From contig NZ_SRPF01000004.1 in assembly GCF_004785685.1 (NCBI RefSeq), positions 124,001 through 188,000 on the forward strand: 64,000 nucleotides of DNA, given 5' to 3'. Origin of the DNA: Marinobacter confluentis. GTDB lineage: Bacteria > Pseudomonadota > Gammaproteobacteria > Pseudomonadales > Oleiphilaceae. A program made the position numbers and the translations under genes. Within the stretch, counting starts at the first letter, position 1, and each line of letters begins with the position of its first letter. Shown in pieces: positions 1 through 64,000 of this stretch. Below the pieces are notes generated by a model. That model did no database searches and was not told where the DNA came from. It was given only the letters and a program-made list of their open reading frames with translations.

Positions 1-330
1 GATCTGGACGCTGTTGTCAGCTATCACGGCGCCCTGGGCAGCCCGATCAAGGCAGAGCCGGGTAATGTTAAGCCGCGAATTCATGTATATACCGGCGGCG
101 CCGACAAGATGGTGCCATCGGATCAGGTATCCGGGCTGGTCAAGGAAATGCAGGATGCTGAGGCAGATCTGACGCTGGTCAACTTCCCCGGCGTTCTTCA
201 CTCATTTACGAATCCGGGCGCCGACAAGGTAGCCGAGGAGTTCAATATGCCCATCGCCTATAACGAGGAAGCGGCGAATCGCTCCTGGGAAGGCACCATG
301 CGGCTTTACCAGGAAGTGTTCAGCAACTGA
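1..330 (+). CDS. Dienelactone hydrolase family protein, 3' fragment
   Basis: This is the C-terminal 109 residues of an alpha/beta hydrolase of the dienelactone hydrolase family; the gene begins outside the window and stops at TGA 328-330. The reading frame is open from base 1. Two of the three catalytic-triad positions are visible: the Asp in the motif GGADKMV and the His in GVLHSFTNP, which is the typical DLH C-terminal context. The nucleophile region lies upstream and cannot be seen. Family members hydrolyse dienelactones or other small esters, but many secreted relatives have no known substrate, so the substrate is left open. The next gene is convergent and a bidirectional terminator follows at 353-376. 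Confidence 0.85.
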   Translation, partial: DLDAVVSYHGALGSPIKAEPGNVKPRIHVYTGGADKMVPSDQVSGLVKEMQDAEADLTLVNFPGVLHSFTNPGADKVAEEFNMPIAYNEEAANRSWEGTMRLYQEVFSN

Positions 331-352
331 GCCGGTAAAATCCGGGCATAAA

Positions 353-376
353 AAAAGGCAGCCTTGGCTGCCTTTT
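353..376. terminator. Bidirectional Rho-independent terminator
   Basis: An 11-bp perfect stem (353-363 with 366-376, arms AAAAGGCAGCC and GGCTGCCTTTT) sits between the convergent hydrolase and cold-shock genes. A-runs on the left and T-runs on the right let it act on both strands. Confidence 0.85.
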
Positions 377-405
377 CACGTTAACGACTATTTAACTGAT
401 AACAG

Positions 406-612
406 TTAAATAGCAGTTACGTTTTCTGCCTGAGGACCTTTCTGGCCCTGGGTAACGGTGAACTCGACCTGCTGGCCTTCTGCCAGAGTCTTGAAACCGC
501 TGCCCTGAATTGCGCTGTAGTGAACGAATACGTCCGGGCCGCCTTCACGAGTGATAAAGCCAAAACCTTTAGCTTCGTTGAAGAACTTAACAGTGCCGGT
601 AGTAGTAGACAT
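406..612 (-). CDS. Cold-shock domain protein (CspA family)
   Basis: This 68-residue protein consists of a single cold-shock domain, a five-stranded OB fold that binds single-stranded nucleic acid. RNP1 (KGFGFI, about residues 15-20) and RNP2 (VFVHY, about 28-32) are both intact. Members act as RNA chaperones that melt mRNA secondary structure, and some are induced by cold while others are constitutive; the sequence does not say which applies here. The ATG at 612 is preceded by AGGAAG at suitable spacing. A leader of up to about 240 bases separates it from crcB, which is compatible with the long structured leaders common in this family. It shares the terminator at 353-376. Confidence 0.95.
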
Positions 613-852
613 ATCTTAAACTTCCTGAAATCAATCAATTATTCTGCCGCCAAACATCAGTATGATGGTTGATCAGCGTTTACGGAAAAACAGAAATCGC
701 GGAATCAAAAACAGGACGTTCACTACTTACTGCGGAGATTCGTCTTGATCTGAATGCTTTACTAATCTTTCCTTCAAAACCGACTCTACTCCTGAACAGC
801 TTTGTTGCCAAGTGTAATCTGAAAGTTTTTCATAAGTAGTGATACCAACGGC
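613..852 (-). promoter_or_regulatory. Upstream leader region of the cold-shock gene
   Basis: These 240 bases hold no credible gene. They lie between the crcB stop and the csp start, both on the minus strand, and must contain the csp promoter and 5' leader unless csp is read from crcB. I could not identify a convincing -35/-10 pair or a cold-shock box. The region is more A+T rich than the flanking coding sequence. Confidence 0.4.
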
Positions 853-1233
853 TTATCCCCTGAGGGCGCCAAAGGTGTAGATGCCCAATAGTGTCATGGC
901 GATGGAGCCGACCACGTGGGCCATGATACCGGCCACAGCCATGCCCCACTTGCCATCCTGAAGGGCGGTGAGCATTTCCAGTGAGAAGGTCGAGAAGGTG
1001 GTCAATGCACCGCACATACCGGTGATGGCGAACAGCCGCCATTCCGGGCTGAGTGAGCTACCCTGGGCGAAATAGCCGATCAGCAGGCCAACCAGCCAGC
1101 CTCCGGAGAGGTTGGCGGCCAGGGTGCCATAGGGGATGACCTGAGAGCTGCTATTGAGCCACAGCCCCAGGGCCCACCTCAGGTTGGCGCCTATGACCGC
1201 TCCGGCGCTGACCGCCAGTACTGATAGCCACAT
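853..1233 (-). CDS. crcB: Fluoride ion exporter CrcB
   Basis: This is a 126-residue small membrane protein of the CrcB/FEX (Fluc) family, which forms a dual-topology dimeric channel that lets fluoride leave the cell. About four hydrophobic segments are visible. Signature stretches include GTLAANLSG with the conserved pore Asn (about residue 40) and GALTTFSTFS (about 75-84), which carries the conserved Phe and Ser/Thr pore residues. The length is normal. The start ATG at 1233 follows GAGG about ten bases upstream. Only 28 bases separate the start from the structured repeat at 1262-1371, so that repeat would lie in the crcB leader if transcription comes from further upstream. I saw no fluoride riboswitch. 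Confidence 0.93.
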   Translation of the reverse strand: MWLSVLAVSAGAVIGANLRWALGLWLNSSSQVIPYGTLAANLSGGWLVGLLIGYFAQGSSLSPEWRLFAITGMCGALTTFSTFSLEMLTALQDGKWGMAVAGIMAHVVGSIAMTLLGIYTFGALRG

Positions 1234-1261
1234 TGTCTGACTTACCTCATCTACGGTGCAT

Positions 1262-1371
1262 GCCGGCTGTTGTCATCCCTTTCCGGAAGACGCTTCAATT
1301 ACATCCATGTACGCTTGGGTTCCGCCATCCATGGCTCCACACACTTCCGGAAAGGCATGACAACAGCCGGC
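1262..1371 (-). repeat. Structured dispersed repeat, copy A
   Basis: Arms 1262-1289 and 1344-1371 are complementary over 28 bases with one mismatch. They enclose a core (1290-1343) shared with three other copies in the window. Read on the minus strand, the core contains GCCATGGATGGC (1335-1324) and GTACATGGATGT (1312-1301), each able to form a short hairpin with a TGGA loop. The arm sequence is unique to this locus. It lies after the fadE terminator and just before crcB. No T-run follows the arms, so it does not look like an ordinary terminator. Confidence 0.85.
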
Positions 1372-1443
1372 TTTTAGCTTGTGAGTATGCCGTCAAAAAG
1401 CTCTTGAGTTAAGTCGCCGTCCTTCCCCGGAAACTCTATAGCC

Positions 1444-1470
1444 AAAAAAAGGGGCGCCAACCGGCGCCCC
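1444..1470 (-). terminator. Rho-independent terminator of fadE
   Basis: The 8-bp G+C stem GGGGCGCC/GGCGCCCC with loop AACC (1451-1470) is followed on the minus strand by seven T residues (complement of 1444-1450). It lies 25 bases after the fadE stop. Confidence 0.93.
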
Positions 1471-1495
1471 TGAGTTTCCAACCTTTCGCCTGCTA

Positions 1496-3943
1496 TCAGG
1501 CCGGGTTGTGATTGATAACCGTGTCTTTATTGGCTGCAAACGCGTCGAACGGGAAGTCGTCGACGGTCAGCATTTCCAGCACCACTTCTTCGTACTGGCG
1601 CATGAAGTCTGCTTCTTCCTTGGAGAAAATGTCCGCCTTGAGGGCTTCCTCAAAGCGCTCTTCCGGATGCAGCGCTGTCATTGGCAGCTGGCCTTTGGCG
1701 TAGGCCTTGGTGACTTTGCGGTACAGCACCTCTGCCTTGTCGTAGTCCTTCAGCAAGCCGTTGTAGCGGGCCACCGGGTTTTCTTCGGTGCCCACTTCGT
1801 TGGTGGTCCAGATGCTGGACAGCAGCTTGGTGCGCACGGCGCTGTCGGTGGACACGGCCCGCGCCACGCTTCTGGCCAGGTCGTCGTGGGGCTTATCCCA
1901 GCGGCGGCCCAGGGGCATGGTGACCGCGCGAAGAACGACGGCCACGGCGCGGTTCGGCAAATTCTGCAGGAATTCGTCCAGTGCGTTTTCTGCGCGATGC
2001 AGCAGCACAGACAGGCTGTATTCCATCAGATCCCGCTCGCCGTCGACCGGCTGGGTTTCGTGCCAGTGTTTCAGCACCATGGACGCCAGATACATATTGG
2101 CAAGAATGTCGCCCAGACGGGCCGAGATCAGCTCGCGCATTTTCAGCTCGGACCCCAGGGTGGTCATGGCGGCGTCAGCGCACAGGCCGAAGGCCGCGCT
2201 GAGACGGGCCACGCCCTGGGCGTACTTGCGGGCAGCGCTGTCGAACGGTACGTCCGCCTTGCCGATGCCGAAGGCCAGGGTCAGAGCCCGGGCGGCATTG
2301 CCGAAGATCAGGCCGGCGTGGCCAAAGAAGGCTTCGTCGAACGCCTTGATGTCGTCGTTATCCTTCGCGGCCAGCTCTTTAAGCACGTACGGATGGCAGC
2401 GAATTGCACCCTGGCCGAAGATCATCAGGCTGCGGGTCATGATGTTGGCGCCCTCAACCGTGATGGATACTGCCGCACCGCTGTAGCCAATGCCCAGATA
2501 GTTACGGGGGCCCAGGGTCACGGTTTTACCGCCATGGACGTCCATGGAGTCGGTCAGAACACCGCGCTGCATTTCGGTCAGGTGATATTTCATGATGGCC
2601 GAGGGAACGGCGGGCTTTTCGCCCTTGTCGATCATGTTGGCAGTCTGGTTAACCGCGGCCTGGGCGATGTAGGTGCTGGAGGCAATGCGCGCCAGCGGCT
2701 CCTGTACGCCTTCCATATCCGCCACCGGGGTGTTGAACTGGCGACGGATGCGGGTGAAGCCACCGGCTGTGCCAGCGGAATAGGCCGCAGCACCGGCTGC
2801 GCCTGATGGCAGGGTGATACAGCGACCAACCGACAGACACTCAACCAGCATGCGCCAGCCCTGACCGGCCATTTCCTGACCGCCGATGATGTAATCCAGC
2901 GGAATGAACACGTCCTTGCCCTTGATCGGACCGTTCAGGAACGGGCTACCAATCGGACAATGACGACGGCCGATTTCCATACCCTTGGTATCGCGGGGAA
3001 TCAGCGCGCAGGTTATGCCGTAATCCTTGGTATCGCCAAGCAGTCCATCGGGATCGAACATGCGGAAGGCCAGGCCAACAACCGTGGCGATCGGCGCCAG
3101 AGTGATCCAGCGTTTTTCGAAGTTCAGCTTGATGCCGACCGTTTCTTTGCCGTTGAACTTCTGCTTGCAGACAATACCCGTGTCCGGCAGCGAAGTGGCA
3201 TCGGAGCCAGCACGTGGGCCAGTCAGGCCGAAGCAGGGAATCTCGCGACCATCGGCCAGACGCGGCAGATAGTGGTTTTTCTGCTCTTCCGTACCGTATT
3301 TGACCAGCAGTTCGCCCGGGCCGAGGGAGTTGGGAACGCCCACGGTCACCATCAAGGTTTCATTACAGGCCAGGCGCTGCAGAACCGCACTCTGGGCTTT
3401 CGCCGAGAAATGCAGGCCGCCATACTCTTCGGGAATGATCATACCGAAGAAGCCTTCTTTCTTCAGATATTCCCAGACCTCGGCGGGCAGGTCAGCGCGT
3501 TCAACCGCTACGTCCCAGGCGTTACACATGGAGACGGCTTTTACGCACTGGTTGTCGATGAACGCCTGCTCTTTTTCGCTCAGGCCGGTGTTGCGGTTGA
3601 TCAGCAGGTTGTGCCAGTCAGGACGACCGGTGAAGAGCTCGCCATCCCAGCCAACAGTGCCTGCTTCCAGGGCCACTTTTTCGGTGTCCGATACTTTCGG
3701 CGCGACTTTCTTGAACATCGCGAAAATGCGCGGGGTCAGCCAGCTCTGGCGAAACCCTGGAAGGCCGGCGACGGCCGTCGCACCAGCGCCGGCAAGCAGA
3801 ACAATTCCAAGAATGGCGGAAGCGAAAATCAGCGACAGCAAGCCGGTAATGCCCAGCAGGCCGATTACAGGCTTTGCCCCGGATTCGTTGCGCATCAGGG
3901 CCAGGAGCCCCACGACAGCAACCACAAGCAGAATAATCGTCAT
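1496..3943 (-). CDS. fadE: Acyl-CoA dehydrogenase FadE
   Basis: This 815-residue protein matches the long, membrane-associated FadE type (E. coli FadE is about 814 residues) that performs the FAD-dependent first step of fatty-acid beta-oxidation, acyl-CoA to trans-2-enoyl-CoA. Two hydrophobic segments occupy residues 1-60. The dehydrogenase domain follows, with the signature FGLTGPRAGSD near residues 238-248 and the later stretch ITVEGANIMTRSL typical of this class. The C-terminal DUF1974-type extension, about residues 520-800, is present. It is a single-gene unit with its own terminator at 1444-1470. The start ATG at 3943 is the only one that keeps the N-terminal membrane segment, although the ribosome site (AGAG, about 10 bases away) is weak. 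Confidence 0.95.
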   Translation of the reverse strand: MTIILLVVAVVGLLALMRNESGAKPVIGLLGITGLLSLIFASAILGIVLLAGAGATAVAGLPGFRQSWLTPRIFAMFKKVAPKVSDTEKVALEAGTVGWDGELFTGRPDWHNLLINRNTGLSEKEQAFIDNQCVKAVSMCNAWDVAVERADLPAEVWEYLKKEGFFGMIIPEEYGGLHFSAKAQSAVLQRLACNETLMVTVGVPNSLGPGELLVKYGTEEQKNHYLPRLADGREIPCFGLTGPRAGSDATSLPDTGIVCKQKFNGKETVGIKLNFEKRWITLAPIATVVGLAFRMFDPDGLLGDTKDYGITCALIPRDTKGMEIGRRHCPIGSPFLNGPIKGKDVFIPLDYIIGGQEMAGQGWRMLVECLSVGRCITLPSGAAGAAAYSAGTAGGFTRIRRQFNTPVADMEGVQEPLARIASSTYIAQAAVNQTANMIDKGEKPAVPSAIMKYHLTEMQRGVLTDSMDVHGGKTVTLGPRNYLGIGYSGAAVSITVEGANIMTRSLMIFGQGAIRCHPYVLKELAAKDNDDIKAFDEAFFGHAGLIFGNAARALTLAFGIGKADVPFDSAARKYAQGVARLSAAFGLCADAAMTTLGSELKMRELISARLGDILANMYLASMVLKHWHETQPVDGERDLMEYSLSVLLHRAENALDEFLQNLPNRAVAVVLRAVTMPLGRRWDKPHDDLARSVARAVSTDSAVRTKLLSSIWTTNEVGTEENPVARYNGLLKDYDKAEVLYRKVTKAYAKGQLPMTALHPEERFEEALKADIFSKEEADFMRQYEEVVLEMLTVDDFPFDAFAANKDTVINHNPA

Positions 3944-4045
3944 TATAAGCGCTCTCTGTTTTCAATAAACTGAATAGAAATGACAGTTAACAACTACGAC
4001 TAAAGTACATGATCAGATGATGATTGAATACCAACCGTTTCACTT

Positions 4046-6910
4046 TCAGGCAGTTACAATCACGCGAATTCCCTCCAGCGACAGGCTGGCCTGACCAATC
4101 GCTGATCGGGCGGCGGCGAGCTGCTCACGGAAGAAGGTGATCTCTTCTTCCCGGATCGCGGGATTGACCTGTTTCATCGATTCCAGGCGCTGGATTTCAG
4201 GCTCAAGATGCTGGCGCAGACCCTCAAGGGCCGCGGCTTTCAGAGGTTCGAGATGCGGTTCCGCCAGGCGTTCGGCGTGGTCCACCATAGTTTCCACCTG
4301 GGGCCGTATCTGCGGCACGATGGATTGCGCCGTGCGGCGACGGATATTGGAGCACATGTCGTTCAGGCGATCATGGGGCAGGGTCGCGGACAGATCGCGG
4401 CCGTTCACATCAACCAGCAGGCGCACCGGCGACACCGGCAGGAAGCGTGACAGCTGAAGCGATTCCGGCGCCGGGCAGTGCACGGTGTAAAGCGCCTCAA
4501 GTAACAGAGTGCCCGCCGGAAGTGCCTTGACAGACATGGTGGCCAGTGCCGCCTTGCCAAGCCCGGAGCTGGTCACTGACTCCATGATGCCGCTGACCAG
4601 CGGATGCTCCCAGCTCATGAACGCCATATCTTCTCGCTCCAGCGCCTGCTGGCGGTTCCAGGTGACGGTCAGGCCATCCTCGGGAAGCTCGGTCACGTGG
4701 CCCGCCTGGTACTGTTCGCCAGGGCGGAGGATATCGGCGTGCTCTGAATGATCTTCAATGTCCACACCCAGAATGTCGCAGGCGTCCAGCATGTATTCCC
4801 GGACCGGATCGCCGGCTTCTTCCAACTCAATGGCCGCTATCAGTGTGCTGGCCACATCGGGGCGACAGGAGTTCAGTTCGATCAGCGCGTCGCGGCCGTT
4901 ACGCAACAGTTCCCGCAACCGGTCCGCTTCGGCGCGGGAGGCAGAGATCAGGGATTCCAGCCCGGCGGCATCGCCACCGTCGATCACCTGCTGCCATTGC
5001 CCGGCAACTGCGTTCTGCACGGCAACGCCGACGGAACAGCTTTCAGCGAAGGCATTCAGCCCTTCATCAAACCAGCGGAACTGGGATGCCTGTGCGGTGC
5101 CCTCCAGGTAGGGAATGTGAATGTCGATGGTATCGGTCTGGCCGATACGGTCAAGACGGCCGATGCGCTGCTCCAGCAGATCCGGATTGGCAGGCAGATC
5201 AAACAGCACCAGATGATGGGCGAACTGGAAGTTGCGGCCTTCGCTGCCAATTTCGGAACAGATCAGGGCATGGGCGCCCTGCTCGTCGTCGGCAAAATAG
5301 GCGGCGGCCCGGTCCCGCTCCACCAGGCTGAGATGTTCATGGAAGGCAGTACTGCGGATACCGGCCCGCAGCTGCAGATAATGCTCCAGCGCCACGGCGG
5401 TGGAGGCATGGGCACAGATCACCACGACCTTGGCCGGTTTTAATCTGGTCAGCGTCTGTTCCAGCCAGGCTACCCTTGGGTCCTCCGCCAGCCATCGCTC
5501 CTCATCCACTCCGAACTCCGGCGACAGGGCATCGCGGCCGTGTCGGGCGTCGGGCTCATAGAGCGCAGGGCAAGGCAGCGGCACCGCGACCGGTTTGCGT
5601 TCCGGAAAGCCCTCAATGGCGGCGCGGGTATTGCGGAACAGCACCCGGCCGGTGCCATGACGATCAAGCAGGGCGTCGGTGATGGCCTGGACCGGGTCCG
5701 ATTCGGACATCAAACGGTCAAGGTCATCTCCCAGCCAGCCCTGTAGAGACGATTGGGCAGCTTTGTCCAGGTCCGCGCCCTGTTCCCGCAAACGGGTGAC
5801 GGCATTGTTGATGGCTTCGTACTGTTCTTCTTCCTTGCGGAAGGCTTCCAGATCGTGGAAGCGCGCCGGGTCCAGCAGTCGCAGGCGGGCAAAGTGACTG
5901 GCGATACCCACCTGTTCCGGCGTGGCCGTCAGCAGCAACAGGCCATTGCTGGCTGCGGAAAGCTGTTCAATCAGCCGGTATTCCGGGCTAGGCGCTTCTG
6001 GGCTCCAGGCCAGGTGGTGAGCTTCGTCGACCACCATCAGGTCCCAGCCAGCGTCCTGCGCATCCTGCTGGGCCTGTTCATTGCTCATCAGGAAATCGAG
6101 GCTGCACAGGGCGAGCTGTTCGGCCTCAAAGGGGTTGGCTGCTGCGTCATCGATTACATCTTCGTCGTCCTCCGGGAATTCAGCGAAGGCCGATTCTGCC
6201 TCGTAGCGGCCCTGATCGATGATCGAGAAGCGAAGATTGAACCGCCGCAGCATTTCCACCAGCCACTGGTGAATCAGCGAGTCAGGCACCACGACAAGTG
6301 CCCGCCGGGCGCGCTGGGTATGCAACTGGTAGTGCAGTATCAGCCCTGCTTCGATAGTCTTACCCAGGCCTACTTCATCCGCCAGCAGAACCCGAGGGGC
6401 GAAGCGGGTGGCCACTTCATGGGCAATGTAGATCTGGTGTGGCAGATGCTGGGTGCGGGCGCCGATCAGCCCCTGGGCGGCGGAGGCCCGCAGCCGGTCC
6501 TGGTGGCCAGCCGTGGCCATTCGCAGACGGAAGGCACCGTTGCGGTCGAACTGGCCGGCAAACAGCCGCTGATGTGGCGCCGAGAAATCCACCGCGCTGC
6601 TGAGCTTCACTTCGGAAATCCGCGCCAGGTCGTCACTGCCGTCATCGGCGTAGTACATCAGCACTCCGCCAAGGTCCTCCACAGCACGAACAGTAAAGCG
6701 CTCGCCGTCGAAGGTCTCTATCTCTTCACCGATCTGGTACATGATCCGAGAAAGCGGCGCATTATCGATAGCGTAGGTTCGCTCCTCATCAGCCGCGGGA
6801 AATCCCAGTGTAACCCTGCGCCCGGAAAGGTCCGTGACGATACCCAAACCAAGCGCGGTATCACTGTGGCTGACCCAACGCTGGCCGATAACGAATTCCG
6901 ATGTATCCAA
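4046..6910 (-). CDS. rapA: RNA polymerase-associated Swi2/Snf2 ATPase RapA
   Basis: RapA is an ATP-dependent translocase that binds RNA polymerase and promotes its recycling. The N-terminal Tudor-like region aligns from the motif GQRWVSH. The helicase core shows Walker A DEVGLGKTIEAG, DEAH box VVDEAHH, SEIGSEGRNFQF and motif VI QRIGRLDRIGQ. I place the start at TTG 6910 rather than the in-frame ATG at 7012. GGAGG lies four bases before the TTG, the resulting 954 residues match the E. coli length (968), and homology starts there; the longer version would run into cysZ. It is 25 bases downstream of cysZ and probably co-transcribed. Orders of GGA and CTG-rich codons are like its neighbours, so no transfer is suggested. 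Confidence 0.95.
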   Translation of the reverse strand: MDTSEFVIGQRWVSHSDTALGLGIVTDLSGRRVTLGFPAADEERTYAIDNAPLSRIMYQIGEEIETFDGERFTVRAVEDLGGVLMYYADDGSDDLARISEVKLSSAVDFSAPHQRLFAGQFDRNGAFRLRMATAGHQDRLRASAAQGLIGARTQHLPHQIYIAHEVATRFAPRVLLADEVGLGKTIEAGLILHYQLHTQRARRALVVVPDSLIHQWLVEMLRRFNLRFSIIDQGRYEAESAFAEFPEDDEDVIDDAAANPFEAEQLALCSLDFLMSNEQAQQDAQDAGWDLMVVDEAHHLAWSPEAPSPEYRLIEQLSAASNGLLLLTATPEQVGIASHFARLRLLDPARFHDLEAFRKEEEQYEAINNAVTRLREQGADLDKAAQSSLQGWLGDDLDRLMSESDPVQAITDALLDRHGTGRVLFRNTRAAIEGFPERKPVAVPLPCPALYEPDARHGRDALSPEFGVDEERWLAEDPRVAWLEQTLTRLKPAKVVVICAHASTAVALEHYLQLRAGIRSTAFHEHLSLVERDRAAAYFADDEQGAHALICSEIGSEGRNFQFAHHLVLFDLPANPDLLEQRIGRLDRIGQTDTIDIHIPYLEGTAQASQFRWFDEGLNAFAESCSVGVAVQNAVAGQWQQVIDGGDAAGLESLISASRAEADRLRELLRNGRDALIELNSCRPDVASTLIAAIELEEAGDPVREYMLDACDILGVDIEDHSEHADILRPGEQYQAGHVTELPEDGLTVTWNRQQALEREDMAFMSWEHPLVSGIMESVTSSGLGKAALATMSVKALPAGTLLLEALYTVHCPAPESLQLSRFLPVSPVRLLVDVNGRDLSATLPHDRLNDMCSNIRRRTAQSIVPQIRPQVETMVDHAERLAEPHLEPLKAAALEGLRQHLEPEIQRLESMKQVNPAIREEEITFFREQLAAARSAIGQASLSLEGIRVIVTA

Positions 6911-6935
6911 GAAGCCTCCAGAAGGTGGAATAATT

Positions 6936-7694
6936 TCAGACGTTCTGTACGTCAGACGGGCGATTTTCGCGCACCCAGAAAGCCGCAGCACCGCAGACCG
7001 CTGCAGGCACAACTATCAGGTTGAGTACCGGTACCATGGCTGCCAGGGCCACTGGCAGACCAAAACCAAGAGCCGACAGCCGGGATTCCCCCATCGACCG
7101 GCGCAGATCCGGAAAGCTGACCCGGTGGTTATCCGCAGGATAATCCACATACTGAAGCGCCATCATCCAGCTGTTGAAAACGAACCACAGCACAGCAGCA
7201 AGCAGGTTAACGACCGGAATCAGGCCGATGATAAACAGGCCCGCCGCCCTGGGCAGGTAATAGAGGATCTTGTGAACCTCCCGCATCAGCGACCGGGGAA
7301 TGTCCCGGATAATCTGGGCCCAGCTGTCGTCTGTGTTGATTTCCTGGCCCGTAAGGTGCTTTTCGGTCAGCTCTGCCAGATAACCATAAAAGGGTGAACC
7401 GATCAGGTTGGCCACAATGACAAAACCATAAGCCAGCATCAGCAGGATCACCACGCCGTAGAGCAGCCAGAACAGCCAGTCCAGGCTTTGCAGCCACGCC
7501 CAGTCAGGCAGCCAGCTCATGGCAGCGGCGATCATTGCGGAGAAAAGCTCGGCCAGAAAGTAGAACAGGAGGCCGAATAACAGAATATTAATAATCAGAG
7601 GGATAACCACGAACAATCGCAGGCCAGGCTGCCGTATCAGCCGGAAGCCTTCCCCAAGATAACCCAGGCCGCGGAAAAAATTGCCTTTTACCAT
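6936..7694 (-). CDS. cysZ: CysZ-like sulfate transporter (EI24 family)
   Basis: This is a 252-residue integral membrane protein of the EI24/CysZ family. CysZ imports sulfate for cysteine synthesis. The start MVKGNFFRGLGYL at ATG 7694 is typical of the family; a longer frame opening at 7772 adds an implausible Cys-rich leader. Four or more hydrophobic segments are visible (about residues 24-45, 65-95, 140-175 and 205-235). The hallmark stretch NLIGSPFYGYLAE is present. It is followed by rapA after 25 bases and is divergent from the vanZ-like gene. No other sulfate-assimilation gene lies nearby, so the sulfate role rests on family membership alone. Confidence 0.88.
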   Translation of the reverse strand: MVKGNFFRGLGYLGEGFRLIRQPGLRLFVVIPLIINILLFGLLFYFLAELFSAMIAAAMSWLPDWAWLQSLDWLFWLLYGVVILLMLAYGFVIVANLIGSPFYGYLAELTEKHLTGQEINTDDSWAQIIRDIPRSLMREVHKILYYLPRAAGLFIIGLIPVVNLLAAVLWFVFNSWMMALQYVDYPADNHRVSFPDLRRSMGESRLSALGFGLPVALAAMVPVLNLIVVPAAVCGAAAFWVRENRPSDVQNV

Positions 7695-7777
7695 AGCTCG
7701 CAGCACCTCAGCTTCAATGACAGTAAGGGTTGCAGAGCATATCATGATGCAAACTCCACCACAGCCCGACAATTTTC

Positions 7778-8155
7778 ATGGCTTTACTTAAAAACAGCCT
7801 TCGCGCGCTTTTGATGTATCAACCGTTTTGGCGGGCAATCCTGGTGCTTTCAGCAGTTGCGATCGTCTTCCTGGCCACCACCAGCGAGCCCTACCCGATT
7901 CCGTCAGCACCCAGCGACAAACTCAACCACATACTGGCCTTTATTCAACTGACGATTGTTACCCGGCTGGCGTGGCCCGAACTGTCACGGCTCTGGATCG
8001 CGCCGGGGATGATGCTGTTTGGCTTCGCCATTGAATTGACCCAGGCACAGCTGCCCTACCGTGATTTCTCCCTGCTGGACCTGGCCGCCGATGCCGTTGG
8101 CACGGCCATCGGCCTGTTACCCTGCGCCCTGCTTTTCAGCCGCAAAACCGCCTGA
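7778..8155 (+). CDS. VanZ-like family membrane protein
   Basis: This 125-residue protein has about four hydrophobic segments and the VanZ-like pattern: SDKLNHILAF near residues 46-55, then GFAIELTQAQLPYRDFSLLD near 88-107, with conserved acidic and aromatic residues between membrane segments. VanZ proteins are linked to teicoplanin resistance in enterococci, but the many proteobacterial members have no known function, so none is assigned. The ATG at 7778 lacks a clear ribosome site. It is transcribed away from cysZ. Confidence 0.8.
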   Translation: MALLKNSLRALLMYQPFWRAILVLSAVAIVFLATTSEPYPIPSAPSDKLNHILAFIQLTIVTRLAWPELSRLWIAPGMMLFGFAIELTQAQLPYRDFSLLDLAADAVGTAIGLLPCALLFSRKTA

Positions 8156-8210
8156 GAGCGACTGCTGATGCCGACAACACCGCTAGATTTGCGATATTCG
8201 CTATCCGCCT

Positions 8211-8228
8211 TGTGAGATATTTCCTACA
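8211..8228 (+). promoter_or_regulatory. GacA-type upstream activating box
   Basis: The 18 bases TGTGAGATATTTCCTACA match the palindromic GacA binding site TGTAAGnnATnnCTTACA at 12 of 14 specified positions. The box ends about 155 bases before the proposed -10 of the small RNA, which is the long distance usual for GacA sites at rsmZ-type genes in Pseudomonas. An inverted repeat CCTAC/GTAGG (8223-8238) overlaps its right half. Confidence 0.75.
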
Positions 8229-8396
8229 TTTGCGTAGGATTCTGAAGCTCTCTGGCGTACGAGCAGCCGCCAGAAACCGCCTGACGCCGCTCAACTCACT
8301 GTTTTAAAAGCCAGAATTCTAGAAACGAGAACGCGACACATCACAATGCCGAACTGGTTCACACGAATGACACTTAGCCATTGGTATAGTGAACAC

Positions 8397-8635
8397 ATCA
8401 AGGATGACAGGGAAAGGGACCACGCACTGGATGCACCCCTGCACTGGACGCGGGGAGAGGCAAGGACACAGGGACGCCTCGCTTAAGGGACACTAATTGG
8501 ATTGTCGGCTCGGAGGCTGACTCCACGGACGGGTTACAGGAATTACGGATAACTTCGGCAACAGGGTGGTTGTCGACACCGCAGGGATGCGATGACCTGT
8601 TCCGGAAAGGGCAACTTCACAGTTGCCCTTTTTTT
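8397..8635 (+). ncRNA. RsmZ/CsrB-like RsmA/CsrA-sequestering small RNA
   Basis: This intergenic stretch encodes no protein but carries 16 GGA triplets between 8402 and 8606. Many are in A-GGA or CA-GGGA contexts (8402, 8411, 8417, 8429, 8446, 8454, 8464, 8472, 8488, 8499, 8512, 8527, 8539, 8547, 8585, 8604). It ends in a strong Rho-independent terminator. Such RNAs titrate RsmA/CsrA, the translational repressor that binds GGA in hairpin loops. A -10 hexamer TATAGT is at 8385-8390, placing the start near 8397 and giving about 240 nt; no good -35 is seen, as expected for an activator-dependent promoter. The GacA-type box at 8211-8228 supports Gac control. Which subclass it belongs to (RsmX, Y, Z or CsrB) cannot be told by eye. 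Confidence 0.88.
8606..8635 (+). terminator. Terminator of the Rsm-like RNA
   Basis: The 11-bp stem AAAGGGCAACT/AGTTGCCCTTT with loop TCAC (8606-8631) is followed by further T residues to 8635. Confidence 0.95.
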
Positions 8636-8659
8636 ATGCCTTCACGGGCCGTCTGACGG

Positions 8660-9310
8660 TTATGCCAGATAGATTCTTACCTGGTTGAACTCCTCGAATT
8701 CGTGCAGGTCTGGCCAGGTCCGTGACTGCCGAATGGCCTGCTGGTGATAAGCACCGTTACCAAGATCCTTCAGCCGCGAATCTGCCAACAGTACCGCTGG
8801 CACTGCCTGGCGGAACACCTCAAGCAATGGACGATTGTCGGGGTCATAAAGCACATCTGCTGCGGTCAGCAGTTCAACGCCTGCAGGCCGTTGCCCCCAG
8901 TCATTACAGAGCGTCAGGTTCACCTTATTGAGCTCGGCATTTGCGGACGCGGCATCCAGGGCGGCAGGGTCGGTGTCACAGGCAATGGCTTCACTGGCAC
9001 CCGCCATGGCAGCGGCGATTGCAACCACACCAGAACCTGAACCAAAGTCCAGAATTCGCTTGCCCCGAACCAGCTCGGGGTGTTCCAGAATGTAAGCGGC
9101 CAACACCTGGCCGCTGGCCCAACAGAATGACCAGTAGGCGGGCTGAGCCACGACCGCCTGGGCCTCGTCGTGGCTGATTGGCCCTTCCAGAACGGTCGGA
9201 TCAAACAGATAGAGGGAAATGTCGGGGCAACCCGCCGGGCGTGTAACCGCCACTCTCCCGCGGCTCAGTGTTTGTGCAAGATGGGCATCAAGAACATCCG
9301 CAGACGCCAT
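8660..9310 (-). CDS. Class I SAM-dependent methyltransferase (PrmA/ETFB-methyltransferase-like)
   Basis: This 216-residue protein has a Rossmann methyltransferase fold. Motif I is LDFGSGSGVVAIAA (about residues 84-97), the acidic motif II is IACDTDP, and a DVLYDPDN motif stands where the family carries its catalytic DxxY/NPPY-like element. The pattern resembles the ETFB-lysine and nicotinamide/PrmA-like methyltransferases, whose substrates are protein side chains or small amines. The substrate here is not determined. GGGAGA lies six bases before the ATG at 9310. It converges on the small RNA and shares the gap to mnmH with a divergent promoter region (9311-9460). Confidence 0.8.
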   Translation of the reverse strand: MASADVLDAHLAQTLSRGRVAVTRPAGCPDISLYLFDPTVLEGPISHDEAQAVVAQPAYWSFCWASGQVLAAYILEHPELVRGKRILDFGSGSGVVAIAAAMAGASEAIACDTDPAALDAASANAELNKVNLTLCNDWGQRPAGVELLTAADVLYDPDNRPLLEVFRQAVPAVLLADSRLKDLGNGAYHQQAIRQSRTWPDLHEFEEFNQVRIYLA

Positions 9311-9460
9311 TAGTGTCTCCCGACTGGATTAACGACGACGCTAACCGAGCGCACTTATTCACGTCATTGTAGCCCGCCAAGACTGCTCAGGCATCCGCTT
9401 CAGGCAAGCCCTGTTGAGTTCCGTTATACTGTCGCCTCATTTTTACCGACGATATTCATC

Positions 9461-10549
9461 ATGCGGTCCAGAGCCGACACCGACGATTACCTAGCGATAT
9501 TCCTGAACGACAGCCCTTTGCTGGACGTGCGGGCGCCGGTGGAATTCCAGCGTGGCAGTTTCCCTACCGCCGTCAACGCACCCCTGATGAACGACGACGA
9601 GCGCCACGAGGTGGGCATCTGCTACAAGGAAAAAGGGCAGGATGCCGCCATTGAGCTGGGCCACCAACTGGTGTCCGGCGATCTGAAAAAGCAGCGCATT
9701 GCTGCCTGGCAACAGTTTGTACGCGAACACCCGGACGGCTACCTGTTCTGTTTTCGCGGTGGCCTGCGTTCGCGCCTGACCCAGCAGTGGATTCAGGAAG
9801 CCGGGCTTGATTACCCGCTGATCAAGGGCGGCTACAAGGCACTCAGGCGCTTCCTGATTGACCAGCTGGAAGAACGCATTGCCAGTTCGGAATTCAGGAT
9901 TGTCAGCGGTCGAACCGGCACAGGCAAAACCCGAGTGCTAAACCAGCTTCCCAATCCCGTCGACCTTGAAGGCCTGGCTAACCATCGTGGCTCAAGCTTC
10001 GGGCGCGAAGTTACACCACAGCCAACCCAGATTGATTTTGAAAACCGCCTGGCCATCGCCATGCTCAAAGCCCACCACAAAGTGGGCGGCCCGGTTTATC
10101 TGGAGGACGAAAGCCGGCTTGTTGGCCGCTGCGCCCTGCCCCACACCCTGCGAGAGCGGATGTCGCAGGCACCCCTGCTGGTACTGGAACAGACCATGGC
10201 AGAACGGGTGAGGATCATCCGTGAGGATTACGTGGTGAAAATGGCCGCCGACTATGCCCGGCGTGATGGCGACGAAGCCGGGTGGCACAATTTCGAGGAC
10301 TACCTGCTGAGCGCGCTGGACCGCATTCGCAAGCGCCTCGGCGGGGAGCGCCACCAGTCCCTGCGCCAGTCTATGCTCGGCGCCCTTGAGAACCAGCGCG
10401 CAACCGGTGACGTAGGTGGCCACGATCAGTGGATTCAGTCCCTGCTCGAGAACTACTATGACCCCATGTACGACTATCAGCTGGAACAGAAAGCTGGCCG
10501 GATTCTGGTCAGAGGCGGCCCGGATGTCATTCGTGAATTCGCCGCTTGA
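9461..10549 (+). CDS. mnmH: tRNA 2-selenouridine synthase MnmH (SelU)
   Basis: MnmH replaces sulfur of 2-thiouridine at the tRNA wobble position by selenium, through a geranylated intermediate, using selenophosphate. The 362-residue protein has the two expected parts. An N-terminal rhodanese domain carries the catalytic Cys97 in FCFRGGLRS. A C-terminal P-loop domain carries GRTGTGKT at about residues 149-156. Its length equals the E. coli protein (364). The ATG at 9461 starts directly at the conserved domain. No selD is in the window, so the selenium donor must come from elsewhere or the enzyme may act only in geranylation. It stands alone before mscS. Confidence 0.94.
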   Translation: MRSRADTDDYLAIFLNDSPLLDVRAPVEFQRGSFPTAVNAPLMNDDERHEVGICYKEKGQDAAIELGHQLVSGDLKKQRIAAWQQFVREHPDGYLFCFRGGLRSRLTQQWIQEAGLDYPLIKGGYKALRRFLIDQLEERIASSEFRIVSGRTGTGKTRVLNQLPNPVDLEGLANHRGSSFGREVTPQPTQIDFENRLAIAMLKAHHKVGGPVYLEDESRLVGRCALPHTLRERMSQAPLLVLEQTMAERVRIIREDYVVKMAADYARRDGDEAGWHNFEDYLLSALDRIRKRLGGERHQSLRQSMLGALENQRATGDVGGHDQWIQSLLENYYDPMYDYQLEQKAGRILVRGGPDVIREFAA

Positions 10550-10635
10550 TGCACTCAAGTCGCAAACTTCTGCTATAACCAATCGCAGACGAACTGTATT
10601 CAGAAGAAACATTTTCAGAAAAAAGGAGCGAACCG

Positions 10636-11472
10636 ATGGAAGACCTTGTAGGCAACATTAACGTGCCGGAACTCTATGAACAGGCCAGTAGCCTGATCAT
10701 GGCCTACGCCCCCAAGCTGCTTCTGGCCATTGTAACGCTCGTTGTCGGTCTCTGGCTGATCAACCGCATGATCGGTGTCATGGACAAGAAGCTGGGCGCG
10801 AAAGACCCGACCCTGAACAAGTTCCTGTGCGGACTGATCAGCGCAATCCTGAAAGTCATGCTGCTGATCTCGGTTGCCTCAATGATCGGCATCGAGACGA
10901 CATCCTTCATTGCCGTTATTGGTGCCGCCGGCCTGGCCATTGGCCTGGCCCTGCAGGGCAGCCTGTCCAACTTCGCCGGAGGCGTGCTGATCCTGATTTT
11001 CAAGCCGTTCAAGGTGGGCGATACCATTGAAGCCCAGGGCTTCCTGGGTGCCGTTGCAGAAATCCAGATCCTCTACACCGTGGTGAACACCTTCGACAAC
11101 CGTCGTATCGTTATTCCCAACGGCAGCCTGTCCAACGCCACCCTGGTCAACGTCAGCATCTACGATACCCGTCGCTGCGACATGACCTTCGGTATTCACT
11201 ACGATGACGATATCGACAAGGCCAAAGCTATCCTCCAGCGCCTGTTCGATGAAGACGAGCGCTCGCTGAAAGACCCGGCGCCCCGCATCTGCGTTGGCAG
11301 CCTGGGCGACAACTCGGTCAACCTTATGTTCCGCGCCTGGGTACCAACCGATGATCTCTGGCCCTACTACTGGGATATGCATGAGAAGGTCAAGAAGGCC
11401 TTTGATGAGGCGGGCATCACCATTCCGTTCCCACAGCGGGATGTGCATGTCTACAACAAGGCGAGTGACTGA
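10636..11472 (+). CDS. mscS: Small-conductance mechanosensitive channel (MscS family)
   Basis: The protein has 278 residues, close to E. coli MscS (286). It has three predicted membrane helices, the third being the Gly/Ala-rich pore helix around GAAGLAIGLALQGSLSNFAGG (about residues 96-115). A cytosolic beta domain (FKVGDTIEAQGFLG) and alpha/beta vestibule domain follow. The channel opens on membrane tension during hypo-osmotic shock and releases solutes. AGGAG lies about 10 bases before the ATG at 10636. A strong hairpin follows at 11534-11565. Confidence 0.94.
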   Translation: MEDLVGNINVPELYEQASSLIMAYAPKLLLAIVTLVVGLWLINRMIGVMDKKLGAKDPTLNKFLCGLISAILKVMLLISVASMIGIETTSFIAVIGAAGLAIGLALQGSLSNFAGGVLILIFKPFKVGDTIEAQGFLGAVAEIQILYTVVNTFDNRRIVIPNGSLSNATLVNVSIYDTRRCDMTFGIHYDDDIDKAKAILQRLFDEDERSLKDPAPRICVGSLGDNSVNLMFRAWVPTDDLWPYYWDMHEKVKKAFDEAGITIPFPQRDVHVYNKASD

Positions 11473-11533
11473 GCGCTCATTTACACAATCTGTTACTCGC
11501 ATTCTCAAGAGCCTCAACTAAGCTGACCAATGA

Positions 11534-11565
11534 TGGCGGTGGCAATTTCATGCATGCCACCGCCA
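11534..11565. other. Strong GC-rich hairpin between mscS and the deacylase gene
   Basis: The arms TGGCGGTGGCA (11534-11544) and TGCCACCGCCA (11555-11565) pair perfectly over 11 bp around a 10-base loop. No T-run follows, so it may be a weak or Rho-assisted terminator, an mRNA-end stabiliser or a protein site. Confidence 0.6.
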
Positions 11566-11622
11566 GGTCATTGAAGCCAGTGGTTTCAATACCGCTGTCA
11601 TTGCTGGTTAGAGGTCATCACT

Positions 11623-12183
11623 ATGCCGGTACAGCAGTTGAAGAAGCATCTTGATAAGGCAGGCATTGAGTACATGTGCCTGTCCCACCCGCCCGCATTT
11701 ACCGCCCAGGAACTTGCCCATCACGTAAAAATCGCCGGAGACCGTGTGGTCAAAACGGTGATCATCGAGCTGGACGGCAAAATGGCCATGCTGGTCATGC
11801 CGGCAACCTGGCGGATACGCTGGGACCGATTGACCCGGATACTGGACACGGATTTTGTTGACCTGGCCGACGAACAGGAATTCCAGGACCGCTTTCCCGA
11901 CTGCGAAGTCGGCGCCATGCCACCCTTCGGCAACCTGTTTCACATGCCGGTTTACTGCGCCGAAGCCCTGACCAGGCAACCGGAACTGGCGTTTGCCGCC
12001 GGCACCCACACTGAATCCATTCACATGAAAACCCGTGATTTTCTTGAGCTGGTGCGGCCTATGGTGCTTGAGCAGGGGTTCGTGAAACCGGGCACCCAGA
12101 AGCCTGCCTGGCTGGCCCGCAAGCGCGCAACCGGCGGCGAAAGCCTGGCCGAGGGGCATGCCGCCAACCTGGCCGGATACTGA
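11623..12183 (+). CDS. YbaK/ProX-type aminoacyl-tRNA deacylase domain protein
   Basis: This 186-residue protein has a YbaK/ProXp-type editing domain. The conserved Lys of the KTVIIELDGK stretch (about residue 45) lies where the family positions its catalytic Lys. The segment GAMPPFGNLFHMPVYCAEAL is the conserved substrate-pocket Gly-x-x-Pro-Pro-Phe-Gly stretch. Members hydrolyse mischarged tRNAs such as Cys- or Ala-tRNA(Pro), or other non-cognate pairs. Which one this enzyme clears cannot be read from sequence. The C-terminal 35 residues extend beyond the usual domain. The ATG at 11623 has AGAGG about eight bases upstream. Confidence 0.85.
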   Translation: MPVQQLKKHLDKAGIEYMCLSHPPAFTAQELAHHVKIAGDRVVKTVIIELDGKMAMLVMPATWRIRWDRLTRILDTDFVDLADEQEFQDRFPDCEVGAMPPFGNLFHMPVYCAEALTRQPELAFAAGTHTESIHMKTRDFLELVRPMVLEQGFVKPGTQKPAWLARKRATGGESLAEGHAANLAGY

Positions 12184-12273
12184 GCTGTCAACAGGCTAAA
12201 GCCTGCCTGGGGTCGTATTGTTTGTCTGAGCAGGTTCTTTGCGTAAACTGAGGACCTCAGACAGGATTCCTCT

Positions 12274-13560
12274 ATGACTCAGGCATTTGATGTAGTAATT
12301 GTTGGCGCCGGCATGGTGGGTGCAGCCCTGGCCACCGGTCTCGGACGCAGTGGCTTCAAGGTAGCCCTGATTGATCAGGCAGAGCCGGCCACCTTCGATG
12401 CAGACCTGCCACCGGATATACGGGTATCCGCCATCAGCGCCGGTAGCGAACGCTACCTGGCAGAACTCGGCGCCTGGCCCGCCATCAAAGCGATGCGTAC
12501 CACTGTCTATACCCGCCTTGCGGTATGGGACGAAACCCGCCACCCCCTGAGCAACCTTCTGCCGCGCAAACTGGCGGAGGTCACCTTTGATGCCTGTGCT
12601 CTCGGCGCAAGCCACCTCGGTCACATTGTCGAAAACGCCGTCACCCAGCGGGCGCTCTGGAACTCGGCCAGCAGCGAGCCCGGCGTTACCTGCTTCCCCG
12701 GCCGCACCCTGACGGCCCTGGACAACGGAGCCGAGGCGGCACAGGTAACGCTGGATAACCATGACATTCTGGATGGCCGGTTAATCGTAGGCGCTGACGG
12801 AGGCAACTCCGGAGTCAGGGCTCTTGCAGGCATAGGCGTTCGACGGGATCAATACCAGCAGCAGGCCATGGTGATTTCAGCCCGCTACCGTGGGCCAGTG
12901 AAAGACATTACCTGGCAGGGTTTCTACCCCAGCGGGCCCCGGGCATTTCTGCCGCTACACAGTGCTGATGGTGACCAATGCTGGGCATCGCTGGTGTGGT
13001 ACGACTCGCCGGACACCCTCGCGCGACTCAAGGCCCTGAGTAACGAACAACTGCTGCAGGAAATCACCCGTGCTTTTCCGCAAGAGTTGCCCCCGCTGAC
13101 CCACATTGAGGCAAAAGCCAGCTTCCCGATTGCCCGCCAGCATGCCAAACGCTACGTAAACCAGCGAGTGGTGCTGGTTGGCGATGCCGCCCACACCATC
13201 AACCCGCTGGCTGGCCAGGGCGTCAACCTTGGCTTTCAGGATGCCCGCTGCCTGCAGACCCAGCTACGGGAAGCGCAGCGGGCGGGCAAGGACCTGGCCG
13301 ATCCTGGCTTACTCGCCGCCTATGAGCATCAGCGGCGCCCGGCCAATCGGCGGATGATGTTGGCCATGGATCTGTTCTACCACCTGTTCAGCAACCGCAC
13401 TCCGCCGCTGCACCTGCTGCGGAATCTGGGCCTGGGCGCTGCCAGAGCCATGCCCTTTGCCCGCAACCAGGTTGCCCGTTACGCTATGGGCATCGACGAC
13501 GAACTGCCACCCCTGGCCAGCCAGATAGCCCGGCGACGGCCAGGATTCAAGACTCTTTAA
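12274..13560 (+). CDS. ubiF: UbiF-like ubiquinone biosynthesis FAD monooxygenase
   Basis: This 428-residue flavoprotein belongs to the UbiH/UbiF/VisC family. It carries the N-terminal dinucleotide motif VGAGMVGAALA (about residues 10-20), the middle DG motif VGADGGNSGVR (about 173-183) and the FAD motif GDAAHTINPLAGQGVNLG (about 304-321). Several stretches outside the motifs look like E. coli UbiF rather than UbiH: PDIRVSAISAGSERYL, SLVWYDSPD and MDLFYHLFSNRTPPLHLLRN. UbiF hydroxylates demethoxyubiquinol late in ubiquinone synthesis. AGGA precedes the ATG at 12274 by seven bases. It may be co-transcribed with the HIT gene 27 bases downstream. The choice of UbiF over other family members is from remembered sequence. 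Confidence 0.88.
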   Translation: MTQAFDVVIVGAGMVGAALATGLGRSGFKVALIDQAEPATFDADLPPDIRVSAISAGSERYLAELGAWPAIKAMRTTVYTRLAVWDETRHPLSNLLPRKLAEVTFDACALGASHLGHIVENAVTQRALWNSASSEPGVTCFPGRTLTALDNGAEAAQVTLDNHDILDGRLIVGADGGNSGVRALAGIGVRRDQYQQQAMVISARYRGPVKDITWQGFYPSGPRAFLPLHSADGDQCWASLVWYDSPDTLARLKALSNEQLLQEITRAFPQELPPLTHIEAKASFPIARQHAKRYVNQRVVLVGDAAHTINPLAGQGVNLGFQDARCLQTQLREAQRAGKDLADPGLLAAYEHQRRPANRRMMLAMDLFYHLFSNRTPPLHLLRNLGLGAARAMPFARNQVARYAMGIDDELPPLASQIARRRPGFKTL

Positions 13561-13587
13561 AGAACAGTCAGAACAAAAGGAAAGCCC

Positions 13588-13953
13588 ATGTCCGGAACCA
13601 TATTCACCAAAATCATTAACCGCGAAATTCCCGCGGACATTGTTTTTGAGGACGACATCAGCCTGGCGTTCCGGGACATTAACCCACAGGCTCCAGTGCA
13701 CCTGCTGATCATTCCGAAAAAAGAAATCGCAACGATCAATGACGTTGAAGAAGGCGACCGCGAACTTGTCGGCCATTTATACTGGGTTGCCGCCAGACTG
13801 GCGAAAGAGATGGGCTTTGACGATGACGGCTACAGGGTGGTCATGAACTGCGGAGAGAACGCAGGGCAGACGGTATTTCACATCCATCTGCACCTGCTGG
13901 CGGGCAAACCCCTTGGCTGGCCGCCCTATACGGACCGGATGAAGCAGGGCTGA
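13588..13953 (+). CDS. hinT: HIT domain purine nucleoside phosphoramidase (HinT-like)
   Basis: The 121-residue protein is one HIT domain. It has the family start MSGTIFTKIINREIPADIV and the catalytic triad motif HIHLHLLAG (residues about 98-106), whose middle His is the nucleophile. HinT-type proteins hydrolyse adenosine 5'-phosphoramidates and aminoacyl-adenylates. AAAGGAAAG precedes the ATG. It converges on phoU with only four bases between the two stops. Confidence 0.93.
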   Translation: MSGTIFTKIINREIPADIVFEDDISLAFRDINPQAPVHLLIIPKKEIATINDVEEGDRELVGHLYWVAARLAKEMGFDDDGYRVVMNCGENAGQTVFHIHLHLLAGKPLGWPPYTDRMKQG

Positions 13954-13957
13954 AATT

Positions 13958-14680
13958 TCAGCGCCCGACCACCTTTTCGGCTTCTTCCACCGGCGTGTGT
14001 CGGACATCCTCACCCTTGACCATGAAGATCACGTTCTCGGCAATATTGCAGGCGTGATCCCCGACTCGCTCAAGGGCGCGGAGAATCCACATCACCGACA
14101 TACAACGGGAGATGTTGCGGGTATCTTCCATCATGAAAGTCAGCAAAGTGCGGGTGGCCGCCTGGTATTCCTCGTCTACCCGTTTGTCTTCTTTCATGAT
14201 CCGCAGTGCCTGCTCCGAATCAAGACGGGCAAAAGCGTCCAGAGCATCGTGCAGCATGCCCAGCACATGATTGCCAATGTGCCGGACCTCGACATAGCCT
14301 CTTGGCGCCTGGCCTTCCTCTGACAGCTTGATGGCAAATTTGGCGATCTTTTTCGCTTCGTCACCGACCCGCTCCAGATCAGAGACCATTTTGATCACCG
14401 CTACCACCAGCCGCAGATCCCGGGCGGTGGGCTGGCGGCGGGCGAGAATCAGTGTGGCTTCCTCGTCCAGCTCGATTTCCATCTGGTCGACTTTCTTGTC
14501 GGTGGCCCGGACTTCATCCGCAAGATGGCCGTCGTTGTCCACCAGTGCATTGATCGCACGGTCGACCTGGGATTCCACCAGCCCGCCCATTTCCAGGAAT
14601 TCACTCTTCAGAGCCATCAGCTCGTCGTTGAATTTGTGCGAAATGTGATCGCCGTAAACATCGTCCTTTTTATCTGGCAT
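13958..14680 (-). CDS. phoU: Phosphate signalling regulator PhoU
   Basis: PhoU is a cytosolic six-helix protein that couples the Pst transporter to the PhoR kinase and keeps the Pho regulon off when phosphate is plentiful. The 240-residue protein has the two tandem three-helix halves with the metal-site patterns (for example DLERVGDEAKKIA near residues 94-106 and ALERVGDHACNIAE near 199-212). The normal length is about 240. It is the last gene of pstS-pstC-pstA-pstB-phoU, 33 bases after pstB. phoB and phoR are not in the window. Confidence 0.96.
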   Translation of the reverse strand: MPDKKDDVYGDHISHKFNDELMALKSEFLEMGGLVESQVDRAINALVDNDGHLADEVRATDKKVDQMEIELDEEATLILARRQPTARDLRLVVAVIKMVSDLERVGDEAKKIAKFAIKLSEEGQAPRGYVEVRHIGNHVLGMLHDALDAFARLDSEQALRIMKEDKRVDEEYQAATRTLLTFMMEDTRNISRCMSVMWILRALERVGDHACNIAENVIFMVKGEDVRHTPVEEAEKVVGR

Positions 14681-14713
14681 AGCTATATTCTCCAGTGTTC
14701 AACCGTACCGGCG

Positions 14714-15604
14714 TTAACCAAAACGACCGGTGATATAGGATTCAGTGAGCTCGTGCTGTGGCGACGTGAACACCTTGTTGGTTTCATTCACTTCAACCAG
14801 ATGCCCCAGGTGGAAATAGGCTGTGCGGTGAGACACGCGAGCCGCCTGCTGCATGGAGTGAGTTACGATCACAATGGTGTAGCTTTCCGACATCTCGGCA
14901 ATCAGTTCCTCAACCCTTGCGGTGGCGATCGGGTCCAGCGCTGAGCATGGCTCGTCCATCAGAATCACTTCCGGGCTGACAGCAATGGCGCGGGCGATAC
15001 ACAAGCGCTGCTGCTGGCCACCTGACATACCGGTTGCGGTGGCATCCAGACGGTCTTTGGCCTCTTCCCAGAGCCCGGCTTTGCGAAGGCTGTTCTCAAC
15101 AATGTCATCCAGCTCTGATTTGCGGTTCGCCAGACCGTGAATCCGTGGCCCATAGGCGACGTTGTCGTAGATCGACTTCGGAAAAGGGTTGGGCTTCTGG
15201 AACACCATGCCCACTCGGGCTCGCAGTTCGACCACGTCGCGCTTGGGGTCATAGATGTCATGGTCATCCAGCGCCAGAGAACCTTTCACCCGGCAGATAT
15301 CAATGCTGTCATTCATCCGGTTCAGGCATCTCAGGAAGGTCGACTTACCACACCCGGACGGACCAATGAATGCAATCACTTCATTACGCCCGATATCCAG
15401 GCTGATGTTCTTGATGGCACGCGCCTGGTCGTAGAACACTTCCACATTGCGAAGCTTGAATTTGGGATCATCGGAAAATGGCTTACCAACGGTTTTGCCT
15501 TCTTCAATGACCGTGTCTTCGGGCTTGTGCTCGGCTACCGAGGCAGCACGCGGCTCATCCTGGTTCTCGGCTTCTGCAGAAATACCGGAGTTCATCGTGT
15601 TCAT
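14714..15604 (-). CDS. pstB: Phosphate ABC transporter ATP-binding protein PstB
   Basis: PstB is the ATPase of the high-affinity phosphate importer. Walker [10 protein letters not shown], the signature SGGQQQR, Walker [13 protein letters not shown] and the H-loop VTHSM are all intact, and the C-terminus ESYITGRFG is typical. The start is ATG 15604, preceded by AAGGAG at good spacing. An in-frame codon at 15631 has no such site and overlaps pstA. The 296-residue protein carries an acidic N-terminal extension of about 40 residues before the usual [10 protein letters not shown] start, as in Pseudomonas-type PstB. Confidence 0.96.
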
Positions 15605-15614
15605 ATCATTCTCC

Positions 15615-16892
15615 TTACCAGCGACGCTCAAGCCGCTTGCGCAGCCAGATCGCCAGTGCGTTCATACTCATCATGAAGGTAAGCAGCACCATGATCCCGG
15701 CAGACGCCAGTTCCACGAAGCCCTGCTCAGAGCTGCTTGCCCAGAGGTAAATCTGTACCGGTAGCACGGTGGCCGAACTGAAAAAGCCGTCCGGAATATC
15801 CACGATAAACGCCACCATGCCAATCAGCAGCAGCGGTGCTGTTTCACCCAGCGCCTGCGCCATGCCGATGATTGAGCCGGTCAACATACCCGGCATCGCC
15901 AGCGGTATCACATGGTGCAGCACCACCTGCATCTTGGAGGCACCAACGCCCTCGGCGGCCTCACGGATAGACGGCGGTACACTTTTGATGGCAGCGCGGC
16001 TGGAAATGATTATGGTCGGCAGCGTCATCAACGCCAGCACCAGGCCACCCACTACCGGAACCGAACGGGGCATGCCAAACAGGCCAATAAAGACCGCCAG
16101 GCCCAGAAGACCGAAGATGATCGACGGCACCGCAGCCAGGTTATTGATGTTGACTTCGATAAAGTCGGTGATCTTGTTCTGGGGGGCGAATTCTTCCAGA
16201 TAGACCGCCGCCGCAATGCCCACGGGAAACGATATGATCAGGGTCACCAGCATGGTCAGCAGGGAACCGACAATCGCCCCAAGAACACCCGCATTGGCAG
16301 GTTCCCTGGAATCCCCCCGGCTGAACAGAACATCGTTGAAGCTGGTATCAATCACGCCTTTTTCAACCAGTTCATCCACCCAGCGCTGCTGCTGTTCAGA
16401 CAGCTTGATGGTGTAACGGGGGTTATCCGCATGTTTGACATACACCGACACCCGGTCGTGTGCCGGCAATTCGATGGTCTGCGTAGTGTTCAGCAAGTCT
16501 GGATTGTCGATCAAGAGATCACGGACCTCGCTGGCCGCATAGGTACCAAGCAGACTACCCAACGCGCGCCTGTCGCTCGCGCTGTCGGCCGTCGGGAAGT
16601 GTTCCTGCAGTGAGGCAATGATCGGCGCCATGAAATCGGCCATGGACCGCTGATCTTCATCGGTCGGATCATCGAGATACATCATCCCGGAATCGAGCGT
16701 CACATCCAAAGTAATCGTGGTTTTGATAAACCCTGTGTGTCCCTTGTTGATAATGTCTGCAAAAAGGGTGAACAGCGACGCCAGCGCAATGGAGATTGCC
16801 AACAGGCCGTACAGCCTGAAACGGCGCTCTTTGCGATACCGGCGCTTCAGCGAATTACGGACGATTTCCGCCTGAGAACGTTGATCAGTCAT
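15615..16892 (-). CDS. pstA: Phosphate ABC transporter permease PstA
   Basis: This membrane subunit of the phosphate importer carries the binding-protein-dependent permease domain in its C-terminal 290 residues, including the EAA-type loop [20 protein letters not shown]. With 425 residues it is longer than the E. coli protein (296). The extra part is a periplasmic segment of about 120 residues between the first and second membrane helices, a feature of the Pseudomonas-type transporter. I place the start at ATG 16892, where pstC's stop overlaps by eight bases and AGGGAA precedes it. The upstream in-frame codon would put a Cys-rich leader inside pstC. Confidence 0.93.
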
Positions 16893-18273
16893 ACTGTTCC
16901 CTATATTTGCGTACGATCTTAAGGGCAACCACGTTAAGCAGCAGCGTGACGATAAACAGCAGCATGCCCAGGGCAAATGCGGACAGCGTCTTGGCGCTGT
17001 CAAACTCCTGGTCGCCTACCAGCAGTGTCGCGATCTGCACGGTCACGGTGGTCACCGACTCCAGGGGGTTGGCAGTCAGGTTAGCGGCCAGGCCGGCGGC
17101 CATTACCACAATCATGGTTTCACCGATAGCGCGGGACGCCGCCAGCAGAATGCCGCCGATAATGCCCGGCAGGGCCGCCGGGAAGATCACCTTTTTCATG
17201 GTTTCCGACTGGGTGGCGCCGAGCGCCAGAGAGCCATCCCTCATGTTCTGGGGAACGGCATTGATCACATCGTCAGACAGTGAAGAGACAAACGGCACGA
17301 TCATGATCCCCATCACCAGCCCTGCGGCCAGCGCACTCTGGGAAGACGCTTCAAGGCCCACCATTTCGGCGAGGTCACGGATAAACGGCGCAACGGTCAA
17401 AGCCGCGAAGAAACCGTAAACCACCGTGGGAATGCCTGCCAGAAGCTCAAGTATCGGCTTGATGGTCGAACGCATGCGCTTGCTGGCATATTCGGAGAGA
17501 TAGATCGCCGACAGCAGGCCCACGGGCACGGCAACCAGCAATGCTATGGCGGAAATCAGGAGCGTACCGGTAAACAGCGGAATGACACCGAAAGCCCCCT
17601 CAGAGCCCACCTGATCGGCGCGCAGGGCCGTTTGTGGGCTCCAGCTGGTACTGAACAGGAATTCGGTAATCGGCACCCGGTCGAAGAATCGCAGGGTTTC
17701 CAGAATCACCGAGAAAACAATGCCCGCCGTGGTTAAAACCGCCAGGGCGGCACACACAAAGAAAATCCGCCGCAGGGTGGTTTCCACATTCTTCCGGGCG
17801 TTAATGTGGGGCGCAACACGGGTCCACGCAAAAGTGGCGCCCAGTACGGCGATCAGCACAACCAGAATTGCCTTGAAATTCTCGCTTCGGCTTTCGGTCG
17901 TCTCAAGCAGGGAGGCGGCACCAGCAATATGATCCGGCACAAAATCGGGGTTCAGGTTTCCCGCCGCGACGTTGCTGATCTGGGAAAGAATCAGGCTGGC
18001 CTGCCCCGGGGAGTCCGGCCAGGTATCCTGAGGCAGGGACGCAATCACAATACTCTGGATAACCTTGCCTTCAAATCCGGACCAAACGGCCAGCACGATC
18101 AACGCGGGAATCGCACACCAAAGCGCTGCGCGGGCCGCGTAATAAAAAGGTAGAGCCTTGAGATTCCGGATACCGCCAAGGGGCGCTGCCACAGCCCGGG
18201 ATCGCATATAGGCGAGGCCATAGGCAACCAGGGTGAGAACCAGAACCAGTGGCAGAAGATTGGCCGTCTGCAT
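16885..18273 (-). CDS. pstC: Phosphate ABC transporter permease PstC
   Basis: This partner permease of PstA has 462 residues, the long form compared with E. coli (319). An N-terminal pair of membrane segments and a long periplasmic insertion (about residues 70-150) precede the permease domain. The permease EAA-type loop is NAVPQNMRDGSLALGATQSE (about 338-357). Its stop overlaps the start of pstA by eight bases, indicating translational coupling. A hairpin terminator-like element (18362-18386) separates it from pstS, so expression of the membrane part is probably lower than that of the binding protein. Confidence 0.94.
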   Translation of the reverse strand: MQTANLLPLVLVLTLVAYGLAYMRSRAVAAPLGGIRNLKALPFYYAARAALWCAIPALIVLAVWSGFEGKVIQSIVIASLPQDTWPDSPGQASLILSQISNVAAGNLNPDFVPDHIAGAASLLETTESRSENFKAILVVLIAVLGATFAWTRVAPHINARKNVETTLRRIFFVCAALAVLTTAGIVFSVILETLRFFDRVPITEFLFSTSWSPQTALRADQVGSEGAFGVIPLFTGTLLISAIALLVAVPVGLLSAIYLSEYASKRMRSTIKPILELLAGIPTVVYGFFAALTVAPFIRDLAEMVGLEASSQSALAAGLVMGIMIVPFVSSLSDDVINAVPQNMRDGSLALGATQSETMKKVIFPAALPGIIGGILLAASRAIGETMIVVMAAGLAANLTANPLESVTTVTVQIATLLVGDQEFDSAKTLSAFALGMLLFIVTLLLNVVALKIVRKYREQYD

Positions 18274-18361
18274 AAAAGTCTCTGTTTTGATGGCTTTGAT
18301 GAAACTGTGCGTCTATTTTGCCAGCTTGGCGCGCAAAAATATTCATGCGACTGCAATAAAG

Positions 18362-18386
18362 AAGCGCGAGCCTTCTGGCCCGCGCT
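18362..18386 (-). terminator. Attenuating hairpin between pstS and pstC
   Basis: On the minus strand the arms AGCGCGgGCC and GGCtCGCGCT (one mismatch) with loop AGAA are followed by TCTTTATT. The element lies 36 bases after the pstS stop and probably ends most pstS transcripts while letting some continue into pstC. Confidence 0.65.
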
Positions 18387-18421
18387 CCTGTTTCGTCATC
18401 CATGACGTTCCTGACCGGAGA

Positions 18422-19471
18422 TTAAAGCTCGTTACCAGTCATCGGTTCCAGGTCCTTGACACGCTTGGCCACCTGCATGCGCTGGTTGCGCGGCAGCGGG
18501 ATCAGGCCTACGTCCGCCAGGTAACCGTTGTCACCCCAGGTGCCTTCGCTGGTGAACTCGGCCACGTATTCCTGGATGCCCGGTACAACACCTACGTGGG
18601 CGTGCTTGATGTAAAACCACAGTGAGCGGGCCACTGGATACTTGTCGCTGGAGATGTTCTCCGGAGTCGGCTCAACGCCGTTTACGGTAGCTGCCTGGAT
18701 CTGGCCGCTGTTTTCCATCAGGAAGCTGTAACCGAAGATACCCAGAGTTTCCGGATCCTGGGCAAGACGCTGAACGATCAGGTTGTCGTTTTCACCAGCT
18801 TCAACAAAGGGACCGTCTTCGCGCATGCTGTGGCATACGGTTTCAAACTGATCTTCGTCCATATTTGCAATCATTTCGAACTGCTTGCAACCGCCTTCCA
18901 TTGCCAGTTCAACAAAGGCGTCACGGGTGCCGGAAGTCGGGGGCGGGCCCATTACGCTGATTTCAAAATCTGGCAGGCTGGAATCGATGTCGCTCCAGTT
19001 CATGTAAGGGTTGGCAACCAGCTCGTTGCCGCCGTCAGGGTTGGGAACTTCCTTGGCCAGGGCCAGGAATACCTGCTCGAGGGTCAGGTCCAGCTTTTCC
19101 GCATCCTTGGAGTTGGCCATAACGATACCGTCAGCGCCGATGCGTACTTCCGTAATACCTTCAACGCCATTGGACTGGCAAAGCTCAAACTCGCTGGGCT
19201 TCATACGGCGCGAAGCGTTGGTGATGTCAGGGTGCTGGGTACCAACACCTTCACAGAACAGCTTCAGCCCGCCGCCGGAACCGGTAGATTCAAGCTTCGG
19301 GGTCGGAAAATCAGTGTTACGGCCAAAACGCTCGGCCACAACCGTCGCAAAAGGATAGACAGTAGAGGAACCGACAATATTGATGGTGTCGCGAGCCATG
19401 GCCGGTGTAGACACAGCAGCAATGCTGCCGGCCAGTGCCACGGTAGTGAGGGCTGTTTTAAGTCTGATCAC
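18422..19471 (-). CDS. pstS: Periplasmic phosphate-binding protein PstS
   Basis: This 349-residue protein has a signal peptide (MIRLKTALTTVALAGS to about residue 26, cleavage after AMA). The PstS ligand motifs follow: GSSTVYPF (about 34-41), TGSGGGLK (about 63-70) and SGTRDAF in the middle. It captures phosphate in the periplasm for PstCAB. The family resemblance is to the marine SphX/PstS type, with a Cys pair in the middle region. A consensus Pho box lies 74 bases before its start. Confidence 0.96.
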   Translation of the reverse strand: MIRLKTALTTVALAGSIAAVSTPAMARDTINIVGSSTVYPFATVVAERFGRNTDFPTPKLESTGSGGGLKLFCEGVGTQHPDITNASRRMKPSEFELCQSNGVEGITEVRIGADGIVMANSKDAEKLDLTLEQVFLALAKEVPNPDGGNELVANPYMNWSDIDSSLPDFEISVMGPPPTSGTRDAFVELAMEGGCKQFEMIANMDEDQFETVCHSMREDGPFVEAGENDNLIVQRLAQDPETLGIFGYSFLMENSGQIQAATVNGVEPTPENISSDKYPVARSLWFYIKHAHVGVVPGIQEYVAEFTSEGTWGDNGYLADVGLIPLPRNQRMQVAKRVKDLEPMTGNEL

Positions 19472-19544
19472 GTTGTATCTCCATTCGTCACTTTGACTTT
19501 AATGTCGGGTTGCTTCACCGATGAGCAAACAATAAAGGCGTTTT

Positions 19545-19562
19545 GTGACAGCTTTGTGACAG
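19545..19562 (-). promoter_or_regulatory. PhoB box of the pst operon
   Basis: Minus strand CTGTCACAAAGCTGTCAC is two CTGTCAC/CTGTCAC repeats separated by four bases, an almost perfect match to the PhoB box. A -10-like TTTATT (19531-19536) follows at the spacing expected when PhoB replaces the -35 contact. It controls pstS and the genes after it. Confidence 0.92.
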
Positions 19563-19665
19563 CCCCTGAAATATACAACAGGTCAGCGAATTTTTCTTGC
19601 AGACGTCCGGAAGGGCGCTACCATGCGAGGACTAAAAACAATTCCAGAGCCACAAGGCAGTGCCC

Positions 19666-20064
19666 ATGACAGCCCTTAATGATGACAACCCCGCGCCTCG
19701 CGGTGAACTGATTACCCAGATTGTTCCCCTGCCCTCAGACACCAACCCAAATGGCGACGTATTCGCCGGCTGGCTGGTTCGCCAGATGGATATTGCCGCC
19801 GCGACCCTGGCGGGACGGATATCCCAGGGCCGTAATGCCACCGTAGCCATGGACCGGATGGAGTTCCTGTCTCCTTTAAGAGTGGGCTCACAGGTAGGCT
19901 GCTACGGAGAGTTAAAAGAGGTCGGTCGCAGCTCGATGAAAATCAATGTGGAGGTCTGGACCCTGGACCGCACCGCAAAGTCCCCCCGCAAAGTAACCGA
20001 GGGCCTCTTTATCTATGTAGCCATTGATGAACATGGCCGTATCCGCGAGGTACCTGATCAGTAG
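19666..20064 (+). CDS. Acyl-CoA thioesterase (YciA-like hotdog fold)
   Basis: This 132-residue hotdog-fold protein has the acyl-CoA thioesterase pattern PSDTNPNGDVFAGWLVRQMD (about residues 21-40), with the catalytic Asp in NGDVFAGW, as in YciA. These enzymes hydrolyse a wide range of acyl-CoAs in the cytosol. I choose ATG 19666, which has AAGG eight bases upstream; GTG 19660 is in frame but only two bases from that site. It is divergent from pstS and just upstream of the Pho box at 20084, but has no obvious phosphorus role. Confidence 0.87.
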   Translation: MTALNDDNPAPRGELITQIVPLPSDTNPNGDVFAGWLVRQMDIAAATLAGRISQGRNATVAMDRMEFLSPLRVGSQVGCYGELKEVGRSSMKINVEVWTLDRTAKSPRKVTEGLFIYVAIDEHGRIREVPDQ

Positions 20065-20083
20065 CAGGTTCCGGGCGGAGACG

Positions 20084-20101
20084 CTGTCATAAAACCGTCA
20101 T
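20084..20101 (+). promoter_or_regulatory. PhoB box of the phosphonate-type transporter operon
   Basis: CTGTCATAAAACCGTCAT matches the two-repeat PhoB box (CTGTCAT, then CCGTCAT with one change). It lies 55 bases before the phnD start and beyond the thioesterase stop. The -10 is uncertain: TCTTAC at 20109-20114 has the right distance, and TTGTAT at 20123-20128 is a better hexamer but further away. Confidence 0.88.
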
Positions 20102-20155
20102 CGGATGGTCTTACGGTCGGGGTTGTATCTTCCCCGAACCGGATGGAGTCCGACG

Positions 20156-21106
20156 ATGAACATGAACAAGCTTTCCGTACTTGCCTGCGCCGTCATGCTG
20201 GCACCTGTTTCAGCTCAAGCCTTCAGTCTCGATGACCGTTACCAGGATAAAGACGGCGACCTGATTGCTGATATTCCTGAAGATTCCGCCCAGCTGACAG
20301 ATCCTTCTACCCTGATCTTCGCCTATACCCCCGTTGAAGACCCGGCGGTTTACCGGGAGGTCTGGTCAGAGTTCCTGGCCCACCTGTCAGATGCCACCGG
20401 CAAGAAAGTCCAGTTCTTCCCGGTGCAGTCCAACGCCGCCCAGATTGAAGCCATGCGCGCCGGGCGCCTGCACATTGCCGGGTTCAACACCGGGTCCAAC
20501 CCACTGGCGGTTGCCTGCGCAGGCCTGCGCCCGTTTGCCATGATGGCGGCGGCCGATGGTTCCTTCGGCTATGAAATGGAAATCATCACCCACCCGGACT
20601 CTGGCATTGAAGAGGTTGAGGATATCCGCGGCGGTGAACTGGCGTTTACCTCCCAAACCTCGAACTCTGGTTTCAAGGCCCCGTCTGCCATTCTGAAAGC
20701 CGATTACGGCATGATCCCCGGTGAAGACTTCGAACCGGTCTTCTCTGGCAAGCATGACAACTCCATTCTGGGTGTTGCCAACCAGGACTACCCTGCTGCC
20801 GCCATCGCCAACTCGGTGCTTGCCCGCATGCTGGACCGTGATGTGGTGAGCCAGGACCAGATCGAAACCATCTACACATCACAGACGTTCCCGACCACCG
20901 CTTATGGCCTGGCGCACAATCTGAAACCTGAGCTACAGGAAGATATCCAGGAGGCCTTCTTCTCATTTGACTGGGAAGGCACGGCCCTGGAAGAAGAGTT
21001 CTCCAAGTCTGGCGAGGCCCAGTTCATTCCCATTACCTTCAAGGAGCACTGGGAAGTGATTCGCAAGATCGACGCGGCCAACGGCGTTGCCTATAACTGC
21101 CAGTAG
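20156..21106 (+). CDS. phnD: Phosphonate/phosphite-type ABC transporter substrate-binding protein (PhnD-like)
   Basis: This 316-residue periplasmic protein has a signal peptide (residues 1-21, ending AQA) and a PhnD domain. Recognisable features are LIFAYTPVEDP where PhnD begins and the ligand-loop stretches AGFNTGSNPLA and FTSQTSNSGFKAPS. The Ser/Thr-rich loop is the type that holds the phosphonate group. The start ATG 20156 has GGAG seven bases upstream; an earlier in-frame codon at 20105 would precede the signal peptide with 17 extra residues and overlap the promoter. Whether the ligand is a phosphonate, phosphite or a phosphate ester cannot be told; no C-P lyase genes are in the window. 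Confidence 0.9.
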   Translation: MNMNKLSVLACAVMLAPVSAQAFSLDDRYQDKDGDLIADIPEDSAQLTDPSTLIFAYTPVEDPAVYREVWSEFLAHLSDATGKKVQFFPVQSNAAQIEAMRAGRLHIAGFNTGSNPLAVACAGLRPFAMMAAADGSFGYEMEIITHPDSGIEEVEDIRGGELAFTSQTSNSGFKAPSAILKADYGMIPGEDFEPVFSGKHDNSILGVANQDYPAAAIANSVLARMLDRDVVSQDQIETIYTSQTFPTTAYGLAHNLKPELQEDIQEAFFSFDWEGTALEEEFSKSGEAQFIPITFKEHWEVIRKIDAANGVAYNCQ

Positions 21107-21115
21107 TGGTGACTC

Positions 21116-21937
21116 TTGAACGTATTAAAGCTGGATAAGCTGTCCAAAACCTACGCCACCGGCGACACCGCCCTGAACCAGGTCAGTTTCGAAGTACCTG
21201 CAGGCCAGGTACTCGGCCTGATCGGGCCCTCCGGGGCGGGAAAATCCACGTTGATTCGCTGCATCAACCGGCTGGTTGAGCCCACTGCGGGCTCTATCAC
21301 GCTGGGCGGGACGGATCTGGCGCAGCTCCAAGGCGCTGCCCTGCGCCGGGCCCGGCGGCGGATCGGCATGATTTTCCAGGAATACGCACTGGTTGAGCGC
21401 CTGACCGTGATGGAAAACGTGCTGTCGGGCCGTCTTGGCTATGTGTCGCTCTGGCGTTCTTTCCTGCGCCGCTATTCCCCAGACGATGTTTCCAAGGCGT
21501 TCTCGTTGCTGGAGCAGGTCGGCCTGTCCCAGCACTACAATAAACGGGCGGATGCCCTCTCCGGGGGCCAGCGCCAGCGAGTGGGCATTGCCCGGGCACT
21601 GGAGCAGGACCCGGAGCTGCTGCTGGTGGACGAACCCACCGCTTCGCTCGACCCCAAAACCTCCCGCCAGATCATGCGGCTGATTGGCGATGCCTGTCGG
21701 GAGCGGCACCTGCCCGCCATCATCAACATCCACGATGTGATGCTGGCACAGCAGTTCACCGACCGGATTATCGGCCTGCGCGCCGGCGAGGTTGTTTTTG
21801 ATGGCCCGCCGTCCGGACTGACCGATGAGGTGCTGACCCGTATCTACGGTGACGAGGACTGGACCCGGATGCGAGGCGAGGAAGCCGGGGCTGACGAACC
21901 CCGGACCCCAGCCGTGGACCTGGCAGAGGGAATCTAG
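21116..21937 (+). CDS. phnC: Phosphonate-type ABC transporter ATP-binding protein (PhnC-like)
   Basis: This 273-residue ABC ATPase has Walker [10 protein letters not shown], signature LSGGQRQR, Walker [13 protein letters not shown] and a switch His in NIHDVM, the last being typical of PhnC. It energises uptake of the PhnD ligand. The start is TTG 21116, since the domain begins immediately ([14 protein letters not shown]) and there is no upstream ATG; GGTGA lies just before it. It is nine bases after phnD and one base before the first permease, so it is a single operon. Confidence 0.93.
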
Positions 21938-22747
21938 ATGGACCAACCCTCTGTTCACCCCGTGACCTGGAAACGCCCGCCGGTTCTGTTCACCCACACC
22001 GGATGGCGACGGGCAATCTATGCCGGCGCCCTTATCTATCTGGTTCTTGCGATGCAGAGCATCGAGGTGGACTGGCAACGGGTCTATCTGGGCCTGGATC
22101 GCGGCTGGAAATTCGTGGAAGGCTTCCTGACCCCGGACTTTACCACTCGCTGGCGGGACATCAGCGAGGGGCTGATTGAGAGCCTGACCATGACGGTAAC
22201 GTCCACGGTCGCGGGCATCCTGGTGTCTGTGCCAATTGGCATTGGGGCCGCCCGCAACCTTGCCCCGGCACCGGTCTACCTGTTCTGCCGCGGCATCATT
22301 ACCCTGTCCCGCTCGTTTCAGGAAGTCATTATCGCCATCCTGCTGGTGGCCATGTTCGGTTTCGGGCCTTTTGCCGGCTTCCTGACACTGGCCTTCGCCA
22401 GTATCGGTTTTCTGTCAAAGCTGCTGGCGGAAGATATCGAGGCCTGTGACCGCAGCCAGATCGAGGCGATACGCGCCACCGGCGCCAGCTGGTGGCAAGT
22501 GGTCAACTACGCCGTCCAGCCCCAGGTGATGCCGCGGCTGGTGGGCCTTTCGCTGTATCGGCTGGACATCAATTTCCGGGAATCGGCGGTCATTGGTATC
22601 GTCGGCGCCGGAGGTATAGGTGCGACCCTGAACACGGCCATTGACCGCTATGAATACGACTCGGCAGGCGCGATTCTGATCATCATCATCGCCATCGTAC
22701 TGGTCGTGGAATACTCCTCTTCCTACATCCGCAGGTGGGTACAGTGA
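21938..22747 (+). CDS. phnE: Phosphonate-type ABC transporter permease (PhnE, first copy)
   Basis: This 269-residue permease has about six membrane helices and the cytoplasmic EAA loop AIRATGASWWQVVNYAVQPQ (about residues 178-197) that docks on PhnC. The C-terminal half carries NFRESAVIGIVGAGGIG, highly typical of PhnE. AGAGGGAA precedes the ATG. It forms a heterodimer, most likely, with the second permease that follows with a four-base overlap. Confidence 0.93.
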   Translation: MDQPSVHPVTWKRPPVLFTHTGWRRAIYAGALIYLVLAMQSIEVDWQRVYLGLDRGWKFVEGFLTPDFTTRWRDISEGLIESLTMTVTSTVAGILVSVPIGIGAARNLAPAPVYLFCRGIITLSRSFQEVIIAILLVAMFGFGPFAGFLTLAFASIGFLSKLLAEDIEACDRSQIEAIRATGASWWQVVNYAVQPQVMPRLVGLSLYRLDINFRESAVIGIVGAGGIGATLNTAIDRYEYDSAGAILIIIIAIVLVVEYSSSYIRRWVQ

Positions 22748-23553
22748 CCACCAACGCTCCCACACCCGTCTGGCATTACCGCACCCGCAAACAGACCCTT
22801 CTGGGCTGGCTGGGCTGGTTCTCGCTCGTCGCACTGACGGTCTTCTGCTGGCAGTTGATGAACGAGAACACCATCTGGGCCTTTGTCAGCGATGCGCCGG
22901 AACAGGCGGCGGACATTGGCGGGCGCATGTTTCCGCCGGCCTGGAGTTACATCGATCAGCTCTGGGAACCGCTGTGGGACACCATCAACATCGCCACCCT
23001 GGGCACCCTGATCGGCGTCGCGGTTGCGGTACCCGTGGCGTTTCTGGCGGCCAATAACACCACCCCAAGCCGGCGCTTCGTCCGCCCACTGGCGCTGCTG
23101 TTAATCGTCACCTCACGTTCCATCAATTCTTTGATCTGGGCCTTGCTGCTGGTTGCAGTGATCGGCCCCGGGCTGCTGGCAGGGGTGATTGCGATCGGCC
23201 TGCGCTCCATCGGTTTTATTGCCAAACTGCTTTATGAGGCGATTGAAGAGATCGACTTCAATCAGGTAGAGGCCGTGCGCGCGACGGGTGCCAGCGGGGC
23301 CCAGGTGATCGACTACGCCATAGTGCCGCAGATACTGCCGGCCTTCTGGGGCATCAGTGTGTTCCGCTGGGATATCAACATCCGCGAATCCACCATTCTT
23401 GGTCTGGTGGGCGCCGGCGGCCTGGGGATTCAGCTCAGCGCGTCACTGGCGACCCTGGCCTGGAATCAGGTGGCAATGATCTTTGTGGTGATTCTGGGCA
23501 CGGTCATTGTTTCCGAGTGGGTATCGGCGCGGGTCCGTCAGGCGGTAATCTGA
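22744..23553 (+). CDS. phnE: Phosphonate-type ABC transporter permease (PhnE, second copy)
   Basis: This is the second permease, 269 residues, with EAA loop AVRATGASGAQVIDYAIVPQ and the C-terminal motif NIRESTILGLVGAGGLG. I place the start at GTG 22744, which overlaps the previous stop as GTGA and has AGGTGG upstream; an in-frame GTG at 22735 is less well placed. The two copies are clearly related but not recent duplicates, which suggests an ancient heterodimeric pair as in other PhnCDEE transporters. Confidence 0.92.
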   Translation: MTTNAPTPVWHYRTRKQTLLGWLGWFSLVALTVFCWQLMNENTIWAFVSDAPEQAADIGGRMFPPAWSYIDQLWEPLWDTINIATLGTLIGVAVAVPVAFLAANNTTPSRRFVRPLALLLIVTSRSINSLIWALLLVAVIGPGLLAGVIAIGLRSIGFIAKLLYEAIEEIDFNQVEAVRATGASGAQVIDYAIVPQILPAFWGISVFRWDINIRESTILGLVGAGGLGIQLSASLATLAWNQVAMIFVVILGTVIVSEWVSARVRQAVI

Positions 23554-23557
23554 CAGG

Positions 23558-24502
23558 ATGAAAGACACCCACCCCACCTGTTTTGACGGTCTCACGCCAA
23601 CGCCCACCTGGGCGTTTGAGCAGTACCAGCGCCTGCAATACCAGTTGCCATACGCCGAACCCAACCAGAATTCGCCTCAGCGAATAGAGTCCCTGGAACC
23701 CCTGACGTCGCAATTCGACGCGTTTGTATTTGACGCCTTTGGGGTATTGAATGCCGGCGCCGACGTTATTGTCGGGGCGCCCGAGCGACTTGCGTCTTTG
23801 CAGGCGAACGGCAAGCCGGTGCTGGTGCTGTCCAATGCGGCCACCGTCAGCCAGAAGAGCCTGACTGAAAAGTACCAGGAAATGGGCTTTGATCTGATCG
23901 AAGATCAGATCATCTCCAGCCGATGGCTGCTTGAGGATCATCTGGCCGGCAAACCGTCACCGGGTATTTGGGGCGTCATTGCCCCACCCCACTCTGGCAG
24001 CCAGTCCCTGCCTGGTATTGACCAGAAACCGGTAAGGCCGGGCATCAGCGACGAGGATCTGGATGCGTTTGATGGTTTTATCTTCATGAGCAGTGAAGAC
24101 TGGACCGAAACCCTGCAGACACAGCTCACCGCGAGCCTCTGCCGCCGGCCACGGCCGCTGAGGGTGGCCAACCCGGACCTGGTAGCACCAAGGGGCGACA
24201 GCCTGACGCTGGAACCGGGTTACTTTGCTCACCAACTCCGCAGGTCGGCCCCGGTCCATCCAGAATTTTTCGGCAAACCCTACAGCTTGGCCTTTGACGC
24301 CGCACTTGGCCGGCTTGGCAATCCGCCCCCGCATCGTGTGCTGATGATCGGGGATACGCTACACACCGACATTCTCGGCGGCCGCGCCTCCGGCATGGCC
24401 ACGCTTCTGATCTGCAACCACGGCTCACTGAAGGGAATGGACATCGACAGCTGCATCCGGCAATCTGGAATTTCACCAGATTTTATCGCCCCCTCGATCT
24501 GA
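23558..24502 (+). CDS. HAD-superfamily hydrolase with non-canonical motif I, in the phn operon
   Basis: This 314-residue protein of the HAD superfamily looks like the class with a large cap inserted between motifs II and III (NagD-like). Motif I is VFDAFGVLN with nucleophile Asp59. Motif II is VLSNAAT with the conserved Ser, motif III supplies Lys in FFGKPYS, and motif IV is MIGDTLHTD. The residue two after the nucleophile is Phe61, not the Asp that phosphatases use as general acid. Dehalogenases have Tyr there and phosphonatase (PhnX) has Ala. It starts five bases after the second permease, so it is in the Pho-controlled operon. It may process the imported phosphorus compound. The reaction is unknown. 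Confidence 0.75.
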   Translation: MKDTHPTCFDGLTPTPTWAFEQYQRLQYQLPYAEPNQNSPQRIESLEPLTSQFDAFVFDAFGVLNAGADVIVGAPERLASLQANGKPVLVLSNAATVSQKSLTEKYQEMGFDLIEDQIISSRWLLEDHLAGKPSPGIWGVIAPPHSGSQSLPGIDQKPVRPGISDEDLDAFDGFIFMSSEDWTETLQTQLTASLCRRPRPLRVANPDLVAPRGDSLTLEPGYFAHQLRRSAPVHPEFFGKPYSLAFDAALGRLGNPPPHRVLMIGDTLHTDILGGRASGMATLLICNHGSLKGMDIDSCIRQSGISPDFIAPSI

Positions 24503-24525
24503 ATCACCAGCGGAGACTGGCAAAC

Positions 24526-24975
24526 ATGGCTGTCGCTGACTCACTCGAACTACTCAACGCGACACTCATCAACGCATCGATCGTGATTGTGGTGGTTCTG
24601 ATCCATAACGAAGCATTGCTTCGCCTGAGCCATCAGCTATCTGGAATGCACCAGAGTCACCATTTTCGGCTGGTTACCGGTGTGTTGGGCATCCTGGCGA
24701 TCCATACCCTGCAGGTCTGGATTTTCGCCCTTGCCTTTTACTTCATGCACCATTCAGAGGCCTGGGGGGAACTGTCCGGAAATTTCGGCGGCACCATGCT
24801 GGACTGTGTCTATTTCTCGTTCACCACCTTCACCACCCTGGGCTACGGCGATATCGAGGCTACCGGCGTACTTCGTTTCCTGACCGGCATTGAAGCCCTG
24901 ACCGGCCTGGTGCTGATTACCTGGAGCGCCTCCTTCCTGTTTGTTGAAATGCAGCGTTATTGGCCTAGCCGCTGA
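24526..24975 (+). CDS. Two-pore-helix-type potassium channel protein (Ion_trans_2)
   Basis: This 149-residue membrane protein has four hydrophobic segments and a potassium-selectivity-filter sequence TTLGYGD (about residues 103-109), preceded by the pore helix YFSFTTFT. It lacks a cytoplasmic RCK or cyclic-nucleotide domain. Such small ion-channel-domain proteins probably tetramerise; gating signals are unknown. It follows the HAD gene after 23 bases and could be read from the phn operon, but no functional tie is evident. Confidence 0.8.
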   Translation: MAVADSLELLNATLINASIVIVVVLIHNEALLRLSHQLSGMHQSHHFRLVTGVLGILAIHTLQVWIFALAFYFMHHSEAWGELSGNFGGTMLDCVYFSFTTFTTLGYGDIEATGVLRFLTGIEALTGLVLITWSASFLFVEMQRYWPSR

Positions 24976-24987
24976 GCCTGCCCAAAG

Positions 24988-25647
24988 CTAACGGTAGCGC
25001 CTCTGGTCCAATGTGGTCAGTCGATCCGGGTGAAACACCATCAGGCCGGTTACGAAAGCACCGTTGGCAAATCCCTCGGGAACCATGAACAGCGGCAGGT
25101 AGCGCAGATATTCATGGATCAGCTCGCCAAAGGTATAGACACCGCTGGCCCAGAGCATCAGGCACATAACCGTGCCGGCGGCGGCCACCGAAATACCGGC
25201 GCCAAAAAAGCCGCAAAAGAAGATATAGGCAAAGAAACTGCGGAAGTCCTTACCGCGCTCCCACAGCATGATCCAGTGGCTGACCAGCGCCGGAACCATC
25301 ACGGTAATCAAACCGTTGGCGGCAAACATCATCAGGGGCTCGCGCCCGGTAATCACCGTGATCACCAGGGCCAGAAGGCCCGCCAGAACCGCCAGCCCCC
25401 ACCCCAGCATCAACGTCACGACTGTGATACCAAAAATATGAATCGACAGGCCCGGAGACAGACCGGCCCGCAGGTGCCACAGAAATCCCAACACTACCGC
25501 AACGCCAAAAAATGTGTGTTGAAGCGTTTCGTCTTTCCGGAAGACTTTCCAGTCAATTGTCCGCCATGCCCGGGCCAGTACAGCCAGAAACAGCAGCAGC
25601 GTGATAATCCACTGGCTGGTGGATAACAGGTTTTCGGTCATGCCCAT
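24988..25647 (-). CDS. CbiM-like energy-coupling factor permease
   Basis: This 219-residue membrane protein has about six or seven hydrophobic segments, with His-rich patches (SIHIFGIT near residues 68-75; VSHWIML in the middle) and the end stretch VPEGFANGAFVTGLMVFHP. The pattern fits the CbiM/NikM-type substrate-capture subunit family that moves metal ions or vitamins with ATPase and T subunits. Those partners are absent here, so it is an orphan in this window. It converges on the ion channel with 12 bases between stops. The start at ATG 25647 is not well supported by a ribosome site; ATG 25641 is an alternative. Confidence 0.7.
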   Translation of the reverse strand: MGMTENLLSTSQWIITLLLFLAVLARAWRTIDWKVFRKDETLQHTFFGVAVVLGFLWHLRAGLSPGLSIHIFGITVVTLMLGWGLAVLAGLLALVITVITGREPLMMFAANGLITVMVPALVSHWIMLWERGKDFRSFFAYIFFCGFFGAGISVAAAGTVMCLMLWASGVYTFGELIHEYLRYLPLFMVPEGFANGAFVTGLMVFHPDRLTTLDQRRYR

Positions 25648-25714
25648 AAATCAGGAACCGCGTGAATGTGCCGATTTTACGGAGACAATTGCAAACGGGA
25701 TGGAAAAAGCGCAG

Positions 25715-27229
25715 TTAAAGGCGAAAGGTTCCGGAAGCATCGGTAAGGCAGTCGCGCCCCGCCTGCTTGGACTGATAAAGCCGGTTATCGGCCAGTGAAA
25801 TCATCGCATCCGGGGTTGGTTGGCCTTCGGCGAATTCTGCAACGCTGGCCATGCCAACGCTGACGGTGACATCGACAGGCTCGCCATTGAATATGAAAGT
25901 GTCGTTGCGCACGGTCTCAAGCATTCTGAGCACCAACTGACGAACATTACTTCGATCAACCGCATTGAATATAACGATGAATTCCTCGCCGCCAAAACGG
26001 GCCACAATGTCCATCGGTCGGGTTTTCTTCATTAGAATGCCGGCAAACTTCTGCAGCACATAATCACCACCCAGGTGTCCGATAGAATCGTTGATCCCCT
26101 TGAACTGATCAATATCAAACATCGCCAGGGTAAACTGCTCATCAAGCCGGCTGTTGCGGCCCAGCATTTCGCCCAGCCGCGGCATCAGATACCGGCGGTT
26201 ATGCAGGCCGGTCAGAGGGTCCCGTATGGACTGATTGAGCAGCTCATCCTCAAGGCGGAAGCGATCCAGGGCGCCGGAAAGCAGGCCGGAAACAATAATC
26301 AGCAGGTCGGCCTGATCCTCCCTCCAGCAGCGCCTGCGCAGAGAGTCCACACCGAAGAACCCGGTCACCTTGCCGCGCACCCTGATGGGCACGCAGAACA
26401 TCGAGCAAACGCCCTGGGTCTTGAGCAGTGATCTTTCTGGGGTCGCCTCGGATGGCAGTTGGTCGACATCTTCAATAAACACCACGCGATTGTCCGTCAC
26501 CATGCTCCCAATCTGCTGATGCCACCAGTGAAAGTCCTCGATAGGCACCGCCTGCTGGTCGCCGATGATCGAGGCCACACCGTCCCCGCACCATTCGTGG
26601 GTGTTGTTCATGAACTGGTAATCGTCGGAGAACTCATAAAGATAAGCCCGATCCACCGCGAAAAACTCGCCGATACTTTTAAGGACTTCTTCGATGCACT
26701 GATCGATCGTGCCAAAGCCCAGATTAATAAATTCCGTGGACAGCCGGGCCATGAGTTTCTGGAAACCCGCCTGGAATGAAAATTCGGCCTCGCTCTCGCG
26801 CAGGTTCTGTTCCAGGTCCTTGTAGTGCTGGATATTGTGGAACTGGCCGTAGAAGACGGTACTGCCATCGGGCTGACGCTCTGGCCTGGCATGCACCTCA
26901 AACCATTGGTATTCACCGTTGATCAGCTTCAGGCGGGCGCGATATCGCCAGGGCACAAGAGTCTGGGCCGAGTCCTGAATGGTCTGCACCAGGTCACCGG
27001 CATCCTCCGGGTGAATGATGGAAAACACCGCATCGGCGGTTTCATTCAGGGTTGAGGAATCAACGCCGAAAAGGGCCAGAACCTGATGGCTAACAAAAGG
27101 ATAGTGATGAGAACTGCCGTCGGCGCTGAGCCAGTAGGTAAACAGAACACCCGGCACGCCGGAGGCCAGTTTCTGGAAGAAGCCGTCGGACGATACAACC
27201 TGCTGTTCGCTATTGAAACTGGTGGTCAT
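25715..27229 (-). CDS. PAS-GAF diguanylate cyclase
   Basis: This 504-residue cytosolic protein makes cyclic di-GMP. Domains in order are a PAS domain (about residues 12-125, with a PAC-like end), a GAF domain (about 155-320) and a GGDEF domain (about 335-500). The active-site motif is GGEEF, and RPMD at the inhibitory I-site five residues upstream suggests product inhibition. There is no membrane segment or EAL domain. The start is set at ATG 27229, with GGGAGA about 12 bases upstream; ATG 27256 is in frame and would add nine residues. The sensed signal is unknown. Confidence 0.9.
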   Translation of the reverse strand: MTTSFNSEQQVVSSDGFFQKLASGVPGVLFTYWLSADGSSHHYPFVSHQVLALFGVDSSTLNETADAVFSIIHPEDAGDLVQTIQDSAQTLVPWRYRARLKLINGEYQWFEVHARPERQPDGSTVFYGQFHNIQHYKDLEQNLRESEAEFSFQAGFQKLMARLSTEFINLGFGTIDQCIEEVLKSIGEFFAVDRAYLYEFSDDYQFMNNTHEWCGDGVASIIGDQQAVPIEDFHWWHQQIGSMVTDNRVVFIEDVDQLPSEATPERSLLKTQGVCSMFCVPIRVRGKVTGFFGVDSLRRRCWREDQADLLIIVSGLLSGALDRFRLEDELLNQSIRDPLTGLHNRRYLMPRLGEMLGRNSRLDEQFTLAMFDIDQFKGINDSIGHLGGDYVLQKFAGILMKKTRPMDIVARFGGEEFIVIFNAVDRSNVRQLVLRMLETVRNDTFIFNGEPVDVTVSVGMASVAEFAEGQPTPDAMISLADNRLYQSKQAGRDCLTDASGTFRL

Positions 27230-27336
27230 GGCCAACGCATCTCCCTGGGAAAGCATTTCCCGGTTTTACCCCATGAGTGTAGTCCACCAGCTCCAGCATT
27301 CGCCATTTCCAGGGCGTATCCGTTGACGCCTTACGC

Positions 27337-28521
27337 CTAGTCAGAACCCGGCTCTGCTTTCCCCTTGCCCAGCGACCAGAGCCCAAACACTGGCCCCGGA
27401 ACAAGCAAAAGGGCCACCCAGACCCCCAAGTCGCTCCACAGCGCGCTGGTCAGCCAGATAGCGGGTAGGGTCAGGCCGAAACCGACAGCATTCATGACGG
27501 CCAGCGATGAGCCAACGGACTCGCGTGGTGCCGTGGCCGCCGCAAGCGCTGAGAACTGCGGCGAATCTGCCACCACCGCAACACCCCACACCAGCAACAC
27601 CAGCACCAGAAGCCCCGGTGCCAGTCCACTGATTAACGGGTAGACAATGCAAAGAGCACCGGACGTCGTCAGCGCTAACCGGGCCACCCACTCGCTACCC
27701 CGGGTGCGACTGAACCAGCCGCCGCCGATACAACCGGCGGCGCCTATGCCGATAATGGCAAAAGCCAGCCAGGGCACAAGGTCCTGGGCTGAGCCCAGGC
27801 GGTCAAGTTCCCTGGCAGCCAGCAGCGGCACCAGGGTCCAGAAAGCGTAAAGCTCCCACATATGGCCGAAATAACCACCTGCCACAGCCCGGAACCGGGG
27901 CATTCGTAATGCCGCCAGACCCTGCCGGAGCGGCAAAGGCCCACTGCTTCTGGGCAGATGCGGGCCGTCACCAAGCGCCCACACCATAGCGCCGCCAAGC
28001 AGCGTTAATACTGACGCCGCCAGTAACGGCCATTCCCAGGGCAGGCCGAGCGTCGCGCCCCGCATCAGATGAGGCAGGGCGGTACCCAGTGTGAGCATAC
28101 CCACCAGCCAGGCCAGGGCTGCACCGGAATGCCGAGGAGTCCAGGCAATCACCATCTTCATCCCCAGCGGGTAAATACCCGCAAGGCAGAGGCCAGTGGC
28201 AAACCTCAGCACAGAATCCAGGGGCGTCAGGTTGGCGGCGAAAACAAACGCTCCATTGACCAGCGCACCCAGAAGACATGCCACGGCAAAAATCCGGCTG
28301 GCGCCAAACCGGTCCGCCAGACCTGTCACCGCGATGGTCAGGGTACCGGTAATGAATCCCGCCTGTACGGCCAGCGTCAAGCGGCCCAGATCGGTTTCAG
28401 TCAGCCCCAGCTCTGCCGACAGCGAGAGCCAGATACCGTTTACGCTGAACCAGAGTGAGGTCCCGAACAACTGGGCCAGCACGATCACGGCCAGCGGATA
28501 TCGCCGGAATAATTCAGTCAT
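27337..28521 (-). CDS. MFS transporter at the end of the ars operon
   Basis: This 394-residue major facilitator protein has about 12 membrane helices. It has the N-terminal GTSLWFSVNGIW stretch and a loop 2-3 GLADRFGASR resembling the MFS motif GxLaDrxGrk. It starts 27 bases after the arsJ stop on the same strand, so it is probably the third gene of gapdh-arsJ-mfs. I do not recognise a specific subfamily. An arsenic role would be an inference from position only. Multidrug or anion efflux are equally possible. Confidence 0.75.
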   Translation of the reverse strand: MTELFRRYPLAVIVLAQLFGTSLWFSVNGIWLSLSAELGLTETDLGRLTLAVQAGFITGTLTIAVTGLADRFGASRIFAVACLLGALVNGAFVFAANLTPLDSVLRFATGLCLAGIYPLGMKMVIAWTPRHSGAALAWLVGMLTLGTALPHLMRGATLGLPWEWPLLAASVLTLLGGAMVWALGDGPHLPRSSGPLPLRQGLAALRMPRFRAVAGGYFGHMWELYAFWTLVPLLAARELDRLGSAQDLVPWLAFAIIGIGAAGCIGGGWFSRTRGSEWVARLALTTSGALCIVYPLISGLAPGLLVLVLLVWGVAVVADSPQFSALAAATAPRESVGSSLAVMNAVGFGLTLPAIWLTSALWSDLGVWVALLLVPGPVFGLWSLGKGKAEPGSD

Positions 28522-28548
28522 TTTTATTATCTTTGGGTGGCGGTATTG

Positions 28549-29748
28549 TCACCGAAGCGTAGCGCCCGGCCTCGTTTGCGGCAACATCAGCGACAGCAGC
28601 GCGGCCGCGGCCACCAGTGCAGACGAAATCCAGAGGCAGGCCGCCAGCCCGAAGGCCTGATAGACCCAGCCAGACAGCACCGTTCCCAGCAGCCGGCCCG
28701 CCGCATTCGACATATAGTAAAAGCCAACATCCAGCGACACCCCATCGCCCCTGGCATAGCTGACAATCAGATAGCTGTGCAGGGATGAGTTGATCGCGAA
28801 CAGCACCCCAAACAACAACAGACCACCAATCACCACGATCTTTGGTGACAGGCCCACCACCAGCCCGGTAGCAATAGCGGCAGGGATCAATGCAAGCACT
28901 GCAGCCCAGATGACCGCTCGCTGCTTACCTTCGTTATTGCCGGTGATGCGGGGCGCAACGGTCTGAATGAAGCCGTAACCAATAACCCAACTGGCCATGA
29001 AACCGCCCACCTGCCAGTGGTCCCAGCCAAAGACCGTACTCAGGTAGACCGGCAGCGCCACCACGAACCACACGTCCCGGGCGCCGAACAGGAACATCCG
29101 AGCGGCAGAGAGCACGTTAATAGCGCGGCTTTTTGACAGAATCTCGCTGAATTTGGGCTTGGCTTTGCTTTTGCCAAGCTCCTGCTTGAGCAGGAACAGA
29201 CTGGCCAGCCAGACAGCAGCCAGGGCCAGCCCCATGATGATAACGGCACCGGTAAAGCCTGCGGCCATCAGCAGCACGCCACCCAGGAAGAAACCCACAC
29301 CCTTGAGCGTGTTTTTTGAGCCGGTAAGAATCGCCACCCACTTGTAGAGAGTGCCCTGCTGCTGATCCGGCACCAGCAGTTTGATGCCGCTTTTGGCGGA
29401 CATCTTGTTCAAATCCTTGGCAATGCCGGACATCGCCTGCGCCGCCATCACCCAGGGCACCGTAAGCATGGCCGCCGGTACCGCCAGCATGGCCAGCGCT
29501 ACAATCTGCAGGAAGAGCCCGATATTCATGGTTCGGTTCAGGCCCATGCGGGCGCCCAGGTAGCCACCCACCAGGTTGGTCACCACCCCGAAAAACTCAT
29601 AGAAGATGAACAGCAGCGCAATTTCCAGCGGCGAATAACCCAGCTGATGGAAATGCAGCACCACCAGCATCCGCAGAGCGCCGTCGGTCAGGGTGAAGGC
29701 CCAGTAGTTGCCGGTAATGACCAGGTACTGTCGGATGGCGGGGCTCAT
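28549..29748 (-). CDS. arsJ: Organoarsenical efflux MFS permease ArsJ
   Basis: ArsJ exports 1-arseno-3-phosphoglycerate, the unstable product made when GAPDH uses arsenate instead of phosphate; it breaks down outside to release arsenate. The 399-residue sequence has the ArsJ-like start QYLVITGNYWAFTLTDGAL and about 12 membrane helices. The stretch DLNKMSAKSGIKLL is typical of this family. It begins one base after the stop of its partner gapdh, the normal ArsJ arrangement, so the two must be co-translated. Confidence 0.92.
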   Translation of the reverse strand: MSPAIRQYLVITGNYWAFTLTDGALRMLVVLHFHQLGYSPLEIALLFIFYEFFGVVTNLVGGYLGARMGLNRTMNIGLFLQIVALAMLAVPAAMLTVPWVMAAQAMSGIAKDLNKMSAKSGIKLLVPDQQQGTLYKWVAILTGSKNTLKGVGFFLGGVLLMAAGFTGAVIIMGLALAAVWLASLFLLKQELGKSKAKPKFSEILSKSRAINVLSAARMFLFGARDVWFVVALPVYLSTVFGWDHWQVGGFMASWVIGYGFIQTVAPRITGNNEGKQRAVIWAAVLALIPAAIATGLVVGLSPKIVVIGGLLLFGVLFAINSSLHSYLIVSYARGDGVSLDVGFYYMSNAAGRLLGTVLSGWVYQAFGLAACLWISSALVAAAALLSLMLPQTRPGATLR

Positions 29749-29749
29749 A

Positions 29750-30754
29750 TCAGGCAGAGCCCACCCGGCGCGCCAGTTCCGCGGTGCGGTTGGCGTAGCC
29801 CCATTCGTTGTCGTACCAGGCGTAGATTTTCACCTGGGTGCCGTTGACCACCATGGTGGACAGGGCATCCACGATGGATGAACGGGGGTCGGTCCGGTAA
29901 TCAATGGATACCAGCGGGCGTTCTTCGTAGCCCAGAATGTCCTTAAGTTCGCCCTCGGACGCGTCTTTGAGTAACTGGTTTACGGTTTCGCGATCGGTGG
30001 GGGTTTCCACTTCAAATACGCAATCAGTCAGTGAAGCATTGGTCAGAGGCACCCGAACCGCGTGACCATCCAGCCGGCCTTTCAGCTCCGGAAAGATCTC
30101 AATGATTGCTGTGGCAGAGCCAGTACTGGTTGGAATCAGCGAACTGCCACAGGCCCGGGCCCGGCGCAGATCCTTGTGGGGCGCGTCGATGATGGTCTGG
30201 GTGTTGGTCAGGCTGTGGATGGTGGTGATGGAACCGTGCTTGATGCCCAGTTTCTCGTGAATCACCTTCACCACCGGCGCCAGACAGTTGGTGGTGCAGG
30301 ACGCCGCCGTCACGATGCGGTCGTTGGCGGGATCAAAAATATCATCGTTCACGCCGACCACAATGTTCTTGGCGCCTTTTTCCTTTACCGGCGCGGTCAC
30401 AACCACCCGCTTCACGCCCTGCTTCAGATAGGCCTGGAGCACTTCCACGGTCTTCATCTTGCCGCTGGCTTCAATCACTAGGTCGCAGCCGGACCAATCG
30501 GTTTCGCCGATGGTTTTATTGCGGGTGACCCGAATCGATTTGCCCTCAATGACAATATGATCGCCGTCTGCATCAGCCTCATGGTTCCAACGCCCGTGAA
30601 TACTGTCGAAGTTCAGCAGATGCGCCAGGGTGTGGGCGTCCGCACCCGGGTCGTTAATGGCGACAAATTCCATCTCCGGCCACTGCCAGGCTGCACGCAG
30701 TGCCAGGCGCCCAATGCGGCCAAATCCGTTGATGCCGACTTTTATCCTGCTCAT
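29750..30754 (-). CDS. gapdh: ArsJ-associated glyceraldehyde-3-phosphate dehydrogenase
   Basis: This 334-residue GAPDH has the NAD-binding start [14 protein letters not shown]. Its catalytic Cys is in [10 protein letters not shown] (about residue 155) and it ends with [11 protein letters not shown]. In arsenate resistance it converts glyceraldehyde 3-phosphate plus arsenate to 1-arseno-3-phosphoglycerate for ArsJ. Its position directly before arsJ, rather than near glycolytic genes, identifies it as the dedicated copy. Upstream lies repeat B and then the arsC-arsR fusion, all on the minus strand, so the repeat sits inside the ars transcription unit. Confidence 0.94.
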
Positions 30755-30796
30755 TGTTCACTCCTGTTTAATTTGAAAGTATTCCGATGGTACGCC

Positions 30797-30904
30797 GAGC
30801 AAGAGTAGAGGGCCTTTCAGAACCGTGCGGAGCCATGGATGGCGGAGCCCGAGCGTACACGGACGTATTTACAGCGTGTTCTGGAAGGCCCTCTACTCTT
30901 GCTC
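30797..30904 (+). repeat. Structured dispersed repeat, copy B
   Basis: Arms 30797-30823 and 30878-30904 are complementary over 27 bases with a single G-T pair. The core 30824-30877 carries GCCATGGATGGC (30832-30843) and GTACACGGACGT (30855-30866). It lies between the arsC-arsR stop and gapdh. The strand showing the GGA loops is plus, opposite to both flanking genes. Confidence 0.85.
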
Positions 30905-30915
30905 CGCCCCCTCAA

Positions 30916-31683
30916 CTATCCGATAAACCGAATAACCGGCCTATCCGGCATTGCCGCCAGGCGCTCTAGTTCGGTGTTGATCCGGCCCTGACTGCCAGAG
31001 GCGGTTTCTTCTAGCACCCGCGACAACCACAGAGGTAAACGGGGATTCACCGAATAGTACGTCCACTGCCCATGGCGTTCGGCATCCAGCAGCCCGGCGT
31101 CTCGCAGGACCGCCAGGTGGCGGCTGGCCTTGGGTTGGGGAATATCCAATGCCGCCGTCAGTTCACAGACGCACAGTTTCTTTTTCTCCCGGATCAGCAA
31201 CATCGCCGCCAGCCGCAGCTCGTCGCCCAGGGCCTTGAACACGGTCACCGGGTCGAAGCTTTCGGGCTTCAGGCCGGTTTCCTTGCGGTGGACCAGAGTA
31301 AACAGCCCGATACGCTCGCGGATTTCTTTCAACGTCAGTGCGAAGGTGGCGTGTCGGCCTGCAGGCACCGGATCCGGGAAATCCCAGGCAATCTGTTGGG
31401 CGGGCTGGCAAACGGTGCCGCACTCCTGTGACGCTTTTTCGCACAGGGTGATCACGTAATCCCAGTCCTCGCTTTCCAGGTCAGACAGGGATTTGCTGCT
31501 CAGGCCGTCGACCGGATAACCCGCTTCCTGAAGAACCTGGATGGCCATGGGGTGGGGTTTGTCCGGCTCAGTGCCGGCGCTGGCCACTTCAAATTGGTCA
31601 CCGGCCATCTCCCGCAGCAATGCTTCAGCCATCAGCGACCTTGCGCTATTGGCGGTACAGACAAACAGAACCCGGCGTCTCAT
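30916..31683 (-). CDS. Arsenate reductase-ArsR fusion (arsenic sensor/reductase)
   Basis: This 255-residue protein fuses two ars functions. Residues 1-135 form a low-molecular-weight phosphatase-like arsenate reductase with the P-loop CTANSARS (Cys9 to Arg15) and further Cys residues in ITLCEKASQECGTVC that could serve the redox relay. Residues about 145-255 are an ArsR winged helix: the metalloid-type Cys pair KKLCVCEL and the recognition helix region PQPKASRHLAVLRDAGLL. The fusion would reduce arsenate and repress its own operon until trivalent arsenic binds. I choose ATG 31683; the in-frame TTG 31689 adds two residues. It is divergent from arsH. Confidence 0.88.
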   Translation of the reverse strand: MRRRVLFVCTANSARSLMAEALLREMAGDQFEVASAGTEPDKPHPMAIQVLQEAGYPVDGLSSKSLSDLESEDWDYVITLCEKASQECGTVCQPAQQIAWDFPDPVPAGRHATFALTLKEIRERIGLFTLVHRKETGLKPESFDPVTVFKALGDELRLAAMLLIREKKKLCVCELTAALDIPQPKASRHLAVLRDAGLLDAERHGQWTYYSVNPRLPLWLSRVLEETASGSQGRINTELERLAAMPDRPVIRFIG

Positions 31684-31694
31684 ATCCAATTATC

Positions 31695-31718
31695 CGCATA
31701 TTCGTTTTTTCGCATATT
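31695..31718. promoter_or_regulatory. Candidate ArsR operator in the arsR-arsH divergent region
   Basis: Two direct copies of CGCATATT (31695-31702 and 31711-31718) spaced 16 bases apart lie in the 92-base A+T-rich gap between the arsC-arsR fusion and arsH. Such a position would let one repressor control both directions. The match to any known ArsR site was not tested. Confidence 0.5.
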
Positions 31719-31775
31719 TATTTTAGTGCATAATAAGTCGATCAAAAACATGAGTAAAGCGACGGTTTCATTACA

Positions 31776-32507
31776 ATGAGCATTCCAAACATCCCAGAAG
31801 ACGAACTGCCCAACGTCAACGCCGAACAGTTCAACGCGCCGACGGCAGATCAGCTGTTCGCCGCAAGGCCATCGACCCATCCGCCGCGGATTCTGCTGCT
31901 GTACGGCTCCTTGCGGAAAAGATCCTTCAGCCGGCTCGCGGTGGAGGAGGCGGCCCGCCTGCTCGAGGCTATGGGTGCTGAAACCCGGGTATTCAGCCCC
32001 CGCGGCCTACCCCTGGCCGACGCTGAGGACGCGACTCATCCCAAGGTTCAGGAACTGCGGGAACTGGCCCAGTGGTCAGAAGGTATGGTGTGGTGCTCGC
32101 CGGAACGCCACGGTGCCATGACCGGGATCATGAAAACCCAGATCGACTGGATTCCCCTGTCCATCGGCGGCATGCGCCCGACCCAGGGCAAGACCCTGGC
32201 AGTGATGCAGGTGTGCGGCGGCTCGCAATCCTTCAATGCGGTGAACCAGCTGCGAGTGCTGGGCCGGTGGATGCGGATGGTGACCATCCCCAACCAGTCT
32301 TCAGTGCCCAAGGCGTTTCTGGAGTTTGACGACAATGACCGGATGAAGCCGTCGCCCTTCTACAACCGCATTGTGGATGTGATGGAAGAGCTGGTTAAAT
32401 TCACCCTGCTGATAAGGGACCGCAGCGACTACCTGACGGACCGTTATTCTGAGCGGGTAGAAAGTGCTCAAGAGGTTTCAAAGCGGGTCAACCAGAAATC
32501 CATGTGA
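31776..32507 (+). CDS. arsH: NADPH-dependent FMN reductase ArsH
   Basis: ArsH is a flavodoxin-fold FMN protein that oxidises toxic trivalent organoarsenicals to pentavalent forms. The 243-residue sequence has the FMN-phosphate loop [13 protein letters not shown] (about residues 41-53), the segment [20 protein letters not shown] and [14 protein letters not shown], all characteristic of ArsH. It is transcribed away from the arsC-arsR fusion. The ribosome site before ATG 31776 is weak. Confidence 0.94.
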
Positions 32508-32562
32508 GAGATAACAGATTAGCAGCACAGAAATCACTGGGGACGAAGACACCCGTGAAGGC

Positions 32563-33354
32563 ATGGATCTATTCAGCCGATACCTGTCTGTCTGGGTAGC
32601 CCTGGCCATAGTCGCCGGAATCGCTCTGGGCCAACTTGCCCCAGCCGTCCCCGAATCCCTGTCCCGCTTCGAATACGCCCAGGTATCTATCCCCATTGCC
32701 ATTCTGATCTGGGCCATGGTCTTTGTCTGGAGCTACCTCACCAAAGGCGACGCCGCTTATACCCTGGTTCAGGTGTCCCTCAACGACCTGATCATGCTGT
32801 TTGCCTTCGCGCCGATTGTGGTATTCCTGCTTGGGGTCTCCGACATTCAGGTGCCCTGGAATACGGTCATCCTGTCGGTGGTGCTGTACATCGTTATTCC
32901 GCTGGCCGCAGGTTATCTGACCCGGCGCACCCTGATCGCCCGCCGGGGACAGGAATGGTTCGATAACGTATTCATGAAACGAATCGGTCCCGTCACGCCC
33001 GCTGCGCTGATCGTCACCCTTGTTCTGCTGTTCGCCTTCCAGGGCGAAGTAATCCTGCAGAACCCGCTTCACATTGCCCTGATCGCCGTGCCGCTGATTA
33101 TCCAGACCGTGCTGATTTTCTTCATCGCCTACGGCTGGGCACGATTGTGGAAAGTACGCCACTGCATCGCCGCCCCCGGCGCCATGATCGGTGCCAGCAA
33201 CTTCTTTGAGCTGGCGGTAGCAGCCGCCATTGCCCTGTTCGGCCTGCAATCTGGTGCGGCTTTGGCAACCGTGGTTGGGGTTCTGGTGGAAGTACCGCTA
33301 ATGCTTGCCCTGGTGCGGATCGCCAACAAGACCAGGGACAGGTTCCCGGCCTGA
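32563..33354 (+). CDS. acr3: ACR3-family arsenite transporter with apparent internal in-frame deletion
   Basis: The 263 residues begin like ACR3 (LFSRYLSVWVALAIVAGIALG) and end like ACR3 (GAMIGASNFFELAVA, which retains the functional Glu). Full-length members have about 345-360 residues. The junction is near residues 50-55: ILIWAM is followed at once by VFVWSYLTKGD. In intact proteins the first motif continues with a membrane-helix pair of about 85-90 residues, ending in a conserved Cys-x-Ala-Met just before VFVWS. The frame is open and no stop is present. The missing part includes the Cys needed for arsenite transport, so it is probably inactive. The ribosome site is weak. It follows arsH by 55 bases. 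Confidence 0.82.
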   Translation: MDLFSRYLSVWVALAIVAGIALGQLAPAVPESLSRFEYAQVSIPIAILIWAMVFVWSYLTKGDAAYTLVQVSLNDLIMLFAFAPIVVFLLGVSDIQVPWNTVILSVVLYIVIPLAAGYLTRRTLIARRGQEWFDNVFMKRIGPVTPAALIVTLVLLFAFQGEVILQNPLHIALIAVPLIIQTVLIFFIAYGWARLWKVRHCIAAPGAMIGASNFFELAVAAAIALFGLQSGAALATVVGVLVEVPLMLALVRIANKTRDRFPA

Positions 33355-33443
33355 ACGATGCCCATTTCTGGCCGCATTGGCGATTGTTATCTAAGCTAAC
33401 CAGATTCTACCAACACCAGACACTATCCAGAGAAGGTTCAGTA

Positions 33444-33896
33444 ATGAGCGGTTCAGAAACCGATAGCAGCAGTACTTCTCAAACTCACGAGGCAAACAAA
33501 AAAAGGCACGAAAGTCCGAACATCAGCAACCGGGAGCGGGTGTTTGTGGTTGGTGGCTTCAACGTAATCCAGAAGCTACTGCTGGTCGTGACGGGGCTGC
33601 TGACGCTGGGCGCTGCCGGGGCAGAAATCCTGGGCGTTTATGAACGGGGCGTGATTGAGCTTGCCGATATCCTGTTGCTGTTCCTGTACACCGAAGTCGT
33701 CGCCATGGTGATCGTGTCCTACACCGGGCAGGGCTCGGTCTTTGTCTATCCGATTTTCATCGCCATGACCGCACTGGCCCGACTGATCGTGCTGCAGGGC
33801 AAGGATATGGACCCACAGAACATTCTGTTCGAGGCCGCGGCTATTGTGCTGCTGGCTCTGTCAGCCCTGATCATTTTGCGTTTGCCGAAGCACTAA
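33444..33896 (+). CDS. psiE: PsiE-like phosphate-starvation-inducible membrane protein
   Basis: This 150-residue protein has a polar N-terminus of about 40 residues, then four hydrophobic segments. It has the family motifs LLLFLYTEVVAMV and FIAMTALARLIVLQGKDM. PsiE of E. coli is induced by phosphate starvation, and its function is unknown. I place the start at ATG 33444 (AGAAGG upstream); an in-frame ATG at 33384 lacks a site. No Pho box was found in the 89 bases before the start, so phosphate control is not shown. It ends before repeat C and converges on uvrD. Confidence 0.83.
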   Translation: MSGSETDSSSTSQTHEANKKRHESPNISNRERVFVVGGFNVIQKLLLVVTGLLTLGAAGAEILGVYERGVIELADILLLFLYTEVVAMVIVSYTGQGSVFVYPIFIAMTALARLIVLQGKDMDPQNILFEAAAIVLLALSALIILRLPKH

Positions 33897-33934
33897 CGAC
33901 CAACGTGTTGCGGCCTGCAACGCAGATTGGGGCG

Positions 33935-34041
33935 CAGGTTGGGAGGGATGGTTTAAAACTGTGCGGAGCCATGGATGGCGGAGCCCAAGCGTCACATGGA
34001 TGTGCCGAAGGAGCGTGTTTTAAACCATCCCTCCCAACCTG
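33935..34041 (+). repeat. Structured dispersed repeat, copy C
   Basis: Arms 33935-33959 and 34017-34041 are perfectly complementary over 25 bases and can extend imperfectly outward. The core 33960-34016 carries GCCATGGATGGC (33968-33979) and CACATGGATGTG (33993-34004). It lies between the convergent stops of psiE and uvrD, on the psiE sense strand. It is followed by CTCTCCCCC, not by a T-run. Confidence 0.88.
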
Positions 34042-34056
34042 TGCTCTCCCCCAAAC

Positions 34057-36222
34057 TCAGCAGGCTTCAAGAGGAGCATAGGCCAGCACCAGCCACTTGG
34101 CGCCTTCATCAAAGTTTACCTGCACGCGCGTATGATGACCGTTGCCCTCGCTGTTCATGACGATACCCTCGCCAAACTTCGGGTGACGTACCCGTTGGCC
34201 CAGGCTGAATCCGGATTGCTGAGCGGAGTCCTCGCTGAACAGGCTTTCATTGGGGCGTGACACCATCGCCGGCCGACTGACCGTGTTACGCAAACGCACT
34301 TCCTGAATGCAGTCACCCGGTATTTCGCGAACGAAGCGGGATAACGCATGGAATTTTTCCTGGCCGTATAAACGGCGGGATTCCGCGTAAGTGAGCACCA
34401 GCTTCTGCATGGCACGGGTAATGCCTACGTAAGCCAGGCGGCGCTCTTCTTCCATCCGACCGGGCTCTTCCAGAGACATGCTGTGGGGGAACAGGCCCTC
34501 CTCCACTCCGGCCAGGAACACCAGCGGGAACTCCAAACCTTTGGCGGAGTGCAAGGTCATCAGTTGCACGCAGTCTTCGTTCACCTCAGCCTGGGCTTCA
34601 CCGGCGTCCAGGGCGGCCTGAGCGATGAATTCTGACAGCGGATCAACGCCCTCCTCGGCTTCGAAATCCGATAATGCATTCACCAGCTCGTCCAGGTTTT
34701 CCGCCCGGGCCTGGCCCTTTTCGCCTTTTTCGTTGGCGTGGTATTCCCGCAGGCCGCTCAGCTCCAGGGTAGTTTTCATCAGACCGTGCAGGGTGGCGTC
34801 GTCTACCATGGCCGTCAGCTGTTCGATAATACTCATAAAGGACTGCAGGCCGGTTTTGGCGCGACCCTTGACCTGGCCGGCTTCCAGCAGCCGCTCTGCG
34901 GACTCCCACAACGAGATACTCTGTTCGGTAGCGTAGGCCCGCATATCCGCCAGGCTCTTTGCGCCAATACCGCGTGCGGGAATATTCACGACCCGCTCGA
35001 AGGCCGCGTCGTCCCGGCGGTAATGCACCAGGCGCAGATAGGCGATGGCGTTGCGGATTTCCTGACGGTCGTAGAAACGCAGGCCGCCGTAAACCCGGTA
35101 GGGAATGCCCTGGCGGATCAGGGATTCTTCCAGCACCCGGGACTGGGCGTTGGAACGGTACAGAATTGCGGACTCGCTGCGCAGGTTGCCTTCACTGACC
35201 CAGCTGCTGATGGTGTCGGCGATGTAGTTGGCTTCGTCCTGCTCATTGAAGGCCGCATACAGATTGATCGGCTCACCATCGGCGCCGTCACTCCACAACT
35301 CCTTGCCCAAACGGCCCTGATTGTTGGCGATCACCGAGTTGGCCGCTTTCAGGATCAGTTGGGTGGAGCGGTAGTTCTGCTCCAGCCTTACCAGTCGGGC
35401 ATTGGGGAAATCCCGCTGGTACTCCTGAATATTTTCCACTTTGGCACCCCGCCAGCCGTAGATCGACTGGTCGTCGTCACCGACCACCGTCATCGGTACA
35501 CGGTTCCCGGCCAGGAGCCGGAGCCAGGCGTATTGGATGGTATTGGTGTCCTGGAACTCGTCTACAAGAATCTGCTGGAAACGGCTCTGGTAATGCTTCA
35601 GCAGTTCCGGGCGATGCAGCCACAGTTCGTGGGAGCGCAGCAACAACTCACCAAAATCCACGAGGCCGCCCAGGTTGCAGAGCTTTTCGTACTGACGGTA
35701 GACCGTCAGCATGGTGCTGGTGAAATGATCACCGGGGTTTTCCTGGATGTGGTCCGCCCGTAGCCCTTCGTCTTTCTGTGCACTGATAAACCACTGGGCC
35801 TGCTTGGGCGGCCAGCGGCTTTCATCGATCTGCAGTTCCCGCATCACCCGCTTGATCAGGCGAAGCTGGTCGTCGCTGTCCAGCACCTGGAAGTTTTCCG
35901 GCAGGCCGGCATCCTTGTGATGGGCCCGTAGCAGCCGGTGGGCGATACCATGAAAGGTGCCGAACCAGAGGCCCCGGGCCGGAATATCCATCATCTGCTC
36001 GATGCGATAACGCATCTCTTTCGCGGCCTTGTTGGTAAAGGTGACCGCCAGGATGCCGGTGGGCGGCACATTATCGACCTGCATTAACCAGGCGATCCGG
36101 TGCACCAGCACCCGGGTTTTGCCGCTGCCTGCGCCTGCCAGCACCAGCAAATGGTCATTCTGGGCCGTGACCGCCTCGCGCTGGGCGTCATTCAGGGGGT
36201 CGATAATCGTGGATACATCCAT
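34057..36222 (-). CDS. uvrD: DNA helicase II UvrD
   Basis: UvrD is the 3'-5' SF1A helicase of nucleotide-excision and mismatch repair. The 721-residue protein has Walker A AGAGSGKTR (about residues 29-37), VTFTNKAAKEM, motif II DEFQDTN, motif III GDDDQSIYGWRGA, motif V LMTLHSAKGLEF and motif VI VGITRAM, all in order. The start is ATG 36222 (MDVSTIIDPLND, as in E. coli). A longer frame to 36432 has no homology. The C-terminal Tudor-like region with GQRVRHPKFGEG is present. The length equals the E. coli protein (720). Confidence 0.96.
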   Translation of the reverse strand: MDVSTIIDPLNDAQREAVTAQNDHLLVLAGAGSGKTRVLVHRIAWLMQVDNVPPTGILAVTFTNKAAKEMRYRIEQMMDIPARGLWFGTFHGIAHRLLRAHHKDAGLPENFQVLDSDDQLRLIKRVMRELQIDESRWPPKQAQWFISAQKDEGLRADHIQENPGDHFTSTMLTVYRQYEKLCNLGGLVDFGELLLRSHELWLHRPELLKHYQSRFQQILVDEFQDTNTIQYAWLRLLAGNRVPMTVVGDDDQSIYGWRGAKVENIQEYQRDFPNARLVRLEQNYRSTQLILKAANSVIANNQGRLGKELWSDGADGEPINLYAAFNEQDEANYIADTISSWVSEGNLRSESAILYRSNAQSRVLEESLIRQGIPYRVYGGLRFYDRQEIRNAIAYLRLVHYRRDDAAFERVVNIPARGIGAKSLADMRAYATEQSISLWESAERLLEAGQVKGRAKTGLQSFMSIIEQLTAMVDDATLHGLMKTTLELSGLREYHANEKGEKGQARAENLDELVNALSDFEAEEGVDPLSEFIAQAALDAGEAQAEVNEDCVQLMTLHSAKGLEFPLVFLAGVEEGLFPHSMSLEEPGRMEEERRLAYVGITRAMQKLVLTYAESRRLYGQEKFHALSRFVREIPGDCIQEVRLRNTVSRPAMVSRPNESLFSEDSAQQSGFSLGQRVRHPKFGEGIVMNSEGNGHHTRVQVNFDEGAKWLVLAYAPLEAC

Positions 36223-36386
36223 GGGCAAAACCGCTGTGCTCGGGTGAATTGACTGAAAAATGGGCTGAAAATAAAGCCCCGACAGCCGCCGGATTATAAC
36301 AGGGGAAAGCGCCGGCAGCAGGTTTGATAAAACGCTGGCAAGAGATTGCCAAAATACGAACCCGAGCCATTTTTTGCCGTTCGGGC

Positions 36387-36416
36387 TTGGGAAATTCCCG
36401 GCGACATCTGTATACT
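36387..36416 (+). promoter_or_regulatory. Candidate promoter of the porin gene
   Basis: TTGGGA (36387-36392) and TATACT (36411-36416) are separated by 18 bases and lie about 95 bases before the porin ATG. This is the only good sigma-70-like pair in the 288-base gap between divergent uvrD and the porin. No Pho box is seen. Confidence 0.55.
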
Positions 36417-36510
36417 TCGTGTCGCATTGCACACACCGGGGCCGAAACCCGCCCTATTAAAGCCAGGATGGCGCACGATCAGTCGCGATCAGACATCAAG
36501 GAGATGATGT

Positions 36511-37716
36511 ATGAAGTACTCCCTATTCCGTTTCAGAAAGTCCACCCCCGCCATTCTTCCGGTAACTCTGCTTGCCAGCTCTCTGTCCCTGCCTGCATTC
36601 AGCCAGGATCAGCAGCAGCGACTGGATCAGATGGAAGAACGCCTGAACACCATGCAGAAGCAGATGACCGAATCTGCTCTTGAAAAGGTCCGCTTCAACG
36701 GCTTTTTCAGCACCGGCTACACCCGCGCCACCAATGACGCAGGCTACGATGATGCCACCGAGCAATCCGACCTTCAGACCCTGAGCCTGTTCGGCCTGCA
36801 GGGCACCTTCGCCCTGGGCCGCAACACCGATGCGGTGCTTCAACTGGTTTCCCGGGGCAATGAAGACTGGGACACCGAGCTTGAGTGGGGCTACCTGCGC
36901 CACCAGTTTCGTACCGGCACCGAAGTCCGCGCCGGCAAGATGCGCCTGCCCCTGTTTATGGAATCGGAAACCCTGGAAATCGGCTATGGCCAGACCTGGG
37001 CCCGCCCGCCGGAAGCGGTTTACGACCCGGTACCGGTGCGCAGCTACCTGGGCGGCGATCTGGCCCACACCTTCAACTTTGACAGCTCGTCGCTCCAGAC
37101 CCGCCTGTTTGCCGGCCATCTGGACGATGAAGCCGACTCGCTCGGCACCGTTGTAGACGTGGAGCTTCGCAACCTGAACGGTCTGACCGCCAACTGGACG
37201 AACTATCTGTGGACCTTCCGTGGCGTCTATGCCCGGGCAGAGTCGTCTGTGGGTTCAGTCGGCGGGCCGGTTGATCTGGGCCAGGATGAAAAAGCCGAGT
37301 TCATGGGCCTGGGGCTGTCCTACGATGACGGCGCCTGGCTGCTTATGTCCGAGCTGACCCGAATCGAAGTGGACGGCGAGTTCCAGGATACCGATTCCGC
37401 CTACATTACGGTCGGGCGACGCATCAGCGAGGTGACCCCTTACCTGACCGCTTCCTGGATCGAGAGCCAGGACAACTATGAACGCGACGGCACTCCCCTG
37501 GAAGTTCTTGACGTTCGCCGACAGGCCTACAGCCTGGGTTTTCGCTGGGACATGATGCCTTCGGTTGCGATGAAATTTGACTGGACCCACGCCCGCGGTT
37601 TCAGCAGCACAACCGGTGGACTGACCGGCAACCAGCAGAAGGTTCTGAATGGCAATCCGGGCGACGTGTCTGATACCACCGACCTGTACACCATCAGGCT
37701 GGACGCGGCATTTTAA
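36511..37716 (+). CDS. Outer-membrane porin-like beta-barrel protein
   Basis: This 401-residue protein has a signal peptide (about residues 1-31, ending AFS) and a short coiled coil (QQQRLDQMEERLNTMQKQM). Alternating polar/hydrophobic strands follow, with many aromatic ends, terminating in the C-terminal Phe that marks barrel assembly. It resembles the trimeric phosphate-type and general porins in layout, but I do not recognise a specific family. It ends 29 bases before a small phosphate-binding-like gene, making a two-gene unit. GGAGAT precedes the ATG. Confidence 0.75.
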   Translation: MKYSLFRFRKSTPAILPVTLLASSLSLPAFSQDQQQRLDQMEERLNTMQKQMTESALEKVRFNGFFSTGYTRATNDAGYDDATEQSDLQTLSLFGLQGTFALGRNTDAVLQLVSRGNEDWDTELEWGYLRHQFRTGTEVRAGKMRLPLFMESETLEIGYGQTWARPPEAVYDPVPVRSYLGGDLAHTFNFDSSSLQTRLFAGHLDDEADSLGTVVDVELRNLNGLTANWTNYLWTFRGVYARAESSVGSVGGPVDLGQDEKAEFMGLGLSYDDGAWLLMSELTRIEVDGEFQDTDSAYITVGRRISEVTPYLTASWIESQDNYERDGTPLEVLDVRRQAYSLGFRWDMMPSVAMKFDWTHARGFSSTTGGLTGNQQKVLNGNPGDVSDTTDLYTIRLDAAF

Positions 37717-37745
37717 TCCGGACCCATTTGATCAGGAGCAAAAGG

Positions 37746-38189
37746 ATGCGGATTCTCTCAAGAAAAGTGCCCGGGCGGCTGACTCTGGCGCTGGCGACAT
37801 TGATGATGCTGAGCCCGATCGCCAGTGCCGAACTGGTGATCATCGTCCACCCCGGTGGGCCGGACAGCATCACCCGACAACAGGTGCGGGATATCTATCT
37901 TAATCGAAGTTCCCAGATGCCGGACGGCCAGCGGGCAGTGGCTTTTGAGCTGGCACCGGGCAACAGTATGCGGGATGAATTCAATGACCTGATTACTGAA
38001 CGCTCGGATGCCTGGCTGAAGGCGTTCTGGTCCCGCCAGGTGTTAACGGGCAAGGGTCAGCCGCCGACCGAGATGTCCTCGGCCAGTGGCATGAAAAGCG
38101 TGGTGTCATCCACCCTGGGGGCCATCGGTTATCTCGATTCAACGCTGGTGGATGACAGCGTCAAGGTTGCGCTGACGCCGCAACCCTGA
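37746..38189 (+). CDS. Small PstS-like periplasmic protein
   Basis: This 147-residue secreted protein has a signal peptide (about residues 1-28). A short PBP-like domain follows: IIVHPGGPDSITRQQVRDIYLNRSS and LAPGNSMRDEFN resemble the start and ligand-loop of phosphate-binding proteins of the PstS_2 type. At about half the usual length it can hold only one lobe, so a transport function is doubtful. I choose ATG 37746, with AGGAGC seven bases before; an in-frame TTG at 37728 is nearer the porin. Co-transcription with the porin suggests a shared envelope role. Confidence 0.72.
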   Translation: MRILSRKVPGRLTLALATLMMLSPIASAELVIIVHPGGPDSITRQQVRDIYLNRSSQMPDGQRAVAFELAPGNSMRDEFNDLITERSDAWLKAFWSRQVLTGKGQPPTEMSSASGMKSVVSSTLGAIGYLDSTLVDDSVKVALTPQP

Positions 38190-38202
38190 CCCACAGCCGC
38201 CC

Positions 38203-39657
38203 TCAGAAACCCCTCGGGATAGTCTGGGCTTCGACAAACTCGAACAGACCTTCCAGGCCACCTTCACGACCGATACCGGACGCTTTCATGCCGCCAAACG
38301 GCGCTTCCGGTGTCGGGCCAGTGCCGGTGTTCCAGCCAACGTGCCCGAACCGCAGCCCCGCCGCTACACGCTGGGCACGGTCGGCGTCTGCCGTGAACAC
38401 ATAGGATGCAAGGCCAAATTCGGTATCGTTGCCGGCTTCGATCACTTCCTCTTCACCCCGGAAACTGGCCATGGGCACCAGCGGGCCGAAGGTTTCCTCG
38501 CGGGAGCAGGCCATGTCTCGGGTCACGCCCGAAATCACCGTGGGCGGGAAGAACAGGTGGCCGTCGCCAATGTCGCCGGGCTGCTTGCCCGCAACCAGGG
38601 TGCCGCCCTTCTGCAGGGCATCCTCAACATGGCGTTTGACCTTGTCAAAACCGGCCTTGTTGATCAGCGGCCCCAGGTCGACGTCTTCCGTCAGGCCATT
38701 GCCGACGGTCATGCGATTGACCCGCTCCGCCAGTTTTTCACTGAAGGCATCAACCACTTTTTCGTGAACAAAAATGCGGTTGGCGCAGACGCAGGTCTGG
38801 CCGCCGCCGCGGAATTTGTTGGCAATCAGGTTGTCGGCGGCCGCATCCAGATCGGCGTCGTCAAACACGATGAAAGGCGCGTTACCGCCCAGCTCCAGAG
38901 CCAACTTCTTCACCTGCTCGGAGGTATCAATCAGCAGTTTGCGGCCCACTTCGGTGGAACCGGTAAAGCTCAGCATCGGCACGTCCGGACTTTCGCACAG
39001 CACCTTACCGATGACGCTGGCCTTGCCCATCACCAGATTGACCATGCCATCGGGCATGTCGACGTACTTATCCATCAGCGCAAACAGGGCGATCATGGTC
39101 AGCGGTGTCTCACTGGCAGGCTTGATCACCGAAGGACAGCCAGCGGCCAGCGCAGCCGACAGCTTCTTGGCGATCATCCCGATTGGAAAGTTCCAGGGTG
39201 TGATCAGCCCGGCCACACCAATCGGACGGTAATGAACGGTCCAGGTGCAGTCTTTGGGCTTTTCCGCAATGGTGTGGGCGTCAAGCGCCTGAATATGCTT
39301 GGAGCAGTAGTCGAAGAAACCGGCCGCATAATCCACTTCGCCCTGGGCTTCCTTCAGCGGTTTACCGTGCTCCATGCACAGGATACGGCCCACTTCCTCT
39401 TTATTCGCCTTGAGCGCGTCACGGATATCTTCCAGCCATTTACGGCGGGTTTCGATGCTGTAAGGCTGGGTCAGGCGCAGGGCCGACTTTCCCGCCTTGA
39501 TGGCGTCGTTGACTTCACCTTCAGACATGGACGCAACCCTGGCAACCACCTCGCCCGTGGCCGGGTTGTAAACGTCAAAAGTGTCTCCGACTGGTGCATC
39601 AGACCATCGACCGCCAATGTAGCCGGTCAGCTTGGGAAGGAGTGGTGACTCGATCAT
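38203..39657 (-). CDS. gabD: Succinate-semialdehyde dehydrogenase-type aldehyde dehydrogenase (GabD-like)
   Basis: This 484-residue NAD(P)-dependent aldehyde dehydrogenase is of the GabD/DavD type. It has the cofactor region PWNFPIGM and SFTGSTEVGRKL, the general-base Glu in LELGGN (about residue 252) and the catalytic Cys in GGQTCVCANR (about 286). The C-terminal part EAPFGGMKASGIGREGG is typical. It oxidises succinate semialdehyde, or glutarate semialdehyde, to the acid. No gabT or davT lies beside it. GGAGAG precedes ATG 39657. It converges on the small PstS-like gene. Confidence 0.85.
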   Translation of the reverse strand: MIESPLLPKLTGYIGGRWSDAPVGDTFDVYNPATGEVVARVASMSEGEVNDAIKAGKSALRLTQPYSIETRRKWLEDIRDALKANKEEVGRILCMEHGKPLKEAQGEVDYAAGFFDYCSKHIQALDAHTIAEKPKDCTWTVHYRPIGVAGLITPWNFPIGMIAKKLSAALAAGCPSVIKPASETPLTMIALFALMDKYVDMPDGMVNLVMGKASVIGKVLCESPDVPMLSFTGSTEVGRKLLIDTSEQVKKLALELGGNAPFIVFDDADLDAAADNLIANKFRGGGQTCVCANRIFVHEKVVDAFSEKLAERVNRMTVGNGLTEDVDLGPLINKAGFDKVKRHVEDALQKGGTLVAGKQPGDIGDGHLFFPPTVISGVTRDMACSREETFGPLVPMASFRGEEEVIEAGNDTEFGLASYVFTADADRAQRVAAGLRFGHVGWNTGTGPTPEAPFGGMKASGIGREGGLEGLFEFVEAQTIPRGF

Positions 39658-39840
39658 CTGGGCTTCTCTCCAATTTATGTTCTGAACGTGTCCAGAATCT
39701 TTGAATTCGCATTTGCGTCAATGTGAGATGTCTCTCATAGTGGATGCAGAAACTGCCACTGTAAAGTAAGGAAGAGCTGTTTTGATCTGCGCGCATGCGC
39801 CTCTATACTCGATTTTTCAACGCATTCAGGAGGCCTGAAG

Positions 39841-40854
39841 ATGAAGGCATTTTTTCACCCCTCGCAAGACCAGCACCTTCCCAAAACCTACTTTACCCGG
39901 GGGCAGATGCGTCAGCCCCAGGAAGTCCCGGACCGTACCGGGCAGATGCTGGAAGGGCTGAAAGAACTGGGCATTCAGGTACTACAGCCAGCGGATCAGG
40001 GCGCCGCACCGATTTCGAAGGTTCATGACCTGGGCTACCTGCGGTTTCTGGAGTCTGCGCATCGTCGCTGGGCAGCCATGGGTGACTGGGGCGATGAAGT
40101 GATGTCGAACATTTTTGTGCGCTCACCGAACGCCACCAAAGGCATTCTGGCGGAAGCCGCGCGTTACCAGGCCGACGGCAGTTGCCCGATTGGCGAGAAA
40201 ACCTGGGAGGCGGCCTACTGGTCAGCCCAGAGCGCCCTTGGCGCGGCTGACGCACTGATCGCCGGTGATCGCTCGTCCTACGCCGTATGCCGCCCACCGG
40301 GGCATCACGCCCGGAAAGACGCAGCCGGTGGCTTCTGCTACCTCAACAATGCCGCGATTGCCGCCGAACATCTGAAATCCCGCTACGGCCGGGTTGCCAT
40401 TCTTGATACCGACATGCATCACGGTCAGGGCATCCAGGAAATCTTCTATGACCGCAGCGACGTGCTCTACGTATCGGTTCATGGCGACCCCACCAACTTC
40501 TATCCGGTAGTGGCGGGCTATGAAGAAGAACGCGGCGAGGGCGATGGCTATGGTTACAACATCAACCTGCCCATGCCCCACGGCTCGTCAGAGGAAGACT
40601 TTTTTGCCCGGCTAGATGAAGCACTGGCGGCGGTCCGGCTCTATCAGCCCGACGTGCTGATTCTGGCGCTGGGTTTTGATATCTACCACAACGACCCGCA
40701 GGCGAAAGTGTCGGTGAGTTCAGAAGGCTTCTGCCGTCTGGGCGCCCACGTGCGCACCACCGGGCTGCCAACCCTGGTCGTTCAGGAAGGTGGCTACGAC
40801 ATTGAGGCGCTGAGCAGAAACGTTCAGGAATTTTTCAAAGGCCTCAACGGCTGA
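39841..40854 (+). CDS. Acetylpolyamine amidohydrolase / class II-like histone deacetylase
   Basis: This 337-residue zinc hydrolase belongs to the arginase-deacetylase superfamily. The catalytic His pair is in CRPPGHHA. Zinc ligands Asp and His are in ILDTDMHHGQG, with a further Asp in ILALGFD. The pattern matches bacterial acetylpolyamine amidohydrolases (AphA), which remove acetyl groups from acetylcadaverine or acetylputrescine so that they can be catabolised. The neighbouring gabD-like gene, divergent across a 183-base gap, would act later in such pathways. AGGAGG lies seven bases before the ATG. Confidence 0.88.
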   Translation: MKAFFHPSQDQHLPKTYFTRGQMRQPQEVPDRTGQMLEGLKELGIQVLQPADQGAAPISKVHDLGYLRFLESAHRRWAAMGDWGDEVMSNIFVRSPNATKGILAEAARYQADGSCPIGEKTWEAAYWSAQSALGAADALIAGDRSSYAVCRPPGHHARKDAAGGFCYLNNAAIAAEHLKSRYGRVAILDTDMHHGQGIQEIFYDRSDVLYVSVHGDPTNFYPVVAGYEEERGEGDGYGYNINLPMPHGSSEEDFFARLDEALAAVRLYQPDVLILALGFDIYHNDPQAKVSVSSEGFCRLGAHVRTTGLPTLVVQEGGYDIEALSRNVQEFFKGLNG

Positions 40855-40902
40855 GACTCAACAGGCCGGATGAACCCAACCACATCAGGAACATTTTCGC
40901 GA

Positions 40903-42285
40903 ATGAGCGATTCCAAGATTAACGCCCTAGTGTCCCCAGAGGGGAGCCTTGAAATTCTCTCAACTTTTGAGGTCAATCGGCTCAAGGATAGGAGCGAGGG
41001 CGGGCTTTACCAGCTTTTCCGCCAATGCGCCCTGGCGGTACTGAACACCGGAGTGGAAACCGACGACTGTAAAACGCTTAACGAAGCTCATGCGGACTTT
41101 GATGTACGCCTGGTGCCCCAGCCACGGGGCCTCAAGCTGGAGCTGATCAATGCACCCGCCCACGCCTTTGTGGACGGGGAGATGCTCCGGGCCATGCGTG
41201 AACACCTGTTTTCAGTATTGCGGGATATTATCTACTCCTATTCGATCCCTCTGTCTGCGGCCGGCTTCAAGCGGGACGAACCAGAAGGCATCACCAACCT
41301 GGTGTTTCACATCCTGCGTAATGCCAGGGTACTCCAGGCGGGCCGCCGCCCGGACCTGGTGGTTTGCTGGGGCGGCCACTCAATCAATGAGCGGGAATAC
41401 CAGTACAGCAAGGAAGTCGGCCACCAGCTCGGATTACGCGGCCTGAACATCTGCACCGGGTGTGGCCCGGGTGCCATGAAAGGCCCGATGAAGGGCGCCA
41501 CCATCGGCCATGCCAAGCAGAGGGTAAAAGATGGCCGTTATATTGGCCTGACTGAGCCTGGCATCATCGGCGCCGAAGCGCCCAACCCTATTGTGAACGA
41601 ACTGGTGATTCTTCCAGACATCGAGAAACGCCTGGAAGCTTTCCTGCGCACCGGGCATGGCGTGATCGTTTTTCCCGGCGGTGTGGGCACGGCAGAAGAA
41701 ATTCTCTACCTGCTTGGCATTCTGCTACATCCGGAAAACGCAGACCTGCCCTTCCCGGTGGTGTTTACCGGGCAAGAAGAAAACGCAGAATACTTCGAAA
41801 TGATTGACCAGTTCATCCGTAACGCACTGGGCGACGAAGCCGCCAGTAAATATGAAATCATCATTAACGACCCGGAGCGGGTGGCGCAAACCATGAAGCA
41901 GGGTATGCACGAAGTGGAAGTTTTCAGGCGCGCCAAGCAGGACGCCTACTACTTTAACTGGATGCTGAAAATCGACCCGGTGTTCCAGATGCCCTTCGAA
42001 CCCACACACGAGCGTATGCGCAATCTGGAGCTGCATCGGGACCAGCCCGCCCACCTGGTAGCGGCCAATCTCAGAAAAGCGTTCAGTGGAATTGTGGCAG
42101 GAAATGTCAAAGAAAGCGGCATTCGGCAGGTTGAGGAATTCGGACCCTTCGAGATTTCCGGCGACCCGACTCTGCTTGAACCGCTGGGCGCCATGCTGAC
42201 CGAGTTCGTAGCCCAGAACCGGATGAAGCTACCCGGTTCCGGAGCCTACGAGCCCAGCTATCGAATCACCGACCGCGAGGCCTGA
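40903..42285 (+). CDS. ppnN: Pyrimidine/purine nucleotide 5'-monophosphate nucleosidase PpnN
   Basis: PpnN (YgdH) splits nucleoside monophosphates into base and ribose 5-phosphate and is regulated by (p)ppGpp in E. coli. The 460-residue protein has the LOG-domain motif FPGGVGTAEE (about 255-264) and the earlier GCGPGAMKGPM. N- and C-terminal flanking domains resemble YgdH (SPEGSLEILSTFEVNRLKD at the start). I choose ATG 40903, which gives 15 residues before the domain; ATG 40870 is in frame but has a poor site. It is 48 bases after the amidohydrolase. Confidence 0.9.
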   Translation: MSDSKINALVSPEGSLEILSTFEVNRLKDRSEGGLYQLFRQCALAVLNTGVETDDCKTLNEAHADFDVRLVPQPRGLKLELINAPAHAFVDGEMLRAMREHLFSVLRDIIYSYSIPLSAAGFKRDEPEGITNLVFHILRNARVLQAGRRPDLVVCWGGHSINEREYQYSKEVGHQLGLRGLNICTGCGPGAMKGPMKGATIGHAKQRVKDGRYIGLTEPGIIGAEAPNPIVNELVILPDIEKRLEAFLRTGHGVIVFPGGVGTAEEILYLLGILLHPENADLPFPVVFTGQEENAEYFEMIDQFIRNALGDEAASKYEIIINDPERVAQTMKQGMHEVEVFRRAKQDAYYFNWMLKIDPVFQMPFEPTHERMRNLELHRDQPAHLVAANLRKAFSGIVAGNVKESGIRQVEEFGPFEISGDPTLLEPLGAMLTEFVAQNRMKLPGSGAYEPSYRITDREA

Positions 42286-42303
42286 GAGCAACAACGCTTT
42301 TGA

Positions 42304-42639
42304 TCAGTTGCTACCACCGGCAGGAAGGCTGGCGTAAAAAGCGGCAAGGTTGGCGATCTCTTCATCGCTCAGCCCCGTGGCCTGGCTCTGCATGATGGTG
42401 GCCTGGCCACCACTGCGCTGCTTGTTCTTGTAAGCGTTCAGGGCAGACACCAGATATTGCTCGTTCTGGCCAGCCAGGTTGGGGTAACCCGGAATCTGAG
42501 CGATGCCATCTTTGCCATGACAGGCTGCGCATACAGCCGCCCGGGCTTTGCCCGCCTCGACATCCGCCGCCGCAGACAGAGCGGGAACGGAAGAACCCAG
42601 AACAAACAGACCAGCAATGGTGTAGCGTTTAAGACTCAT
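42304..42639 (-). CDS. Class I cytochrome c (c553/c4-like)
   Basis: This 111-residue periplasmic protein has a signal peptide (about residues 1-25) and one heme-binding motif CAACH (about residues 38-42). A methionine ligand candidate is at ATIMQSQA. It carries electrons to a terminal oxidase or peroxidase, but the partner is not known. GAGAGGG precedes ATG 42639. It converges on ppnN. Confidence 0.9.
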
Positions 42640-42851
42640 TGGTTTTACCCTCTCATTGTTTTATTGGTGTCCGAAAAGACACGCTTTCTGGAACCGACAC
42701 GATCGCACTGAAACCCGTGCCCTGACTTATAGCACAGCATGTCGCCCGGCGACATACAGGTACAAATACACTAATTGCCTATGTGATACGCCCCGCGCCT
42801 GATTTCATACCAACGCCCGTATCGCCATTTACATCGACCGGAGATCTGCCC

Positions 42852-43955
42852 ATGTCCATTCAGGTTCAGGAACTTCCCTGCCAGGAGGGCTCTATCGGCC
42901 TGATCACCCTGAATTCGCCAAAGACCCTGAACGCGCTGTCCGGCGCCATGATTGATGACATCCAGCAAACCCTGGACGGCTGGGCGGAATCCCCTGACAT
43001 CTGCATGGTGGTTCTCAAGGGTGCGGGCGAGCGGGGCTTCTGCGCCGGTGGCGATATCCGCGAACTGTACGATGCCCTCTCGGAAGGTCGCGACGGGGCT
43101 AAAGCGGCCGACTATTTTGTCCGGGAATACCGCCTTGATTTCAGCGTTCACCGGTTTCCCAAACCGGTTATCACCATCGCCCACGGTGCAGTCATGGGTG
43201 GCGGCCTGGGGCTGCTCACGGCCAGCCGCTATCGCCTGGTGCTACCAGATATCACCATGGCCATGCCGGAGATTACCATCGGCCTGTTCCCCGACGTGGG
43301 CGCCAGCTGGTTTCTGAACCGCCTGCCGGGGCGCCTGGGACTGTTCATGGGCCTTACCGGAGCGCGGCTGAACGCCTCCGACGTGATGCGGGTTGGGCTT
43401 GCCGACATGGTATTGAAACCCGAGCAGGCTGAAGACCTGCTCGCCCGGCTGCAGCAGGAGCGCTGGAGCGGTGATTCGGCGGTGGACGACAACCGCCTGT
43501 TCCGCCTGGTCAAACAGCTGGAACACCCGGACTACCGCGCACTGCCGGACAGTGAACTGGCCCGGCACGAGCAGACCATTGCGCAACTAAGCGCCGGCGA
43601 ACAGCTGCCGGATATTGTGGAGCAATTGCTTGGCGCGGAAGAAAATTCGGACTGGTGGCAGGCCGCCATGAACAACCTTCGCGGCGGCTGCCCGGTCACG
43701 GCCTGGCTGGTCTGGAACCAGTTGAAGAAAGCTCAGCAGATGTCGCTGAAAGACATTTTCCGGATGGAGCTGACCATGGCGACTCGATGCACTCAGCGAC
43801 CTGACCTGAAGGAAGGCATCCGGGCCCGGATCATTGACCGGGACCAGTCACCCCAGTGGTCATACGCGTCCGTGGCTGACGTACCGGCAGAGGTGGTTGA
43901 ATCCCACTTTACGCCGGAGCTGGATGATAGCAACGATCCGATGGGGCTGGATTGA
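42852..43955 (+). CDS. 3-Hydroxyisobutyryl-CoA hydrolase-type enoyl-CoA hydratase family protein
   Basis: This 367-residue crotonase-fold protein has the oxyanion-hole stretches GAGERGFCAGGD (about residues 60-71) and GAVMGGGLGLL (about 115-125). The acidic catalytic stretch MAMPEITIGLFPDVGASW follows. The C-terminal ECH_2 extension (DIFRMELTMATRC) typifies 3-hydroxyisobutyryl-CoA hydrolase in valine degradation rather than a hydratase. I choose ATG 42852, with GGAGA seven bases upstream; the longer frame from 42783 has no homology. It stands alone. Confidence 0.87.
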   Translation: MSIQVQELPCQEGSIGLITLNSPKTLNALSGAMIDDIQQTLDGWAESPDICMVVLKGAGERGFCAGGDIRELYDALSEGRDGAKAADYFVREYRLDFSVHRFPKPVITIAHGAVMGGGLGLLTASRYRLVLPDITMAMPEITIGLFPDVGASWFLNRLPGRLGLFMGLTGARLNASDVMRVGLADMVLKPEQAEDLLARLQQERWSGDSAVDDNRLFRLVKQLEHPDYRALPDSELARHEQTIAQLSAGEQLPDIVEQLLGAEENSDWWQAAMNNLRGGCPVTAWLVWNQLKKAQQMSLKDIFRMELTMATRCTQRPDLKEGIRARIIDRDQSPQWSYASVADVPAEVVESHFTPELDDSNDPMGLD

Positions 43956-43983
43956 ATCGAGGTTGAGCCGGGAAGGAAACCGC

Positions 43984-44676
43984 TCAGATCTCAGCGCCCG
44001 CCTGGATCAGCAGCATTTCCAGATCGCGTTTATGGCCAGCGCGGGCGAGGTCGAGCGCCGACCGACCATCTTCGTTTCGGTAATTCACATCGGCACCGGC
44101 AGCAACCAGCATCTCCGCGGTCAGAAGATCCCCGCCCTCCACAATCTGCATCAGCAGCGACCGTCCATCCTGGCTGACATTGACGTTGGCACCGGCGGCT
44201 AGCAGGACTTTCACCACCGTCAGATGGCCATTGCGGGCCGCCAGCATAACCGGCGTGGTGCCTTCCGCATCCCGGGCATTCACATCCGCGCCGGCCGACA
44301 GCAGCAGGCGAACTAGGCGGCGCTGGCCATCCGCAGCAGCAATCATCAGCGGGGTGTTGCCATCGGGATTCGCCCGATCCGGAGCAGCACCCTCGCTCAG
44401 CAGAAACCAGGCGATACGATCCTCCCCAGCCCGAACAGCCGCTTCCAGGGGCGTGCCCTTCTCGGTCAGCGTATTGAGGGAAGCGCCGGACTCGGCCAGG
44501 CTTTCAACTTCATCCTGGTCCCCACTGCTGACCGCCTGAATCATCGGGGTATCGGCAGCCTTTGCTTCGCTCTGGGCCAGGTTGGAAGGCTGCTTGCTGG
44601 CGCATCCGGCGAGGAAAACGCCGGTTAAAAAAATCAGCAGAACAGTTCGGAGTGTGGTGCCGGTTCCCTGGGCCAT
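43984..44676 (-). CDS. Ankyrin-repeat lipoprotein
   Basis: This 230-residue protein begins with a lipoprotein signal (LTGVFLAGCAS, lipobox Cys at about residue 25). Five or six ankyrin repeats follow, with repeated GADVNARD-, GHLTVVKVLL- and G-TPLMIAA-type units from about residue 40 to 225. Ankyrin stacks bind protein partners; no partner is visible. It may be anchored to the inner or outer membrane facing the periplasm. It is convergent with the hydrolase gene and separated from tmcA by 73 bases. Confidence 0.9.
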   Translation of the reverse strand: MAQGTGTTLRTVLLIFLTGVFLAGCASKQPSNLAQSEAKAADTPMIQAVSSGDQDEVESLAESGASLNTLTEKGTPLEAAVRAGEDRIAWFLLSEGAAPDRANPDGNTPLMIAAADGQRRLVRLLLSAGADVNARDAEGTTPVMLAARNGHLTVVKVLLAAGANVNVSQDGRSLLMQIVEGGDLLTAEMLVAAGADVNYRNEDGRSALDLARAGHKRDLEMLLIQAGAEI

Positions 44677-44749
44677 GATTCTCTGGTCTCTGTTAAAACG
44701 TGAAAACGCCTATTCTGTTCACCTGCTACCGTGAATTAAATCGAGCTGA

Positions 44750-46858
44750 TCACAACTCAGGCCGGTTCTGTAAAAGTTTCTCCAGCAGGGCCCGCAAGCG
44801 GGCCTCACCTTCCTCACGGCCCAGACACAACCCATCGCGCCTGAGTTGCGACCATTCCCAACCCTGAAGCACCGCCCTTGCCCAAAGCTCAGCTTCGGCG
44901 TTGAGCATCAGCCACGCTGCCACACCGTCACTCATTGAAAGGTTGCGCAGCACCGGCAGAGTCAGATCAAAGCCGCGATAACCATGGGCAAAGCTCAACA
45001 GATCCCGGCGGTCATCCTCGTTCAGGGATTCCACTCCAGGCAGGCTGGCAGTCAGTTGCAGCAGCAGGCGTGGGTTCAGATCCCGCCAGTTATCCGGCAC
45101 CAGCATCAGCCAGTGCCGCGCCAGACGCCGGCGCAGGTTCTCCACCAACTGCCGACCGGGCTCGGATGTGCCGCTCAGCATCTGCAGAGGCAATTCGCCG
45201 CTGCTGGCCTCCCGGGACAACCCCAGCCGAACCGGCATCAGCCCGCAGCCTTGCCAGAACGTCACCAGCTCGGGGTTGCCACCAAAACTCGTTCCCAGAC
45301 CGTCCAGCCCCTGTGCTTCAGCATGGCCCTGCGCGGCCCGAACCAGTGAACGACCCACACCCTGCCGACGGGCACTGGCGTTAACGGCGATTCGCACAAC
45401 CCGCAATAACCGCTGCCGGGCGGCATCCGCAAACCCGCTGTGAGACGCCAGGGACTGGGGCAGCAGATGACCGCGAACACGCCGCTGGCCCAGCATGACT
45501 TGATGCGCCAGCCCTTCATCCAGCCCACCTTCCACGGTGGCCCAGAGGACGCCAACCACCACCCCGTCGATGGTCGCTCGCCAGCTGACGGCGGCCGGAT
45601 CATCCATCCACTGCCGCAGATCCGACGGCGTGGTGCGGTAATGGGCGTCCACCAGCAGGCCGAAACTCTGCTGCAACTCCGGATCACTGGCATCGGCCGG
45701 ATACCAGCGCTCAATCACCACCTGGGGTTCACCGCCGGACGCATGTTCAGGCAGCTCAGGGGCCTCGGCATCAAGCAAAAACATCCGGCTGATCAACGGC
45801 TCCAGCGGATCCGATTCCGCCCAGCGAATCGGCGCCTGAAGCGACGCCTGCTTCCAGTGCGGCGTTTCGTTGTCCAGCACACCGCGAAACCGCACCGAAA
45901 ACCCCCTCCCGGCGCCCTCGTAGCCATGCACCGTGGTCGCAAACACCACCCGCGGCCAGCCCAGCAGAATCTGCCGCAGGCGATAGGGCGGCACCGCGGC
46001 TGCCTCATCGACCATGATCACTTCCGCTTCCGGGCGCTGCTCCAGCAAATCATCAACCGACAGATACCGGACCCTGCCCTCACCGACCGCCGGTTCCGCA
46101 TGGCGAAGCAGCGTCTCAACCGCCGCCGGTTCATTGGCTGTCACCACCACCTGCTGCCGACCCTCGGCAACCAGCCGGGCCGCCGCCATGCCCAAAGCCG
46201 CCGACTTGCCACGGCCACGGTCAGCGGTAATCACCAGCGGCCTGCGCCGCCGACCAAGCCCGGTTTTCACAATGCGTTCAACCAGACTGGTCTGCTCAGA
46301 CGTTGTGCCCGGACGGAACGGAGGCTCTACCGGCTTCGGACCGGAGGGCAAGGGAGCAGACGGGTTTCCGGGCTGAACCCGCATAACGGACGAATCCTTG
46401 CCAAGCACCCTGGCCAGTCGCGCGAGAAACGGATGATCTCCCATTCCATCCAGCCCCAACCGCCGATAATCCGGATCCTCAAACCCGGACCAGTTAGCCA
46501 GCGGCGGCATCAACCAGAAAAACAGCCCACCGGCCGACAGCGTACCCGCCAGTGCAGCCAGCCCATCCGGCGGATTCCCCTGCCAGCCATCCCAGACCAC
46601 ACAGCTCAGGTCCTGCCCGAGCCAACGCCGGGCGTTTTTTGCGTGGATGGCAGTTATACCGTCAATGGCAGAAGCATCGTCGGTTCCGACCCAGACTCCA
46701 GGGGCGACCGAAAGCCCCGGAAGAACCGCGCGAAGCCAACCCCGCGAAGCCTCGCGGTCTCCCTCCAGCACCACCAGTCTTCGGTGACCAGCGCTTCGCA
46801 GGCGGTCCTGAAATTGCTGCCAGGCATCAATATCCGGCAGTTCCGTTTGATTCGTCAA
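44750..46858 (-). CDS. tmcA: tRNA(Met) cytidine acetyltransferase TmcA
   Basis: TmcA acetylates the wobble cytidine of elongator tRNA(Met), using an RNA-helicase-like ATPase module and a GNAT module. The 702-residue protein (671 in E. coli) has Walker A ITADRGRGKSAALG (about residues 210-223) and DEAAAVP. The GNAT acetyl-CoA-binding stretch NASARRQGVGRSLV and the C-terminal tRNA-binding region are also present. The start codon is TTG at 46858, four bases after the DUF2237 stop, with GAGG just before it; no later ATG keeps the N-terminal domain. The two genes form a unit. Confidence 0.93.
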   Translation of the reverse strand: MTNQTELPDIDAWQQFQDRLRSAGHRRLVVLEGDREASRGWLRAVLPGLSVAPGVWVGTDDASAIDGITAIHAKNARRWLGQDLSCVVWDGWQGNPPDGLAALAGTLSAGGLFFWLMPPLANWSGFEDPDYRRLGLDGMGDHPFLARLARVLGKDSSVMRVQPGNPSAPLPSGPKPVEPPFRPGTTSEQTSLVERIVKTGLGRRRRPLVITADRGRGKSAALGMAAARLVAEGRQQVVVTANEPAAVETLLRHAEPAVGEGRVRYLSVDDLLEQRPEAEVIMVDEAAAVPPYRLRQILLGWPRVVFATTVHGYEGAGRGFSVRFRGVLDNETPHWKQASLQAPIRWAESDPLEPLISRMFLLDAEAPELPEHASGGEPQVVIERWYPADASDPELQQSFGLLVDAHYRTTPSDLRQWMDDPAAVSWRATIDGVVVGVLWATVEGGLDEGLAHQVMLGQRRVRGHLLPQSLASHSGFADAARQRLLRVVRIAVNASARRQGVGRSLVRAAQGHAEAQGLDGLGTSFGGNPELVTFWQGCGLMPVRLGLSREASSGELPLQMLSGTSEPGRQLVENLRRRLARHWLMLVPDNWRDLNPRLLLQLTASLPGVESLNEDDRRDLLSFAHGYRGFDLTLPVLRNLSMSDGVAAWLMLNAEAELWARAVLQGWEWSQLRRDGLCLGREEGEARLRALLEKLLQNRPEL

Positions 46859-46862
46859 AGCC

Positions 46863-47243
46863 TCAGCTCAGGTCCATGGAATGACGTTTAAGGTCTTCAA
46901 GCGTTGAATATTTCAGAGCAGAACGGTGAGTCGCTTTAAGCTTAACCCTCGGCGCACAACCTGCCTCAAAAGCCTCCTGCCAACGGGAGGCACAAAGACA
47001 CCACGAGTCCCCGCCTTTCAGACCCTCAAAACCAAATTCAGGACGCGGTGTACTGAGGTCGTTACCTTTCGCTTTCGAGTACTCCAGAAATTCATCTGTC
47101 ACGACAGCACACACAACGTGTGCACCCAGATCATCCGGCCCTGTGTTGCAACATCCATCCCGATAAAACCCGGTCTTCGGGTCAGTCCCGCAAACCTCAA
47201 GCTTTTCCCCGAGTACATTCACAGCTTCTGTCATCGTTGCCAT
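46863..47243 (-). CDS. DUF2237 family protein
   Basis: This 126-residue protein of the DUF2237 family has the typical beginning NVLGEKLEVCGTDPKTGFYRDGCC. A row of conserved Cys and acidic residues follows, and GGDSWCLCASRWQEA near residues 79-93. Its function is unknown; homologues occur in bacteria and eukaryotes. I choose ATG 47243, with AGGAGA upstream. The in-frame codon at 47387 would extend the protein through repeat D. It precedes tmcA by four bases. Confidence 0.92.
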   Translation of the reverse strand: MATMTEAVNVLGEKLEVCGTDPKTGFYRDGCCNTGPDDLGAHVVCAVVTDEFLEYSKAKGNDLSTPRPEFGFEGLKGGDSWCLCASRWQEAFEAGCAPRVKLKATHRSALKYSTLEDLKRHSMDLS

Positions 47244-47270
47244 AAAATCATTCTCCTGATTCTGATTGAG

Positions 47271-47380
47271 CGGATTTGGAGGGGGGCTTTCAAAAATGTG
47301 CGGAGCCATGGATGGCGGAGCCCAAGCGCCACATGAATGTGCCGCAAGGAGCGTGTTTTGAAAGCCCCCCTCCAAATTCG
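47271..47380 (+). repeat. Structured dispersed repeat, copy D
   Basis: Arms 47274-47295 and 47356-47377 are perfectly complementary over 22 bases, and extend by three more pairs with one G-T. The core 47296-47355 carries GCCATGGATGGC (47305-47316) and CACATGAATGTG (47330-47341). It lies in the divergent gap between DUF2237 and the helicase gene, so it ends neither gene. Confidence 0.88.
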
Positions 47381-47474
47381 CCAGCACCCAACGAGCGGGC
47401 CAAACGAATTACTAGGCAAACGCAAGTATGTAGGAGCGCTATCTGAACCGCCAATTGCTCCGTACAATACCGCC

Positions 47475-49754
47475 ATGCTGAATCCAACCCTAACATCTGC
47501 GCCAGACCAACTGCCGGACTTTCTGACCGACGAACAGCGCGCAATCATCACCGCCGGTTTCGAACACGCAGTAATCACCGCGGTAGCGGGCAGCGGCAAA
47601 ACCTCAACACTGGCCTGGCGCATCCGCTATCTGCTTCAGCAAGGCCATGACCCTGACCGCCTGTTGGTGCTGATGTTCAACCGCAGTGCAAGAGTCGATT
47701 TCGAGCGAAAACTCAGGGAAATCACCAGAGACACCGGGCTGAGACTGCCGGAAATTCGCACCTACCACGCCATGGGATTCCGGCTCTACAAACGGTTCGT
47801 ACGGGAAGGGTATCTCCCCGGCTTCGCCGAAAAAATACTCACCGACCAGGAAATCAGCTTCCAGGCCTGGCAGCTGACCCGGCGGCTGGCACCAGAAGAC
47901 CTGACTGAAGAGATCAAACGCAACAAAAAAGACTTTGTCGAGACCGCCGTCAACTTTATCGACCTGGTAAAAACCACCCTGTCCCCCGCCGAGATCGTAT
48001 TCGAAGAACTGGGCTACGCCGACAAGCACCGCTACCTGGTCGACCTGTTCCACAGCTTTGAGCAATGGCGTAAAAGCCAGAGCCGGATCAGTTACGCCGA
48101 CATGCTGTACGAACCGGTCATGGCCATCCACCAGAACCCACCGCTGCAACGGCTGGTGGGCAACAAGATGGACATAATTCTGGTGGACGAATACCAGGAC
48201 ACCAACGAAATCCAGCATCTGCTGCTGCGCTATGTGGCCGGTGACCGGGCGCGGGTGACCGTGGTGGGCGACCCGGACCAGACCATTTACGAATTCCGCG
48301 GCGCCAAGCCCGAGTTCATACTTACCCGCTTCAGCCAGGAATTTGACCAGCCGCTGGAACAGACCCTGAGCTACACCTTCCGCTACGGCCATCAGGTGGC
48401 GTTACTGGCCAACCATCTGATTGGCCACAATACGGGGCGCAAGGACGTTCAGTGCCACTCGCACCCGACCACGCCGGACACAGGTATCACCCTGCATGAA
48501 CAGGAAAATGACAGCGATAGCGTGGTGAATCTGCTCCAGCCAATGGACCACGCTGCCCTGTCCAATACCGCCATTCTGTTCCGGGTCTGGAGCCAGAGCG
48601 TGCCCATTGAGTTGAAGCTGCTGGCAAAACAGATTCCCTACCGCATTGATTCTGGTAAGGGCGCCCTGTTCAGCCGTGAGGTTCAGGCCATCACCAGCCT
48701 GCTTTTGGTGGTGTCCAATCGCCTGCAGAACCTGCCTGACGAGGACCGGCTGGATGTGGCCCGGCAACTGATGCGGTTTCCCCACGTCGGCCTGAAAGAG
48801 CCGGAGCTGGAACAGCTAGCCCGCTTCCTCTCCCGCTTTTCGGAAGGCTGGCATGAACGGTTGATGGCGCTGGACTTCGACGCCCTGGCGCCCATGGCGG
48901 GGCGTAAGCTGCGTATACTCGGCGAAGTCCTGGCGCAACTGAATGGCCACAAAGGCCCGGTATCAGACGTGATCAGCCGGTATGCGGAAGCTACGGAGCT
49001 GAACGAAGGCATTCGCAGCCTGGCGCTGACCCACGAATCCGCGGAAGAGCGGATCGAGACGGTTCAGGGTTTCAGAGCCTATCTCGCCTCGCTGAAAGTG
49101 GATGCCTCCGGGGCGCTGGATCATCTGAAAGCACTGAAACAGCAGGCGGGTGAGAACACCTCCGGCGGTGTGCTGCTGTCCACCATTCACCGCACCAAGG
49201 GTCTGGAATGGTCGACGGTGATCCTGCCGGGGCTACAGGAAAAATACCTGCCCTACAGCCCCCGATCGCGGGACGACGTCAACGCGTTTCTGGAAAGCGA
49301 GCGGCGGCTGTTATACGTGGCCATGACCCGGACCCGGCACCAGTTGCATCTGATCACCCGGCCCTTTAGTGGGCAGCCGCATCTTGACGGCGACCTTGGC
49401 CCCAGCCGGTTTGTGCATGAACTCTGCTATGAGCTTTCCCGGGAACTGGGGACCTGGCTCGAACAACGAACCGAAAACCGGACCCAGCTCGCTGTCACGG
49501 CGCCGCTGACCAAAACCGCAGAGCGCTACGCCGCCCACGAATCGGTCACACTGGAAGGCACCCACACGCCACTGGCAACTGCGAACCAGCCAGTCTGGAC
49601 CCTGGAGCGGATCAACCATGCGGTTCTGGGGCCGGGCGTGGTGGTTGGTGAGGACCAGCAGTCCTTCGAGGTTCGATTTGATTCCGGCGATACGCTCAAC
49701 TTCAGCAAGAAAAGCGCCCATCTGTATTTCAACGCTTTGTCCAGAGAGGCCTGA
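47475..49754 (+). CDS. UvrD/Rep-family ATP-dependent helicase
   Basis: This 759-residue SF1A helicase is distinct from UvrD above. It has Walker A AVAGSGKTS (about residues 36-44), LMFNRSARVDFE in place of the usual T-N-K-A motif, motif II DEYQDTN, motif III GDPDQTIYEFRGA, motif V STIHRTKGLEW and motif VI VAMTRTR. The start is ATG 47475; the upstream frame runs through repeat D. No ribosome site precedes it. TACAAT at 47463-47468 could be a -10 placing the transcript start at or near the ATG. A role in repair or conflict resolution is inferred from the family only. Confidence 0.88.
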   Translation: MLNPTLTSAPDQLPDFLTDEQRAIITAGFEHAVITAVAGSGKTSTLAWRIRYLLQQGHDPDRLLVLMFNRSARVDFERKLREITRDTGLRLPEIRTYHAMGFRLYKRFVREGYLPGFAEKILTDQEISFQAWQLTRRLAPEDLTEEIKRNKKDFVETAVNFIDLVKTTLSPAEIVFEELGYADKHRYLVDLFHSFEQWRKSQSRISYADMLYEPVMAIHQNPPLQRLVGNKMDIILVDEYQDTNEIQHLLLRYVAGDRARVTVVGDPDQTIYEFRGAKPEFILTRFSQEFDQPLEQTLSYTFRYGHQVALLANHLIGHNTGRKDVQCHSHPTTPDTGITLHEQENDSDSVVNLLQPMDHAALSNTAILFRVWSQSVPIELKLLAKQIPYRIDSGKGALFSREVQAITSLLLVVSNRLQNLPDEDRLDVARQLMRFPHVGLKEPELEQLARFLSRFSEGWHERLMALDFDALAPMAGRKLRILGEVLAQLNGHKGPVSDVISRYAEATELNEGIRSLALTHESAEERIETVQGFRAYLASLKVDASGALDHLKALKQQAGENTSGGVLLSTIHRTKGLEWSTVILPGLQEKYLPYSPRSRDDVNAFLESERRLLYVAMTRTRHQLHLITRPFSGQPHLDGDLGPSRFVHELCYELSRELGTWLEQRTENRTQLAVTAPLTKTAERYAAHESVTLEGTHTPLATANQPVWTLERINHAVLGPGVVVGEDQQSFEVRFDSGDTLNFSKKSAHLYFNALSREA

Positions 49755-49837
49755 ATACGCCCTTTCCGAAACTTCCGAGGTTTTTAACGGTCACAGTTTC
49801 GGCAAGTAAAAGCCCATCGCAACAAGAGGTTTGTGTG

Positions 49838-50317
49838 ATGAAGTACCTTTTGGCGGTCGCAGGCCTCCTGTTTTTGCTACCAGGCTTTTCAGCCGCGGAC
49901 ATCTACCGCTGTGAATCGGCCGACGGGGTGCGCTACGCCGATGAGCCCTGTGGCGACCAGGCCGAGAAAATCAATGTGCAGGACAATCGCATCGGCGGCA
50001 GCTTCGGCCAGAATCTGCCGGAACAAGCCGAGCCTGACCCAGCCCCAGAACCCGAGCCGGAAACCGCCAACAACGAAACCGACACCTGCCGGTTTATCAA
50101 CTCCACCGATCTGCGCCGCTACCTGATCCGCGAACAGGTGGTGAAAGGCATGACCAAAGATCACGTTCTCAGGGCATTTGGCCGCCCGCCGGAAACCTAC
50201 CCCACGCCCCAGGAAACCTGGGTCTACCAGACCAAATACTACGGCGCCCTCTACGAGCTGACCTATGTGTATTTCAAGGACGGCTGCGTGGCGGACGTGG
50301 TTTACCGCAAGCCCTGA
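49838..50317 (+). CDS. DUF4124 domain-containing secreted protein
   Basis: This 159-residue protein has a signal peptide (about residues 1-20) and an N-terminal DUF4124-like stretch ADIYRCESADGVRYADEPC. A Pro/Glu-rich linker follows (repeated PEPEPE). The C-terminal segment KGMTKDHVLRAFGRPPETYP resembles the SmpA/OmlA fold that binds partners in the periplasm. The Cys pair suggests a disulfide. Function is unknown. ATG 49838 has AAGAGG seven bases upstream. It converges on the methyltransferase, whose stop is adjacent. Confidence 0.83.
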   Translation: MKYLLAVAGLLFLLPGFSAADIYRCESADGVRYADEPCGDQAEKINVQDNRIGGSFGQNLPEQAEPDPAPEPEPETANNETDTCRFINSTDLRRYLIREQVVKGMTKDHVLRAFGRPPETYPTPQETWVYQTKYYGALYELTYVYFKDGCVADVVYRKP

Positions 50318-51544
50318 TCAGCCCCGGTTCGCGCGGGTCGCGTCGATGAGCAGGTTTCTGGGGGTCAGGCTCCGCTGGCAGAAAGTGCCCAGCCGAACCG
50401 AATAGTCCTGTTCTTCCAGGAAAACGGCGTAATCCAGCACCAGCCACAACTCCAGAGGGCGACGGAACAGGTGCCGGACCAGTTCGTGACGCCGCACCTG
50501 CGCCAGACGCTGAATACCGTAGGCGTTCCAGGCGGCATAATCGGTATCGTCCGGAAGCGTCAGCCCTTTTTTATCAGCCGCCCAGCCACAGAACTGCCTG
50601 AAGTCTCCCTTTGCCACCCAACCAGGGTGGGACGGCACTGGCAGGTATTCATCCTGCTGGCGCAGTTGCCTCTGCAAGCCATCAAACCCCAATCGCCACT
50701 GGCTGAAGGTCTGAACCTGCTTTCGCACCCGGGCGGGAGCGGTCACCGTTTCTTCGACTGCTAGCTTGAGGTCGGCCCTGTTCACCTTCAGACAGTCATT
50801 CCATTGCCGGGCAAACCCGGAAAGCGGCTGATAATCTTCCCTGGCAGACAGATGAAAACAGCAGGGTGCAAGGCTTACCCTGGGCAGCGACTGTTGCGAC
50901 GCCTGGATGATCAGCTGCCTATGCAGGTCGCCGCAGGCATGCAATGCAACGCCGTGTGCTCCGTCAGGCAAATCGAGGCCCTCTGCCATCACATCCTGAC
51001 AATGAATGGTCAGCGCATCGCCGGCCCTCCGCGCCAGCCGGTTGCCATCTTCCACCAGTGCCGGATCCCACTCATAACCGGTGACCGGGGCTTCGGATAA
51101 CGGCAGCAGCGTGCGGGACAGATGACCCTTGCCGCAGCACCAGTCCACAACCGGAGCATTCAACGGCTTTACGGCCGCTGCAAAGGCACCTGCTTGCAAG
51201 CGCTTGCGTCCGGGCATGTCCCGGGCCCTGACTTCTCGCAGGGTGCAGGCGCTGGCAGCGATCGCGTCAGTGAATTCCGGGAGCGCCGTCAGACACTCCA
51301 GCTCTGCCAGTGCGGGCAGCCAGTTCGCCAGGCTATGGGCCAGGACCACCGGGTCGTTTTCAAAACGCTGACACTCATCCCCGCTGAAGGCATCAACCTT
51401 CGCGGACAGTTCCGGCCAGCGTCGGGTCCAGACCGGGTTGGGCTCGGTAAAAGGCGTGGGCTGCCAGAATTCCCGGTGTGCCTGCAGCCAGTCATTCAAC
51501 TGCCGCCAGTGGGCGTTGTATGAGTTGCAAGCCAACAGGGTCAC
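50318..51544 (-). CDS. Methyltransferase-domain protein (GSTCD-like)
   Basis: This 408-residue protein has a Methyltransf_32-type SAM fold in the middle. It has motif I VDWCCGKGHLSR (about residues 132-143), a GYEWDPAL acidic motif, ALHACGDLHRQL and LAPCCFH, like the human GSTCD C-terminal domain. The N-terminal 120 and C-terminal 170 residues are not recognised. The substrate is unknown. Its GTG start (51544) overlaps the dadA stop as GTGA, so it is translationally coupled to dadA. Confidence 0.75.
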   Translation of the reverse strand: MTLLACNSYNAHWRQLNDWLQAHREFWQPTPFTEPNPVWTRRWPELSAKVDAFSGDECQRFENDPVVLAHSLANWLPALAELECLTALPEFTDAIAASACTLREVRARDMPGRKRLQAGAFAAAVKPLNAPVVDWCCGKGHLSRTLLPLSEAPVTGYEWDPALVEDGNRLARRAGDALTIHCQDVMAEGLDLPDGAHGVALHACGDLHRQLIIQASQQSLPRVSLAPCCFHLSAREDYQPLSGFARQWNDCLKVNRADLKLAVEETVTAPARVRKQVQTFSQWRLGFDGLQRQLRQQDEYLPVPSHPGWVAKGDFRQFCGWAADKKGLTLPDDTDYAAWNAYGIQRLAQVRRHELVRHLFRRPLELWLVLDYAVFLEEQDYSVRLGTFCQRSLTPRNLLIDATRANRG

Positions 51545-52812
51545 TCCCGGAACCGGCCCGGCCTGAACGGATCCAGGCAGATGGCTGTGGGCTCACCATC
51601 AATCAGCTGCGCGATCACATCAGCGCTGCCTGCTGACAGGGTCCAGCCGAACGTGCCGTGGCCGGTGTTGAGAAACAGGTTATCCCGAGGGCCACGGCCA
51701 ATAATCGCCGGGCCATCCGGCGTCATCGGGCGAAAGCCGGTCCAGGTTTCGGCGGCCATCAGGTCGGCACAGCCGGGAAAACGGGACTCCACGGATTTAC
51801 GAATGGTGGCCAGCCGCGCCTCCGGAATGTCCCGGTTGAAGTCAGCCATTTCCACAAAGCCGGTGGCGCGCAGGCGGTCGCCCAGCCGGGTCGCGACCAC
51901 TTTGAAGTTGTCGTCATGAACGGTGGAAACCGGCGCGCGATTGGGATCTTTCAATGGCACGGTCAAGCTGTAGCCCTTGACCGGATAGATTGGCAGCTTC
52001 AGGTTCAGGGGCTGAGTCAGGCTGTTCGACCAGCAGCCGGCACAGACGACCACTGCGTCCACGTCCAGAACCTGAGTGCTGCCAGCAGCATCACGGATGG
52101 CGATGCGGGTGACCCGTTGATCATCCGCCATCAGATGGGTGGTTTCGGTGTTATAGCGGAAGTTCACGCCATTGTCTTCGCAGGCTTTCGCCAACGCCCG
52201 GCTGAACAGATGGCAGTCGCCGGTGCCGTCAGTATCGTAGCTAAGTGCGCCATAGAGCGGGCCATTGCCGGTCATCCCGGGCTCGGCTTCACGAACCTGC
52301 TCCGGCGTGAGCAGGCGCGAGGCAATACCCAGCTCGTTCAGCAGTTTCTGGGTCTGTCGATAGTTCTCAAGGGCCTCCGGGGTGCTGGCCAGATGCAGCA
52401 GGCCCCGGTGGTTGCCGTCAAATTCCAGATCCACCTGCTGTTCCAGCTCCATGAAGCGCTCGCGGCTGTGCATACCCAGGCGCAGCATGGCGCGCTTGTT
52501 CAGACCGTAAAGCCCCGGCGACCAGGCGTAGCGCAGGGTTGAAAACATGAATCTGAGGGTGTCGAGGGACGGCGGCAAGGACATTTTCAGAGGGCCGTCC
52601 TGCTTCAGCAGCCAGGGAATGGCCCGCATTACCATGGCTGAATCAGCCCAGGGATAAACCACGCCGTAGGAGCGCTGGGCGGCATTGGCTTTGCTGGTTT
52701 CATTACCCGCCTGGCCATGACGCTCCAGCACGGTGACCTGATGGCCCCGACGATTCAGTTCCCAGGCGGTGGTCACACCGACCACGCCGCCACCGATAAC
52801 GGCTATATGCAT
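51541..52812 (-). CDS. dadA: D-amino acid dehydrogenase (DadA-like)
   Basis: This 423-residue FAD-dependent oxidoreductase has the dinucleotide motif IAVIGGGVVGVTTAWEL at residues 2-18, the substrate region QRSYGVVYPW and the C-terminal FRPMTPDGPAIIGRG and GHGTFGWTLSAGSAD. DadA oxidises D-amino acids to 2-oxo acids with electrons passed to the respiratory chain. No alanine racemase (dadX) is adjacent. It starts two bases after the ppk2 stop and overlaps the following methyltransferase, forming a ppk2-dadA-methyltransferase unit. Confidence 0.88.
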   Translation of the reverse strand: MHIAVIGGGVVGVTTAWELNRRGHQVTVLERHGQAGNETSKANAAQRSYGVVYPWADSAMVMRAIPWLLKQDGPLKMSLPPSLDTLRFMFSTLRYAWSPGLYGLNKRAMLRLGMHSRERFMELEQQVDLEFDGNHRGLLHLASTPEALENYRQTQKLLNELGIASRLLTPEQVREAEPGMTGNGPLYGALSYDTDGTGDCHLFSRALAKACEDNGVNFRYNTETTHLMADDQRVTRIAIRDAAGSTQVLDVDAVVVCAGCWSNSLTQPLNLKLPIYPVKGYSLTVPLKDPNRAPVSTVHDDNFKVVATRLGDRLRATGFVEMADFNRDIPEARLATIRKSVESRFPGCADLMAAETWTGFRPMTPDGPAIIGRGPRDNLFLNTGHGTFGWTLSAGSADVIAQLIDGEPTAICLDPFRPGRFRE

Positions 52813-52814
52813 GA

Positions 52815-53657
52815 TCAGGCAACTCCATTCTCAGCCAGCAGGCGCCGGTATTTTTCCAGAACGTCAGAGCGCTCCTTCGGATAGGCCGGCGCCATGGTTT
52901 TCAGGGTGTCGGCCAGTATGCCAGCCACAATTGCCCTGGCCTGGGGTTTGCGGTCACCGGGCACAATCAGCCAGGGCGCTTCATCCGTATGGGTGGCGGC
53001 GATGGCCTCTTCGGCATAGGCCTCGTACTCTCGTCGCTTCTCCCAGCCATCGATATCAGACTCATCAAATTTCCAGCGCTTTCTGGGTTTGTCCAGACGC
53101 ATCAGCAGTCGCCTTCGATGTTCATCTTCGGAAAGATTCAGCCACACCTTTACCACAGTCGTGCCCTCTTCGATCAGATAGCGCTCGAAATTCCGGATCG
53201 ACCGGTACCGGTTTTCCCAGTTGTAGCTGTTGGGGGCATGCAGCGGCCAGACCCTCTCGGCGATGACCGCTTCGTGGTGACTGCGATTGAATGCGACCAT
53301 CTCCCCAAAGCCGGGCAGCAGGGGCGTCACCCGCCAGAGGAAATCATGCCGTTTTTCGGCGCCTTCAGGCCGCCCGAAAGACCAGGCGTGAAAACCCGCT
53401 GGGTCGGCATAGGTAGCCAGAGTGCGGATCAGACTGTCTTTGCCGCTGGTGTCCGGGCCCTGAACAATAAACAGCAGGGCTTTCTCACGGTTCGCCCATA
53501 ATCGGCGCTGGTACTCACCGATGTCATTCAGACTGGATTCAAGCCCGGGTAGGCCTTCCTCGTTCGCCAGAAGGGTCGGATAGTCCTGGAAACGGGGCTT
53601 TGCCGGATCGAAATACCAACCCTTGCTCCGGTTTTCAGTGGCGTCGTTTTTATTCAT
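52815..53657 (-). CDS. ppk2: Polyphosphate kinase 2 family protein
   Basis: This 280-residue PPK2-type phosphotransferase has Walker A IVQGPDTSGKDS (about residues 64-75), the lid region FGRPEGAEKRHDFLWR and the stretch FNRSHHEAV with acidic and Arg residues. The C-terminal part is ITHTDEAPWLIVPGDRKPQ-like. PPK2 enzymes use polyphosphate to phosphorylate nucleotides. The Walker A differs from the usual GxDAAGKGG-type form by Thr-Ser, and the usual Asp-Arg-Gly motif is not obvious. AGGGG precedes ATG 53657. The start of an operon with dadA. Confidence 0.87.
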   Translation of the reverse strand: MNKNDATENRSKGWYFDPAKPRFQDYPTLLANEEGLPGLESSLNDIGEYQRRLWANREKALLFIVQGPDTSGKDSLIRTLATYADPAGFHAWSFGRPEGAEKRHDFLWRVTPLLPGFGEMVAFNRSHHEAVIAERVWPLHAPNSYNWENRYRSIRNFERYLIEEGTTVVKVWLNLSEDEHRRRLLMRLDKPRKRWKFDESDIDGWEKRREYEAYAEEAIAATHTDEAPWLIVPGDRKPQARAIVAGILADTLKTMAPAYPKERSDVLEKYRRLLAENGVA

Positions 53658-53774
53658 CCAGAGCCCCTATTGAAGTGATGCAGGTCAATAATCGAACAAG
53701 CTGTTAAACTGCGGTGACAATGCTGTCAGAATAGCAGCCAATGCCATGGTTGCGATGGAGTCCAGAAGCCGATA

Positions 53775-54584
53775 ATGAGCAAGAAACGTCGTGAAATTCC
53801 CGTTTTTGACCAACCAATCATCGAAACCCACTGCCACCTGGATTATCTAAAGGATCGCCCTCTTGAAGATACTCTGGCGGAAGCACAGAGAGTCAATATT
53901 GAGCGGGTAATCACCATTGCCGTGTCGCCGGAAAATCTGGCAACCGTGCGCGAACTGAGCCAGACCGCAAGCTGGGTCTACGGAACCCAGGGTGTGCATC
54001 CTCACGATGCCGAGAAATACTCGGACGCCGCCGAAGCCGAAATCCGCGCCCATGCCGGCGACGAAAAAATCGTGGCGGTCGGTGAGATCGGCCTGGATTA
54101 CTTCTATGACAACGCCGACCGCGACGTGCAGCGCGAGGTCTTTCGCAGACAGTTACAGATTGCCTGCGATACCGACCGGCCTGTAGTGATTCATAGCCGT
54201 GATGCTGACGAAGACACCATCGAGATTCTCAAAGAATTCGAGGACAGCCTCAAACGCCGGGGGGTGATTCACAGCTTTACCTCTGGCCCGGGGCTGGCCC
54301 GCTATGCACTGGATCAGGGCTGGTGTCTTGGTTTTAACGGTATCACCACCTTCAACAAGGCCGAAAACGTGCGCGACATCGTGCGTATGGCGCCCATCGG
54401 GCAGATCCTGCTGGAAACCGATTCACCGTTTCTGACACCGGTGCCCTATCGGGGCCGGGAAAATGCCCCGTTCTACATTCCTTTTGTGGCGGAGAAGATC
54501 GCCGAGGTGAAAGAACTGCCTCTTCAGGACGTACTGGCAACAACCTATAACAACAGCCTGAGAACCTTTTTCCACGGACAATGA
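53775..54584 (+). CDS. TatD-family metal-dependent hydrolase
   Basis: This 269-residue TIM-barrel hydrolase has metal-site motifs ETHCHLD (about residues 17-23), TQGVHPHDAE and VGEIGLDYFYD. Further on are VIHSRDA and LETDSPFL. The TatD family has 3'-5' DNase activity in repair and apoptosis-like settings. Which of the several paralogues this is cannot be said. It overlaps the HD-GYP start as ATGA, so the two are coupled. ATG 53775 lacks a close ribosome site. Confidence 0.9.
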   Translation: MSKKRREIPVFDQPIIETHCHLDYLKDRPLEDTLAEAQRVNIERVITIAVSPENLATVRELSQTASWVYGTQGVHPHDAEKYSDAAEAEIRAHAGDEKIVAVGEIGLDYFYDNADRDVQREVFRRQLQIACDTDRPVVIHSRDADEDTIEILKEFEDSLKRRGVIHSFTSGPGLARYALDQGWCLGFNGITTFNKAENVRDIVRMAPIGQILLETDSPFLTPVPYRGRENAPFYIPFVAEKIAEVKELPLQDVLATTYNNSLRTFFHGQ

Positions 54585-55789
54585 TCAAGCGCATCCCCAT
54601 TGGGGCACTGAAGGTCGGCATGTACATTGCCGACCTGAACAATGACTGGATTCCTCACAATACCCAGCGCAAACGGGGAGTGATCAGGACCGACGAAACC
54701 ATTGATAAAATTCGGGCGATGGGCGTCAGCCATGTTTATATTGATGTTTCCAAAGGCCTTGATTCCCAGGACTCAGAGCCCGCCCACGAGGTTGATCAGC
54801 GCAATGAAAAGGCCCTGCACAGGGCCGGCGAACTGAGCCCCGGCGCCGACAAACGGGTGTCCGTAGCGGAAGAAATGGGCCTTGCCATGCAGGTCCATAC
54901 CCAGGCTCAGGGCCTGGTGGGCAACCTGATGAACAGCGTGAAAATTGGCGGTGCCATTGATATTGCGCCCATCCATCAACTGGCTGACGAATTGCAGAAC
55001 TCAGTATTCCGTAATGCCAACGCCCTGAGCTGCCTGGGGCGCATCCGCGAAAAAGACAACTATCTGCTGGAGCATTCGGTCAACCTCAGTGTGCTGATGT
55101 CGCTGTTTGGCAACTATCGCAAACTACCCGCGGATGCTTTGCACCAGACTATTGTGGGCGCCCTGCTGCACGATATTGGCAAGATACTCACCCCTGACGA
55201 CATACTCCACAAGCCCGGCCGGCTCAGCCCCGAGGAATTCGAGGTGATGAAGGCCCATGCCCGGCATTCACGGGATATTCTGCGGTCAACCGAAGGCATT
55301 GGCGAACTGACCATCATGACGGCGGCAGAGCACCACGAACGGCTGGACGGCAGCGGCTACCCGGAGGGCCTGAAAGGCGAAGAGATTTCCGTCTACGGCC
55401 GGATGGTTGCCATCACCGACGTGTACGACGCCATTACCGCCGACCGGGTGTATCACCAAGGGCTTACCCCGACCCAGGGGCTGAAAAAACTGCTGGAGTG
55501 GAGCGGGGACCACCTGGACCCGGTGCTGGTGAAGGAATTCATCCGCTGCGTTGGCCTTTACCCCATCGGCTCACTGGTGCTGCTGGAAAGCGGAAAACTG
55601 GGCGTGGTAATCGAAACCAATGACGCGGACCAGCGCCTGCCGGTAGTCCGGGTAATGTATAGCACCAAATTCCGCATGCCGATCACTGTAGACAGGCTGG
55701 ACCTGGCAAAGCCGGCCACCCAGGACCGGATCGTGCGCTCGGTAGACCCGGACGATTACAAAATTGATGTGAGGAAGTTCCTGGTCTGA
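54581..55789 (+). CDS. HD-GYP cyclic di-GMP phosphodiesterase
   Basis: This 402-residue protein has an N-terminal DUF3391-like domain (about residues 1-130). An HD-GYP domain (about 150-340) follows, with HDIGK (His197, Asp198), HHERLDGSGYP (about 251-261) and the downstream DVYDAITADR. HD-GYP proteins hydrolyse cyclic di-GMP to GMP. It is the likely counterpart to the GGEEF proteins at 25715 and 60257. A PilZ-like function was not seen. It is translated by overlap with tatD. Confidence 0.93.
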   Translation: MIKRIPIGALKVGMYIADLNNDWIPHNTQRKRGVIRTDETIDKIRAMGVSHVYIDVSKGLDSQDSEPAHEVDQRNEKALHRAGELSPGADKRVSVAEEMGLAMQVHTQAQGLVGNLMNSVKIGGAIDIAPIHQLADELQNSVFRNANALSCLGRIREKDNYLLEHSVNLSVLMSLFGNYRKLPADALHQTIVGALLHDIGKILTPDDILHKPGRLSPEEFEVMKAHARHSRDILRSTEGIGELTIMTAAEHHERLDGSGYPEGLKGEEISVYGRMVAITDVYDAITADRVYHQGLTPTQGLKKLLEWSGDHLDPVLVKEFIRCVGLYPIGSLVLLESGKLGVVIETNDADQRLPVVRVMYSTKFRMPITVDRLDLAKPATQDRIVRSVDPDDYKIDVRKFLV

Positions 55790-55843
55790 CTCTGCTAATC
55801 TGGTGACGACACTCTCTCACTACCCGGGGCATGTGGCTTCATC

Positions 55844-57472
55844 ATGACGGCATCGGCTTTTGAAATACTCGGTGGTCTGGCGCTGTTTCTTCTGGCCATG
55901 GAGATGATGACTGACGGCCTGAAAAGCTTCGCAGGCCAGCAGCTGAAACACCTGCTTGGCCAGTGGACCCGCACCCCAGTACACGGGCTGGCGGCGGGGG
56001 TGCTGATCACCGGCGTGGTGCAGTCATCCAGTGCGGTAACAGTGGCCACCATCGGTTTTGTCAATGCCGGCCTGCTGAACCTGACCCAGTCCCTGGGCGT
56101 CGTCTTCGGTGCCAATGTTGGCACCACCATGACCGGATGGCTGGTCAGTTTCGTCGGCTTTGGCTTCCGCATTGAAGCCTTTGCCATGCCCATGCTGGCC
56201 CTGGGTGTTGCCCTCAAACTGGCGGCCACGTCCTCGCGCTATCGGGCCCTAGGCAAGGCCATCGCCGGTTTCGCGCTGTTTTTCCTCGGGCTGGCGCTGC
56301 TCAAGGAATCGCTGGACGGTTTAACGGCGGGGCTGGGCAGCGACGCTTTTTTTGCCCGGAATTATGGCCTTCCGGTTTTTATTCTCGGCGGTTTTCTCGC
56401 AACCCTGCTAACCCAGTCTTCCAGTGCCGCACTGGCCATGATTCTGACCGCCGCCGCAGGCAATCTCCTGACCCTGGAAAGCGCGGCGGCGGCCGTCATC
56501 GGTGCCAATCTTGGAACCACCTCCACCGCTGCCATCTCCGTACTCAAGGCAACTGCCAATGCCCGACGGCTGGCACTGGGGCATATTCTTTTCAATGCCG
56601 TGACCGGCCTGCTTGCCGTGATGATTCTTCCGGCGATGCTATGGCTCGTCGACTGGCTGGCGGATGCGCTGGAGCTTGAGGCCAACCCTGCCCTGTCGCT
56701 GGCCCTGTTCCATACGCTGTTCAACGTCCTGGGCGCAGTGCTGATGCTGCCGTTTACCCGCCAGCTGTCTCACTACCTGAGCAGACTGTTCCGTGGGCGG
56801 GAAGAAGACAACGCAGAGCCCCGTTACCTGGACAACACCCTGGTCACCACCCCCGATCTGGCACGGTCAGCAACACAGCTTGAGATGAAACGATTATTCG
56901 GCATGACGGCTATTCTGCTCAAGGCCAGCCTGGAGCAACCGGAACTTCCACCCGCCCAGCTGCGATCACAAGCAGAGGCCGCGCAGCGGCTCAACGATGC
57001 CATCATCGATTATATCTCCAGGGTGCGCACCGGCAGCATGAGTGAAGAGGCGGTGAGCACGCTGGCCACCAACGTTCGAACCTGTCGTTATCTGGCCGAG
57101 GCTGCCAGCCTTGCGCCGGACCTGTTGGCACTTCGCACCGACTACCGGACAGGCACGCCCGGTGCGCTGGTGTCTGGCATTGACCGTTACCTGGCCGCCG
57201 TTCGGGAACTGGTCAACAGCAGTGCCAACGAACAACCGCCAACAGACAGAACCGCTGATGAATACCAACGGCTGAAATCGGCCGTGCTTGCAATGATGGT
57301 TCAGCACACGCTGCCAGTAGCAACCGCCGACCAGTTGCTGGATGCGCTGAGCGCCGTGAAACGGTTGTGCGATCAGTGGAACAAAGCGGTGACTCTGTCC
57401 GCAAAGGTACCTTTCAGGCCGCCAGGGACAGAAACACCGCCATCAGCACCGGTGACAGAAACGAAAGAATGA
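55844..57472 (+). CDS. Na/Pi cotransporter family protein
   Basis: This 542-residue protein has about nine or ten membrane helices with two inverted QSSSA repeats: GVVQSSSAVTVATIGFVNAG and LLTQSSSAALAMIL. The GANVGTT and GANLGTT repeats characterise NptA/YjbB-type sodium-phosphate transporters. The C-terminal cytosolic region (about residues 310-540) resembles PhoU helices, which may sense phosphate. YjbB-like proteins can export phosphate. The last 59 bases overlap lysO on the other strand. Confidence 0.9.
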   Translation: MTASAFEILGGLALFLLAMEMMTDGLKSFAGQQLKHLLGQWTRTPVHGLAAGVLITGVVQSSSAVTVATIGFVNAGLLNLTQSLGVVFGANVGTTMTGWLVSFVGFGFRIEAFAMPMLALGVALKLAATSSRYRALGKAIAGFALFFLGLALLKESLDGLTAGLGSDAFFARNYGLPVFILGGFLATLLTQSSSAALAMILTAAAGNLLTLESAAAAVIGANLGTTSTAAISVLKATANARRLALGHILFNAVTGLLAVMILPAMLWLVDWLADALELEANPALSLALFHTLFNVLGAVLMLPFTRQLSHYLSRLFRGREEDNAEPRYLDNTLVTTPDLARSATQLEMKRLFGMTAILLKASLEQPELPPAQLRSQAEAAQRLNDAIIDYISRVRTGSMSEEAVSTLATNVRTCRYLAEAASLAPDLLALRTDYRTGTPGALVSGIDRYLAAVRELVNSSANEQPPTDRTADEYQRLKSAVLAMMVQHTLPVATADQLLDALSAVKRLCDQWNKAVTLSAKVPFRPPGTETPPSAPVTETKE

Positions 57473-58325
57473 ACCCGGAAGCAATGGCCACAGGCACACA
57501 GGCCAGGCCACCGCTGCTGCGGATGACGGGCAGGGTAAAATCCATCGCCGTGGCGCCGCCATACCCAATGGCCATGGCGGGTCGTTTGCTGATCAGCAGC
57601 GGAATGATGGCAAGCGCTATGATTTCCCGGATGACGTCATTGAGAAACGCCACACCACCCCAGGCCGGACCCAGCGCATCACCAATCACGATCCCTGATA
57701 GTGAATACCAGCCAAAACCGGAAGCCAGCGCCAGCGACTGATACAGACCGGTATCCAGAACCGGCACCAGAACCAGGCCAGCAACCAGTGAGCTGACCGC
57801 CAGGGCCAGGGCAATGCCCAGTCCATGGCGATTGAACAGCAACCGGCGTAGAGACAGCCCGGCGTTACGCAGCTGCAACCCGATCAGTAACAGCAGCAGC
57901 ATCAGCATGGCAGTCGCCAGATCCTCAGCCAGGGGCAGGTCCGGCAACAGCCAGTAGCCGGCGACAACTCCAGCCAGGACTGCCAGCAGCGGCTTCAGCC
58001 CTGCCAGAAACAGCCGACGATAACCCGAGGACACCGCCGGGGCAGACTGGTCCGGCGTCATAGGCTGGAACTGGTGCAACAGCCAGAGCCCTGCAAGATT
58101 GGCAACCAGCAGCACCAGCACCAGCAGCGACACCTGCACCGCCATACCGGCCAGTTGATCCGCCAGCCCGCTCATCTGGCCAAGACCCAGCCCCAGCAGG
58201 CCAAGTATGAAATACACCAGGCCTTCAACCAGGTAGTGAATCACCGTCATGGCCCGGCGATTTTCCAGGCGAAGGGCGAATCCTAAGAAGAGTGGCGCCA
58301 GAATCAGCAGCGCCCCGGTCAGCAT
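57414..58325 (-). CDS. lysO: Lysine exporter LysO family protein
   Basis: This 303-residue membrane protein has about eight helices. The LysO (YbjE) signature is GFGWYSLSGIVIGDALGPAWGG, and VAFLNDVIREIIALAIIPLL and TAMDFTLPVI follow. LysO exports L-lysine and the toxic analogue thialysine in E. coli. It starts 18 bases after the DUF2288 stop. Its last 59 bases overlap the Na/Pi gene in the opposite direction, tail to tail. Confidence 0.9.
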   Translation of the reverse strand: MLTGALLILAPLFLGFALRLENRRAMTVIHYLVEGLVYFILGLLGLGLGQMSGLADQLAGMAVQVSLLVLVLLVANLAGLWLLHQFQPMTPDQSAPAVSSGYRRLFLAGLKPLLAVLAGVVAGYWLLPDLPLAEDLATAMLMLLLLLIGLQLRNAGLSLRRLLFNRHGLGIALALAVSSLVAGLVLVPVLDTGLYQSLALASGFGWYSLSGIVIGDALGPAWGGVAFLNDVIREIIALAIIPLLISKRPAMAIGYGGATAMDFTLPVIRSSGGLACVPVAIASGFILSFLSPVLMAVFLSLAA

Positions 58326-58343
58326 GAACGCATCAGCCGACCA

Positions 58344-58664
58344 TCAGTGCAGGATGTGGTCATTGCGGTCCTGAACCAGTACCCAGGGCGCTACCACCAC
58401 AGCCCATAACTCCGAATCCTGTTCGTACCAGTGCCGGGCATGATCCGGGGTGACCTCGCCCACCTGGCCGGCGGACATCCACTGCTCAAATTGGACCTTG
58501 TTGTCCGCCGTCAGCTCAGCCGCAACGGCCAGCAGGTCCAGTGCCGGGGCTACCCGCACCACATGACCCCGGGCGAAGTAGGTTTGCAGGTCTCGCCATT
58601 TTATCTGCGAAGTTTCGAGATTGAGCTTGGCGAGGAGCTCTTCCCGGGACTCATCGGAAACCAT
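58344..58664 (-). CDS. DUF2288 family protein
   Basis: This 106-residue soluble protein belongs to DUF2288. It has the typical ETSQIKWRDLQTYFARGHVVRV region and a WVLVQDR end. Function is unknown. AAAGG precedes ATG 58664. It forms a pair with lysO. Confidence 0.83.
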   Translation of the reverse strand: MVSDESREELLAKLNLETSQIKWRDLQTYFARGHVVRVAPALDLLAVAAELTADNKVQFEQWMSAGQVGEVTPDHARHWYEQDSELWAVVVAPWVLVQDRNDHILH

Positions 58665-58720
58665 AGGCTGAACCTTTCATACGAAATATGGGGGAAACCA
58701 GCTAAAGAAACCGCGCTAGC

Positions 58721-59122
58721 TTAACCGATGAATCGGGATGATCGCCAGATCTCCAGAATCTGCGACGCCAGGGTCATGGGGTCAAAAGGCTTGGGAATGA
58801 CATCCACGGCGCCTTCGGCCAGATAACTGGCAATCTCGTCGGACTGGACTTTGGCCGTCATGAACACCGCTGGCGTTCCAGCAAAATCCGCAAGCTCGCG
58901 AATGCCCCGCAAGGTTTCAGGGCCATCCATACCGGGCATCATGACGTCCAGTATCACCAGCTGGGGTGCAAACTTTTCAATGGCTTCCAGAGCCTCGTGT
59001 CCGCTGGAGCATGTTTTCAGAGTAAAACCGCCCACCGATTCCAGGGCCACTTCGGCCACCGCCCGGATATCCTCTTCGTCCTCGACCAGCATGATCCGCT
59101 CCAGAGCTTCAACCTGCATCAT
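58721..59122 (-). CDS. Single-domain response regulator
   Basis: This 133-residue receiver domain has acidic pocket residues in LVEDEED, phosphoacceptor Asp59 in LVILDVMMPGMDG and conserved Lys in VIPKPFDP. There is no output domain, so it signals by protein contact. I choose ATG 59122 with AGGACA upstream; it overlaps the preceding REC-HDOD gene by 14 bases. It is the last gene of the three-gene signalling unit on this strand. Confidence 0.9.
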   Translation of the reverse strand: MMQVEALERIMLVEDEEDIRAVAEVALESVGGFTLKTCSSGHEALEAIEKFAPQLVILDVMMPGMDGPETLRGIRELADFAGTPAVFMTAKVQSDEIASYLAEGAVDVIPKPFDPMTLASQILEIWRSSRFIG

Positions 59123-60260
59123 CTTTGTCCTGTTCGTCAGATTCGGCAAATCCCAGACGGCGCATCAGCCGGCGGCACTGCTCAGTATTTTCCTCACCAG
59201 CGGCTTTCAACGCTGCCGCCCTCATGATCAACCGGTCTCTGGATACCGCGTCGCTCTGCAGAAGATAGATGGCGCCCACCAATTCACGCAGCGAGAGCGA
59301 CAGGCGCCACTGGATTTTCACCCGGTTACCGAGGGTCTGGGACCAGCCACTCACCGCCTGGCGTATCTGGTCATCACTCAAGGATTCGCCGGATTCCAGA
59401 TGCTGCTGGATCACTCGAAGCACCACCATTTCGCCAACCCGGCTTAAAAGCCCTGCGGTAAAATGCAGTTCGCCACGCTCGCCCAGTCTTGCCGCCAGCT
59501 GCTGAGCCTGAAGCGCTACCTGTTCGGCCTGCTGCTGATAGTCCCGGGCGAGTGTTTTCAATCGCCCATCCGGAAGCTGACCCGCCATGTCCATAGACAG
59601 CGCCAGCGCCTGGTTCAGTGCCATCGGCACGCCGATCGTTGTAATCGCATCTTTCAGGCTCTGAACCGGCTGGCCGGAACGTTTCAATGAGGAGCGGCTG
59701 GCCACGTCCAGCAGTTTTGCCGTAAGCGCAGCGTCCTGTTTCCAGCGCTCTGCAAGCTGCCCCGGCGTCAGGTCATCTTGGCGTTGAAACAGGGCCAGCA
59801 CCGTTCCAGCGTCAACCGAACCCGACATCTGAACACCCGCTTCGGCCGCAGACGCCAACCGCTCCTCGAGCGTCGGCAGGCCGATATCGGTTACCGAGGC
59901 GGGATCAATGAGCTTTCCCAGCCGTTGATGAACCAGCTCAACAGTGAACGGTTTGCTGATATAGCTGTTGATGCCAAGATTGGCTGCGGCCAGAATCGAC
60001 TCCCGATCGGCCCGGCCCGAAATCATGACCACCGGTACCGACTGACTTACACGCCTTACAGCCTTGATAAGGCTGAGCCCGGAACCATCGGGCAGGTTCC
60101 AGTCGGCAATAACCAGATCGGCAGCCGCTTTCTCCCAACAATCCAGTGCGTCTGATAACTGGCCTGCAAGCTGGATTTCCGCGCCCGCATAAAGACCAGA
60201 CACAACAGTCTCGAGCAGATCCGCAATCAGCTCGTCATCTTCCAGGATCAGAACTTTCAT
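59109..60260 (-). CDS. Response regulator with HDOD output domain
   Basis: This 383-residue protein has a receiver domain (residues 1-120, phosphoacceptor Asp53 in VIADWNLPDGSG, Lys103 in YISKPF) and an HDOD domain (about 140-340). HDOD is a catalytically inactive HD-like domain often found in signalling proteins of gammaproteobacteria. Its start overlaps the previous gene stop by four bases (ATGA), so the two are coupled. Output target unknown. Confidence 0.88.
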   Translation of the reverse strand: MKVLILEDDELIADLLETVVSGLYAGAEIQLAGQLSDALDCWEKAAADLVIADWNLPDGSGLSLIKAVRRVSQSVPVVMISGRADRESILAAANLGINSYISKPFTVELVHQRLGKLIDPASVTDIGLPTLEERLASAAEAGVQMSGSVDAGTVLALFQRQDDLTPGQLAERWKQDAALTAKLLDVASRSSLKRSGQPVQSLKDAITTIGVPMALNQALALSMDMAGQLPDGRLKTLARDYQQQAEQVALQAQQLAARLGERGELHFTAGLLSRVGEMVVLRVIQQHLESGESLSDDQIRQAVSGWSQTLGNRVKIQWRLSLSLRELVGAIYLLQSDAVSRDRLIMRAAALKAAGEENTEQCRRLMRRLGFAESDEQDKDDAG

Positions 60261-61906
60261 TGGAAAGCCACTGTCACGCCATTTCTCCCGGACCGTTTAC
60301 GTTCGTAAAGCGCCCTGTCGGCGGCTTCAATGGCCTCTTCCGGGTGACCGTAACTGGCCAGACTTGCCAGGCCTACGCTCAAGGAAACATTGAATTCACC
60401 GGACTTGCCCTCAAACGCGATTTTTGAAAAGTCTTTGCAGACGTCGTTCAAGAGCAGTTCAGCCTGGCCCATGGGGCAATCCGGAAGCACAACCATGAAT
60501 TCCTCGCCACCATAACGGCCGATGACGTCGGTCTTCCGCAGGCGGCGCCGCAACAGGTTCGCAAGACCCTTGATCACGACGTCTCCCGCCCGGTGGCCAT
60601 GGGAATCGTTCACCCGCTTGAAATGGTCGAGGTCGAGCATCGCAATTGCGGAATCGTAGCCCATGCGCTCGCAGCGGGCATGCTCACTTGCCGCCTCGGA
60701 CTTAACCAGCGAATGTTTGAGCAACCCTGTCATGCTGTCACGGGACACCAGATTATTCAGCTGTTTGGCCCTGTAACAGCGAACGCGGATGGTCCTTAAC
60801 AGAAAGGAATCCGACAAAGGTTTGGTCAGAAAATCGTCGCCACCCCGGGCCAGAGCTTCCAGCTGTCTCTCACGGTCGCTTTCTGCGGATAGATAAATGA
60901 TTGGCAGACTGAGCCATTCGGGCTCAAACCTGAGCATGCGCGCCAGGGCCATGCCCGAGATGTCTTCCATTTGCAGGTCCATTAACAGAATATCGGGCCT
61001 GAACTCTGACAGCGCCGGTAACAACAGGCCTGGATCCCCGATGACCGTCTTTACCCGAATGCCTCCAGCGGATAACACGAGACTGTAATGCTCCATCAAC
61101 TCTTGGTCATCATCAACAATCAACACCCGACCGCTCTCAGCGTCGGCCCGATCGGTAAGCAAATTGTCCAGATGGTTGGCAAACAGAGGCAAATTCAACG
61201 GTTCACAGAAGAAGGCATCGGCTCCCTCATTGGCCAGAGCGTAACGGTGACGATAACAGTCGGTGGCACCAATACAGACGATTGGCAGATCGGCGAAGGT
61301 CTCGTTGAGCCGGCCGCCTCCGGCGAGAAATACCTGATCTCGAACAATGACCAACGGCGGTGTCGGCGCAGAGCCCGCCTGCCACTGTTGTAGATCCTCG
61401 ACCAGCTGTACCCGGTATCCATAAAGACCCAGGCCAGAGACAAGATTGTCAGCTTGCGCTGCATCGGGCTCAATCACCAGCACCAGAGGCTCGTTAGAGG
61501 CACTCTCGGGGGGCTTGGCAACAACCCGTGTGGTGGGCTCCCCTCCAGCGTCGAGAAAATCCTGCAAACTCTGCAAACGCTGGCCGAAGTCTCGGGCCAT
61601 TTCGTCGTCCAAATTTGCCAGGCCCGAATCGGCGCCAGTTTTACAGAGATCGACAGCCGGTTTAACAAGCAGTTCAAGCCGTCGGGCTTCTTCGCCCAGA
61701 CTGGAGAACCCGAAAGTGCCTGCAGAACCCGCCAGACGATGGAGGCTGTGATCGGCATGGGCCAATTGCTCACAATCGGCTGTCTGTGATGCCACAGCCT
61801 GACCGATGCTACAGAGCACCTCAAATTCGTGGACAGCCTTTTCTCTGAACCTTTGCCGCAGACCATCCAGTTTTGCGCTGACGTTACTGGTTATAACATC
61901 GGACAT
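60257..61906 (-). CDS. Hpt-REC-REC-GGDEF diguanylate cyclase
   Basis: This 549-residue protein has four modules. An Hpt domain (residues 1-120) has the phosphorylatable His56 in HRLAGSAGTFG. A degenerate receiver (about 140-250) has Asp190 but lacks the acidic pair, and its Lys is replaced (CEPL). A complete receiver (about 260-380) has phosphoacceptor Asp310 in LLMDLQM and Lys362 in TKPL. The GGDEF domain (about 385-549) has GGEEF at 466-470 and I-site RKTD at 457-460. It should take phosphate from a kinase and make cyclic di-GMP under product inhibition. It is divergent from the kinase at 62009, a likely partner. Confidence 0.9.
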   Translation of the reverse strand: MSDVITSNVSAKLDGLRQRFREKAVHEFEVLCSIGQAVASQTADCEQLAHADHSLHRLAGSAGTFGFSSLGEEARRLELLVKPAVDLCKTGADSGLANLDDEMARDFGQRLQSLQDFLDAGGEPTTRVVAKPPESASNEPLVLVIEPDAAQADNLVSGLGLYGYRVQLVEDLQQWQAGSAPTPPLVIVRDQVFLAGGGRLNETFADLPIVCIGATDCYRHRYALANEGADAFFCEPLNLPLFANHLDNLLTDRADAESGRVLIVDDDQELMEHYSLVLSAGGIRVKTVIGDPGLLLPALSEFRPDILLMDLQMEDISGMALARMLRFEPEWLSLPIIYLSAESDRERQLEALARGGDDFLTKPLSDSFLLRTIRVRCYRAKQLNNLVSRDSMTGLLKHSLVKSEAASEHARCERMGYDSAIAMLDLDHFKRVNDSHGHRAGDVVIKGLANLLRRRLRKTDVIGRYGGEEFMVVLPDCPMGQAELLLNDVCKDFSKIAFEGKSGEFNVSLSVGLASLASYGHPEEAIEAADRALYERKRSGRNGVTVAFQ

Positions 61907-62008
61907 GGCAACTTTTTAGACACCCAATTTTACAAACTATTCACTAGCTTTCGGCTATTCTGCGATGAAAGCAACTTTTTTCTGTAAGCGCTATCGGGAT
62001 ACCCGGAA

Positions 62009-63802
62009 TTGCAACGATTTTCGATCAGTGTCAGCAGCCGCCTGGCCATCATCAGCACCTGTTTCAGCCTGGCCATTGTGCTGGCCGTGGCAATGACCGC
62101 CTATCGGGCCCTGAGCCAGGACTTTGAAACCACCCTGATTGAACAACAAACTTACCAGGCAGAGCGCGTTTCCAGCCAGGTCAGCCAGAGCCTACAAATG
62201 CGCCTGTCCATGCTGGAAGCCTTCGGTACGTCACTCACAGATGGTGAAAACCTGCTATCCCAGAAACGTCTCGAACAGTTGCTCGGGCGCCAGTCTGCCC
62301 TAACTGCATTGTTTTCAAACGGCTTGTTGATTCTTGATAGACAGACCACTGCGATTGCCGAAGATACCTTTGTACCCAATCGAATCGGCACCAATTACGC
62401 CGACCGTGATCACTTTAAACAGGCCATAAGAACCCGGCAGCCGGTCATCAGCAAACCGATCATCGGGCGTACAACCGGGGTGCCGCTGCTATCGTTTGTC
62501 GCTCCCATCCAGAGCGATGCGGGTGATCTGCTGGGTTTTATATCCGGCAGTATTGATCTGAACGAAACCAACCTTATACCGCCTGACGCTTTGCGCATGA
62601 GCCGCCGCCAGAAAGCAGAGCTTCTGGTCATCGATACCCAGAACTTTCTGTACGTAGAGTCACCGGAACACAGGGCCATCGGCGATATTCAACCACTTCC
62701 GAACCCCGGTGAAAGCCCACTCATTGACGCCGCCATGTCAGGCCTTGGTCTTGGTGAAGTCACGGCGGAAAGCGGTGACCCGCTTATCTTCGCCACCAGC
62801 CATCTGGAGCGCCTGGGCTGGCTGTTTATCCGGGTGGTGCCCAAGGAGCTTGCCAAGGCTCCGGCCATCGACTCCTTCAACCGGTTTCTGGTCGCCAGCC
62901 TGCTGATCGTTTGCCTAATGGTTCCGCTGACGTACCTGGTCACCCATTCAGCCATGAGACCACTGGACCGCATGACACAGCGTATCCGCACCATGTCGTC
63001 GGCTGGCACCACATCGGCCCGGGTGGAGGAAACCGGGCCGCCGGAGGTTCGCAACCTGGCGCAGGCATTTAATCGTTTACAGGATGAACGTGATGCCACG
63101 ATCCGGATGCAGGACGACTTTATCTCCAACGTCAGCCATGAACTGCGCACGCCCCTGACATCACTGAACGGCGCGCTCAAGCTGATCTCTTCCGGGACCC
63201 TGGGCAGCGTGCCGGATAAGGTCGCTGAGATGATCGCACGAGCCTTACGCAATGGTCAGCGCCTTCAACTGCTGATTTCCGATCTGCTCGATTTCAACAA
63301 ACTCAACGCGGGTGAAATGCAACTGACCATGAAGGCCCAGCCCCTGGCGCCAATTGTCACGCAGGCAATTCATGAAAACCAGACCACGGCACAGGTGCGC
63401 AAAGTAACGCTCGTGGCACACTGTGATTCAGGGTTGAACATGGCGACCGACGCCCACCGGCTGCGACAGATTCTGGACAACTTCATCAGCAATGCCATTA
63501 AACACTCGCCCCCTGGGGGACAAGTCCGGTTGGAAGCTACCGAAAAAGAAGAAAACCGAATCCGGTTGACGGTCACCGACCAGGGCGACGGAGTACCGGA
63601 AAATTTCCACGCGCATTTGTTCCATCGCTTCTCACAAGCCGAAGCCGGCACGAAACGGGCCTCAAAAGGAACCGGTCTGGGGCTGGCCATCTGCCGCGAG
63701 CTGGCAACGCTAATGAACGGCCAGATCGGCGCCTACAACGATCACGGCGCACATTTCTGGGTAGAGTTCCCAGTCGAAAAGACCGGAGGATCGAAGGAAT
63801 GA
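62009..63802 (+). CDS. Membrane sensor histidine kinase
   Basis: This 597-residue kinase has an N-terminal membrane helix (about residues 11-31), a dCache-like periplasmic sensor (about 35-290), a second helix (about 292-312), a HAMP domain and a HisKA motif FISNVSHELRTPL (His377). The HATPase domain follows, with NFISNAIKHS, DQGDGVPE and GTGLGLAI. It should phosphorylate receivers such as those on the opposite strand. The start is TTG 62009, the only codon that keeps the first helix, but no good ribosome site is seen. It overlaps the next gene as ATGA. Confidence 0.9.
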   Translation: MQRFSISVSSRLAIISTCFSLAIVLAVAMTAYRALSQDFETTLIEQQTYQAERVSSQVSQSLQMRLSMLEAFGTSLTDGENLLSQKRLEQLLGRQSALTALFSNGLLILDRQTTAIAEDTFVPNRIGTNYADRDHFKQAIRTRQPVISKPIIGRTTGVPLLSFVAPIQSDAGDLLGFISGSIDLNETNLIPPDALRMSRRQKAELLVIDTQNFLYVESPEHRAIGDIQPLPNPGESPLIDAAMSGLGLGEVTAESGDPLIFATSHLERLGWLFIRVVPKELAKAPAIDSFNRFLVASLLIVCLMVPLTYLVTHSAMRPLDRMTQRIRTMSSAGTTSARVEETGPPEVRNLAQAFNRLQDERDATIRMQDDFISNVSHELRTPLTSLNGALKLISSGTLGSVPDKVAEMIARALRNGQRLQLLISDLLDFNKLNAGEMQLTMKAQPLAPIVTQAIHENQTTAQVRKVTLVAHCDSGLNMATDAHRLRQILDNFISNAIKHSPPGGQVRLEATEKEENRIRLTVTDQGDGVPENFHAHLFHRFSQAEAGTKRASKGTGLGLAICRELATLMNGQIGAYNDHGAHFWVEFPVEKTGGSKE

Positions 63803-64000
63803 AAACACCGGATTGGCCTGCAAACGAATTAGACCGACAGTCAGCCGTCGATGCCACCAGACTTCTGGACACCCAGAGCGAGGAGCGCTTCGACCGTTTT
63901 ACCCGAATGGCGACAGCTGCGCTTCGAACTCCGATTGCTCTGGTCACGCTGGTCGACCGGGATCGTCAGTGGTTCAAGTCGTGTGTGGGACTTGCGGTGG
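63799..64000 (+). CDS. GAF-domain signalling protein, 5' fragment
   Basis: The first 67 residues are visible; the gene runs off the window. They carry the common beginning of a GAF sensor domain, ATRLLDTQSEERFDRFTRMA followed by PIALVTLVDRDRQWFKS. The output domain (often GGDEF or histidine kinase) is outside. ATG 63799 overlaps the kinase stop and has GGA upstream, so the two are co-translated. Confidence 0.85.
   Translation, partial: MKTPDWPANELDRQSAVDATRLLDTQSEERFDRFTRMATAALRTPIALVTLVDRDRQWFKSCVGLAV

Follow-up and report, generated by a model that had tools for sequence, protein, structure and literature searches.

The intergenic locus at the centre of this analysis (copy C), with a PsiE-like gene on one side and a uvrD-like gene on the other, holds one of four copies of a short dispersed element in the window, i.e., the whole 64-kb stretch of DNA analysed here. 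Each copy has an outer helix of 26–28 bp, locus-specific in sequence but paired, that encloses two small hairpins (Table 1). An earlier note on this DNA had described four loci with a shared core and near-perfectly pairing arms, and both observations hold: the bounds given by a covariance model (R1) place all four where the note had them, and their arms pair over 26–30 bp with one or two mismatches. The R1 matches in the window are exactly these four copies (106–114 bits), with no further copy at E ≤ 1. In copy D the second loop reads GAA instead of GGA, one GGA having been lost. Elsewhere in the window, an Rfam match to the cspA thermoregulator lies on the minus strand at 349–784 (78.9 bits, cut-off 78).

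Table 1. The four copies of the element in the window, their surroundings, and the parts of copy C.
Feature	Position	Strand	Remarks
Copy A, whole element	1260–1373	minus	5' of crcB-like gene, same strand; R1 113.9 bits
Copy B, whole element	30794–30907	plus	R1 113.3 bits
Copy B, surroundings			gapdh-like gene (−) and LMW-phosphatase/arsR-like gene (−) on either side; copy B antisense to both
Copy C, whole element (outer helix and two hairpins)	33930–34046	plus	R1 114.1 bits
Copy C, surroundings			PsiE-like gene (+) on one side, uvrD-like gene (−) on the other
Copy C, left arm, 28 nt	33932–33959	plus	pairs with 34017–34044
Copy C, right arm, 28 nt	34017–34044	plus	pairs with 33932–33959
Copy C, hairpin 1, GCC-AUGGAU-GGC, first CANGGANG site	33968–33979	plus	from comparison of copies, not the best single fold
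Copy C, hairpin 2, CAC-AUGGAU-GUG, second CANGGANG site	33993–34004	plus	from comparison of copies, not the best single fold
Copy D, whole element	47267–47384	plus	R1 106.3 bits; flanked by DUF2237 gene (−) and UvrD-like helicase gene (+)

Beyond the window, a simple core pattern with at most two mismatches occurs at 52 places in the genome examined (3.77 Mb, 103 contigs), while a reversed control pattern occurs at none. The 52 copies extracted comprise 51 of these places and one copy with three mismatches; in 49 of them the arms pair over 24–31 bp with 0–5 mismatches and the inner end is constant within one base, the exceptions being one copy with unrelated arms and two with a small hairpin element inside hairpin 2. 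The R1 model, trained on those 49 copies from the same genome, yields at least 79 genome-wide matches at E ≤ 0.001 (74 with at least 66 bits) among the 150 of 1111 first-look candidates that were scored; one of the 79 duplicates another match on the opposite strand, one is an armless core and three more are insert-bearing copies. The genome holds about 78 copies—well beyond the few that would have told against a dispersed family, though short of the hundreds that had been projected from the window. A wider set of 250 copies was obtained from 340 pattern matches (up to three mismatches) by removing 90 under an arm-pairing threshold, and it includes orthologous loci, such that its copies are not all independent. 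Among matches with at most one core mismatch, 241 of 256 pass the arm threshold, and counts of arms and loops thus describe paired-arm copies; the other 15 places, with no or poorly paired arms by that threshold (some hold inserts), lie outside the 250.

The pairing of the outer helix far exceeds that of shuffled sequence. Copy C has a folding energy of −71.4 kcal/mol against −39.1 ± 3.7 in shuffles (z −8.6), an excess in stability that is due to the outer helix. Across the 49 own-genome copies, 96.5% of paired cells are filled by pairs, as opposed to 68.3 ± 0.7% in 500 shuffles, and sliding the partners by 1–3 columns brings pairing down to 36–47%. Against the same number of shuffles, cells changed on both sides number 536 versus 146 ± 9, the covariation score is 0.742 versus 0.189 ± 0.009, and 33 of the 40 pairs in the RNAalifold consensus show two-sided changes. 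The earlier note had staked the structure on covariation in a larger alignment, and covariation is what the larger alignment holds. The excess of pairing over expectation is high over most of pairs 0–27 from the core, low at helix positions with conserved sequence, and nil from pair 29 on; likewise, in the 250 copies (register set on pairs 0–25), pair 25 is Watson–Crick in 97% and pair 29 in 28%. Pairwise identity averages 0.43 for the arms, 0.93 for the initial part of the core and 0.83 for the core as a whole. The arms, described earlier as sharing no sequence between loci, do have some preferences: an inner AAAA, a GGG near pairs 17–19 and a TTCC tract. Beyond its ends, the flanks contain neither a second helix nor a consistent direct repeat; weak motifs stand at a fixed distance (tAnCTCnnAAGTnnG upstream, CnCCAAA downstream), with log-likelihoods of 154–328 versus 28–54 in shuffled flanks (each control consisting of three shuffles, run from fewer starts than the actual flanks).

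The two strands of this helix are not equivalent. With the arm register chosen from Watson–Crick pairs only, the arms of 252 copies comprise 6238 Watson–Crick pairs, 174 G·U, 26 A·C and 114 other combinations. Outside the helix the reverse applies (A·C 405, G·U 190), so the G·U bias in the arms is not compositional. It recurs, as G·U:A·C, in the own genome (33:8), in two relatives (30:7 and 30:3) and in the remaining loci (81:8), it has the same direction in every gene context (e.g., 47:6 in copies antisense to both neighbours), and it is found in 24 rows outside the model training (24:3, or 20:1 minus one insert-bearing row). Because equivalent strands would yield G·U and A·C equally, the asymmetry argues that a single strand of this orientation is selected, which rules out a DNA cruciform acting on both strands. 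Judged from these pair counts, RNA of the modelled strand is the most likely acting molecule; as G·T wobble is tolerated in single-stranded DNA too, a structure in one DNA strand keeps some possibility.

Within the helix, conservation centres on the hairpin loops. Two CANGGANG (Rsm/CsrA) sites are present in 241 of the 250 paired-arm copies, 23–25 nt apart in 239 of these 241, as compared with 2 of 12,500 shuffled cores that hold two such sites. The hairpin 1 site belonged to the search pattern; the hairpin 2 site did not, and it is present in 241/250 copies, its first N varying (T 102, G 87, C 44, A 9) while GGA is constant. The strict form of the site occurs at least once in 219/250. All 23 more distant own-genome copies, which lie outside the training set and were found by a covariance model trained on the same loop, keep both CANGGANG sites, and their first hairpins display ten different uninterrupted stems. 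The first hairpin, which had been called invariant, is so among close copies and not among these distant ones.

The folding of the inner hairpins is a separate matter from that of the helix. Hairpin 1 contains a GGA/GGA internal loop, and the inner stems show two-sided changes between copies (RNAalifold consensus, shuffle test). Without the arms, the cores in the window show no gain in stability over shuffled sequence (z 0.4, 1.4, −0.4 and 0.8 for the four), and copy B is the only one of the four whose bare core has both hairpins as its best energy fold. When the arms of copy C are included, the best fold merges both sites into one hairpin, i.e., the sites can pair mutually. We infer the two inner hairpins from the two-sided changes between copies together with the turnover of the hairpin 1 stem.

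These loops resemble known targets of CsrA-family proteins. The consensus of RsmE contacts is given as A/UCANGGANGU/A, and the SELEX consensus for CsrA is quoted as RUACARGGAUGU (both in PMC6849547); nearly all paired-arm copies have two sites of the A/UCANGGANGU/A type close enough together for one dimer to span. The own genome has one CsrA match, a canonical protein close to the solved homologue 1vpz (E 9.9e-31) that matches 2jpp too. CsrA is found in 59 of 61 genus genomes and in 53/53 of good quality, and its presence, being near universal in the genus, does not discriminate.

The earlier note gave no family name for the element, yet Rfam TwoAYGGAY (RF01731) has the same architecture: a long outer stem enclosing two hairpins whose loops are of the AYGGAY type. 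At cut-off, Rfam assigns no family to the element in the window or in 20 own-genome loci. Copy C aligns with the full model length (1–168) at 35.9 bits, below the cut-off of 43, and in a relaxed search TwoAYGGAY is its best match by score (E 1.6e-4); microRNA precursors are similar (best 6.4e-5), and since long-hairpin microRNA models reach such E-values on copy C, the E-value alone says little. In the own genome the TwoAYGGAY model has 8 matches at E ≤ 0.001 (best 42.0 bits). Among 21 genus genomes, 18 match at E ≤ 0.001, and six exceed the 43-bit cut-off with seven matches (best 49.8 bits), as opposed to 0 of 14 control genomes. Order-wide, 24/145 genomes match, in 17/91 genera, 13 over the cut-off. 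The R1 model matches all 22 genus genomes (own included), from at least 12 to at least 61 times each where at most 61 candidates were scored, and it matches in 9 of the 16 genera of the family; the simple core pattern matches in 55 of 61 genus genomes (0–61 places each). In another genus of the order (G210 and G237, L328–L338), the arms are nearly identical among the 11 copies read, so locus-specific arms are not a trait of the whole family; these copies may have spread more recently, or their arms may be maintained in another way. Head-to-head pairs in two further genomes consist of copies with different arms.

TwoAYGGAY was described in 2010, in a table that rates it “probably RNA, probably not cis-regulatory” (Weinberg et al. 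2010, PMC2864571), and was proposed to bind CsrA in 2014 through a motif search (PMC4333381). Its helix was lengthened or improved in a 2020 paper and in Rfam 15, the energies of its two hairpins are discussed in a preprint, and two tandem GAs are reported in one stem. The window element shares the long outer stem and the two AYGGAY-loop hairpins but is shorter (123 bases of copy C matched versus 168 model positions), and the published descriptions, in their accessible text, contain neither some 78 copies nor locus-specific, co-varying arms. A known element thus explains the architecture, as the earlier note had allowed that one might, but not the copy number or the turnover of the arms.

Of the characterised CsrA-type RNAs, CsrB/CsrC and RsmX/Y/Z come from a single locus or a few, each with several sites. 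They have in common with the window element tandem GGA hairpins and CANGGANG-type sites, whereas the element is present at dozens of loci, with two principal loop sites at each. RsmZ (RF00166) and RsmY (RF00195) are each over the Rfam cut-off in 0 of 21 genus genomes, although such sRNAs may still exist. In marine gammaproteobacteria, proposed CsrA-type sRNAs include Aln1a–c of Alteromonas macleodii, at three loci (PMC5864184), and CsrR1/CsrR2 of Alcanivorax, at two (PMC9788540); in the accessible text on either, no dispersed family like the present one is described. Nor did we find, in the open-licence literature, an account of a CsrA-type RNA family scattered in many copies over Marinobacter genomes: the RNA architecture is known, while dozens of dispersed copies with kept CsrA-type sites and in-step stem turnover were not found described.

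How the arms evolve was followed locus by locus between two genus genomes (G036 and G118). Removal of one non-element and one sister copy reduced 45 candidate orthologous pairs to 43, and 12 further removals (three chance matches, seven loci with changes of arm length or register, and, each in one species, one with an unmatched right arm and one without paired arms) left 31 loci. Their 806 pairs comprise 651 unchanged, 108 changed from one Watson–Crick pair to another and 47 changed otherwise. Arm divergence is 0.163 versus 0.151 in the flanks, which include some coding sequence (rank correlation 0.57, 31 loci), and transitions to transversions stand at 49:59 in two-sided changes versus 326:359 in the flanks (p 0.68). 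Nine loci with little flank divergence hold seven other changes and one two-sided change, against 40 and 107 in the remaining 22 loci (p 0.001, for a split chosen after seeing the table). This scarcity of two-sided changes at low divergence indicates that changes arise on one side and acquire their match on the other afterwards.

Plain compensation via G·U predicts an excess of transitions and a rate slower than that of the flanks; neither is seen, so template switching probably participates. Published work proposes that RNA hairpins arise and are maintained through template switching (PMC8794818), and spacer inversion is a known product of it (PMC8604942); at one locus, E36_30 (L288) in G036 and L117 in G118, the element is inverted in place between the species. 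Two orthologous copies are counter-cases to template switching, one with one arm kept and the other arm different, and another missing bases of one arm. The earlier note had offered selection on structure or a mechanism that rebuilds the arm. The former is supported by G·U over A·C, by the two-sided changes at orthologous loci and by the hairpin 1 stem turnover; the latter finds support in the form of template switching, through the flank-like transition:transversion ratio and divergence and the in-place inversion. Two other sources of the arms were rejected. Ectopic conversion from a sister copy is not backed, as no two copies share arms beyond column-shuffled expectation in a subset of 50, 38 and 43 copies of three genomes; inverted duplication of the target at insertion fails because same-locus arms differ between species in both halves and there are no consistent target repeats.

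Taken as sequence evidence, these patterns make it probable that the copies are a dispersed set of CsrA-binding RNAs of the TwoAYGGAY kind, with arms that turn over under RNA selection. This reading joins the outer helix and its co-varying pairs, the strand asymmetry, the conserved loops and the canonical CsrA gene, and would entail transcription of the copies, CsrA binding and titration, and template switching. Specifically, a rigid 26–28-bp helix would hold out a pair of short hairpins that each bear a CsrA/RsmA site (CANGGANG), and the spacing of 23–25 nt between the sites would suit a single CsrA dimer, which has two RNA-binding faces; the roughly 78 loci may then jointly bind and titrate CsrA, or recruit CsrA to the transcripts in which they lie. 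Arm sequence would be free provided that pairing holds, with RNA-level selection matching one arm's mutations in the other, probably aided by template switching from one inverted arm to the other as the DNA is replicated. As arm mutations would be matched locally, each locus would end with its own arm.

The placement of the copies bears on a different explanation, in which the element is a cis-acting RNA cassette of the ERIC/REP kind, its helix a signal for RNase III/E processing or for stabilisation and its GGA loops incidental or secondary. A near-perfect helix of 26–28 bp is a good substrate for double-strand nucleases, and its constant length fits such a role, as does a bare core that folds no better than shuffles. 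Copies lie near genes, with median distances of 28–135 nt depending on context. By a simple gene caller, the 250 copies (partly mutual orthologues) fall between same-strand genes in sense (81) or antisense (59) orientation, between convergent (64) or divergent (30) genes, or at edges (16), and 145 of the 234 classed copies are directly downstream of a same-strand gene. Such a context does not back a 5' leader (riboswitch-like) element, as copies are not mainly in 5' leaders. The 59/234 copies antisense to both neighbours, however, have the same G·U bias, one element is inverted in place between species, and the CANGGANG loops outlast the turnover of the hairpin 1 stem, although a helix-only signal needs no loops. 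We therefore regard a cassette of this kind as unlikely.

REP/BIME, ERIC and MITE repeats are short, palindromic and intergenic, and reach tens of copies, with stems that keep one sequence between copies. The window element resembles them in all but the last respect: its stem sequence differs per locus while the pairing is kept. The copies could nonetheless be a selfish or formerly mobile MITE- or REP-like repeat, with hairpins read as single-stranded DNA by a transposase and arms taken from the insertion target. Copies are dispersed and intergenic (at least 61 scored matches in a genome), weak conserved motifs stand just outside the helix, small elements are nested in three copies, and copy B, present in the window, has no R1 match in 20/20 orthologous regions examined. 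Yet the arms change in step at fixed orthologous loci, and hence are not frozen copies of a target; apart from the weak flank motifs there is no consistent target duplication and no outer or terminal repeat, and copies of the three-genome subset share no arms beyond chance. Two between-species absences resemble deletions that left part of an arm. A 67-base core query has no match at E ≤ 0.01 in plasmid and phage collections, where four viral contigs share an 18-mer only, armless. A selfish or formerly mobile repeat accordingly seems quite improbable.

A reading in which mutation alone is at work, with template switching evening out inverted repeats of any kind and the copies left as relics without function, agrees with arm divergence and a mutation spectrum equal to those of the flanks, with the one in-place inversion and with the proposed role of template switching in the origin and upkeep of RNA hairpins (PMC8794818), but is very improbable given that a strand-symmetric process would give equal G·U and A·C (174 versus 26 seen) and that helix length and loop sites are conserved.

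If the copies are CsrA-binding RNAs, as we favour, the orphan Rfam family TwoAYGGAY gains a concrete, testable candidate function, and the view that CsrA is titrated by a single dedicated sRNA or a few of them would fail in this group. Going by architecture, the family can rise to some 80 copies on a chromosome while constrained at the RNA level, which sets it apart from ordinary repeats, and the many copies across many related genomes make the co-evolution of paired bases, and the shares of selection and template switching in it, directly measurable. We more tentatively raise the possibility of a distributed CsrA buffer, in which dozens of two-site decoys have replaced or joined the few Csr/Rsm sRNAs, CsrA activity reads out chromosome-wide transcription and the stems turn over fully while staying near perfect; were this so, the stems would be a natural replicate experiment in compensatory evolution, with template switching filtered by RNA selection.

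Some own-genome copies are interrupted or mismatched. A hairpin-rich element is inserted in a hairpin loop of three (hairpin 2 in L016 and L021, hairpin 1 in L380), and the insert in L380 carries one more CANGGANG-type hairpin. L002 (minus strand, G000:C1:124810-124927) has a normal core with arms that are unrelated or half-matching, as does the G118 orthologue in L107; recombination between two copies, or decay, is perhaps the cause.

Copies that lie close together are mostly head to head. Those less than 400 bp apart have this orientation in 28/28 pairs (some orthologous), and in 14/14 of the own genome, where element ends are at least about 40 bp apart; in other genera, pairs within about 450 bp, counted by eye among the matches listed, comprise 13 head-to-head, one tail-to-tail and one tandem. 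The simplest cause of this arrangement would be a shared start region of two outward transcripts. The minimum spacer of about 40 bp suggests a promoter of the element's own upstream, a candidate not backed by the composition profile, in which no promoter-like A+T peak was found upstream of the helix. After the stem, the U-run of an intrinsic terminator is absent, the right flank being C-rich and then A-rich, with T at or below 33% over the first 30 positions. Some head-to-head spacers (L008, L202 and L014) hold a second palindromic repeat of the GTCGGATTA...TAATCCGAC type.
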